Assembly (NCBI GenBank): GCA_018711625.1
Contig: DVID01000033.1
Span: 1-41,157 of the forward strand
DNA length: 41,157 bases
DNA from: Candidatus Limicola stercorigallinarum
Lineage (GTDB): Bacteria; Actinomycetota; Coriobacteriia; Coriobacteriales; Coriobacteriaceae
Reading direction: 5' to 3'
The notes under the pieces were generated by a model. The model saw only the letters and a program-made list of their open reading frames with translations. It did not search any database and had not been told where the DNA came from. Shown piece by piece: positions 1 through 41,157 of this stretch (positions within the stretch are counted from its first letter, which is position 1; each line of letters begins with the position of its first letter). The translations under genes were made by a program, and so were the position numbers.

Positions 1-364
1 CCATCTCTTTGATTGTGTTATACCACCTTGCATGAGCTGGCATTTTGCTTATTTCTTCCAACGTACCGTTAACGGACAAAGAGCCACCGCTCACCGTTCG
101 CCATCGGTGAACGGTTGCAAACACGGGGAACATGGTCATCGCAACGGGGCCTTGGAAAAGCGGCTGGGCGGAACATGCAGCCGGGCGATCAACACGTCAA
201 ATGTGTGGACGACGAACAGGTGGGCCGCGGGACCTGCAGGCAACGGCAAGATACGAAGCGGGAACAGACAGCGACCGTGCATCATGGCACAATGGCACGC
301 AACGAGACCGGCCAACAAGCCGGCCCCTCCAGACTGACCACAAGCACTCTCCAAGGAGTCATGC
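1..364. other. Left-edge region without a supported gene
   Basis: No convincing coding sequence is visible. The open frames here overlap one another on both strands and have neither a good ribosome site nor family-like protein sequence. Two small palindromes are present: CCGTTAACGG at 66-75, and ACCGTTC (93-99) facing GAACGGT (109-115). They could be operators or RNA stems, but nothing ties them to a regulator. The ribosome site of yaaA (AAGGAG, 353-358) closes the region. Confidence 0.5.
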
Positions 365-1186
365 ATGCTCCAAGCGATCATCTCCCCCGCCAAGCAAATG
401 GCAACAAACTCCGAGACGTTCCTCCCCAAAGGCATCCCTCCCTTCCCTGCCAAGACGGCGCAGCTGGTGAATGCGCTGCACGAGCTGGAGCACAGGGATG
501 GCCCGTTTGGACTCAAAGCGCTCTGGCGCGTGAGCGACAAACTGCTTGCCGAAAACGTCGAACGCCTGCACGCATTCAGCCCCGTAATGGACGAACGAGA
601 ACTCGACGACCCCGCCACGGCGCGCCTCGTCTCTCCCGCCATCTTCTCGTACGTGGGCATTCAGTTCCGCAGCATGGCGCCCGAGGTTATGGGGCTTGAT
701 GAGCTCGAATGGCTGCAGGGGCACCTGTGGGTGCTTTCAGGCTTGTACGGCTGCGTGCGCCCGTTCGACGCCGTGGAGCCCTACCGGCTCGAGATGGGCG
801 CCAAGCTCGCCGTCGACGGCGCGCGCGACCTCTACGGCTTTTGGGGAGACGTCATCGCACAGGCAATCTGCGGAAACGATGAGCCGCGTCATGAGCCGTG
901 TACCGTTATAAACCTCGCGAGCGTCGAGTACGCAAAGGCCGTGCTGCCCCACCTGCCAGCGAGCGCCAAGGCCGTCACCTGCGTCTTTGGCGAAGGGCTG
1001 CGTAACGGCAAACCCGTACAGCGCGCCACCGCCTCTAAGATCGCACGCGGCTCCATGGTGCGGTGGATGGCGGAGCATGCCGTGGAGGATGCCCGGGACC
1101 TCACCCGCTTCGATGTGGGTTACACCTTTGCGCCAGAGCTCTCTTCTGCCGATGAATCAACACTCGTGTTTGTGCGCAACGACTAG
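365..1186 (+). CDS. yaaA: Peroxide stress protein YaaA (DUF328 family)
   Basis: A 273-residue cytosolic protein of the YaaA/DUF328 family. In E. coli, YaaA limits unincorporated iron and so protects DNA during hydrogen peroxide stress; that role is transferred from family knowledge. The N-terminus carries the family signature ISPAKQM at residues 6-12. The C-terminal part has the conserved R-G-S-M-V-R-W block followed by FDVGYTF, and the protein ends in a V-F-V-R motif, all typical of the family. The length is close to the usual 250-260. The start is chosen because AAGGAG lies 6 nt upstream; an ATG at 361 is in another frame. The gene stands alone, and its stop codon is the first base of a tandem repeat. 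Confidence 0.93.
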   Translation: MLQAIISPAKQMATNSETFLPKGIPPFPAKTAQLVNALHELEHRDGPFGLKALWRVSDKLLAENVERLHAFSPVMDERELDDPATARLVSPAIFSYVGIQFRSMAPEVMGLDELEWLQGHLWVLSGLYGCVRPFDAVEPYRLEMGAKLAVDGARDLYGFWGDVIAQAICGNDEPRHEPCTVINLASVEYAKAVLPHLPASAKAVTCVFGEGLRNGKPVQRATASKIARGSMVRWMAEHAVEDARDLTRFDVGYTFAPELSSADESTLVFVRND

Positions 1187-1278
1187 CTGGCCACGGCTTC
1201 ACTCTAGCTGGCCCCGGCCTCGTTCTAGCTTGGCCCTGGCCTCGTTCTAGCTTGGCCCTGGCCTCGTTCTGGCTGGCC
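1184..1278 (+). repeat. Short tandem repeat, 21-22 bp unit, about 4.4 copies
   Basis: Five head-to-tail units start at 1184, 1205, 1226, 1248 and 1270. The consensus begins TAG-CT(T)GGCC and ends in CTCGTTC. Units 3 and 4 are identical 22-mers (1226-1247 and 1248-1269), units 1 and 2 are diverged 21-mers, and the last is partial. The first unit starts at the TAG stop codon of yaaA. Repeats of this kind grow and shrink by slippage. No function is evident. Confidence 0.9.
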
Positions 1279-1397
1279 TTAACCCCCGTATCCCCGGCGG
1301 CGATTAAGCCCGCGAGCCGCCCTCAATGCGTGCGTCCTGCGCCGGCTCGGCTGCGCTGCCACAATAAATGCAACTTAGTTGCTTACTTTTTAGACAA

Positions 1398-1457
1398 GTG
1401 GGTACGAGAATAGTACCAACGTGCTCCCTGACCGGTCCGACGGTCGGGGAGTTTTTT
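1398..1457 (+). terminator. Terminator-like hairpin (attenuator?) in the DUF308 leader
   Basis: A strong intrinsic-terminator shape sits directly upstream of the ribosome site of the DUF308 gene. An 11-bp stem pairs 1424-1434 with 1441-1451 (one G-T pair) around the hexaloop GTCCGA, followed by six T (1452-1457). A smaller hairpin precedes it (1398-1405 with 1413-1420, one mismatch, 7-nt loop). The AAGGAG ribosome site starts only four bases after the T-run. It therefore either ends a short upstream RNA or acts as a leader attenuator. No riboswitch class is recognised. Confidence 0.6.
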
Positions 1458-1472
1458 CGTAAGGAGAGTATC

Positions 1473-2063
1473 ATGAACTGGTACGACGCAAACCACGATT
1501 ATGTCAACGAATACATCGATCGCTGGAATCAAACTGCCGGACGCGCCAAGGTTGGCATGATTGTGCTCGGGGTGGTGCTTGCCATCGCCGGCGTTGCCGT
1601 AATTCTGGCACCGATGGGAGCCTATCTGATGGTACAGGCGGTTATCGCCGCCATCCTCATCGTGCATGGCATCGGACAGGTCGCAACCTATATTCAAACG
1701 CCCGAGTTCTTCCGCAATGGCGCGCAGCTCGCATCTGGCATCCTCAACGCCGCCCTTGGCATTGTGCTGCTTGTCCTGCCCTCAACCGTCACGGCTGGCG
1801 CCATTATCTACATGCTGGCGTTCCTGCTCATTATGACCGGTATTGAGCGCATCTCGTTCGCTCGCCAGATGCGTTTCTATCAGATTCCGGCCTCCTCCAT
1901 GGGCACCGCCACGGGCGTGCTCAACATCATTCTTGGCGTCGCCTTCATCTTCATGCCGCTCGCGGGTGGAATCGCGCTCAGCTACCTGCTTGCAACCTAC
2001 CTCATTGCGGGAGGCATCACGCTCGTAGTGGAAGGCGTCTCCATCAAGAAGATCGAGCGCTAA
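1473..2063 (+). CDS. HdeD/DUF308 family membrane protein
   Basis: A 196-residue integral membrane protein with six predicted hydrophobic helices (about residues 25-45, 48-68, 84-103, 107-125, 141-158 and 162-184) arranged as three pairs of DUF308 repeats. E. coli HdeD is linked to acid resistance, but the biochemical role of the family is not settled. A longer frame opens at 1368. ATG 1473 is preferred because AAGGAG (1461-1466) lies just upstream, and because the longer frame would run through the terminator hairpin. The soluble N-terminus (about 24 residues) is rich in Asp, Asn and Tyr. The gene is monocistronic, framed by a hairpin before and a terminator after. Confidence 0.85.
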   Translation: MNWYDANHDYVNEYIDRWNQTAGRAKVGMIVLGVVLAIAGVAVILAPMGAYLMVQAVIAAILIVHGIGQVATYIQTPEFFRNGAQLASGILNAALGIVLLVLPSTVTAGAIIYMLAFLLIMTGIERISFARQMRFYQIPASSMGTATGVLNIILGVAFIFMPLAGGIALSYLLATYLIAGGITLVVEGVSIKKIER

Positions 2064-2129
2064 GCAGATGAGCGTAGGCGCGGGAACAGCGCTTTTCCAC
2101 GCCTCTCACGTGCTCCCTCATACAAGCAA

Positions 2130-2161
2130 GGGCGACACCCCACAGGGATGTCGCCCTTTTT
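2130..2161 (+). terminator. Intrinsic terminator after the DUF308 gene
   Basis: GGGCGACA (2130-2137) pairs with TGTCGCCC (2149-2156). An inner CCC/GGG pairing extends the stem, and five T follow (2157-2161). It lies between the DUF308 gene and the convergent TIGR02452 gene. Confidence 0.9.
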
Positions 2162-2270
2162 CCGATTAAGCCTTTTGTGCCACGTATGCTCCAGGCCTCT
2201 ACGAGCTCCAGCGGCTTGCTGCTCGCACGCCCTCGCAGCCGACAATGGCCACCTTAATTGAAGACGCTCC

Positions 2271-3209
2271 TTACAGGTATTTCCGCCAGTCGTCGTCTTC
2301 TTCATCCTCGGCCTCCGCCTGTGCAGCCTGGGCCTCCAGTGCCTTGCGCCGAGCATCCTGGGCCTCGGCAAACGTGGTCGCTGGCGCCTCGGGATACGCC
2401 GAGAACGCATGTTCAAAGGCAGCAAGGTTCTCGTCGTAACGCGTGCGCGGAATGGCAAACCACACCTGCTTGACCGCGTGCGTGCCGGAAGCAAGCTCCT
2501 CACGGAACATCGCGGCAACCTTTGTTGCATCCCAGCCAAACACGCCGCATCCGTAGGCCCCCAGCACCGCCTTTTCGCGCCCGAGCGCATCCATGCAGGC
2601 CAACACGAAGCGAATGCGACCGCGCATAGCGGCATCGAGCGTGGCATCATCGATGTGGTAATCGTTGCGGGCGCGCTGCGCATTGGGAGCTGCGGCAACG
2701 ATCACGTCGGCATACGCATGGGTCTTGCCGCGCTCAAAGCGCACCGCAGGCATCACGAGCGCACGGTTGCGGTAAAGCTCACAGTTGATGTTGCGGCGAC
2801 GATTCTCGCCATACCAGTCGCGCTGCTCCGCAAGGACGTTGTAGAGATACGACTCCGAGCACAACGCCTCTTCCTGAGCCATGGCACCTTTGATGTAGCC
2901 ACCGCCCGGGTTTACAAACGAGGCAAAATCGAGCACCGCAAGGTCACAGAACTGCGCATAGCCACGACCATGCTCCAAAATGGCAGCAACACTGTCCTGC
3001 GCCACCACCTGCACCTCGGGCACGCAGGGGTCCGTCACCTCGGCCTGCGGGGCGCCCTCTACCCTTGTCACGCCTGCAAGCGAGCGCTCGATGTCTTTAG
3101 CCAGGCGACGAGCGACTTCCTCCGTGTGTCGCTCGGCATCTAGCCGGCGCGCGTCGCGTCGCGGATTGTTGCGGGCCCGATCCGGCCGACCGCCTGCTCG
3201 CTCTGCCAT
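2271..3209 (-). CDS. TIGR02452 family protein, bacterial PARG/macrodomain-like
   Basis: A 312-residue protein of the TIGR02452 family, related to the microbial poly(ADP-ribose) glycohydrolase fold, so it probably binds or hydrolyses ADP-ribose conjugates. The diagnostic PARG-type loop is intact: NPGGG at residues 100-104 followed by QEE at 112-114, whose second Glu is the expected catalytic residue. A later glycine-rich segment (GAYGCGVFGWD, about 217-227) would close over the ligand phosphates. The first 50 residues are strongly basic, and the last 40 form an Ala/Glu-rich tail ending EEDDDW, both likely disordered or helical additions. ATG 3209 is favoured by a purine-rich AAAGGCGGAG upstream; a GTG at 3233 would add eight residues. 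It has no linked partner gene. Confidence 0.85.
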   Translation of the reverse strand: MAERAGGRPDRARNNPRRDARRLDAERHTEEVARRLAKDIERSLAGVTRVEGAPQAEVTDPCVPEVQVVAQDSVAAILEHGRGYAQFCDLAVLDFASFVNPGGGYIKGAMAQEEALCSESYLYNVLAEQRDWYGENRRRNINCELYRNRALVMPAVRFERGKTHAYADVIVAAAPNAQRARNDYHIDDATLDAAMRGRIRFVLACMDALGREKAVLGAYGCGVFGWDATKVAAMFREELASGTHAVKQVWFAIPRTRYDENLAAFEHAFSAYPEAPATTFAEAQDARRKALEAQAAQAEAEDEEDDDWRKYL

Positions 3210-3418
3210 ATCTCCGCCTTTCCTAGGGAACACCCAGCTGTCGCCGCTGTGTCACCCACTATCTTCGCCCAACGGTTTCATGGTTCACATCCTAGACCAA
3301 ACGTCGTCTCCGGTCATGGCATCTTGCTCGCGTGCCACTCGAAAGGTCATTCGCTACCGCCCAACGATTTTCCCGGAACGTGCAGCTCGGCACAGGCGCC
3401 TGCGGGTACGGTCCAACC

Positions 3419-4507
3419 ATGAAGTGCGTGATCTCACATATGGCAGCGTATCTGTGGCTCGTACGCCACACCAATCAACGTGCCGGTGTCGCGCATCCAA
3501 GTCGCGCGTCGCTATCGGACGCTGGCGCCCCCACCGCAGAGCAGACGAACCGGCTTCGTTGGTTTTTGGACCTTGAGGACACTCCCCTGGATGTTCTGGT
3601 AACTGACCCGCGCCATCGGCGGCACAGCCACATCCTGCGAAGCCATCTTTGCAGCGGAGACCTTCCCAGCGGCTCCTTGATACCAATCGCGTCGGGAATC
3701 GAGCAGATTGATTTGTACTGCGTATGTCCCGAGCTGTGCTTCATTCAGCTATGCCGAAACCGCGACGAGGTGGAATCCGCATTCTTCGGCATGGCGCTGT
3801 GTTCCGACTATCGACTCGACGCAATCTCACCCAGCGGCGTGGTGCATCGCGAGCACAACGATAGCAGGCTGACTGACATCGAAAGCCTGCGCCGTTATAT
3901 CCGCTCCGCGTCGCGCGAACATGGGGCCAAAGCGGCAGCGAGCATTCTGTCGCACATCTGCGAAGGGTCCCGCTCCCCCAAGGAAAGCGGGATTGCCCTG
4001 TTTTATGGTCTCCCCCAACGACTAGGTGGCATGGCGCTCGGAGAGGTGCACATGAACCCCGCCCTCAAGGTTTTCGAAGGACGCGACACCTACGGCAACG
4101 ATCGCTTCGCGACGCGCTACCCCGATGTCATGTTCACCTCGAAGCCAGCCCGCGGCACACGGCGCGCCGTGGCATTTGACTATGACAGCCAGGCGGAACA
4201 CACCGAAACGTGGAAAGTCCTGGCGGACTCGCGCCGCAGAAACACCCTCGCAGCCGTCGAGAACCTAGTCCACTATTCTATCCGGATGGAAGACGCACAA
4301 GACTACCGCTACCTGGTCTCATTGGGAGACCAGGCACGCAAGATCCTGGGACGAAGACCATGGCCGCAGATACCCGGGTTCCCGCATCACGCCGACGCGC
4401 GGATGAAGGCGGGCGAACTTGAACATAGGAGGTTCGAGCTTTGGTCTCGCCTGCTGCAGGGCGGCGGGCCCGATCGCCCGCTCATCACACCTCCCGCCCA
4501 GCGATAG
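3419..4507 (+). CDS. Coriobacteriia-type hypothetical protein (PELCF core, possible nuclease-like fold)
   Basis: A 362-residue protein that I recognise only as a member of a family common in Coriobacteriia. The family has an N-terminal block (here near ISHMAAYLWL), a central PELCFIQL motif, a G-S-R-S-P-K-E segment and a later GGM-A-L block. Near the C-terminus, a Pro-Asp followed about 20 residues later by FDYDSQAEH resembles the metal-binding core of DUF559/Vsr-like PD-(D/E)xK nucleases. The usual Glu is Asp here and no following Lys is seen, so activity is uncertain. The frame is open from 3332, but ATG 3419 places the conserved block at the N-terminus. No clear ribosome site is visible, so translation may be leaderless. 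The function is unknown. Confidence 0.65.
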   Translation: MKCVISHMAAYLWLVRHTNQRAGVAHPSRASLSDAGAPTAEQTNRLRWFLDLEDTPLDVLVTDPRHRRHSHILRSHLCSGDLPSGSLIPIASGIEQIDLYCVCPELCFIQLCRNRDEVESAFFGMALCSDYRLDAISPSGVVHREHNDSRLTDIESLRRYIRSASREHGAKAAASILSHICEGSRSPKESGIALFYGLPQRLGGMALGEVHMNPALKVFEGRDTYGNDRFATRYPDVMFTSKPARGTRRAVAFDYDSQAEHTETWKVLADSRRRNTLAAVENLVHYSIRMEDAQDYRYLVSLGDQARKILGRRPWPQIPGFPHHADARMKAGELEHRRFELWSRLLQGGGPDRPLITPPAQR

Positions 4508-4993
4508 CGCGCCGCGCCTGCGTACTTCTGTGCGTCCTTCAATCTCATGGCGTCGTTCGGAGATGCGCATGTCGAAAAATCACTGTTTTGAACGCCTAAA
4601 AAACTGTATACATCGAACCCCAATGATAAGCCCTTTTTATGCATGCATTTTCGCAGGTCAGAGTCGGTAGCGAGTCACAGTCGCCTCATTGCAGAATTTT
4701 AGGCGTTCAAAACAGTGATTTTTCGACATGCGTGGGCTACACACGCACCGCAAGCCCTTGTCAGGACAATACAGGCATGCATACAATTCGCGATGGCAAT
4801 GACCCAGCAGAGCGGTACACCAACGAACCTGTGGAATGCACCAAGCCGTTTACCTGCTGCGTTAAAACTTTAGACAGCGAAACTTCCCGGCATTGGGTAT
4901 GCTCACCGTACAGGAGAAGGCGTGGCAGCACTACTTGATTAACAGTCGGCCTCTCCGTCGCCGTCTGCAGCGCAGCCAACGAGGAGGAGCCCC
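4508..4993. other. Intergenic region carrying an inverted-repeat element
   Basis: These 486 bases contain no supported gene. The middle is occupied by the 4566-4732 inverted-repeat element. The rest, up to the GAGGAGGAG ribosome site at 4981-4989, is unassigned and more AT-rich than the neighbouring genes. Confidence 0.6.
4566..4732. repeat. Inverted-repeat element: 36-bp perfect arms, 95-nt spacer
   Basis: The left arm (4566-4601) is the exact reverse complement of the right arm (4697-4732). The arms start with CGCATGTCGAAAAATC and end in CCTAAAA. The 95-nt spacer (4602-4696) has the octamer CGCAGGTC close to its centre (4652-4659). No flanking target duplication and no reading frame are obvious. 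The arrangement matches a second element at 17421-17566, suggesting a dispersed family of MITE-like or structured-RNA elements. Confidence 0.85.
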
Positions 4994-5677
4994 ATGGCAA
5001 GCACACAGCACGCCACCCAACTTGGCGACAACATTCGTGCGCACCGCCGGGCCCTCGGCATGAGCCAAGAGGAGCTTGCCCGCGCCTGCTATGTTAGCCG
5101 GCCCAGCATTTCCAACTGGGAATGCGGCAAAACGCAGCCCAGTGCGGAGGACCTTGCCCTGCTTGCCGCCGCTTTCGACATCACGGCAGATGAACTCCTC
5201 CGGGATGTGGCACCTGCTTCGCATCGCACCTCGGCCGACCGGCGCGAGCTAACCGTACTCTTCTGGGTTTGGCTTGCCCTGCTGCTCGTAACCCTTTTCG
5301 CCATCCAGGGGTGGGAGGCCGTCGGAAACGAGCTCCTAAGCTGGCAGTTTGCGGCAAGCATCTGCTCACTTGCGCTCTGCCTAGGGATTATGGTTCGCGG
5401 AGCACGTATCGCGCGCCAGCATGGGCTGCGGACCACGGGCGAAGTCGTTGCATATGCGCAGGGTTCTGCACGGCCAGACAGCTTATCGGGCCAGCCAGCA
5501 TGGATTCGCTGGGTGCTGCGCCACGAGCTTTGCCTAGGAATCGTCAGCGGTGTTGCCACCTACTTCGTACTCGATGCCTTTTTTGATGGCACGCTTTCGC
5601 TCGCTTGCTTCGTGCTCCTTGGCATCCCTATCGTTGTTATTGATGCCGTATCCATCTTGGCCACCCTCCGCTCTTAA
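4994..5677 (+). CDS. XRE-family HTH regulator with four membrane helices
   Basis: A 227-residue membrane-anchored regulator. Residues about 10-64 form a Cro/C1-type helix-turn-helix (SQEELARACYVSRPSISNWE with the usual G-K-x-x-P after it). It is followed by a linker and four hydrophobic segments at about 85-105, 115-135, 177-196 and 200-222. Proteins of this layout are usually local regulators whose membrane part senses an unknown signal. The ATG follows a strong GAGGAGGAG site. The gene at 6807 has the same architecture and the same SxxSNWECGKT segment, so the two are paralogues flanking the reverse-strand LOG gene. The target is unknown; autoregulation would be usual but no operator was found. 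Confidence 0.85.
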   Translation: MASTQHATQLGDNIRAHRRALGMSQEELARACYVSRPSISNWECGKTQPSAEDLALLAAAFDITADELLRDVAPASHRTSADRRELTVLFWVWLALLLVTLFAIQGWEAVGNELLSWQFAASICSLALCLGIMVRGARIARQHGLRTTGEVVAYAQGSARPDSLSGQPAWIRWVLRHELCLGIVSGVATYFVLDAFFDGTLSLACFVLLGIPIVVIDAVSILATLRS

Positions 5678-5697
5678 GGCAGCCCGCCGCTACGCTG

Positions 5698-6576
5698 CTA
5701 TGCCAAGGCGCTCGTCGCTACCGCCACGGCCTCCTCAACATCATCGGTGATTTGCACAAGCTGGGGATCGAACGCGGAAATCATGCCTTCGGCACGAACC
5801 GTGCCCTCCAGCCAGTCAAACAAGCCGCTCCAATACGCTTTGCCAACCAGCGCCGCTGGAATGCGCGTAACCTTGTGTGTTTGCACGAGCGTAAGCAGCT
5901 CAAACATCTCATCCATGGTTCCAAAGCCACCGGGAAACACAATGGCACCACTCGCGTACTTCACAAACATGGTTTTACGTACAAAGAAGTAGCGAAACGA
6001 CATCCCCAGGTTGACCCAGCGATTAATCCCCTGTTCATGCGGCAGCTCGATTCCCAGGCCAACCGACGTGCCGCCATGTTCAAAGGCGCCTCGATTTGCC
6101 GCCTCCATAATTCCGGGGCCACCGCCGGTAATCACCGCCACGCCCGCCTGCGCGAGCATGCTTCCCGCCTTGCGCGCCGCCTTGTACATGGGGTCGTGCC
6201 GGTCGGTGCGGGCCGACCCAAAGATGCTCACGGCGGGGCCAATCTCGGCCAGCGCACCAAAACCGTCAACAAACTCCGCCTGGATGCGCAGTACGCGCCA
6301 CGGATCCATATGCAGCCAGTCGGTGGACTTTTCGGGGGCGAGCAGATTGCCATAGGTGGTATCGGAGGGGATCATGTTGCCACGCAGAATGACCGGGCCC
6401 CGCTGATAGGTGCGCTCGTCGTTCATAGCGCTCGTATCGGACTGAGATGTGCCTTCCGACGTCGTTTCTGCGGCACCTTCTGCCGAAATGTCTTCGTCAC
6501 CTGCTCCGGCTGGCTGCATCTTGTTTTCCTGCACGGAGTCATCCGTTTTGTTGAAGCCGTGTTCGTTCGTGCCCAT
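5698..6576 (-). CDS. LOG family protein (TIGR00730 Rossmann fold)
   Basis: A 292-residue protein of the LOG (Lonely Guy) family, whose characterised members are cytokinin nucleoside monophosphate phosphoribohydrolases or related nucleotide hydrolases. Both signatures are present: GGGPGIMEAANRGA at residues 151-164 and PGGFGTMDE at 215-223, which holds the catalytic Glu. About 60 residues before the fold are acidic, Ser/Thr-rich and probably disordered, an unusual N-terminal extension. ATG 6576 is chosen for the AGAGGAG ribosome site; an upstream start at 6594 lacks one. It lies tail to tail with the 4994 regulator (20 nt apart) and head to head with the 6807 regulator, whose shared upstream region (230 nt) could be co-regulated. 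Its bacterial substrate is uncertain. Confidence 0.88.
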   Translation of the reverse strand: MGTNEHGFNKTDDSVQENKMQPAGAGDEDISAEGAAETTSEGTSQSDTSAMNDERTYQRGPVILRGNMIPSDTTYGNLLAPEKSTDWLHMDPWRVLRIQAEFVDGFGALAEIGPAVSIFGSARTDRHDPMYKAARKAGSMLAQAGVAVITGGGPGIMEAANRGAFEHGGTSVGLGIELPHEQGINRWVNLGMSFRYFFVRKTMFVKYASGAIVFPGGFGTMDEMFELLTLVQTHKVTRIPAALVGKAYWSGLFDWLEGTVRAEGMISAFDPQLVQITDDVEEAVAVATSALA

Positions 6577-6806
6577 GAGAACTCCTCTTCTCACTCAGCG
6601 GCATGCCGTAAATGTCACTCGTCACCCATGGTACCCAGTACGCGCTGCCACAACGTAAAGCTTTGGCAAGGCGCTTACGCATCAACCTGGCAAACATCAC
6701 CGCTGGTCACACGCTATGTCAAAGGTTTTTTGCAACGTCTTGAGCGAGAGAGCGGGTATGCTACAAGTGTCTCAACACGAATACCCGTCGCGGTAAGGAG
6801 GACCTC

Positions 6807-7583
6807 ATGAGCGACCAGTCGCCCCAAACAGGTGCGCCCACCATGCATGCCTCCATTGAACCGCCCGGTGTAGCCATTGGCAGCGCCATAAAGCAGCAGC
6901 GCCGCGCCCTTGGGTTGAGCCAAGAGGCCCTTGCCGCACGCTGCCAAATAACCCGTCAAACCGTATCAAACTGGGAATGTGGCAAAACCATCCCCGACGC
7001 TCTTGCCCTCAAAAACCTTGCCGACGCGCTTGGTGTAGGCGCTGGCGACCTTCTCAACACCGAGCATCGAGAGGTCATAGACCAAGCCCGCGCAACGCGG
7101 CGCGAATTTGTGGTGGCCTGCTCCATCGTGTTGGCGGTGCAACTTGTGTCAACATTCCTGAACGCTTTGAGCATATTCGCCACCGGCAGCACATCACACG
7201 CCGACGATACGTTCGCGGCCTTTCGGCTTGGAGTGCTTGTAGTGGGCGCCGTATGGATGACCCTCATCGCGCGCCGCGTCCACCTGCACAGCATCCGCCA
7301 GATGATTGATTTTGCAAGCCTTGCCTCGCGTACACCCGGCAGCTGGGGCGACCGGGCGTTGCGATTTATCGCACGGTGGTTTTGGACCCTGTGGGCAGGG
7401 TCTGGCCTGGCGACGTTTGTACTCGCAACCATCATCAGCCTTGTCGCGGGAAATGCACCCGTAGGTGACAACCTGCCCGCTGCGATTGTTGGAATCGTAA
7501 TCGCAGCTTGCCCGTTTTCTATTGCGTTCACCTGGGATTTCAGCGTGCAGAAGGAACGGCGGCGCAAAGAACAAGCACATTGA
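6807..7583 (+). CDS. XRE-family HTH regulator with four membrane helices (paralogue)
   Basis: A 258-residue paralogue of the 4994 protein. An N-terminal extension of about 24 residues precedes the helix-turn-helix (about 25-80; SQEALAARCQITRQTVSNWE). Four hydrophobic segments follow at about 102-126, 136-156, 190-214 and 221-242, and the tail is short and basic (QKERRRKEQ). ATG 6807 follows AAGGAGG at 6797-6803. It is divergent from the LOG gene and convergent with tgt. DNA binding is a family-based inference. The sensory or transport role of the membrane part is unknown. Similar spacing of the membrane helices in both copies argues for an old duplication rather than chance similarity. Confidence 0.85.
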   Translation: MSDQSPQTGAPTMHASIEPPGVAIGSAIKQQRRALGLSQEALAARCQITRQTVSNWECGKTIPDALALKNLADALGVGAGDLLNTEHREVIDQARATRREFVVACSIVLAVQLVSTFLNALSIFATGSTSHADDTFAAFRLGVLVVGAVWMTLIARRVHLHSIRQMIDFASLASRTPGSWGDRALRFIARWFWTLWAGSGLATFVLATIISLVAGNAPVGDNLPAAIVGIVIAACPFSIAFTWDFSVQKERRRKEQAH

Positions 7584-7608
7584 TGCCGCTTACGCAGGAC
7601 AGCAAAGC

Positions 7609-7640
7609 GAACGCCCGCCTCTTTGCGAAGACGGGCGTTC
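7609..7640. terminator. Hairpin between convergent genes
   Basis: GAACGCCCG (7609-7617) pairs perfectly with CGGGCGTTC (7632-7640) across a 14-nt loop. The following tract is T-poor (TCTTAC), so it is a weak, possibly bidirectional, terminator between the HTH gene and tgt. Confidence 0.6.
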
Positions 7641-7760
7641 TCTTACAAAAGATTGATGCGGACGGTCTTGCACGCACGGGACGGCTGGGCGGCCCAGGTA
7701 ACCTGCACCGCATGAACCAAAACGGCAGCGCGGGACGTGTACCCGCAGCCTCCGCGTCCG

Positions 7761-8900
7761 TTAGTAATCCGCAGCCGCAGGCGAATCCATCCATGCCTGC
7801 ACGAAAGCACCATAGGTGCCCTCGATAATGGCCGTGCGCGCGCGACGCATAAGGTCCAGCAAGAAATAGATGTTGTGCATCGAAAGCAAGATGCCGCCAA
7901 GCATCTCCTTCTGCGTCACCATATGACGAATGTGAGCACGCGTGTACCCTCCCGTGCACACCGGGCAGGTGCAGGCGGGGTCGATAGGCCGCGTGTCGCG
8001 GGCGTACCGGGCGTTGCGGAAGTTCAAGCGCCCCTCGCTGGAAAACGCCGTGCCCATGCGTCCGGTTCGCGTGGGCAGCACGCAGTCGAACATGTCGATG
8101 CCGCAAGCCACACCGCGCACAAGCGTGGTGGGGTTGCCTACGCCCATGAGGTACCGCGGCTTGGAGCGCGGCATGTATTCCGAGGCCAACGGGGCAAGCG
8201 ACTCAAACATGGTCTCGTGGTCCTCGCCCACCGAGTACCCGCCAATGCCGTACCCCGGGAAATCGCCCATGTTTTCCAGCCGCTCAAGTGACTTGATGCG
8301 CAAATCAAGGTGCATGCCGCCCTGCACAATGCCAAACAACGCCTGGTCGGGACGGGTGTGCGCCGCATAGCAGCGCTCGGCCCAACGGCTCGACAGGTCC
8401 ATGGCACGCTCAACGTCGCGTCGCTCGGCGGGATAGCCAATGCACTGATCGAGCTGCATGCAAATGTCGGAACCGAGCTTCTGGGCAATAGCCATGTTGT
8501 CCTCGGGCGTCCAAAACACATGGCTGCCGTCGTAATCGGTGGCAATAAAACGAACACCCTCGTCACTCAGCTTAACGGCATCGTTGTGGCTGAATACCTG
8601 AAATCCGCCGGAATCCGTGAGGATGGGCCCGTGCCAGTTCATGAAATCGTGCAAGCCGCCCAGTTCGTCAATAAGGTCGGCACCGGGACGCATGGCCAGG
8701 TGATACGTATTGGAAAGCACAATCTGTGCCCCAAGGTCTTTCACCGTTTCCCACGGAATGCCCTTCACCGTGGCGCGCGTACCCACCGGCATGAAGATGG
8801 GCGTTTCAATGTCGCCATGCGGCGTATGCAGCAAGCCCGCGCGCGCGTGCGTTGTAGGGTCCTCGGCGACGATATCGTAGGTGAAGAGCTTCTGGTCCAT
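7761..8900 (-). CDS. tgt: tRNA-guanine transglycosylase (Tgt)
   Basis: A 379-residue enzyme, normal length for bacterial Tgt, that swaps guanine-34 of GUN-anticodon tRNAs for the queuosine precursor preQ1. The general-acid Asp is in TDSGGFQVFS (D96), the nucleophile Asp in FDCVLPTRTGR (D272), and the zinc ligands are C310, C312 and C315 plus H342. The frame is open to 9125, but ATG 8900 has an AGAGGA site and matches the family start; the upstream part is not conserved-looking. queA and queH lie nearby on either strand, so the late queuosine pathway is clustered but not in one operon. No preQ1 synthesis genes occur in this window, so preQ1 must come from elsewhere in the genome or be salvaged. 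Confidence 0.97.
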   Translation of the reverse strand: MDQKLFTYDIVAEDPTTHARAGLLHTPHGDIETPIFMPVGTRATVKGIPWETVKDLGAQIVLSNTYHLAMRPGADLIDELGGLHDFMNWHGPILTDSGGFQVFSHNDAVKLSDEGVRFIATDYDGSHVFWTPEDNMAIAQKLGSDICMQLDQCIGYPAERRDVERAMDLSSRWAERCYAAHTRPDQALFGIVQGGMHLDLRIKSLERLENMGDFPGYGIGGYSVGEDHETMFESLAPLASEYMPRSKPRYLMGVGNPTTLVRGVACGIDMFDCVLPTRTGRMGTAFSSEGRLNFRNARYARDTRPIDPACTCPVCTGGYTRAHIRHMVTQKEMLGGILLSMHNIYFLLDLMRRARTAIIEGTYGAFVQAWMDSPAAADY

Positions 8901-9081
8901 GGTCTTCCTCTCTAGCGGCAGTTCGACCAACCAGTATACCGAGCAAAACTGCTTGCCACGACAAATCCGCGCAGTTGTGGGGACTCTTTGGAATGGGAGG
9001 TTGAAGTTGCAAGAAGCTTGGGGACGGTCCAAGGCCTCCAGAGCGGTACCATAGACGCAACCCCAAAGAGAGGAGTCCCCC

Positions 9082-9732
9082 ATGGCCCAGATCACCGATA
9101 GCGTACGCGCTTCCTTTGCCACCACGGCTCAAACCGTTATTCGAAAGCTCGAAAACCATGGTATGCAGGGATATTACTGCCCTACCAGCGCCGACGCGGT
9201 AGAACTCGTGCGCTCCTGGATGAGCGAAGGCGACTCCGTTACCTGGGGAGGAAGCGAAACGTTCAAAGAGACCGGCATGAAGGCCGCACTTGAGTCAGCC
9301 AATTGCTACACCATGCTCGACCGATCGCGTGCCGCCACGCCCGACGAGAAGCGCCACATGTGGCTCGACCGCAATGTGGCCGACTGGTTTTTCATGAGCG
9401 CGAACGCCCTCACCGTGAACGGCGAGCTCGTGAACATCGATGGCAACAGCGACCGCCTGTCGCTCATGCTGCACGGACCCGAACATGTGGTGGTGCTCTG
9501 CGGCATGAACAAGCTTGTGGCAGACGTTGAATCCGGCATCAAACGCATCCGAACCATCTCCTGCCCACGTAACGCCAGCCGCCTGCATACGGCAACGCCT
9601 TGCGAGGTTAACGGTGTGTGCGCCTCGTGCCACGCACCGGGCTGCATGTGCTGCAATGTGGTGGTCACGCGCCACAGCCGCCATGAGGGCCGCATCCGCG
9701 TGGTACTCATTGGCGAGGAGCTGGGCTATTAG
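9082..9732 (+). CDS. LUD-domain (LutC/YkgG-like) protein
   Basis: A 216-residue protein of the LUD family (DUF162), related to the LutC/YkgG subunit of the iron-sulfur lactate oxidation complex. The characteristic SVTWGGSETF and ANALTVNGELVNIDGNSDR blocks are present. Unlike typical LutC, it stands alone without lutA or lutB neighbours. Its last third is rich in cysteine (CPRN, CEVNGVCASC, CMCC), which could bind a metal or cluster; stand-alone LUD proteins of anaerobes often have this tail. ATG 9082 follows GAGAGGAG. Whether it takes part in lactate metabolism is not shown by the context. It is divergent from tgt, with a 181-nt intergenic region. Confidence 0.85.
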   Translation: MAQITDSVRASFATTAQTVIRKLENHGMQGYYCPTSADAVELVRSWMSEGDSVTWGGSETFKETGMKAALESANCYTMLDRSRAATPDEKRHMWLDRNVADWFFMSANALTVNGELVNIDGNSDRLSLMLHGPEHVVVLCGMNKLVADVESGIKRIRTISCPRNASRLHTATPCEVNGVCASCHAPGCMCCNVVVTRHSRHEGRIRVVLIGEELGY

Positions 9733-9778
9733 CAAAACGCAGATTGAAGCACGCCGCACAAATTGAAGCACGCCACAT

Positions 9779-10176
9779 CTAGAAAAACACCGATTATCCG
9801 GCGTTCCCAACGCGCGTCCTCCGCTGCCGACACCCCCAGAGGCGCCCCTGGGGGCCGGCCCGCCGAACGGCGGACCGTAATTTTTTGCTGACGTGGTCAA
9901 AAAGGTCGCCGAGTGTGTACTCGAGCGGCGCCTCGGACATCCAAACGGTGCCCAATCCTGCTCGGAAGGGGCCCCAAGACGCTCTCCTGGCGTCCCGGGC
10001 GCGCCCATCGGTGCTCAGAAGGGCTTTGGTGAACGACGAAAGTACACACTCGGCGACCTTTTTGACCATCGGTGTGAAAAATTACGGCAGCAGCCGGCCG
10101 AACCCGGACCGGGACGGCGGCCTTAGCCCCTGTGGACATCGCTCGGAGGCTCCGCCGGTCAATCGGTGTTTTCTAG
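9779..10176. repeat. Large imperfect palindromic element (about 400 bp)
   Basis: The gap between the LUD gene and the coiled-coil gene (9733-10316) holds no supported gene but is mostly one large palindrome. Nested arms match: CTAG plus ACACCGATT near 9779-9796 with AATCGGTGT near 10161-10176; CCGTAATTTTT (9875-9885) with AAAAATTACGG (10077-10087); and a 28-bp perfect core, 9894-9921 with 10041-10068, starting TGGTCAAAAAGGTCGCC. The spacer is 119 nt. GC-rich hairpins sit between the matches. Because of the symmetry both strands can be read as a YTLGDLFDH peptide, which I take to be an artefact. Confidence 0.8.
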
Positions 10177-10316
10177 GGGAACCTGATTAGTGCATTCCGT
10201 GGCGCGTGACACGGGGCAGGAGCAGGAAGGAAGAGACGAACCCGCCCCATCGTGTCCGCGTTCCGTATTATAGTGGGGAACATCACGCGGATAGCGTCAA
10301 CGATAGGAGCGACCAC

Positions 10317-11801
10317 ATGGCAGACGATCGAGAGATGCTGACGCCCAAAGCGGGCGCCGATCATATTGACACGTTTGAGACAAAAGCGGACGAGACCCCT
10401 GCAGAGTCTCGCGACGACGCCTCCGAAAACACCCCTGTAAGCAACCCCGACGTTGAACCAAACAACGAGGAGCCTCACGGGACGCTGCCGGCGTGGCTCC
10501 AGCCTGAGCGCGTCCAGCCCGAGCATGCGGCTCACCACGGCGTGCGCGCCGATACCGTCATCCGGCAGGGCGGCACCGAGGGCGCACAGCGCGAGGAGAG
10601 CTCCGGTAACGCCACCGATACCGCCGCCGCCCTTGCCTCAGCGGCGTCGGGCGCCGCGCAGAGCATTGGCTCCTTCTTCTCGGAAGGCGCCGCCGCCGTG
10701 CGTGAGATGAATGCGGCCCGCAAAGCACACGCCGAGGCTCGTGAGCAGCTTGAAACCATCGAGCGCACCATTGCCGATGAGGAAGCCGAGCTTGCGCATC
10801 GCCGCGATGTTGCCGTGCGATTTGATGCGATTATCGCCGAGCAAACAAGCCGTCTGGCTGCGGCGCAAGAGGCCGAGAAGACCGCTCAACATGAGCAGGA
10901 AACCATTCAGGCCACCATCGACTCCCTCAAAGAAGAGCTTGAACGCATCAAAGCGGACGATGCACAAACCGAAAAGCGTCTTAAGGCCACCCTCGATGCC
11001 GCCGAGGCCAAGGAGGCTTCCGCGCGCGAGGCGGGACAGCGTCTGCAGCGTCGCCTGGATGATGCCGAGCGCAATGTCAAAAAGTGCGAAGAGGACCGCT
11101 CGCGTGGAATTGCCGCAGCTCAGGAAGCTGTCGAGAGCGCCAAAGCCCGGCTGGCCACGCTCCGCGAGGAGTTCACCGAGGTCCAGCGCAACCCATCGGC
11201 CAACTCGGCCGCCTACAGTGTGCGTGCCACCGAGCTTGAGGCGGAAATCTCCGACGCCACGCACGAGCTCAAACTTGCCGAGCAAAGCCTGCCCACAACA
11301 ACCGAGGAGCTTGAGCGCGCACTCAACACGGCGAAGGCCCTGCTTGCCGAAGCCAAGAAACCTATTGATGCGGCAAAACAGGAGTTTGCCGCCATCCGTG
11401 CCGCCGCCGATGATGCGCGCGACACCTATCAGGAGGCCAAGGAGGCCGCAGCTGAGCGCCAGCGCTCAGCACGCGACAACATTGCCGAACAAGAAAAGGC
11501 CAAGCGTGCGCAAGCCGAGGCCGAAGAGGCAGCGCGCGACGAGGCCGCCGATGCCCAATCCCTCATCGACGAGGCAAACGATATTCATGCTCATCCTGAG
11601 GTTACGGAAGCCATTGCCGGCCGCCTTGAGGCCGATCGTGCCGAACAGCAAGAGCTCACGGCCGAGGTCGCCCAGCTCGCTGCCGCCGAGCAGGATGTGC
11701 GCGATCGCACCCGCGGCTCACGCCTGCGCTTTGTTGCCGTGATCGCCGCCATCGTTGTTGTGATTGCCCTCATCGCGCTCGCAGTTGCATTTTTGGGGTA
11801 A
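10317..11801 (+). CDS. Tail-anchored coiled-coil membrane protein of unknown function
   Basis: A 494-residue protein with three visible parts. Residues 1-100 are acidic, rich in Asp, Glu, Asn and Pro, and probably disordered. About 120-460 is a nearly continuous Ala/Glu/Lys/Arg coiled coil of the SMC-like repetitive type. Residues about 470-492 are one hydrophobic helix, followed by only Gly, so the protein would be held in the membrane by its C-terminus with the coil in the cytoplasm. There is no signal peptide. ATG 10317 has TAGGAG upstream. A TATTAT at 10266-10271 may be a -10 box, but no good -35 is seen. I do not recognise a named family. A structural or envelope-tethering role is only a guess. 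Confidence 0.75.
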   Translation: MADDREMLTPKAGADHIDTFETKADETPAESRDDASENTPVSNPDVEPNNEEPHGTLPAWLQPERVQPEHAAHHGVRADTVIRQGGTEGAQREESSGNATDTAAALASAASGAAQSIGSFFSEGAAAVREMNAARKAHAEAREQLETIERTIADEEAELAHRRDVAVRFDAIIAEQTSRLAAAQEAEKTAQHEQETIQATIDSLKEELERIKADDAQTEKRLKATLDAAEAKEASAREAGQRLQRRLDDAERNVKKCEEDRSRGIAAAQEAVESAKARLATLREEFTEVQRNPSANSAAYSVRATELEAEISDATHELKLAEQSLPTTTEELERALNTAKALLAEAKKPIDAAKQEFAAIRAAADDARDTYQEAKEAAAERQRSARDNIAEQEKAKRAQAEAEEAARDEAADAQSLIDEANDIHAHPEVTEAIAGRLEADRAEQQELTAEVAQLAAAEQDVRDRTRGSRLRFVAVIAAIVVVIALIALAVAFLG

Positions 11802-11870
11802 TGCGCCCGTTACGGTGGGTTAGCACCTTTGCGCCGCGCCCACTCGGAGCAACAGCAAGACCTAACAGCA

Positions 11871-11914
11871 AAGCCCCACCTGAAAGCTCAAAGCTATTCA
11901 GGTGGGGCTTCTTC
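11871..11914. terminator. Strong hairpin terminator between coiled-coil gene and queA
   Basis: A 14-bp perfect stem (11871-11884 with 11897-11910) with a 12-nt loop lies between two convergent gene ends. Short T-containing tails follow on both strands (TTCTTC forward, TTTGCTGTT reverse), so it may serve both genes. Confidence 0.8.
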
Positions 11915-12051
11915 ATAAACGTGGCGGGCAGTCGCTGCCCAACGTGTGGCGAGCGCTTGCGTGGGCCCAGACGCTCGCGAGGCCGAGGCAGACCACGCGG
12001 GCACGAACCGTCCCAGCACAAACATGTGCGCCCCCGCCTTGCGCGCGCTAC

Positions 12052-13275
12052 CTACACAATGAACATCGCATCGCCAAAGCTAAAGAAGCGATACCGCTCA
12101 GCCACTGCCTCCGCATAGGCGTCCATGATCTGGTCGCGCGTGGCAAAGGCAGAAACAAGCATCATGAGCGTTGAGCGCGGCACGTGGAAATTGGTGATGA
12201 GAGCGTCAACCACGTGATAGGTGGAACCCGGCATGAGATAGAGGTTGGTGGTGGCATTTTCACGCACCACCACATCGCCACGCCCAAGCGTATCGGCACC
12301 ATCGGCGCGCCCCTCAAAGAACCGCGCAACCATAGCGGGATCCGTAGCAGGAGCATCGGCATCGAAAGCGCTTTCGAGCGACCGCACCGCAGTGGTGCCC
12401 ACGGCAATCACCCGATGCCCCGCCGCCTTGGCGGCATGCACCGCCTCCACCACCTCGGCAGGCACGTGATAACGCTCGGTATGCATCACGTGCTCGGTGG
12501 GGTCATCCTCCTCCACCAATCGGAAGGTATCGATACCCACCTCGAGCTCTACCGCCGCAAAGTGAGCGCCCTTGGCCTCGATGTGCTCCATGAGCTCGGG
12601 CGTAAAGTGAAGTCCCGCCGTGGGGGCAGCAGCCGAGTGTTCCTCATCCATGGCGTAGACGGTTTGATACTTCTCAGGATCACCGGCGTAATCGGTGATG
12701 TAGGGCGGCAGAGGCACATGACCAGCCGCGTGAATGGCCTCGTCGAGCGTGCGCGGCGCGCCCGTGGGACCCTCGCCTTGCGGCGTAAAGCGCACCAGGC
12801 GGCCTCCGCGGCTCTCGGGAACGAAGTCGAGCACCTCGCCCGTAAGCACCACCGGGGCAGACTCTGGCGCATGCAAGCCACCCGGGCGATACTCCACCAC
12901 CGCGCCCGTCTTCAGACGCTTTCCAGGTTTTACCAGGCATTCCCATACATGACCAAGCGGGTCGACATCCTCACGACGGCGCAGCAGGAGCGTCTCGGCA
13001 ACGCCGCCCGTACCAGCCTTGTGGCCCACCAGACGCGCCGGCATCACGCGCGTCTTGTTGATAACCAAGAGGTCTCCCGGCTCAATGAAGTCCACAATGT
13101 CGCGGAAAATGCGGTGCTCAACCGTGCCGCCGTGCGACAGGGCAACGCGCCCGTCGCCGGGATGCGCCTCGCCGTGACGATCGAGCACCAGCAAACGGCA
13201 CGAATCGCGCGGCTCGGCAGGGGCCTGGGCAATCAACTCATCGGGAAGGTTGTAATCAAAATCATCGGTGCGCAT
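12052..13275 (-). CDS. queA: S-adenosylmethionine:tRNA ribosyltransferase-isomerase (QueA)
   Basis: A 407-residue enzyme that transfers and isomerises the ribosyl part of S-adenosylmethionine onto preQ1 in tRNA, giving epoxyqueuosine. Family blocks are clear: DDFDYNLPDELIAQ at the start, LLVINKTRVMPARL, AAPTAGLHFTPEL in the middle, and TNFHVPRSTLMMLVSAF near the end. It is longer than the usual 340-360 residues, with extra stretches around the VEYRPGG region and in the D-A-D-A-P-A-T segment. ATG 13275 has AAAGG upstream. It supplies the substrate of the reductase QueH, encoded about 1.1 kb away on the other strand, after Tgt has acted. Confidence 0.97.
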   Translation of the reverse strand: MRTDDFDYNLPDELIAQAPAEPRDSCRLLVLDRHGEAHPGDGRVALSHGGTVEHRIFRDIVDFIEPGDLLVINKTRVMPARLVGHKAGTGGVAETLLLRRREDVDPLGHVWECLVKPGKRLKTGAVVEYRPGGLHAPESAPVVLTGEVLDFVPESRGGRLVRFTPQGEGPTGAPRTLDEAIHAAGHVPLPPYITDYAGDPEKYQTVYAMDEEHSAAAPTAGLHFTPELMEHIEAKGAHFAAVELEVGIDTFRLVEEDDPTEHVMHTERYHVPAEVVEAVHAAKAAGHRVIAVGTTAVRSLESAFDADAPATDPAMVARFFEGRADGADTLGRGDVVVRENATTNLYLMPGSTYHVVDALITNFHVPRSTLMMLVSAFATRDQIMDAYAEAVAERYRFFSFGDAMFIV

Positions 13276-13523
13276 GGCGAACCTTTCTCATCGCTTGGTA
13301 GCGTTTCATTATCACGCTCGCCCGCAGCAAGTGCAAACCGTATGCTGTGGTGATGACGTGAAGCGCGCGGCAGAGACGACACACAGCAGGGGCGCCGGGG
13401 GCGCCTTTCCACCACCCCGCGGGCACCAGCCTCGTAGAGTTGTGCGTACCGCCGCTCAGCCAGAACGCGCCCCACCCCAACCTGGCCCCTGTGACGCGAA
13501 CCCAATGCGGTATGCTTACAGGC

Positions 13524-14366
13524 ATGCAGAAGATCGCAAACATACACACCTTTGAGGATCGGCTGTTTTTGCGGGATATATCGCATATGTCACTGTTGGT
13601 GTACATGTGCGGACTCGCCGCAACAGCAGCGCTTGTGGTGACGCTCGGTGCCTTGGCACCGCAAGCTCTTGACCCCGCCTTCCGCTGGATCGCGGGCGCA
13701 GGTTCCTTCTCGTTACCCTGGCTTGCACAATGGCTCTGCGCGCTCGGAGTGGTAAGCCTTGCCACCCTTTTGGTTCATGAAGTTGTGCATGGCCTTTTCT
13801 TCAAGCTGTTCGCGCCCGCTGGTTCTCGCGTCACTTTTGGTGCCAACTGGAACATGGGCATGCTCTACACCTGCGCCGAAGGCATCATCTACACCCGCCG
13901 GCAGTATGTGATGACGCTGCTTGCACCAAGCGTGCTTGTGTCAACGGCAATCCTTGCAGCGGCATGTGCCGTGGGGAATCCTGTGTTTGGCGTGCTGGCG
14001 GCAGCCATACACCTCTCGGGCTGCACGGGTGACTGGGGCTATGTGCACAAAATCTGCCAGAACCCCTCCATCACCCATTGCGAAGACACCGCGTGGGGCG
14101 TTCAGTTTTACCACGCCTCCGCCGCAGCTTCTGACCCTGCCGACGCCCACAATGATTCTTCTGCCAACGCTGAACCTGCCGCCAGTACCACCGGCCCTTC
14201 GAGCACCAGCGCCAGCTCATCCACCACCGCCGACAGCCCCTCCAACGCCTATGCCAGCGAGGAATCTTTTGCCGCCCAAGCCAGCGCTTTAGACCCTCAT
14301 TGCCCCGAGAATGCCGCCCGTCCCACACGCAATACTGCCCCCACGCACCCGGAGGTGCGATCATGA
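13524..14366 (+). CDS. DUF3267-like membrane zincin with low-complexity tail
   Basis: A 280-residue membrane protein. Hydrophobic segments near 20-45 and 65-90 lead into HEVVHG (85-90), an HExxH zinc-metalloprotease motif typical of DUF3267 proteins, followed by further hydrophobic stretches to about residue 160. A second conserved-looking part contains HLSGCTGDWGY. From about 185 to 280 the sequence is almost only Ala, Ser, Thr, Pro, Asp and Asn, a low-complexity tail not usual for the family. The start is uncertain: ATG 13512 or 13524, with no strong ribosome site, so leaderless translation is possible. The stop overlaps the queH start (ATGA, 14363-14366), implying coupled translation. Substrate and function are unknown. 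Confidence 0.75.
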   Translation: MQKIANIHTFEDRLFLRDISHMSLLVYMCGLAATAALVVTLGALAPQALDPAFRWIAGAGSFSLPWLAQWLCALGVVSLATLLVHEVVHGLFFKLFAPAGSRVTFGANWNMGMLYTCAEGIIYTRRQYVMTLLAPSVLVSTAILAAACAVGNPVFGVLAAAIHLSGCTGDWGYVHKICQNPSITHCEDTAWGVQFYHASAAASDPADAHNDSSANAEPAASTTGPSSTSASSSTTADSPSNAYASEESFAAQASALDPHCPENAARPTRNTAPTHPEVRS

Positions 14367-14953
14367 CGCGCCTGCTTTTGCATGCTTGCTGTGCCCCCTG
14401 CTCGCTTGAACCCGTCCGCCTCCTTATGGACGAGGGGTTTGAGCCCACGATATGCTGGACTAATCCCAATATTCAACCCACCGAGGAGCACGACCGGCGC
14501 TTGGCGGAGCTGCGGCGGTTTTGCGAGGCAACCAAACTACCACTCATCGAGGCGCATGAGGACTACACCCGCTGGGAGCACGCCGTGGCGCCGATTGGGG
14601 CGCAAGACCGTCCGCGGCGCTGCCGCGCTTGCTACGCGCTCCGCCTTGCCGAGGCCTGCCGCGTGGCACGTGCCGAGGGCTTTGAGCACATTGCAACAAC
14701 GCTAGCCGTATCCCCCTACCAGCTCTTTGAAACCTGCAACGAGGTGTTGGAAAAGCTGGCTCAGGCGCAAGGCCTGATACCGGTCATCCGCGACTTTAGA
14801 CCTTGGTATCCCGAGGCCACGCGCCGCTCGCGCGAGCTGGGAATGTACCGGCAAAATTACTGCGGCTGCCGCTTTTCCGCCGCCGAGGCTGTACTCGACC
14901 GCGCGCGCCTGCGCGATGAACGCCGCGCCCACAAGAAGGCTCGTGCTAGCTAG
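14363..14953 (+). CDS. queH: Epoxyqueuosine reductase QueH
   Basis: A 196-residue enzyme of the QueH (DUF208) family, which replaces QueG in many anaerobes and reduces epoxyqueuosine-tRNA to queuosine-tRNA. The paired-cysteine signature HACCAPC (residues 7-13) opens the protein. CRACY in the middle and YCGCRFS toward the end supply the further Cys ligands for the iron-sulfur cluster and metal site. ATG 14363 has GGAGG at 14351-14355 and overlaps the stop of the zincin gene by four bases. With tgt and queA it completes the last three steps of queuosine formation. Confidence 0.95.
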   Translation: MTRLLLHACCAPCSLEPVRLLMDEGFEPTICWTNPNIQPTEEHDRRLAELRRFCEATKLPLIEAHEDYTRWEHAVAPIGAQDRPRRCRACYALRLAEACRVARAEGFEHIATTLAVSPYQLFETCNEVLEKLAQAQGLIPVIRDFRPWYPEATRRSRELGMYRQNYCGCRFSAAEAVLDRARLRDERRAHKKARAS

Positions 14954-15087
14954 CTAGCCGGGCCATCCTGCACGCCCGCATGTCAAACGGCTCCAAGCCA
15001 ACCGCCTCGTGCTCGCAGACCAAGCATCCGCGCCGGAGCTCCACGCGCCCCACATCCCTCGTCCACCCACAAAACGCGCCGCTATGC

Positions 15088-15093
15088 GATAAT
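15088..15093 (+). promoter_or_regulatory. Possible -10 box of the MetRS-like gene
   Basis: GATAAT, preceded by TATGC, lies 85 nt upstream of the ATG. No convincing -35 is seen. The resulting leader of about 80 nt has no recognised riboswitch or T-box features. Confidence 0.4.
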
Positions 15094-15177
15094 GTCAGGT
15101 CACATACGTCGAACCGCCGCTGAAGCTGCCTTCAAGCGCCTCGACGCCCCATCCACAACACGACCAGGGAGTGCTCC

Positions 15178-17244
15178 ATGGCACAGACGTTTAGCAAAAA
15201 CACCCGTCCCGCGTGGCCCAAGCGCGCCGTGGTGACCGCAGGCATGCCTTATGGCAACAAAAGCCTGCATTTTGGCCATGTAGGCGGCGTCTTCATCCCC
15301 GCAGACTTCTACGCGCGTTTCCTGCGCGACCGCCTGGGCCGCAAAAACGTGATCTTTGTCTCTGGCACCGATTGCTATGGCTCACCCATCATGGAAGGCC
15401 ACCGCAAGCTCGTGGAATCGTGCGGCAGCAACTGCACGCTCACCGAGTACGTTCAGACCAACCACGACCGTCAGCAGGCAACGCTTGACGGCTTTGAGAT
15501 GTCGCTCGACCTGTTTGGCGGCTCGGCCCTGCCGCCTGCAGCACCCATCCACAACCAAACCACGGCCGAGATCATCGAACGCCTGAACGAGCAGGGCGTG
15601 CTGAACAAGCGTGCCACCAAGCAGTTCTTTGACCCGGTTGCGAATCAGTTTTTGAACGGTCGTCAGGTGGTGGGACGCTGCCCCATCCAGGGCTGCAAAT
15701 CGGAGAAAGCATACGCCGACGAATGCGACTTGGGCCATCAGTTTGAGCCCGAGGAGCTCATCGCGCCCAAAAGCGCTCTCACGGGCGTGACGCCCGAGCT
15801 GCGCCCGGTCGACAACCTCTACTTCGACCTGCCCGCGTACCTCGACTTCCTCACGCGCTACACGCAGCAGCTTGAAGGGGACGAAACGGTGCGCTCCGTC
15901 GTGGTCAAAACCATGGAAGAGTGGCTGAACCCAGCGCAGATCTACATTCAAACAAAGTTCCGCGAGGTGTTTGACGCCATCGAGAGCGAGCTGCCAGAGC
16001 ACACGGTAATCGAGCCCGAGGGAAACAAGAGCTCCTTCACCGTCACCTTCCCAAGCTGGCGCGAGCGCGACGAGGCACACGAGGTGCTCGCCCGCGGTGG
16101 CGTGCGCTTCCGCTCTGGCAAGGCGCTTGTACCCTTCCGCATTACCGGTAACATCACCTGGGGCGTGCCTGTGCCCGATGAATGCGGCTGCCACAACCTC
16201 ACCTGCTGGGTGTGGCCAGAAAGCCTTTGGGCGCCCATCAGCTTTACGCGCACGGTCCTTTCTGAAGCCGAGCACCGTGGCGACGGCGCGCGCTACACCA
16301 GCCTCGACTGGCACGACTGGTGGTGCTCCCCCGACGCACAGGTGTACCAATTTATTGGTCAGGACAACATCTATTTCTACGGCATCGCACAGTCGGCGCT
16401 TTGGGAGGCCTTGGGGTGCTCCATGCACCAGAGCAAGCTCGTTGCCAACTACCACGTGCTCTACATGGGCAAAAAGGCAAGCTCGAGCTCCGAGACCCCG
16501 CCGCCCCCTGCAGACGACCTGCTCAACCACTATGCTCCCGAGCAGCTGCGCGCCCATTTCCTCTCGCTTGGATTGGGTGAAAAGCCGGTGAGCTTCTCGC
16601 CCAAGGCATACGACACGCGCGTGACGGGCAAAACGTCCGAGGGCGAACCCCTGCGCGCATGCGACGACAAGCGCGTGATTGACCCCGTTCTCAAAGAGGG
16701 CACGCTGCTCACCGGCGTGTTCAACCGTCTTGCACGGTCCTGCTTCTATGGCGTTGCCGAGAAGGAAGACAGTGCCTCGGCGGTACGCACGGGTTGCATC
16801 CCGGCTGGCACGCCCTCCCCTGCCGCTCTTGAGGCTGCCGAGCAAAGTGCGCTCGCGTTTGAGAACGCCATGTGGAAGACTGAACTCCACCGTGCGCTCA
16901 GCGTATGCGACGCATTTTTGCGTGGGGCCAATAAGCGCTGGAGCGATGCGAGCAAACAGGCAAAGGCGCTAGAAGCTACCGATCAGGCAGCGGGTGACGC
17001 CGCCATGCATCAGGCGCTCGTGGATGCCTACCACGAGTTGCGCGTGGCCTGTGTGCTTATGCATGGCATCGCACCGAAGGGCTGCGAGCTCATCTGCGAG
17101 CACTTCGATATTGCTCCGGACGTTTTCTTCTCGTGGGATCACGTCTTTGACACCACCGACGAGCTGCTTGCATCTCTGGGCGAGCAACCGGGCACCCATC
17201 GTGTGAAGGTACTCCCCCCGCGCTTCGACTTCTTCAGCTTCTAA
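15178..17244 (+). CDS. Divergent methionyl-tRNA synthetase-like class I synthetase
   Basis: A 688-residue cytosolic protein clearly built like MetRS. The HIGH-type motif is HFGH (31-34). A knuckle domain spans about 150-200 with the MetRS-like EPEELIAPKSALTG, and the FIGQDNIYFYG core and anticodon-binding helices follow. Key motifs are altered. The KMSKS loop reads K-A-S-S-S (433-437), so the second lysine is missing. The zinc ligands are C168, C173, C183 and H187 instead of two CxxC pairs. About 70 residues (251-320) are inserted between the EEWL and the ITWGVPVP segments. ATG 15178 follows CAGGGAG. It may be a functional but diverged MetRS, a paralogue with another role, or a partly inactive enzyme. 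Coriobacteriia may carry an ordinary metG elsewhere; this cannot be seen here. Confidence 0.8.
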   Translation: MAQTFSKNTRPAWPKRAVVTAGMPYGNKSLHFGHVGGVFIPADFYARFLRDRLGRKNVIFVSGTDCYGSPIMEGHRKLVESCGSNCTLTEYVQTNHDRQQATLDGFEMSLDLFGGSALPPAAPIHNQTTAEIIERLNEQGVLNKRATKQFFDPVANQFLNGRQVVGRCPIQGCKSEKAYADECDLGHQFEPEELIAPKSALTGVTPELRPVDNLYFDLPAYLDFLTRYTQQLEGDETVRSVVVKTMEEWLNPAQIYIQTKFREVFDAIESELPEHTVIEPEGNKSSFTVTFPSWRERDEAHEVLARGGVRFRSGKALVPFRITGNITWGVPVPDECGCHNLTCWVWPESLWAPISFTRTVLSEAEHRGDGARYTSLDWHDWWCSPDAQVYQFIGQDNIYFYGIAQSALWEALGCSMHQSKLVANYHVLYMGKKASSSSETPPPPADDLLNHYAPEQLRAHFLSLGLGEKPVSFSPKAYDTRVTGKTSEGEPLRACDDKRVIDPVLKEGTLLTGVFNRLARSCFYGVAEKEDSASAVRTGCIPAGTPSPAALEAAEQSALAFENAMWKTELHRALSVCDAFLRGANKRWSDASKQAKALEATDQAAGDAAMHQALVDAYHELRVACVLMHGIAPKGCELICEHFDIAPDVFFSWDHVFDTTDELLASLGEQPGTHRVKVLPPRFDFFSF

Positions 17245-17291
17245 AAGCTGCTCATCAAGGGGCTCTCGTTCCCCGCCACCTGCAAAGTTTC

Positions 17292-17326
17292 GCGCCCCAG
17301 CGGTCAATCCCCTGGGGCGCTTCTTC
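17292..17326 (+). terminator. Intrinsic terminator after the MetRS-like gene
   Basis: GCGCCCCAG (17292-17300) pairs perfectly with CTGGGGCGC (17312-17320) around an 11-nt loop, followed by TTCTTC. Confidence 0.85.
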
Positions 17327-17420
17327 TACACGCCAACCTGCACAATCCTGTGCCTGCAGCTACTGCCCTCAGGGCGTTCTCGACATTACAGCCCGGGCCG
17401 CTCCCTGTCGCCGACAAACA

Positions 17421-17566
17421 TCAACTCATGACGGAAAACGGTGTAGGAATAAAGTTCAGTCGAACATACAGGGCCGCAAGCCTCACAAAAGCGCAGGTCG
17501 GAACGTTGCGTATTGTAGGCCCCTCGATGCATTCGGTTTCTTGCACCGTTTTCCGTCATGAGTTGA
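17421..17566. repeat. Inverted-repeat element: 23-bp perfect arms, 100-nt spacer
   Basis: The left arm 17421-17443 is the exact reverse complement of 17544-17566. The arm begins TCAACTCATGACGGAAAACG. The 100-nt spacer again has CGCAGGTC at its centre (17492-17499). The CATGACGGAAAAC part resembles CATGTCGAAAAATC in the arm of the 4566-4732 element. The rest of this 530-nt gap (17245-17774) holds the terminator above and no supported gene. Confidence 0.85.
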
Positions 17567-17774
17567 CTCGCAAGCCGATAGGAAGTCGCAAACATATCTG
17601 ACGGGCCCCTCAATCGAAAGCGCCCCGCCGCAGTTGCCCTCCGGATCACTCCATAGAACCTTTACGGTGACTTCGGCATGCGTGCAGGCCCCGTGGGGTA
17701 TAGTGATGCAGCTTGTTGAGAACCCCGCATGCCTGGGTGCGCGCATCGCATTGCCCACAAGGAAGGATACTTCC

Positions 17775-18314
17775 ATGACCGATATCTCCATCCGCAAGAC
17801 CACTGTGGCGGATATCCCCGCGGTGGCCGCCATCCTGCAAGAAGGCAAAACCTCGATCGCAGAGCTCGGTATCTCGCAATGGCAAAACGGCCCCTATCCA
17901 AGCCGGGTGGACGTAGAGGCTGATGTTGCGGCAGGCATCTCTTACCTTGCGGAGGACGAAACGGGCACCGCTCTCGGAACCATCGCTATCACCGTGGACG
18001 GAGACGAAGCCTACGACCACATCGATGGCGCCTGGCTCACCTCCTCCACAAGCGAAGCGCCACGTTATGCCACGGTGCATCGCACGGCGGTACTGCGTGC
18101 GGCAGCCCGCCGCGGCGTCATGAGTGCACTCATGACGGCAGCTGAGGACATTGCGCGCGACGCCGGTTGCGAGAGTGTTCGCGTAGACACTCATCCGGGC
18201 AACACGCCCATGCGCAGCCTCCTTACCCGCTGCGGATTCACCCTCTGTGGCACCATCACCCTCTTGAAAGACGAGCCCGATCCCACGCGCGTTGCCTACG
18301 AGAAGCTCGTGTAA
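17775..18314 (+). CDS. GNAT family N-acetyltransferase
   Basis: A 179-residue GNAT-fold protein that would transfer an acetyl group from acetyl-CoA to an unknown amine. It starts MTDISIRKTTVADIPAVAAI, a classic GNAT beta1-alpha1 opening. The acetyl-CoA loop region is TAVLRAAARRGVMSALMTAAE, in which the usual Q/RxxGxG/A is present as a R-R-G-V variant. The C-terminal part has the VDTHPGNTPMRSLLTRCGF block of GNAT proteins. ATG 17775 follows AAGGAAGG. The frame is open upstream to 17634 but has no other good start. It is followed 75 nt later by a histidine phosphatase and may be co-transcribed. The substrate cannot be deduced. Confidence 0.88.
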   Translation: MTDISIRKTTVADIPAVAAILQEGKTSIAELGISQWQNGPYPSRVDVEADVAAGISYLAEDETGTALGTIAITVDGDEAYDHIDGAWLTSSTSEAPRYATVHRTAVLRAAARRGVMSALMTAAEDIARDAGCESVRVDTHPGNTPMRSLLTRCGFTLCGTITLLKDEPDPTRVAYEKLV

Positions 18315-18389
18315 ACACACGCTGAACGGCACTTTACCCACGAACACCCTGTCCCCCGCCGTATTGCAACCGTCCCACCAGGAGTTACC

Positions 18390-18989
18390 ATGCCCACGCT
18401 CTACCTCATGCGCCACGGCCAGACTGAGTACAACCTGCAAAAACTCGTACAAGGTCAATGCGATTCTCCGCTTACCGAGCTTGGCCGCGCCCAGGCACGC
18501 CAGGCCGCCCAGTGGTATATCGATCACGATGTGCACATTGGCTACGCCTGCTCCTCGCCGCTTGGCCGCGCGCACAGCACGCTCGAGATCGTACTTGCCG
18601 AGGTGCCGACCTTCGCCGAGGTTCCGCATGCCGATGAACCGGGCATTATCGAGCGCAGCTATGGCATCTATGAGGCGGGCCCCGTAAGCAATATGCCCAT
18701 CACACCGTGGAACACCCACGACATGCTTGCCGACTGTGGTGGCGACCGCGAGCTTGAAGCACGTGCCCGCATTGTGGAGGCCCTTACACGCACCATGGAC
18801 GAGCACCCCGGCGAGGATATCCTCGCTGTCGCACACGGCGCCATCATCACCCAGTTCAAACTCGCCTGGGAAGACCACGCCCGCTGCCCACAAGACGTCT
18901 ACCTAGACAACTGCAGCATCCTCATCTTTGATTACGACCCCGCAACCCAAACCTTCTCCAACCGCGAAATCGTAAACCCCTGCGCGTAG
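18390..18989 (+). CDS. Histidine phosphatase family protein (phosphoglycerate mutase-like)
   Basis: A 199-residue member of the histidine phosphatase superfamily. The catalytic loop LMRHGQTEYN (R8, H9) is at the N-terminus, with the second conserved Arg in SSPLGRAHST and the second conserved His in VAHGAIITQF. The size fits the small cytosolic broad-specificity phosphatases (the CobC/GpmB-like group) rather than true glycolytic mutase, so the substrate is open. CAGGAG lies before the ATG. The gene ends in a region of hairpins facing the reverse-strand ubiB-like gene. Confidence 0.9.
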   Translation: MPTLYLMRHGQTEYNLQKLVQGQCDSPLTELGRAQARQAAQWYIDHDVHIGYACSSPLGRAHSTLEIVLAEVPTFAEVPHADEPGIIERSYGIYEAGPVSNMPITPWNTHDMLADCGGDRELEARARIVEALTRTMDEHPGEDILAVAHGAIITQFKLAWEDHARCPQDVYLDNCSILIFDYDPATQTFSNREIVNPCA

Positions 18990-19083
18990 TCCTTTTCGCA
19001 GTGCACCCAGTCCCTTAACCAGCCCGCGCCCTCGATAGCGAAACCGCGAGCTCGCCCGCTATTCCCGCAGGGTGTTTCCCGCA

Positions 19084-19108
19084 GGCGTGCGCGCAAAGCG
19101 CGCACGCC
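19084..19108. terminator. Perfect GC hairpin between convergent genes
   Basis: An 11-bp perfect stem (19084-19094 with 19098-19108) has an AAA loop but no T-run. A second hairpin, GGGAGGCGC (19147-19155) with GCGCCTCCC (19163-19171), overlaps the stop codon of the UbiB-like gene. They probably end or protect convergent transcripts. Confidence 0.55.
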
Positions 19109-19156
19109 GAGGACCACACCCCCAGGGAATGACGGACGCGACCGATGGGAGGCGCA

Positions 19157-20932
19157 TCATCGGCGCCTCCCGTGAGAGTTCCGCCATATCTCGCGCCCCA
19201 ACATAAGCGCAAGCACCAAAGCAGACACATACCCCAAAAAGCCGATGACAGGGATACCAAAGATAACCGGCTCAATCTTTGCGTAATACACCACGGAAGA
19301 CCCGATGAAGAGGCCTGCGATCACGATGGCCATCGATGCGCGGTCCACAATGCCGCCCATCAGGCGTAGCACTTCCTCAGAACCCAAGAGCTCGGCGTTA
19401 ATCTTGAGCTGGCCGCGTGTGAGCATGCGCGATGCCAGACCCAAGTATTCAGCGGTCTCAAGCTGGCCTTTCACCGCACGACCCGAACTTGCCACCAGCT
19501 CTTCCAACAGCTCGCGCGAGCGCTCGAAGGTGCTCTTCTCGTGCGCAATATGCTCCGAGATGATCTCGACCATGTTCACATTGGGCATGTACTCGGCAAG
19601 CAGCCCCTCAAGGGTCACCATGCCGCGGGCAAACATAGTCACCACGCTCGGCAACTCAATCTCGTACTTCCGTCCCAGATTGACCAACGACGTTAAGAAC
19701 TGCCCGATATCCAGGTCCTTTAAGTTGCTGCCGCCAAAGTCTTGCACGATGTAATCGAGGTCAGTGAGAAACGCGGTGTGATCAATCTGCGAGGTATCAC
19801 CGCGCGAGACAGCAAACCGCACAAACGCATCTTTCAGGCGCGGCACGTCGTTTTCTGCCACAGCGAAAATGATTTCCTTCACCACGCCACGATCGTGCGC
19901 CGACATGTGGCCCATCATGCCCAGGTCAATGAAGTAAATCACGCCGTTGGCAAGAATGATATTGCCTGCATGAGGGTCGGCATGGAAAAAGCCGTCATCG
20001 AGCACCTGCGTGGCGTAGTCGTCCACAATGCGCGCACCGATGTCGGCAAGGTCAAAACCTGCCTTTACCAAACGCTCAGGCTCGGCAATGGAGATGCCAT
20101 CGATGTAGTCCATCACCACCACGTGTTCGGTGCAGAGCTCGGTAAACGCACGTGGACAGGAAATGGCCGGCGTTGACGCGTGGAACGCATGGAATTCGTT
20201 GAGGTTGCGCGCCTCCATGAGGAAATTGGTCTCCTCACGAAACGACTGCCACAGCTCTTCGACCACATCGTGCAGGTTAACAAACTGATCGGTGCGCACA
20301 AAGTGCGACGCCAAGCGCACCAACGAACGCATAATATCGATATCCTGGGCCATCACCTGCTGCGCCCCGGGGCGCTGCACCTTGACGGCCACATCCTCAC
20401 CACTTACCAGCCGGGCACGGTGCACCTGAGCAAGCGAGGCGCTACCCAGAGGATGCGGATCGATCGCGTCAAAAAGCTCGCCAAGCGCGTGGCCATACTC
20501 GGCCTCCAGACACTCAAGCACCACCTCATACGGCACGGGCTCCACGTCGGTGCGCAGACGCCTAAGCTCGTCGCAAAACCGTTGCGGCAAAATCTCAGAG
20601 CGATTGGCGAGAATCTGGCCCATTTTGACAAACATGGGGCCCAGCTCTTCAAGCAGGTTGCGCAGGCGCGCCGGCGTGATGTCGTTCCACACCTCGTATT
20701 TGCGCAGCAGGCGAAAAATCTCTGCAACGCGCTTGCGCCGACCGGCAAACGAGAGTTGAAAGCGCTCGGTATCGGCCATTGCCTCAGGCTCGCGCGGGAA
20801 AGCATCAACGGCATGCTCACGATGCCATGCAGAACCGGGAGCAGCCGCTGACGCGCCCGAGGACCTCTTGCCTACATCCTCGGCATCCAGAGATTCGTTT
20901 TTTGTCGTGGTGTTCTGCGTGCCGCTCGCCAT
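19157..20932 (-). CDS. ABC1/UbiB family atypical kinase
   Basis: A 591-residue membrane-anchored protein of the ABC1/ADCK/UbiB family, atypical kinases or ATPases that support isoprenoid-lipid metabolism. The diagnostic KxGQ motif is KMGQ (103-106). The ATP-binding Lys lies in VAVKVQRPG, the catalytic segment is FFHADPHAGN, and the metal-binding Asp is in YFIDLGMMG. Two C-terminal transmembrane helices end the protein. An N-terminal stretch of about 55 residues is polar and disordered-looking. It lies 24 nt downstream of the phasin-like gene on the same strand, so the two probably form an operon. Menaquinone or another isoprenoid process is the likely context, but no quinone gene is adjacent. 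Confidence 0.92.
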   Translation of the reverse strand: MASGTQNTTTKNESLDAEDVGKRSSGASAAAPGSAWHREHAVDAFPREPEAMADTERFQLSFAGRRKRVAEIFRLLRKYEVWNDITPARLRNLLEELGPMFVKMGQILANRSEILPQRFCDELRRLRTDVEPVPYEVVLECLEAEYGHALGELFDAIDPHPLGSASLAQVHRARLVSGEDVAVKVQRPGAQQVMAQDIDIMRSLVRLASHFVRTDQFVNLHDVVEELWQSFREETNFLMEARNLNEFHAFHASTPAISCPRAFTELCTEHVVVMDYIDGISIAEPERLVKAGFDLADIGARIVDDYATQVLDDGFFHADPHAGNIILANGVIYFIDLGMMGHMSAHDRGVVKEIIFAVAENDVPRLKDAFVRFAVSRGDTSQIDHTAFLTDLDYIVQDFGGSNLKDLDIGQFLTSLVNLGRKYEIELPSVVTMFARGMVTLEGLLAEYMPNVNMVEIISEHIAHEKSTFERSRELLEELVASSGRAVKGQLETAEYLGLASRMLTRGQLKINAELLGSEEVLRLMGGIVDRASMAIVIAGLFIGSSVVYYAKIEPVIFGIPVIGFLGYVSALVLALMLGREIWRNSHGRRR

Positions 20933-20956
20933 GGGTTACCTAAGCGTCCTCTCCGC

Positions 20957-21427
20957 CTATTCGACATCTTCAGCCTCGGCTGAAGCAACAGAATCCGCAG
21001 GCGCATCATCCTGCGCATCAACGGATGCCGCCTCGTCGGTAGCAGGTTCTTGCGCTTCAACCTCCACCGTCACCGTTGCGTCGTCCACCGAATCCACCAG
21101 GTCGCGCACATGTGCCATAAACTCAACGCGCTCAGACATGGTAAGCGTGCGGGCGCGAGCCAAAATAAGCTCATCCAAGATGCGCTCAGCCACCGTGGAG
21201 CCCTTGGCGCCCAGGCGCTCGGTCACATCAGAGAACGCGCCACCCGCTTGCGTAAAGATGTCCTGCATGGAGCGGGCAAAATCGGGCGCCGGCTGCTCGC
21301 GGCGCACCTGCTCGCCCTTGGCGCTCAAGTCGTCGAGCACCTCCTTGCCCTTTTCGGCCGCGGTAGCCGCAGCGCCAATACCCACATTCAGCATATTGTT
21401 GATCAGGCTTTCAAAAGTGCTGGCCAT
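20957..21427 (-). CDS. Phasin-like small coiled-coil protein
   Basis: A 156-residue helical protein resembling the phasin/PHA-granule-associated-like proteins often encoded beside ABC1 kinases. It starts MASTFESLINNMLNVGIGAAATAAEKGKE, then has an amphipathic helical middle, a hydrophilic segment with ERVEFMAHVRDLVDSV, and an acidic Ala/Asp/Glu tail of about 35 residues. A GAGGAG ribosome site lies just upstream of ATG 21427. Its placement directly before the UbiB-like gene suggests that it assists that kinase, for example as a lipid-surface adaptor. That is inference, and no PHA synthase gene is visible here. Confidence 0.72.
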   Translation of the reverse strand: MASTFESLINNMLNVGIGAAATAAEKGKEVLDDLSAKGEQVRREQPAPDFARSMQDIFTQAGGAFSDVTERLGAKGSTVAERILDELILARARTLTMSERVEFMAHVRDLVDSVDDATVTVEVEAQEPATDEAASVDAQDDAPADSVASAEAEDVE

Positions 21428-21601
21428 ACCTGCTCCTCACGATGGTGCCGGGCGCCCGGCGCATTGCAATATGTAGGAGTTGTACCCCGCCACGCGCCTT
21501 GGTATCCGCTTCCGTAAACGCAGCCACCGCACGCGAACACGCCCACGGTGGCTTCTACCAGCTTCTTTCCAAGTTGTTTTCTTGTGTTGGATGCCGACGC
21601 C

Positions 21602-23149
21602 TTAATTGTCGGACATCGCAAAACCGTTTTTCATAGCACAGCTTGTGGTGTAGAGCACCTTGGCAAGCACGTTATCGGTCTCGCGCTGCACGCGCTCAAC
21701 CATGCGGTCGTTGGCTTCAGCCAAAAGATCGCTCACCTGCTCAGGGTTTGCCTGGGCCACCGCAGCATCCGTTTCGATAAGCATCGCATGGCCCGCCGCG
21801 CCAACCGCCTCCTGATAGCGCTCAATGTGTGCCGCGTTCTCATGGAAACGTGCATCGGCAAGTGCGGCGATGATACGGTTTGCCCAGTAGAAGCTCTCGG
21901 TGGTCACACGCTCCGTGGTGTTGGAGAGATACGCAGGCATACGGTCCACATTGCCATACAGCGGCACAAGCGCGTTGAACACGTTGGAGCCAAACGCCAT
22001 CCACTGCACGCAACGGCAGCTCTCGGGAGCATAGGGGCGAATCTGCAGCACAGCAAGCTGGCCATTGCGGTTGATACCAATGGGGCGATACATGCTGCGC
22101 GTAGCCTCGGTGCCCATCTTGCCATAGGGGTCGTAGGGCGTGCCCTGGTAATGCGCGGAGAGCACGTACTTCACATCCTCGATGGTGAGCTTGCGCTCAG
22201 GCGTGCGCGCCCACGGAATGTTGTCGGACTCGGGCGTGAAGCTCGCACCCGGGCCATCCCAGCGGGAGCTCGGGTTCAAGAAGCGCTGCATATGCCAGGC
22301 GCGCGGCGTGTTGTACACATGGTCGGAATCGCTATGCGAGCCAAAAGCGTGGCGCGGGTTGAACACCGACGACACCGCACTCTCATCAGTCGAGGTGCCC
22401 GAGAAGCCCACGCTCGAGCCGCCCAGCGTAAGGTCGAGGTGGTGTGTGGCCATCCAGGAGCGAAGATCGGAGGAGGCCATGTGCTCGCGCTCGTCACCCT
22501 CGGCGTCTGCCAGGTCAAACGAGTCAATACCCAGCTGGTTCGGCATGGTCACATAGGCGTCATCCGGCACGCGCTTAGCAATCCAATGATGGCCACCAAT
22601 GGTTTCGAGCCACCAAATCTCATCCACATCGGAGAATGCGATGCCATTCATCTCGTAGGTGCCGTACTGTTCAAGCAGCGCCCCCAGGCGGCGCACCCCG
22701 TCGCGGGCGCTCGTGGCGTAGGGCAGCACGAGCGTGACCATATCCTCCTCGCCAATACCGCCCGGACGCTCGGGCTCAAAGCCCTCCTCGCCCTCGGTGC
22801 CACGGGCGGGGCGGTACACCACAAGCGGATCGGCGCCCAGCACGCGCTCGTTTGAGGTGATAGTCTCGGTTGCCGTCATGGCAACGTTGCGCTCGTTGAA
22901 GCCGGCAGCCGCCCAGATGCCGTGGCCGGGCAGCGCATCGGGCACCGAGGTGTAGCGCATGGGCTCTTCGGGAAGCTCGATGGTAAGGTGGCTCTCCACG
23001 CTCTTGTATACGCGCGGCTGGTCTGCCGGCAGCACAACGTCCATGCGCTTGGGCTCAAACTGGCCGCTCGGCGAGTCCTCGTTGCGCGCAATGATGGTCG
23101 AGCCGTCGTAGCTCGCATGTTTACCGATGAGTATGGTGGTGCAGGCCAT
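21602..23149 (-). CDS. C69 (U34) family dipeptidase, PepD-like
   Basis: A 515-residue N-terminal-nucleophile hydrolase of the C69 family, which splits dipeptides. The catalytic cysteine is residue 3 (M-A-C-T-T), followed by the family pattern GKHASYDGSTIIARNEDS. Further blocks (GFNERNVAMTATETITSN and IWWLETIGGHHWIAKRVPD) match PepD. There is no signal peptide, so it acts in the cytoplasm, and the propeptide would be only two residues. Length is slightly above the usual 470-500. It is monocistronic. AATGTA at 23205-23210 (TACATT on the minus strand) may be its -10. Confidence 0.93.
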   Translation of the reverse strand: MACTTILIGKHASYDGSTIIARNEDSPSGQFEPKRMDVVLPADQPRVYKSVESHLTIELPEEPMRYTSVPDALPGHGIWAAAGFNERNVAMTATETITSNERVLGADPLVVYRPARGTEGEEGFEPERPGGIGEEDMVTLVLPYATSARDGVRRLGALLEQYGTYEMNGIAFSDVDEIWWLETIGGHHWIAKRVPDDAYVTMPNQLGIDSFDLADAEGDEREHMASSDLRSWMATHHLDLTLGGSSVGFSGTSTDESAVSSVFNPRHAFGSHSDSDHVYNTPRAWHMQRFLNPSSRWDGPGASFTPESDNIPWARTPERKLTIEDVKYVLSAHYQGTPYDPYGKMGTEATRSMYRPIGINRNGQLAVLQIRPYAPESCRCVQWMAFGSNVFNALVPLYGNVDRMPAYLSNTTERVTTESFYWANRIIAALADARFHENAAHIERYQEAVGAAGHAMLIETDAAVAQANPEQVSDLLAEANDRMVERVQRETDNVLAKVLYTTSCAMKNGFAMSDN

Positions 23150-23318
23150 GGATACTCCTGTCTGGTTGATGATGGTTGGCTAGAAGGCGCACACGCCCGC
23201 AACCAATGTAGCACGGAAACACTGCGCGGGCCATGATGCACATCCCTGCGGCAAAGCCCCATGTTGTTGCAGGGCATCAACCCCCAGCAGCTCCCACAGG
23301 CAGCCGCCTGAGTGCCCG

Positions 23319-24401
23319 TTAGACAGCAGGCGGCTCGATGCCCAGGTGATCGAAGGCGACGGCAGTGGCGACGCGGCCTTGTGCGGTGCGCACGATAAGA
23401 CCCCGCTGCAACAGGTAGGGCTCATACACGTCTTCGAGCGTGGCGGGGTCCTCGCCCACCGCACTCGCCAATGTGGTAAGACCCACAGGACGCCCGCGGA
23501 ACGTTTTGACGAGCGTCTCCAGAATACGAATGTCCATCCAATCAAGACCCAGCTCGTCGATCTCGAAGAACTCGAGTGCCTCGCGTGCCGTTGCCAGATT
23601 GATTGAGCCACCGCCGCGCACCTGCGCATAGTCACGCACGCGTTTGAGCAGACGATTGGCCAAACGTGGCGTTCCGCGCGAGCGCGATGCAATCTCCTCT
23701 GCAGACTCTTGATCAATCTCGACATTCAAAATAGAGGCAGAGCGGCACACAATCTGGGCAAGGTCTTGCACTGAGTAATAGTCGAGCCTAAACGATATGC
23801 CAAAGCGATCGCGCAAGGGCCCCGTCAGCATGCCCGAGCGTGTGGTAGCACCCACAAGCGTGAAATGCGGAATATCAAGGCGGATGGAGCGCGCGGCCGG
23901 ACCCTTGCCAATGACGATATCAAGCGCGAAGTCCTCCATCGCTGGATACAGCACTTCCTCAACCGTACGATTGAGACGATGAATCTCATCGATAAAGAGG
24001 ACATCGCCCGGTTGCAGATTGGTAAGAATGGCAGCAAGGTCACCAATACGAGCAATCGCGGGGCCCGAGGTGATCTTGATCTGCGCCCCCATCTCGTTGG
24101 CCACCACCGTGGCCAACGTGGTTTTTCCCAAGCCCGGAGGACCTGAGAAGATCACGTGGTCAAGACACTCGCCACGACTCTGCGCCGCCTGAATGAGGAT
24201 GCGCAGGCTATCCTTGATATGTCCCTGACCGCAATAGTCGTCCAGGCGCTGGGGACGAAGCGAACGCTCCACGTCCAAATCCTCGGAAGTGAGGTTGCCC
24301 GTGACAAAGCGATCGGTGGCGTCACCGGCAGTAGCCCTGTTTATGCGATTGCGTGGTTCGTCGTCCCACAGGTCATGAGACTCGTCCGCTTCCCACATCA
24401 T
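23319..24401 (-). CDS. ruvB: Holliday junction branch migration ATPase RuvB
   Basis: A 360-residue AAA+ helicase motor that drives Holliday junction migration with RuvA. Walker A is GPPGLGKTT, Walker B contains FIDEIH, and the sensor/arginine-finger part [17 protein letters not shown] is intact. The C-terminal winged helix is complete, and an acidic N-terminal tail of about 40 residues precedes the conserved core ([13 protein letters not shown]). The ATG (24399-24401) overlaps the TGA of ruvA, so translation is coupled. It is last in ruvC-ruvA-ruvB. Confidence 0.98.
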
Positions 24402-25021
24402 GCGCCCATCCCCAGTCGCTTAAGCGCCGACGCAAGCAGATCCTCGGCGCGGCCATCGGTTGCCTCGAGCCCATTGAGCGCCAGGTCGGTCTCTTGCGGG
24501 CTGAAACCCATGGAAAGCAGCGCGGCGCGAGCGTCATCCAAGGCCGTGGTGTTCTCGGCAACAGTCCCCAGCGGCATCTGGCCGGCAAGCGGCGTAGCCG
24601 CAGCAGCCAAGCCGCGATCGTGTGCAAACACGCTTTTGAGCTCCAAGATAAGACGCTGCGCCGTCTTCTTGCCCACGCCGGGCACCTTGGACATGGTCTT
24701 CACGTCCTCGGCCATCACTGCCGTATAGAGCTGATCGGGCGAAAAGGTGGAGAGCACCGAAAGCGCCAGGCGCGCGCCCACGCCTGAAACCGCCACAAGG
24801 CGGTCGAACACGCTGCGTTCAGCTGCCGAAGAAAAGCCAAAGAGCGCAACGGCATCGCTGCTCACACGCATGCGGGTGTACAGCCGCACTTCGTCGCCAG
24901 CCTGGGGAAGCGCTGCCGCCGTAGTACCCGAAATGCCCACTTCATACCCTACGCCGCCCACATCTATGACGGCCTGGGACATGGTGGCTTCTAGCAGAAT
25001 GCCTCGTAACTGCGAAATCAT
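24398..25021 (-). CDS. ruvA: Holliday junction binding protein RuvA
   Basis: A 207-residue junction-binding subunit. Domain I begins [12 protein letters not shown] and has GVGYEV. The helix-hairpin-helix region includes [14 protein letters not shown] and [16 protein letters not shown]. The C-terminal domain III ([12 protein letters not shown]) contacts RuvB. Its start overlaps the ruvC stop by four bases. The frame is open upstream, but only this start fits the family. Confidence 0.98.
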
Positions 25022-25542
25022 GCGTAGGGGTCGCCTTTCTCTTGAATGTAGCGGCCACCGGAGAGTGCGGCCGTGGTACTGAGATTCACATGACACACGG
25101 CACACGCCAACGCGTCTGCCGCATGATCGGGCCTGGGGTCGTGATCGAGGTGCAAGAGATTCCGCACCATATAGGTTACCTGCCGCTTATCGGCAGCTCC
25201 CGTGCCCACCACCGCCTGCTTGATTTGCATGGGCGTGTACTCGCCCACCTCAATGCCCGCAAACGAGCAGGCCACCAAGGCGGCACCTCGGGCATGTGCG
25301 GTGGGAATGGCAGAGCGCGTGTTGGCACCAAAGAAGATGCTCTCGATGGCGGCAACGTTAGGGTGATAACGATTGGCAACAAGTGAAAGCTCGTCAACAA
25401 TCCGGCGTAGGCGCCAGGCCAAATCCAGATCGGCAGTGGTACGGATGCAACCATAGGCACGGCAGCGGCACGAGCCACGACGCTCTTCAACGATCCCCCA
25501 CCCGGTATTGGCCAGACCGGGGTCAAGGCCCAAGACGATCAT
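25018..25542 (-). CDS. ruvC: Holliday junction resolvase RuvC
   Basis: A 174-residue endonuclease that cuts Holliday junctions symmetrically. The acidic catalytic residues are D7 (LGLDPG), E67 (AIESIFF), D139 and D143 (PDHAADALA). The Q-V-V-G-T-G-A-A-D-K-R-Q-V loop is also present. A strong GGGAGGGG ribosome site precedes the ATG. It is the first gene of the ruvCAB operon and lies behind a LexA-type box. The last 25 residues form a variable tail. Confidence 0.98.
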   Translation of the reverse strand: MIVLGLDPGLANTGWGIVEERRGSCRCRAYGCIRTTADLDLAWRLRRIVDELSLVANRYHPNVAAIESIFFGANTRSAIPTAHARGAALVACSFAGIEVGEYTPMQIKQAVVGTGAADKRQVTYMVRNLLHLDHDPRPDHAADALACAVCHVNLSTTAALSGGRYIQEKGDPYA

Positions 25543-25584
25543 GGCACCCCTCCCTCGGCGCTACCTCAGGGTAGCAAACAGTCT

Positions 25585-25604
25585 CGAACACCTGTTCTAG
25601 AATA
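25585..25604 (-). promoter_or_regulatory. SOS (LexA) box overlapping the ruvCAB promoter
   Basis: CGAACACCTGTTCT at 25585-25598 matches the CGAAC-N4-GTTCG type LexA operator of Gram-positive bacteria except in the last base. A -10-like TATTCT on the minus strand (25604 to 25599) directly abuts it, so repressor binding would block polymerase. The ruvC ATG is 43 nt further on. The expected result is DNA-damage induction of ruvCAB, as in many bacteria. Confidence 0.8.
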
Positions 25605-25707
25605 GCATGCACGCCGACTTTGCGCCATACCCATCACACAGCATATCTGCACTCAAGAGCAGCCGAGGAACACGTGCACAACGCTGCGCCCCGCGAACAG
25701 CCCTGCA

Positions 25708-27708
25708 TTAGTTATCCGAGAAGAAGGGGAACCCGTGACCCGAAGGCATTTTGCCTGGCGGGAACGGCGGACGCTTGCCCTGCTGCGCAGAAGCGCTATG
25801 GGAATCCTCCCCCACCATGCGGTTGATGACGTCTTGCACCTGCTCCTCAAACTGCTTGAGGTTTTCCTGGATCTTGCGACGGCCCTCTTCAGAGCGCAGC
25901 TCATCAAGCTGTTCTTGCGTGAGGCCCAGCATCCCGCCGATGAAGCCCATCACCTCATCGCGCATGCGCTCGCCCATGTCCTCACCGCGCTCAGAGAGCC
26001 GGTCAACCTCCGCCTGCACCAAGCCAGCTATGGTCTTGGCCTCCTCGCCGTGCTTGCCCAAGTCAGACCAAGCCAGCGATGTTGGCCAGCAGCGCTCAGA
26101 GAACGAACGCCCCGAGACAATGGGAGTGGAGGGCAACATGCGACGTGCGTACTCGCCCTGTCGCACAAGCATGAGCAGAAGCGCCGTGGCCTCACGCTGC
26201 GTGGCCGCAAGCGGAAGCTCCTCAAAGGGCTTCATGCGGTCCACATGCGCCTCAAGTACGCCATCCACCTGAGCCGGCTCCAGCTGAGAAAGGGTCTGAG
26301 CTATATAGGCACTCCAATCGGTGTCATCCCAAGAGGGCGTCATGGCGCGTGCCAGAATCTCCCCAAGTGTGTGCTCCACAGCGTTGAGCGTCACCAAACG
26401 TGACGGCACCGCCTCGCCCGCACGATTGCGCATGCGCGCCAAGAATTCCAGCTCGGTAAGGTAGATGTCACCAAAGGGAGCAAACACTCCGTCAAAGCCA
26501 CCTAGATGCGCCGGCGCCGCCAGCGCCGCCTCAGTTTTGGTAAGGGCGCTCACGGGAAGCGCGTGCTCTTGACGCGCCACATCCTCAAGAAAAAGCCCCT
26601 CGATGTGCTCGTGCAACCGCGGCGTGCTGGCCGTAGGCACATCGCGATCGGCCCAGAGCGAAAGGTCGGGCGCCTCGCGCTCAACAAGCGGAATATGCAG
26701 ATGGGCGGCAAGGGTGCGCACAAGCTCGGCACGCTCGCGCTCCTCGGACTCTTGCGCGGGCGTGAACACGTTGGAACGCGCGGTAAACACGCCTATCACA
26801 TTCCGAGGACCCAGGGCATCCACGCAAAGCGCCGCCGCAAGCGAGGAGGGCAGATCGCCGGAGAGGCGAAGCGCCGCCCGATGGCACCCACGCGCCCGAG
26901 CGGTATCGCGCACCGCCAGGCAAAGCCCCTCCCACAACCAGAGTTCGCGCTGGTACTGGGGCAGTTCGCGCCGCTCAACACAGGGAAGCTGCTCCCCGCG
27001 CCGCACCTCTTGCACCAGAAGCGCCTCTTCAAAACAGGGCGCGGCAGCAACAACGCGGCCGCCCTCGTCCATTACAAACGAGCCTCCCGTATACACCGCC
27101 TCGTCGTACGCGCCCACGGGTGCCATATAGGCAAGCCACACGCCCGAGCGCGCCACGTCCTCGGCAAAGTGCCCGTCTGCCACCGCGGCAACAGCCGCCG
27201 TCTCCTCGTCCACAACATCAAACGCATTGGCTTGGAAGTACACGAGCACGTCGCACCCAGGAGGCAGCAGGCTTATATCGCGGTGCATGTCAAAGGTAAG
27301 CGCCACGCGCACGCCCGCTATGTCAAACACCGGCGGCGCCCACGCCTCTCCCGAGGCGGGATCGTGACGCAGGGCAAACAGTGAGCGCACCGGCACCACA
27401 TGGCCCCGATCGAGCACAAACACCTCAAGGAGCGCAGCGCCCTCGTAAGCCACCACCGCCGGCACAAGCGCCGCGATGTCCAACTGATCCAGTCGCTCGG
27501 CCAGCGCCGATAGAGCGCTTACCATATCGTGCTCAAAATCTTCAACCTCAATAAGCGACCCAGGGAGAATGCCCGCAAGCAGCGGAACCGGAACCGCCAG
27601 AAGGTCAGCTTCCTGCTCATGCGCCAGAATGGCCTGGCTCTCGATGCGCGCGCATACGCCCTCGATGTCTCCAAGTCGCATGTCAATCTGCGCAAGCGCA
27701 ATCTTCAT
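25708..27708 (-). CDS. NadE-like protein with degenerate glutaminase and synthetase sites
   Basis: A 666-residue protein laid out like glutamine-dependent NAD synthetase. It has a nitrilase-like domain (about 1-255), a synthetase-like domain (about 256-560) and an extra helical, Glu/Gln-rich tail (about 565-666). By eye, both active sites look lost. The expected glutaminase Glu in the PEL motif is V41 (V-P-V), the Lys position is not Lys (around 109-110), and the Cys of the CED motif is D140. The SGGxDS ATP loop reads S-G-D-L-P-S (283-288), losing Gly and the key Asp. Yet VYTGGSFVMD, the L-T-K-T-E segment and the GVFAPFGD region remain family-like, so selection seems to preserve the fold. ATG 27708 follows GAGGAG. 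A regulatory or structural role is possible; NAD synthesis by this protein seems unlikely. Confidence 0.72.
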   Translation of the reverse strand: MKIALAQIDMRLGDIEGVCARIESQAILAHEQEADLLAVPVPLLAGILPGSLIEVEDFEHDMVSALSALAERLDQLDIAALVPAVVAYEGAALLEVFVLDRGHVVPVRSLFALRHDPASGEAWAPPVFDIAGVRVALTFDMHRDISLLPPGCDVLVYFQANAFDVVDEETAAVAAVADGHFAEDVARSGVWLAYMAPVGAYDEAVYTGGSFVMDEGGRVVAAAPCFEEALLVQEVRRGEQLPCVERRELPQYQRELWLWEGLCLAVRDTARARGCHRAALRLSGDLPSSLAAALCVDALGPRNVIGVFTARSNVFTPAQESEERERAELVRTLAAHLHIPLVEREAPDLSLWADRDVPTASTPRLHEHIEGLFLEDVARQEHALPVSALTKTEAALAAPAHLGGFDGVFAPFGDIYLTELEFLARMRNRAGEAVPSRLVTLNAVEHTLGEILARAMTPSWDDTDWSAYIAQTLSQLEPAQVDGVLEAHVDRMKPFEELPLAATQREATALLLMLVRQGEYARRMLPSTPIVSGRSFSERCWPTSLAWSDLGKHGEEAKTIAGLVQAEVDRLSERGEDMGERMRDEVMGFIGGMLGLTQEQLDELRSEEGRRKIQENLKQFEEQVQDVINRMVGEDSHSASAQQGKRPPFPPGKMPSGHGFPFFSDN

Positions 27709-27734
27709 CGGTCACTCCTCCCCTCCCGCATGCT

Positions 27735-27758
27735 AAAAGGGCCGCCCGAAGGCGACCC
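27735..27758 (-). terminator. Terminator of the superoxide reductase gene
   Basis: On the minus strand an 8-bp stem (27758-27751 with 27746-27739, one mismatch) has a TTCG tetraloop and is followed by TTTT. It separates the SOR gene from the NadE-like gene. Confidence 0.8.
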
Positions 27759-27870
27759 CTCGCAAGTAAAACCTTACCGCAGCACCGCCCGCGTACGCTC
27801 GACGATTCGCCAGCGTCCACGCAAGCCCCTTCTCGAGCACATAGCCTCCGAGCACACGGCACTGAGAACC

Positions 27871-28233
27871 TTAGAACGTCTTCTTCCACAGCCCATGCAG
27901 GTTGCAGTAGGCATACACCGTGCCCGACTTCACGCCGCCCGCAAAAAACGTTGCCGGCGTCTGACCAGGCTTAAGATGGTGCACCTCCAAGCGGCCATCG
28001 GCCTCAAGCGCAATCCACTCAATATAGTGATCCTCGAGCATAGGATGCTCCACCTCGCCCACCGTGGCGTGCACAATGTGACCGTCGCGCTGCAAATCAA
28101 CCACGGGCACGTGCTTCTCTTGCGCGGCATCCGTGGCACCTGCCTCTAGGGGCGTGCATCCCGCTGGAACCGGAGACGAGGCATCGATCGTGGCGAATAC
28201 GTTGCCTTCCGCATCAGTAAAAAAGAGCGCCAT
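27871..28233 (-). CDS. Superoxide reductase (desulfoferrodoxin family, cysteine-poor N-terminus)
   Basis: A 120-residue superoxide reductase that would convert superoxide to hydrogen peroxide without making oxygen, typical of anaerobes. The catalytic iron ligands are all present: EKH (H41), H63 and H69 within EHPMLEDHYIEW, and C110 and H113 in YCNLHGLWK. The first 38 residues align with the desulforedoxin-like domain of two-iron SORs but retain only one cysteine (C26) of the four needed, as in Treponema-type (class III) enzymes. ATG 28233 follows AGAGGGG. CATAAT (minus strand, 28278-28273) may be its -10. It stands alone, with the terminator above behind it. Confidence 0.93.
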   Translation of the reverse strand: MALFFTDAEGNVFATIDASSPVPAGCTPLEAGATDAAQEKHVPVVDLQRDGHIVHATVGEVEHPMLEDHYIEWIALEADGRLEVHHLKPGQTPATFFAGGVKSGTVYAYCNLHGLWKKTF

Positions 28234-28450
28234 GGCTAATCCCCTCTCTCCTATTGTTTCAATTTGATTCCTATTATGCCCGGGCCACGCAAGCGCTAAT
28301 CGGTGTACGGCAACCCCACAAACGCAAGTACCTCCGCGCACATGCCGCATGAGCAGCACAAATGACCCACTGGCGACACAAGCCCCAAGGTCACGGCTCG
28401 AAAAGGACTCACCGCTTGCCTTTTCGTTCTTCGCATGCCGCACGATTCTC

Positions 28451-28458
28451 TATACAAT
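28451..28458 (+). promoter_or_regulatory. Possible -10 box of the decarboxylase operon
   Basis: TATACAAT is a good -10 match 76 nt before the first gene. No clear -35 is seen. Confidence 0.45.
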
Positions 28459-28534
28459 CGACATATTGGAATCGCGCACGCCGCGCTGGCATTGTAGTCA
28501 GCCGCCCCTCAGCGTGTGCGGGAGAGGACGGTTT

Positions 28535-28921
28535 ATGGGATTACGTTCTTGGCTGCGTGACCGCATCACGCACATGATGGGGGGAGGATCAAGCCGCAGG
28601 GGTCGGCCGCAAACCTCCGAGACGCCCGCTGCAGAAATGCTGGCGCCCGGGTGCCCCGCCTCGGAATGGGAGGAGCTGCCGGCGTATCTCCCGGTCGATC
28701 CGCATGAACATAAGGAAGCGTGCATCATTGCCGCTGCTATCGCTGCGGGAGATATGACCGAAAGCAACCTCGTTGTGCGCCGCATTTGCATCGCCAACCC
28801 CGAGCACCGGCGTGTGGCGTGTATTGCCACGGCGCTGGGCGCAGGTGCCCTTGAGACAAGCTCGTTTACGGTAAAGCGCATTTTCAAAAAGAAAGATATG
28901 GAGACCGAACATGCTGCGTAA
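28535..28921 (+). CDS. Decarboxylase small-subunit C-terminal-type domain, duplicated
   Basis: A 128-residue soluble protein, first in the decarboxylase operon. Its C-terminal half has two copies of one motif, residues 62-84 (CIIAAAIAAGDMTESNLVVRR) and 95-116 (ACIATALGAGALETSSFTVK). These resemble the MmdD/MmdE C-terminal domain of methylmalonyl-CoA decarboxylase, thought to hold the complex together. The N-terminal part is basic, then Gly/Pro/Ser-rich, and it has no membrane helix. In related complexes this domain follows a membrane helix in the same polypeptide; here the helix is encoded separately at 30525. ATG 28535 follows GGGAGAGGA, and the end overlaps the biotin carrier gene by 11 bp. 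Confidence 0.7.
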   Translation: MGLRSWLRDRITHMMGGGSSRRGRPQTSETPAAEMLAPGCPASEWEELPAYLPVDPHEHKEACIIAAAIAAGDMTESNLVVRRICIANPEHRRVACIATALGAGALETSSFTVKRIFKKKDMETEHAA

Positions 28922-29324
28922 ATTCAAGATTTCCATCGACGGCACTCAGTATCTGGTGGAGATGGAGGAGATCGGCGCACCCGCCGCTGCTCCCGCACCC
29001 GTTGCCGCCCCGGCGCCTGCTCCGGCGCCCGCCCCTGCCGCCGCCCCGGCCCCAGCACCTGAGGCGGCCCCTGCCCCGGCACCCGCCGCTTCTGCTGAGG
29101 TTCCCGCGGGTGCGCACACCCAAGAGGCCCCCATGCCCGGCAAGATCATCGATATCCACGTTAACGTGGGCGATCGCGTAGAGGTGAACCAGCCGGTCAT
29201 GGTGCTCGAAGCCATGAAGATGGAATCTGAGATTGTGGCCGAGCAGGCAGGAGCCGTCACCTCCATCAATGTTGCCAAGGGCGACATGGTGAACCCCGGC
29301 GACGTGCTCTTCAGCATCGAGTAG
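28911..29324 (+). CDS. Biotin carrier subunit of sodium-pumping decarboxylase
   Basis: A 137-residue biotin carboxyl carrier (MmdC/OadC-like gamma-type). A short N-terminal beta segment (MLRKFKISIDGTQYLVEMEE) leads into an Ala/Pro linker (residues 23-62), the flexible swinging arm. The biotinyl domain has the EAMKMESEI motif, with biotin on K103. It carries the carboxyl group from the carboxyltransferase to the membrane subunit. It overlaps the previous gene by 11 bp, implying coupled translation. Biotin would be attached by the birA gene product encoded just after the operon. Confidence 0.93.
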   Translation: MLRKFKISIDGTQYLVEMEEIGAPAAAPAPVAAPAPAPAPAPAAAPAPAPEAAPAPAPAASAEVPAGAHTQEAPMPGKIIDIHVNVGDRVEVNQPVMVLEAMKMESEIVAEQAGAVTSINVAKGDMVNPGDVLFSIE

Positions 29325-29396
29325 CAAGCCGGCGCACTGCTTGCGCGATGCGCTCGCTGCCATCCCTGCACACCACTCAACCTATGAGGTGACCTT

Positions 29397-30512
29397 GTGG
29401 ACGTTTTGATTGAAGGAGCGTTGGCGCTCGCAGCCGAACCAGGCCGCATCGCCATGATGCTCATCGGCTGCGTGCTTATGTATCTGGGCATCAAAAAAGA
29501 ATACGAACCCACGCTCCTCGTTCCGATGGGCCTGGGCACCATTTTGGTGAACATCCCCGGATCGGGCGTGCTTGCCACCGGCGGACAGCCCGGACCTTTC
29601 CAGGTGCTCTTTGATGCCGGCATCGAAACCGAGCTCTTCCCGCTTCTGCTCTTTATTGGCATTGGCGCCATGATCGACTTTGGCCCGCTGCTTTCTAACC
29701 CCTTCCTGCTACTCTTTGGCGCTGCAGCCCAGTTTGGCATCTTCTTTGTGATTATCATTGCCTCGCTTTTGGGCTTCGACATCGCCGACGCCGCCTCGGC
29801 CGGCATTATCGCCGCAGCGGACGGACCAACGTCGATCTTTGTGGCAAACTCGCTCGGGTCGAAATACATGGGCGCCATCATGGTTGCCGCCTACTCCTAC
29901 ATGGCGCTGGTGCCCATCATCCAGCCCATTGCAGTCAAGGCGGTCACCACCAAAAAAGAGCGCCAAATTCGCATGAAGTACAACCCGCGTGCCGTCTCCA
30001 AGACTGCAAAAATCCTCTTCCCCATCACCATCTGCGTGATCGCGGGCCTTGTTGCCCCCGATTCGTTGCCGCTCGTGGGCTTTTTGATGTTTGGCAACCT
30101 GCTGCGTGAGTGCGGCGTGCTCGACAATCTCTCTAACTCCGCGCAAAACGAGCTCGTGAACCTCATCTCCATCCTCTTGGGCCTCTGTGTTTCGGTGAAG
30201 ATGGAGTACCACGACTTCCTGCAGGTTGATACCCTCATCATCATGGCTCTGGGCCTTTTGGGCTTCATCATGGACTCCGTGGGCGGCGTGATGTTCGCCA
30301 AGCTTTTGAACCTCTTCCGCAAGGAGAAGATCAACCCCATGATTGGCGCCGCGGGCATCTCGGCCTTCCCCATGAGCTCGCGCGTGATCCAAAAGCTCGC
30401 CACCGAGGAGGACCCTCAGAACTTCATCCTCATGCAGGCTGCGGGCGCCAATGTTGCCGGACAGATCGCCTCGGTTGTTGCCGGCGGCCTTATCCTCGGC
30501 TTGCTGCTCTAG
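29397..30512 (+). CDS. Decarboxylase beta subunit, sodium-translocating (OadB/MmdB-type)
   Basis: A 371-residue integral membrane protein with about nine hydrophobic segments. It decarboxylates carboxybiotin and couples this to export of two sodium ions. The motif AADGPTSIF (D142) corresponds to the essential Asp of Klebsiella OadB, D203. Conserved blocks VPMGLGTILVNIP, FIGIGAMIDFGPLLSNP and KMEYHDFLQVDTLIIMALGL are clear. The start codon is GTG with GAGGTGA at 29386-29392, about 4 nt upstream. It sits between the biotin carrier and the small anchor gene. Confidence 0.95.
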   Translation: MDVLIEGALALAAEPGRIAMMLIGCVLMYLGIKKEYEPTLLVPMGLGTILVNIPGSGVLATGGQPGPFQVLFDAGIETELFPLLLFIGIGAMIDFGPLLSNPFLLLFGAAAQFGIFFVIIIASLLGFDIADAASAGIIAAADGPTSIFVANSLGSKYMGAIMVAAYSYMALVPIIQPIAVKAVTTKKERQIRMKYNPRAVSKTAKILFPITICVIAGLVAPDSLPLVGFLMFGNLLRECGVLDNLSNSAQNELVNLISILLGLCVSVKMEYHDFLQVDTLIIMALGLLGFIMDSVGGVMFAKLLNLFRKEKINPMIGAAGISAFPMSSRVIQKLATEEDPQNFILMQAAGANVAGQIASVVAGGLILGLLL

Positions 30513-30524
30513 AAAGGATCTTCC

Positions 30525-30659
30525 ATGGCTGAAACCTTAAACATCGCGCTGCAGATCCTCGCTCTGGGCTGGGGCGGCATCTTCTTGGTGATGTTCATCA
30601 TCTACCTTGTATCCCTCGCCCTGTCTCGCTTCTTCCCGCCTGAGGGCGACAACGCCTAA
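30525..30659 (+). CDS. Small membrane-anchor subunit of the decarboxylase (OadG-like)
   Basis: A 44-residue protein with one hydrophobic helix (about 12-35; LALGWGGIFLVMFIIYLVSL) and a short polar tail. The GWGGIFLVMF pattern matches the N-terminal membrane helix of OadG/MmdD gamma or delta subunits. Such subunits normally have a soluble part after a linker; here that part is a separate gene at 28535. AAGGATC lies before the ATG. It is too short for routine gene callers and likely to be missed. Its position between the beta and carboxyltransferase genes and the 12-nt spacing support co-transcription. Confidence 0.82.
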   Translation: MAETLNIALQILALGWGGIFLVMFIIYLVSLALSRFFPPEGDNA

Positions 30660-30687
30660 GGCACGCGCCAAAGGAGGTGCATACCCT

Positions 30688-32082
30688 GTGACCCGCACGA
30701 TCCGCTTTATGGAAACCGTCCTGCGTGACGGCCAACAAAGCCACATTGCCACCCGCATGCCCATCGAGGACATGGTTCCGATTCTTGAAGACCTCGATAG
30801 CTGTGGATTTGAAACGCTCGAGGTGTGGGGCGGAGCCACCTTCGACTCCTGCCTGCGTTACCTCTCGGAAGACCCTTGGGAGCGCCTGCGCACCATTCGC
30901 TCCCACGTGAAGCACACCAAGCTGCAAATGCTTTTGCGCGGCCAGAATCTGCTGGGCTATCGCAACTACTCCGACGATATCGTCGAGGCTTTTGTGAAGA
31001 AGTCCGTCGAAAACGGCATCGATGTGCTGCGCATTTTTGACGCGCTGAACGACACGCGCAACCTCACCACCTCCATCCGCGCCGCCAAGGAAGCCGGCGG
31101 CGAGGTGCAGGCGGCCATTTGCTACACCACAAGCGATGTGCACACCATCCGCTACTTTGTGGGACTTGCAAACGAGATGGAACGCGCAGGCGCCGATTCC
31201 ATCTGCATCAAAGATATGGCCGGCGTGCTCACGCCCGACGTGGCCTATGAGCTGGTGCGCGAGATCAAAGCCAACACCGATCTGCCGCTGCAGGTGCACA
31301 CCCATGGCACCGCGGGCATTGGCCAGATGACCTACCTCAAGGCCGTTGAAGCGGGCGCGGACATCATTGATACCTGCATCTCGCCCTTTGCCGAGGGCAC
31401 GAGCCAGCCCGCCACCGAATCGATGGCGCTTGCCCTCGAAGACCTGGGGTATCGCGTGAACCTCGATTCCGAGAAGCTCGATCACATTGCCAGCTACTTT
31501 ATGCCCATCCGCGATCGCTTCCTGGAGAACGGCATCCTGAACCCCAAGGTGCTCTCGGTGGAACCCAAGGCACTTTTGTACAAGGTGCCCGGTGGAATGC
31601 TCTCAAACCTCATCAACCAGCTGCACGACCTGGGTTTGGACGACCGCTACGCCGAGGTGCTTGCCGAGGTGCCCCGCGTCCGTGCCGAGCTGGGCTATCC
31701 GCCGCTTGTGACGCCACTCTCGCAGATGGTGGGCACGCAGGCGCTTATGAACGTGCTCTCGGGCGAGCGCTACAAGATTGTGCCTTCCGAGATTAAAGAT
31801 TATGTGCGCGGCATGTACGGACGCCCGCCGGTGTCCATCTCGAAGAGCATCAAGCAGCAGATTATCGGCGACGAGGAGGTTATCACCTGCCGCCCGGCTG
31901 ACCTCATTGAGCCGCAGCTTCCACGCCTGCGGGAGGAAATTGCTTGCTACGCGCGCTCTGAGGAGGACGTGCTTTCGTACGCGCTCTTCCCCGAGCAGGC
32001 GCGCGACTTCTTGGGCCGCCGCGAAGACCCCTTCTACGACGTACCCGTGCAAGAGGTCAACGTCACCATCGATGTGCACTAA
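30688..32082 (+). CDS. oadA: Oxaloacetate/pyruvate-type carboxyltransferase subunit (OadA-like)
   Basis: A 464-residue carboxyltransferase of the HMG-CoA-lyase-like fold, which moves carboxyl from oxaloacetate (or pyruvate-type substrate) to biotin. The metal and substrate site appears as FMETVLRDGQQS, the carbamylated Lys in CIKDMAGVLTP, and the metal His pair in HTHG. It carries only the carboxyltransferase part and a C-terminal PYC_OADA-type domain; the biotin domain is the separate 28911 gene. The start is GTG 30688 with AAGGAGG at 30671-30677, since the frame upstream to 30607 overlaps the anchor gene. With OadB this points to an oxaloacetate decarboxylase rather than the PccB-type methylmalonyl-CoA enzyme. 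Actual substrate is inferred. Confidence 0.93.
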   Translation: MTRTIRFMETVLRDGQQSHIATRMPIEDMVPILEDLDSCGFETLEVWGGATFDSCLRYLSEDPWERLRTIRSHVKHTKLQMLLRGQNLLGYRNYSDDIVEAFVKKSVENGIDVLRIFDALNDTRNLTTSIRAAKEAGGEVQAAICYTTSDVHTIRYFVGLANEMERAGADSICIKDMAGVLTPDVAYELVREIKANTDLPLQVHTHGTAGIGQMTYLKAVEAGADIIDTCISPFAEGTSQPATESMALALEDLGYRVNLDSEKLDHIASYFMPIRDRFLENGILNPKVLSVEPKALLYKVPGGMLSNLINQLHDLGLDDRYAEVLAEVPRVRAELGYPPLVTPLSQMVGTQALMNVLSGERYKIVPSEIKDYVRGMYGRPPVSISKSIKQQIIGDEEVITCRPADLIEPQLPRLREEIACYARSEEDVLSYALFPEQARDFLGRREDPFYDVPVQEVNVTIDVH

Positions 32083-32123
32083 GCGGCGCGCTCGCCACCA
32101 CAAGAGAGCGTTCTCATAGAACG

Positions 32124-32153
32124 ACGGCCGGTCCTCAAGGGGCCGGCCGTTTG
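32124..32153 (+). terminator. Terminator of the decarboxylase operon
   Basis: ACGGCCGG (32124-32131) pairs with CCGGCCGT (32143-32150), followed by a short T-run. It closes the operon and faces the convergent birA gene. Confidence 0.85.
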
Positions 32154-32236
32154 CGTTAGGGAGTTCCTTGGGTGCGCACGCCTATGGCATCTCAAGCAAG
32201 CTCACGCGCCTGAGATCGAGCGGCTCGCTGTGAGCA

Positions 32237-33055
32237 CTACGCACGCCCTTCATGCACCGGGCGCATGGAGACCTGCGAGGCGTCGAAGACCTCCACCTTG
32301 CCATCAATCTCCACGCGTGCACGGCCCCAGCCATCAACACCCACAAGCACGCCCTCCTCGTGAATGGGGAACGGTGCCCCCTCGGGCGAATAGAGCACCA
32401 CTTCTTGATCCATATAGGCCAAGAACTGATGGTAGGCATCCATAACACCCGTGAGCGGAAGCGCAGAAGCACCCGCCTCAAGCGAGCGCTCCGTCCATTC
32501 CTCCACCGAAACAAGGATGCCCTCGCGGATAAGCTCGGCCAGCTCGTCAACCTCGGGCAGCATCACGCCATCGGGCAGGCACCGCACGAGTCCCACCACG
32601 GGAAGCCCGCCATCGGGACGCTCCACGCGCGGCGTGCGATAGTTAATTCCGAGACCACATACCGCAAGTGGACGCCCCGCAGAACGGCTTACCTCCACGA
32701 GGATGCCGCCAAGCTTGCCCTCATCAACCACGATATCGTTAGGCCATTTGAGTCGCACGCTCTTGCATCCCAGGTGGTAGAGGGTGTGAGCCACACCCAC
32801 ACCGCACGCCACGGGAAGGCCGGGCAACAGCCGATCGGGCACCTCGGGCTTGATGAGCACCGAGAGATAGAGGCCGCCCATAGGTGACGACCACACATGC
32901 GTGCGCCGGCCCTTGCCTGCCTTTTGCGCACGAGCGCGCAGGGCCTCACCATGGGGCGCACCAGCGCGAGCGCGGGCCATAAGCTCATCGTTGGTAGACC
33001 CCACTTCGTCAAGCACGATGATCTTGTTCAGGCTTCCCGACTCAAATGCGCTCAT
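32237..33055 (-). CDS. birA: Biotin--protein ligase (BirA, without DNA-binding domain)
   Basis: A 272-residue ligase that activates biotin with ATP and attaches it to carrier lysines. Biotinyl-AMP site motifs GSTNDELMARA, QKAGKGRRTHVWSSP and LKWPNDIVVDEGKLGGILVE are complete, as is the C-terminal SH3-like domain. It lacks the N-terminal helix-turn-helix of E. coli BirA, so it is a ligase, not a repressor. The frame opens at 33175, but ATG 33055 follows GGAGGAGG and starts the conserved part. It lies convergent with the decarboxylase operon, whose carrier protein is an obvious substrate. Confidence 0.95.
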   Translation of the reverse strand: MSAFESGSLNKIIVLDEVGSTNDELMARARAGAPHGEALRARAQKAGKGRRTHVWSSPMGGLYLSVLIKPEVPDRLLPGLPVACGVGVAHTLYHLGCKSVRLKWPNDIVVDEGKLGGILVEVSRSAGRPLAVCGLGINYRTPRVERPDGGLPVVGLVRCLPDGVMLPEVDELAELIREGILVSVEEWTERSLEAGASALPLTGVMDAYHQFLAYMDQEVVLYSPEGAPFPIHEEGVLVGVDGWGRARVEIDGKVEVFDASQVSMRPVHEGRA

Positions 33056-33263
33056 GGTATAACCCTCCTCCGCCCGCGGTGCAGGCGACGTAAACACACG
33101 GCTATACCAGCGATTGTAGCCCGCACGCGCAGGCTCGTTGCGTCCATTCCGGCAAGCGGCGGCAGTGTGCGCCAAGCGGAAGTGGCGCGGCTGCGAAAGG
33201 GACCGCCCATATGAGGCGGACGCACATGGCAGAAGCGTGCGCCCAACCCTTGTTCAGCGTCTT

Positions 33264-34877
33264 CTAAAACGTGACGTTGCCAAACTCGGAGAGCTTAAGC
33301 TCCGGGTTGTGCTCCACCGCCCAGTCCACATTCCACGGACTCGTAAACAGCAGGAGCTTGCCGCCACGCATGTCCTCAACCCGCAGGGTATCGCGCGTAA
33401 GGTTAAGCGCCTTCACGTCGATGGAATCCGGGTCGTTGGCAACCCAGCGAATATCGGAGTAACCCAGCGGCTGGCGGCGTACCTCCACCCGATACTCACT
33501 CTTAAGACGTTGTTCGAGCACGTCAAACTGAAGCTCGCCCACCACGCCCACAATCACGCTTTCCATGCCGGCGCCCAGTTCGCGGAAAATCTGGATGGCA
33601 CCCTCCTGCGCAAGCTCCTCCATGCCCTTGATGAACTGCTTGCGCTTCATGGTATCCACCTGCGAGACGCGGGCAAAATGCTCGGGCGCGAACGTGGGGA
33701 TGCCCGCATACTGCACGCGACATTTACCGCCGCAGATGGTATCGCCGATGGAGAAGATGCCAGGATCAAAGAGGCCCACGATATCGCCGGCATACGCCTC
33801 GTCAACGGTGGCGCGGTCGTCGGCCATCATGGCAGTGCCCGTGGCGAGCTTAATCTTGCGGTTGCCCTGCATATGCCAGGCGTCCATGCCACGCTCAAAT
33901 TTGCCCGAGCAGATGCGCACAAAGGCGATGCGGTCGCGATGGTTGCGATCCATGTTGGCCTGGATCTTAAACACGAAGCCCGTGAAATCAGGCGCCGTCG
34001 CCTCAACCTGCTCGCCCGTGAGCGCATCGGTATGCGGACCCGGAGCCGGCGCGTAACGCAGGAAGTCCTTCAAAAACGGCTCAACGCCAAAGTTGGTGAG
34101 CGCCGAGCCAAAAAACACGGGCGAAAGTTTGCCGGCGCGCACAAGGTCAAGGTCAAACTCGTCGGCCGCACCATCCAGAAGCTCGATATCATCCATGAGG
34201 GAGCGGTGATTCTCGGGGCCGATGAGCTCATCGAGCGCAGGGTCGCCCAGCGTAGCCTCAATCTCGGCCACCTTCTTAGCCGCATTCGCACGACCATCGC
34301 CCTCAAAGGCGAGCACGTGGCGGCTCGCGCGGTCAAACACGCCGCGGAAGTTGCGTCCCGAGCCAATCGGCCAGTTCATGGGACAGGTGCCAATGCCCAG
34401 AACCTCTTCAATCTCCTCCATGAGCTCAAAGGGATCGCGAATTTCGCGGTCGAGCTTGTTCACGAAGGTGAAGATGGGAATGCCACGCAAGGCGCACACG
34501 CGGAAGAGCTTTACCGTCTGGGCCTCAACGCCCTTGGCGCCGTCGATGACCATCACAGCCGCGTCCGCCGCCATAAGGGTGCGGTAGGTGTCCTCCGAGA
34601 AGTCTTGGTGGCCCGGGGTGTCGAGAATGTTGACGCAGCACCCGTTGTAGGTGAACTGCAACACCGAGCTTGTAACCGAAATGCCGCGCTGCTTCTCGAT
34701 ATCCATCCAGTCCGAGACAGCATGTTTGGCGCTGCTCTTGCCCTTAACAGAACCGGCGGCCTGGATGGTGCCGGTATAGAGCAGGAGTTTCTCGGTAAGC
34801 GTGGTTTTGCCCGCGTCGGGGTGCGAGATGATAGCAAAGGTACGACGTGAGGCAATGGAGTCGGCAAGGCTCGGCAT
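33264..34877 (-). CDS. prfC: Peptide chain release factor 3
   Basis: A 537-residue GTPase that removes RF1/RF2 from ribosomes after termination. Motifs: P-loop HPDAGKTTL, switch-type DTPGHQDF, NKLD, plus the RF3-specific MDIEKQRGISVTSSVLQF. Length matches RF3. The start at 34877 is chosen for AAAGG spaced 6 nt upstream; ATG 34883 is possible. TACAAT on the minus strand (34912-34907) fits a -10 box. Confidence 0.97.
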   Translation of the reverse strand: MPSLADSIASRRTFAIISHPDAGKTTLTEKLLLYTGTIQAAGSVKGKSSAKHAVSDWMDIEKQRGISVTSSVLQFTYNGCCVNILDTPGHQDFSEDTYRTLMAADAAVMVIDGAKGVEAQTVKLFRVCALRGIPIFTFVNKLDREIRDPFELMEEIEEVLGIGTCPMNWPIGSGRNFRGVFDRASRHVLAFEGDGRANAAKKVAEIEATLGDPALDELIGPENHRSLMDDIELLDGAADEFDLDLVRAGKLSPVFFGSALTNFGVEPFLKDFLRYAPAPGPHTDALTGEQVEATAPDFTGFVFKIQANMDRNHRDRIAFVRICSGKFERGMDAWHMQGNRKIKLATGTAMMADDRATVDEAYAGDIVGLFDPGIFSIGDTICGGKCRVQYAGIPTFAPEHFARVSQVDTMKRKQFIKGMEELAQEGAIQIFRELGAGMESVIVGVVGELQFDVLEQRLKSEYRVEVRRQPLGYSDIRWVANDPDSIDVKALNLTRDTLRVEDMRGGKLLLFTSPWNVDWAVEHNPELKLSEFGNVTF

Positions 34878-35009
34878 GAACATCCTTTCGATTGAAAACC
34901 TCACGTATTGTAGCGGCAAACCCTACCGACCGGCACGCCGGACACCGCGATTCCGCACATGCGACAATCGCGTGCGGTTGATGTGTATCTTGCCGCCTTG
35001 CGTCTGCCG

Positions 35010-35309
35010 TTATGCCAGTGGCTTCTCGGCACACGTTGCCCAAAACGTAGGGATGCCCAGCTCGTGCAGGCGCCCTTCACCACCGGTGTCCTCGTACAGG
35101 TCAACAATGCGCAGCCCCGCCAGAATCTGCCCGCGAATCTGCTCGTCAAGCGTGTGCGAGAACTGCATGCCCCACTCCCAGCCGTCTTCAATCCATGAGT
35201 CAATAATGCGCGCATTGAGGTCGGTGTAGGAAGCGCCCTCGGACGCAGCACCCCCGTTTTCGGCTGTAACACCTGCCTTGTTGAGAAAACCGTGCCGTGG
35301 CTCGTTCAT
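35010..35309 (-). pseudogene. Class I SAM methyltransferase remnant with internal in-frame deletion
   Basis: A 99-residue open frame with a good start (GGGAGG 5 nt upstream of ATG 35309). Its first part, LNARIIDSWIEDGWEWG (31-47), looks like the N-terminus of full-length methyltransferases. From residue 48 it runs straight into FSHTLDEQIRGQ and VDLYEDTGGEGRLHELGIPTFWAT, the C-terminal block of the same kind of enzyme. The SAM-binding Rossmann core expected between them (about 170 residues) is missing. Full-length proteins have W-x-x-G-x-x-SH-like sequence on both sides of the core, which could have promoted loss. It is called a pseudogene because it cannot bind SAM, though it may still be translated. 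This is from memory of the family, without alignment. Confidence 0.68.
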
Positions 35310-35501
35310 AGTGCCTCCCAAACTCCATGTTGTTGCGGGCTCAGTATGCCGCACGCCTTCAGCAAGCGCAAATCGTACAGAAGGCCCGCCGAACCAAGTC
35401 CGCCCCCGTTGCACCTCGCCTAAGGCATGGCCTTGCATCGCGCGCGGCAGCCCCGCCAGAGCGTATTATAGAAATGTTGTCACAGCTGGATGGGAGTGCT
35501 C

Positions 35502-36740
35502 ATGTCTTCATGCCCAATAAGCCGCCGCGGCGTTGTAAGCCTTGGGCTCACCATCCCCCTGGCGTTGCTGACGGCGTGCTCCCCCACAGACGCTGCCTCT
35601 TCTCAAGCTGGTTCGGGAGACTCCTCCCCAAACGTTGCGTCCCATACGTTTCGCAACCCAGACCTTGGGTGCGGCTTCTTTGAGCCCACCGCATCGCTCG
35701 AGCTTGCCTATGCCCAAAGCTTTACCGTGGACTACTATGAGGGCGGCTTTGCCCTCATCTGCGTCATCACAGGCGAGCGCTTCTTGGTGATTCCCGCCGG
35801 TAAGGATGTGCCCTCGGAGCTTGCACCCGATATCCAGCCCATTCAGCTGCCGCTCCAGAACATCTATCTGGTCTCCACGAGTATGATCTCGCTCGTCGAT
35901 GCCGTTGGCGCGCTGGACGCGGTGGGCATGACATCTGTCACCGCCGAGGCGAGCCCCAATGAACGGCTCACCCAGCTCATCAACGATGGCACGGTGGTGT
36001 ATGGCGGCCGCTACAGCGCACCCGACTACGAGCTCATCACCGCAAGCGGCTGCACCTTCGCGTTGGAAAACACCAAGCTCAATCACGTGCCCGAAGTGCG
36101 CGACAAGCTTACCGAGCTCGGCGTTACCGTGTTCTGCGAGCAGTCGAGCAGCGAGCGCGAGGCGCTCGGACGCCTGGAATGGATCAAGCTCATCGGTGTG
36201 TTGTTTGAACGCGAGAATGAGGCTCAGAGGCACTTTGATGCTCTTGCTGAGCGCATCACCACCATTGCCGCGCAGGCTCCCACCAACAAAACCATCACGT
36301 TTTTCTACGTGAACGAAGACGGCGCGATTGCCACGCGCCGCGCGACCGATTACTTTGCCCAGATGGTTGAGCTGGCGGGTGGCACCTATAAGAGCTTTGA
36401 CCCTGACGGGGGCGATGCGGCGAGTGGCGAGACGGATGGCTCGGGCAACACCTCATCCGTGCAGCTTGTGGTGAACCTCGAAGAGTTCTACGTGCGGGCG
36501 CAAGAGGCCGACGTGATGGTCTACAACACCACGGTGGACGAAAGCGTAACGAGCATGAGCGATCTCGTGGCTAAAAACGCCCTGCTGGCCGACCTCAAGG
36601 CGGTGCAGGCGGGCGCCGTCTGGGCCTGCGACCACGAGATGTACCAGCAAATTGCCAGCATGGACGCCATTATCGGCGATATACGCTCAGCGCTTCTGGA
36701 TGAAGAGCCTGCCGCAGGCTTTCTCTGGAGGCTCCCGTAA
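35502..36740 (+). CDS. ABC transporter substrate-binding lipoprotein (iron/B12-type)
   Basis: A 412-residue lipoprotein of the periplasmic-binding class III (PF01497) type that binds iron-chelates, haem or cobalamin. Residues 1-27 form a lipoprotein signal with the lipobox LTAC; Cys would be lipidated and the protein held on the outer face of the membrane. Two domains are joined by a long helix (about 215-245). ATG 35502 follows GGGAG; an earlier ATG at 35490 has no site. The stop overlaps the permease start by one base. TATTAT at 35464-35469 may be the -10. The ligand is not deducible. Confidence 0.88.
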   Translation: MSSCPISRRGVVSLGLTIPLALLTACSPTDAASSQAGSGDSSPNVASHTFRNPDLGCGFFEPTASLELAYAQSFTVDYYEGGFALICVITGERFLVIPAGKDVPSELAPDIQPIQLPLQNIYLVSTSMISLVDAVGALDAVGMTSVTAEASPNERLTQLINDGTVVYGGRYSAPDYELITASGCTFALENTKLNHVPEVRDKLTELGVTVFCEQSSSEREALGRLEWIKLIGVLFERENEAQRHFDALAERITTIAAQAPTNKTITFFYVNEDGAIATRRATDYFAQMVELAGGTYKSFDPDGGDAASGETDGSGNTSSVQLVVNLEEFYVRAQEADVMVYNTTVDESVTSMSDLVAKNALLADLKAVQAGAVWACDHEMYQQIASMDAIIGDIRSALLDEEPAAGFLWRLP

Positions 36741-37810
36741 TGCGCAGCCCGAAGCTCAACATGTCAGGCGGCGCCGCGCCCGCAAAAGCAAACGCCGCGG
36801 CAAGCGCCACGCGCTCGCGGCGGGCAATTGTTGTCGCAACCCTCCTTACCTGCGCGCTCGTGGCCCTCATGCTAGCAAGCCTCTGCACCGGATCTGTTCC
36901 CACCACACCGGCTGACGTCGCCGAGCTGCTCCTGGGCGGCGGTGCCGAAACGGCTCGGCGGGTACTCTGGGAGATTCGCCTTCCCCGTGTCCTCACCGCC
37001 ACGCTCCTTGGTGGGGCACTCTCGCTCTCGGGCTTTCTGCTCCAAACATTCTTCGCCAACCCCATCGCTGACCCCTTTGTGTTGGGTGTTTCCTCCGGTG
37101 CGCGCTTGGCCGTAGCTCTCGCCATGATTGTGGTACTTGGCGGCAATCACGTCATGAGCTCGTGGCTCTCGGTTGCCGTAGCACTTGCGGGATCGCTTGC
37201 CACCATGGGCATCGTACTTGCCATTGCGCGCTTTGTGCGCAGCCAAAGCACACTTATCGTCGCGGGTGTCATGGTGGGTTCTGCCTGCTCAGCCGCCACC
37301 AACTTCTTGGTGGCGTTTGCCGACGACACGAGCATCGTGAACCTACACAACTGGTCGCAGGGCAGTTTCTCGGGAGCCTCCTGGCCCGCGCTTGCGCCCA
37401 TCGTGCTTATCGTGATCACACTTTCCCTCGTGGTGTTTGCGCTTTCCAAGCCTCTCGGAGCGTATCAGCTGGGAGAGGGATATGCACAGAGCGTGGGTGT
37501 GAACGTGCGCGCCCTACGGCTCGTAATCGTACTCGTATCGAGCGTGCTCTCGGGATGTGTGGCCGCCTTTGCGGGACCCATTTCGTTTGTGGGCATAGCC
37601 GCACCGCACCTGGCCCGTATGGCCGTAGGCTCCTCAAAGCCCCTGCTCGTAATACCCGCCTGCTTCCTCATGGGCGCGGTCTTTTGCTGCGGATGCGATC
37701 TGGTGGCGCGTACGCTCTTTGCTCCCGTGGAACTCTCGGTGAGCGCCGTCACTGCCGTGGTGGGTGCCCCCATCGTCATCGCCCTCATGTTGAGGAGGCG
37801 GATGCCGTAA
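36740..37810 (+). CDS. ABC transporter permease, FecCD/BtuC family
   Basis: A 356-residue permease with about ten hydrophobic helices (BtuC fold). Conserved blocks are RLPRVLTATLLGGALSLSG, the QTFFANPIADPFVLGVSSGA segment and GPISFVGIAAPHLAR, which contacts the ATPase. It forms the translocation pore as a homodimer. The ATG overlaps the upstream stop (TAATG). A basic N-terminal tail precedes the first helix. Confidence 0.93.
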   Translation: MRSPKLNMSGGAAPAKANAAASATRSRRAIVVATLLTCALVALMLASLCTGSVPTTPADVAELLLGGGAETARRVLWEIRLPRVLTATLLGGALSLSGFLLQTFFANPIADPFVLGVSSGARLAVALAMIVVLGGNHVMSSWLSVAVALAGSLATMGIVLAIARFVRSQSTLIVAGVMVGSACSAATNFLVAFADDTSIVNLHNWSQGSFSGASWPALAPIVLIVITLSLVVFALSKPLGAYQLGEGYAQSVGVNVRALRLVIVLVSSVLSGCVAAFAGPISFVGIAAPHLARMAVGSSKPLLVIPACFLMGAVFCCGCDLVARTLFAPVELSVSAVTAVVGAPIVIALMLRRRMP

Positions 37811-39000
37811 TGACAGCGCATTCCGTTTGCCCTGCAAACAAGCCGGGCGCCGTTGCGTCGCAGGCACCGGCTCTTGTCACGCACGACCTTGCCGTCGGCC
37901 ACGGCAAGCGGCCACTCGTGCGCGGCATCAACCTCACCGTGATGCCAGGAAGCATCACCGTGCTCATCGGCCCCAACGGTTCGGGCAAGACCACCATCCT
38001 CCGCACGCTTTCGGGCCACCTGCGCCCGCTCGCCGGCAACATCGAGCTCGTGGGCATGCCGCTCGCTGCCCTCTCAGCCGCCGAGCGCGCGCAAACCCTC
38101 GCGGCACTCTTCTGTGAGCGCCCCAAAACTAACCTGCTGAGCTGCTACGAGGTGGTAGAAGAGGGTCGCCATCCCTACACCGGACGCCTGGGTGTGCTCG
38201 GTACAGACGACAGCACCGCTGTGCGTGCGTCGCTTGAGGCAACAGGGACCTGGGACATAGCAAACCGCGACTTCGCCCATATCAGCGACGGCCAACGGCA
38301 GCGCGTGCTGTTGGCGCGCGCCCTCTGCCAGACGCCGCGCGTGCTTCTGCTCGATGAGCCCACAGCACATCTCGACATTCGCGCCGCTCTCGACATGCTC
38401 ACGCTGCTCCGCCACAAAGCGCACGAAAGAGGTATGGCCATCGTGATGTCACTCCACGAGATTGACCTGGCGTACAAGGCGGCAGACCAGGTGGTATGCA
38501 TCCGAGACGGCGCGGTCCAGCGCGTGGGAACTCCCGACGAGGTTATGACGGCGCCGCAGGTCGAAGGCCTCTTTGACCTTGAGCCGGAAACGTACAATCC
38601 CCTCTTTGGCAGCATGGAGCTTGCGCGACCCGCGGGACCACCGCAGGTGTTTGTGGTGGCAGGCGGTGGCACGGGCACAGCCTGCTTCCGCGCGCTCGCA
38701 CGCGCCGGCATCCCCTTTGCCGCGGGCGTCTTGCACGCAAACGATGCAGACACCCTGCTTGCTCAAGCACTCGCCACGCAGGTTGTAGCGGAGAAGGCCT
38801 TTGAACCCGTGAGCGATGAAGCTCTTGCCCAGGCACGCACCGCGCTGCGCAGCTGCGAGCACCTCATCTGCTGCCTCGATACGTTTGGCACGGGAAACGC
38901 ACGCAACGCCGAACTCCTTGATGAGGCGCAGCGCCTTGGCATGCCCGTGTTCTCAAACGCTGCAGCATACCTCTCCTGGCGCGATCGCCGCGAAGCGTGA
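37810..39000 (+). CDS. ABC transporter ATPase (FecE/BtuD-type) with extra C-terminal domain
   Basis: A 396-residue ATPase that powers the importer. Walker A is GPNGSGKTT (54-62), the signature motif is ISDGQ (158-162), Walker B VLLLDEP (178-184) and the switch His H216. Typical partners end near residue 270. This one continues with about 120 residues (278-396) containing VFVVAGGGTGTACFRAL, VLHANDADT and a CCLDTFGTGNARNAELL segment. That looks like a small Rossmann-like or nucleotide-binding domain fused to some iron/cobalamin ATPases. Its function is not known. The ATG overlaps the permease stop (TAATG). The three genes form one operon. Confidence 0.9.
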   Translation: MTAHSVCPANKPGAVASQAPALVTHDLAVGHGKRPLVRGINLTVMPGSITVLIGPNGSGKTTILRTLSGHLRPLAGNIELVGMPLAALSAAERAQTLAALFCERPKTNLLSCYEVVEEGRHPYTGRLGVLGTDDSTAVRASLEATGTWDIANRDFAHISDGQRQRVLLARALCQTPRVLLLDEPTAHLDIRAALDMLTLLRHKAHERGMAIVMSLHEIDLAYKAADQVVCIRDGAVQRVGTPDEVMTAPQVEGLFDLEPETYNPLFGSMELARPAGPPQVFVVAGGGTGTACFRALARAGIPFAAGVLHANDADTLLAQALATQVVAEKAFEPVSDEALAQARTALRSCEHLICCLDTFGTGNARNAELLDEAQRLGMPVFSNAAAYLSWRDRREA

Positions 39001-39094
39001 CGCAGCGCACCCAAGGCCCGCCCTTATAGAGGGCCGGCTCCAAGCACCTCAGCCTCAGAAGCCCCTGGTGATGCTGACGGCTTGCGCCTCCGCG

Positions 39095-40474
39095 CTATAT
39101 CGTCGCTTCGTCCGCCTCACAGATGCGCACGTCGGCCTCGAAGAACGCTTGGAGCGCCCGCGTGGCAAGCGTCACGTCGCGCGTGCCCGCCGTCTCGAAG
39201 GCGGAGTGCATCGCAAGCTGCGGACAACCCACGTCGACCGCATGCATGCTCACCTGCATGTTGGAGAGATTGCCCAAGGTGGAACCGCCCGCCATATCGC
39301 TGCGGTTCGCAAACGTTTGCAGCGGCACGCCCGCGCGCCGGCACACCGCCGTGAAGACCGCGCGGCTGAAGGCATCCGTGCAGTAATGCTGGTTCGCAGC
39401 CTCCTTGACCACCAACCCGCCGTTCAGGCGGCAACCATTTTGCGCGTCGTGCTTCTCGGGGTGGTTAGGATGCACCGCATGGGCGTTGTCGCAGCTCACA
39501 AGCATGGACTTTGCCACCGCGCGGCGGTAGAGCTCGGGTGTGAGGCCAAGCGATGCCGTGAGGCGCTGCAGCACGTCGGCAAGCAGCGTGGACATGGCGC
39601 CCTGCTTGGTGTTGGAGCCCACCTCTTCGTTGTCGAAGCAGCAGTACACGGTCACCGCGGAGGGGTTCTCGGCAGCCAAAAACGCCTGGAGCGAGGTGAA
39701 CGCACACATGAGGTCGTCGAGCCGCGGTGAGGAGACAAACTCCCGCGCCGCGCCCCACACGCACGGCCGTTGTCTGTTCACCAAGAAGAGGTCGCGTGCG
39801 AGAACCTGCCCAGGCTCGACATCGGCAGCCTGGGCCACCAGGCGTTCGATATCGTCCACGGCGAGCACTCCAGCCGAGACGAGCGGGCAGAGGTCCGTGG
39901 CACGGTTGGGGGCAAAACTGTTGTTCATGCCGCGGTCGAGATGAATGGCGAGGCTGGGGATGATCGCCACAGGCTCCTCGAGCGCCACAAGACGGCTCTC
40001 CACGCGCTCGCCCACCTGCACCAGCACACGGCCCGCGAGCGAGAGGGGCCGGTCGAACCAGGTGTAATCAATCATGCCTCCATACGCCTCAACGTCAAGG
40101 CGCAACGACCCCTCGGGGCCATCGAGCGCAGGCACGTGCTTCACCTTGAAGGTGGGCGAGTCTCCGTGGGCGGCGGTAAGCTGGAAATGGAAACGCTCGG
40201 GGTCGAGAGCGTCCTCCCCCACCCGAAACGCAATGACGCTCGACGCGTTGCGCACCACGTAGCAGCGCGATCCCGGCGCGACTGTCCAGGCGTTCCCCTC
40301 GTTGAGGCGCGTGAAGCCCGCCGCATCCAGTCGACGCGCAATCGCCGCTGCGGTGTGGAACATGCTCGGGCACTCCTGCACAAACGCCAAGAGCTCGTGC
40401 GCCGCCGCAACCTCCTCGTCCGTCGCGGGTGTCGCGACCCCGTCTACCGCCGCCTGCTGCCTATCCTCTGCCAT
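39095..40474 (-). CDS. M18 family aminopeptidase
   Basis: A 459-residue cytosolic zinc aminopeptidase (M18, aspartyl aminopeptidase-like) that removes N-terminal acidic or neutral residues. The zinc site is marked by the AHGDSPTFKVKH block (first His at about 103), the DNEEVGSNTKQGA block, and a late MH motif. DHxxH-like spacing and the length fit the family. ATG 40474 gives MAEDRQ; a GTG at 40483 would add three residues. It is monocistronic, with ABC-transporter genes convergent to it. Confidence 0.94.
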   Translation of the reverse strand: MAEDRQQAAVDGVATPATDEEVAAAHELLAFVQECPSMFHTAAAIARRLDAAGFTRLNEGNAWTVAPGSRCYVVRNASSVIAFRVGEDALDPERFHFQLTAAHGDSPTFKVKHVPALDGPEGSLRLDVEAYGGMIDYTWFDRPLSLAGRVLVQVGERVESRLVALEEPVAIIPSLAIHLDRGMNNSFAPNRATDLCPLVSAGVLAVDDIERLVAQAADVEPGQVLARDLFLVNRQRPCVWGAAREFVSSPRLDDLMCAFTSLQAFLAAENPSAVTVYCCFDNEEVGSNTKQGAMSTLLADVLQRLTASLGLTPELYRRAVAKSMLVSCDNAHAVHPNHPEKHDAQNGCRLNGGLVVKEAANQHYCTDAFSRAVFTAVCRRAGVPLQTFANRSDMAGGSTLGNLSNMQVSMHAVDVGCPQLAMHSAFETAGTRDVTLATRALQAFFEADVRICEADEATI

Positions 40475-40589
40475 GAAAACCACCCCTCGTTGTGTAGTCT
40501 CAGCCCATGGTACCCAAACGAGCGGTCATGCGTCATCCATACGACGCGTGGTGTTGGCGAGCGTGTATAAAACGATAAGGAAAAGCCAC

Positions 40590-40754
40590 ATGCCCCGCGC
40601 GTTACGGCAGGTCGTTGCCGGCGGCGAGGTAGAGATCCCACCACTCTTGGCGCGTGAGCTCGATATCAGTCACGGCAGTGATGTTGCGTACGCAATCAAG
40701 GTCGAGAAACGTTTGAAACAATTGAAACGTAAACAGTGTGCGTGCTCATGGTAA
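40590..40754 (+). CDS. Small hypothetical protein (54 aa)
   Basis: A 54-residue basic protein of unknown role. ATG 40590 follows AAGGAAA. The N-terminal part V-E-I-P-P-L-L-A-R-E-L-D-I faintly resembles the IP-x-x-L-R-x-x-L pattern of AbrB/MazE-like domains, but it is too short to call. The tail is Lys-rich with two Cys. It is divergent from the aminopeptidase gene. Whether it is translated is unproven. Confidence 0.4.
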   Translation: MPRALRQVVAGGEVEIPPLLARELDISHGSDVAYAIKVEKRLKQLKRKQCACSW

Positions 40755-40880
40755 ACAGACTCTAAACCTGTAACCATTTGCCTATTACCCTTCGCCGTTG
40801 AGCGCCGCTCCAAACATGCTGGCCCTCTTTTCAATACGATTAAGTAACGTTGTCCCCTGGTTGTCTGAGAGGTTGTTCAA

Positions 40881-41087
40881 ATGGATAGGCGATCTTTTTT
40901 GAAAGCACTCGGTGGAGGTCTTTTATTGGCTGCAACCAGCCCAATAAGCAGTGCATATGCAAATGAGAAGGGTTTTGGAACATTATTCAGATGGCAGAAT
41001 AGATGGAGTAACCGACAATTACCAATGCGGACCTGGATTCGAGAAATTTGCCATCGAGAAGGGCAAGCGTGTAAGTTGCTCTTATAA
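40881..41087 (+). CDS. Tat-exported protein start, apparently frameshifted
   Basis: The frame starts M-D-R-R-S-F-L-K, a Tat signal (RRxFLK), followed by a hydrophobic stretch and a cleavable-looking SSAYA (up to about residue 27). After residue 36 it becomes unlike a folded protein and stops at 41087. The overlapping frame at 40957 reads much more protein-like and stays open to the window edge, so a one-base indel near 40985 is likely. AGAGG lies about 10 nt before the ATG. Confidence 0.55.
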   Translation: MDRRSFLKALGGGLLLAATSPISSAYANEKGFGTLFRWQNRWSNRQLPMRTWIREICHREGQACKLLL

Positions 41088-41157
41088 CAGCACCACCTCA
41101 TATTGGACTCTGGCAGGGCACATAGACGCGTCGCGCTGGGTGATTGTTCATATGGGC
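40957..41157 (+). CDS. Open reading frame running off the right edge (downstream part of the secreted protein?)
   Basis: This frame overlaps the Tat-signal frame in +1 and has no stop before 41157. It encodes 67 residues, including DGRIDGVTDNYQCGPGFEKF and a later WTLAGHIDASRWVIVHMG. It lacks its own ribosome site and signal peptide and fits as the mature continuation of the 40881 protein if one base is removed around ATTATTC (40982-40988). I do not recognise the family. The region is more AT-rich than the rest of the window. Confidence 0.5.
   Translation, partial: MQMRRVLEHYSDGRIDGVTDNYQCGPGFEKFAIEKGKRVSCSYNSTTSYWTLAGHIDASRWVIVHMG

Follow-up and report, generated by a model that had tools for sequence, protein, structure and literature searches.

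The closest described relatives of the protein studied here are the NAD synthetases. The two-domain enzyme NadE2-Gln (NF010588/PRK13981; structures 3n05, 5kha and 4f4h) is regulated by PII in other bacteria (PMC7196632). The octameric NadE1-Gln (PRK02628, including the M. tuberculosis NadE), in which the glutaminase catalytic triad has been defined as Cys-Glu-Lys (PMC6946656), is a more distant homologue, and the single-domain ammonia-dependent NadE (TIGR00552) has a homologous synthetase domain.

The window, the whole stretch of 41,157 nucleotides that was analysed, carries an open reading frame whose product, here called pseudo-NadE2, shares with NadE2-Gln the two-domain architecture, the fold and descent within the class (Table 1). 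However, it has lost the glutaminase triad, the ATP loop and the substrate loops, and has gained a tail of ~120 residues with an FSxN tip. NadE1, unlike pseudo-NadE2, is a longer and catalytically intact gene at a separate locus. A search of the open-access literature found no paper on an inactive NadE. Pseudoenzymes as a kind are already known; the pseudo-NadE2 family, the FSxN tip and the graded intermediates appear to be new.

Table 1. Features of the pseudo-NadE2 locus in the window.
Feature	Position	Strand	Details
pseudo-NadE2 ORF	25708-27708	minus	666 codons from ATG; 666 aa; two-domain NAD synthetase homologue
Ex-glutaminase (nitrilase-fold) domain	26989-27708	minus	residues 1-240; nitrilase-fold matches span 1-240
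Glutaminase Glu site, now Val	27586-27588	minus	~residue 41; alignment column
Glutaminase Lys site, now Leu	27379-27381	minus	~residue 110; alignment column
Glutaminase Cys site, now Asp	27289-27291	minus	~residue 140; alignment column
Ex-NAD synthetase (PP-loop ATPase) domain	26065-26946	minus	residues 255-548
Degenerate ATP loop SGDLPS, replacing SGGxDS	26845-26862	minus	residues 283-288
Added C-terminal tail	25711-26064	minus	residues about 549-666; AlphaFold2; missing from active orthologues
C-terminal tip FFSDN (FSxN motif)	25711-25725	minus	residues 662-666
ruvC, downstream neighbour	25018-25542	minus	then ruvA 24398-25105, ruvB 23319-24401
Desulfoferrodoxin/superoxide reductase gene (dfx), upstream neighbour	27871-28443	minus	

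Fold and active sites of the window protein

The window protein matched the Pfam families NAD_synthase (30.7 bits, cut-off 21) and CN_hydrolase (25.6 bits, cut-off 23.2), and NF010588 aligned with it from end to end over residues 1-542 (E 2.9e-40). The NF010588 score was 138.2 bits, under the curated NCBIfam cut-off of 479, while a true NadE2 of the class (L086) scored 743.5 bits; TIGR00552 was absent among the matches with E up to 10. The AlphaFold2 model (pLDDT 83.9, pTM 0.79) presented a NadE-like body, and the best match among solved structures was 3n05_A, a two-domain NAD synthetase (Z 28.9, 467 residues, 2.9 Å). The model and this match bear out the original prediction that the fold blocks remain. 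NadE2-like dimerisation was probably inherited along with them.

Changes in the catalytic motifs were read from an alignment of 88 sequences including true NadE proteins. The FPEL motif of true NadE reads VPVPLL in the window protein, the KRxLPNYGVFDE region has no Lys, and [IV]CED[IVA]W is reduced to FDM followed by a gap. In the synthetase half, LSGGIDSA has become LSGDLPSS, and the MPSRYSS, GNKSE, KDxFKT and KPPSAEL motifs are likewise changed. Both the Cys-Glu-Lys glutaminase triad and the SGGxDS ATP pyrophosphatase loop are therefore missing, as had been claimed from the DNA alone, and alignment with true NadE proteins restored no catalytic residue. The replacement extends well beyond these sites, as 95 of the 176 columns that are invariant in 18 true Coriobacteriia NadE proteins keep their residue in fewer than 10% of the pseudoenzymes. 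The homology of the window protein to NAD synthetase is not evidence of NAD synthetase activity.

The tail was predicted by AlphaFold2 to form helices at residues 560-593, 598-605 and 607-634, followed by disorder. A helical tail had been proposed beforehand, and these three predicted helices, together with the lack of the tail in active orthologues, agree with that part of the account; its most conserved feature, the FSxN motif at the extreme C-terminus, had been overlooked. Promoter and terminator scans of the window gave nothing beyond chance level, and Rfam and PADLOC searches of the window returned zero matches. A GC-rich hairpin followed by TTTT was noticed by eye between the dfx gene and the pseudo-NadE2 start (27730-27765, minus strand); it was not listed by the terminator scan of the window.

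Conservation and the order of events

Among 248 sampled genomes of the class, a strong match was present in each of those listed for the window's own family, and a separate search returned named records from Collinsella, Enorma and other Coriobacteriaceae. Both sites were lost in all fetched orthologues of this family (45/45) and of the sister family (23/23), each with an open frame, and both were intact in 18/18 orthologues from other orders of the class. The median dN/dS over 209 close pairs was 0.062 (Nei-Gojobori; pairs with dS >0.5 were dropped as saturated), compared to 0.013 for ruvC, 0.031 for ruvA and 0.095 for dfx, which indicates purifying selection. The NadE2 homologue is thus a pseudoenzyme, with residues dead across the clade, a retained fold and a sequence under purifying selection. 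A drifting pseudogene without function, to which the strong divergence and the varying tail length might point, is scarcely credible, because the losses are common to all of these orthologues, the frames are open, the tip is invariant and the dN/dS of 0.06 rules out drift.

The genome of the window also holds an intact gene of the octameric NadE1 (PRK02628) type, complete with the Glu, Lys, Cys and SGGLDS residues and located on a different contig from pseudo-NadE2; the second intact nadE that the original prediction had suggested looking for was therefore found. Together with the conserved loss of both sites, the retained fold and the low dN/dS, this separate enzyme upholds the proposal of a repurposed protein. 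NadE1 scored over the cut-off in genomes of the same family and in nearly all sister-family genomes searched, and under it in the live-NadE2 lineages searched, namely G228 and the members sampled from families f4, f25, f27, f28 and f29. Going by its presence, NadE1 presumably carries out the NAD chemistry in the genomes that have it, and pseudo-NadE2 probably does a different, non-chemical job. The synthetase-dead state is seen only in genomes with another NadE.

Intermediate forms were identified within the class. Other Coriobacteriia orders encode a NadE2 of ~535 residues with all catalytic residues, and several families of the same order as the window combine a dead glutaminase with an intact SGG(I/L)DS motif. 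In G228, the protein L057 has a dead glutaminase, intact synthetase motifs and a tail ending in FSKN; it scored 217.5 bits with TIGR00552, over the cut-off of 63.65, and is the sole strong PF02540 match in that genome (257.9 bits). G479, of the same family as G228, carries a synthetase-dead copy that also ends in FSKN, read across two contig ends that have the residues PHM in common; at another place its genome encodes a different NadE, which has a single domain.

In the tree, the glutaminase site was lost once, and G228 branched as the sister (100/96) of the fully dead clade, which itself was supported at 100/100. G479 grouped with the dead clade (95/86), and an AU test did not reject a G228 and G479 pair (p 0.277), so that the synthetase site may have been lost either once or twice, in the latter case independently in G479. 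Since G228, with a live synthetase and an FSKN end, is sister to the dead clade, the tip predates the loss of catalysis. The sequences show a succession that begins with the dimeric glutamine-dependent NadE2 of Coriobacteriia as the ancestor, in which the glutaminase site died first, when the order arose or soon afterwards. The FSxN-ending tail was gained next, with the synthetase site still intact, and that site is lost only where another NadE is present, with fold and tip held by purifying selection.

The two-domain NadE proteins L180-L206 (families f4, f25, f27, f28 and f29) have a dead glutaminase and an intact synthetase site; to judge from these residues, they probably depend on ammonia for NAD synthesis even though they have two domains. 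The one family-f3 protein examined, L207, was single-domain. Live synthetases of family f29 (L185-L188, L190, L193-L200 and L203-L206) have a tail of 32-36 residues with a final Asn, ending for example in WDISAN, WDFLAN or NFLDN. This short tail may be homologous to the FSxN tail or convergent with it; the tree needs two changes.

The C-terminal tip and candidate functions

The end of the tail is far more conserved than the rest of it. All 49 non-redundant sequences had Asn at position -1, Ser at -3 and Phe at -4, and the next-best position within the last 40 reached only 55%. Among distinct sequences, 88 of 89 ended in FSxN and the other in FAxN. The orthologue of G242, which has diverged too far for the homology search to detect it, is a 1085-aa frame (L244 from 2694) at the syntenic position (dnaE, orthologue, ruvC) with the motif remnants VDGTLATN and LPFGDLY; it has an acidic, Asp/Glu-rich tail of ~500 residues and ends in PFSIN. 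The tip was predicted to be disordered in both AlphaFold2 models, with a pLDDT below 50, which is normal for any terminus. Pseudo-NadE2 is the sole gene of its own genome with an FFSxN end, and the idea of FFSxN as a shared C-terminal tag was rejected.

A folded body, a variable linker and an invariant free end are the pattern expected of a docking motif. SSB is an example of a protein whose conserved docking tip sits at the C-terminal end of a disordered linker. Pseudo-NadE2 resembles SSB-type proteins in these three parts, but the SSB tip sequence is not FSxN, and the likeness concerns a possible similar mode of action, with no homology claimed. On a modest balance of probability, we favour a retained NadE2-descended pseudoenzyme, repurposed as a scaffold whose tethered tip docks on a partner. 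The NadE body would serve as a stable, probably dimeric platform, the flexible tail would offer FSxN-COOH as a short motif on which a partner protein could dock, and two or more tips might recruit or cluster that partner. The motif could also serve as a signal for localisation, degradation or assembly, or could bind in cis; docking in cis was unsupported by either AlphaFold2 model, as read from pLDDT and not from coordinates.

The docking partner must be common to all three families, and NadE1 and PII are disfavoured. PII (PF00543) was not found in G000, G066, G186, G042, G237 and G171, all of which carry the gene; these absences take in the genome of the window and several complete or nearly complete carriers, and PII was rejected as an obligate partner. 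The suggested regulator of nitrogen metabolism thus found no support, and neither did a specific role in NAD metabolism, since the tip is already present in genomes without NadE1. The conserved neighbours are dnaE, the desulfoferrodoxin gene and ruvCAB, with no nad or nitrogen genes.

A metabolite sensor, in which the synthetase half would bind ATP, NaAD or NAD without chemistry and signal through the tail, appears unlikely. In its favour, K391, D414, R427, R522 and G284 are fixed across true and pseudo proteins; however, these residues are possibly structural, and three loops (PP-loop, MPSRYSS and KPPSAEL/TDxDxLPxYD) have disappeared or been replaced.

An accessory role in DNA replication or recombination, with the tip bound to one member of the dnaE/ruvCAB group, seems distinctly unlikely. 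The order dnaE-dfx-pseudo-ruvC-ruvA-ruvB occurs in both diverged families, whose common ancestor probably had it already, although dnaE is no longer at the locus in the window; at most pseudoenzyme loci, and also in G228, dfx is the upstream neighbour. In G056 (family f2, probably Atopobiaceae), the one complete genome in which the gene was missing, pseudo-NadE2, ruvC and ruvB were all not found, while ruvC and ruvB are both present in its congeners G044 and G175. The function is dispensable in G056, and a single deletion of adjacent genes may account for the joint loss. Because the gene does not adjoin ruvC in G228 and G479, despite the tip, a connection to DNA repair is no more than a lead.

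Modulation of NadE1 in trans, as a hetero-oligomer or docking partner, is improbable. NadE1 accompanies the dead state in both large families, but its gene lies on another contig in the genome of the window, and it is an unlikely tip receptor because G228 and G479 have the tip without a NadE1 above the cut-off. It is very improbable that the protein is a still-active enzyme with an unusual mechanism or another substrate: the fold and some residues are kept, but the nucleophile, base and phosphate-loop residues are missing, and the newly fixed residues show no catalytic-looking set.

Significance for the Coriobacteriales

Pseudoenzymes are common, but living intermediates from which the succession of changes can be fixed are rarely available. 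In this case the active enzyme, the half-dead form, the half-dead form with the tip and the fully dead scaffold all survive, which makes the idea that a new function precedes the loss of catalysis directly testable. The family is also a warning for annotation, as NAD synthetase homology does not imply activity here. A more speculative and rather doubtful extension of the scaffold reading is that the tip was gained by an active enzyme, which another NadE freed from catalysis, and that the protein is now the hub of a new Coriobacteriales interaction module, possibly in DNA replication or repair. The invariant FSxN end provides a concrete handle for a partner search in cultivable gut bacteria such as Collinsella.
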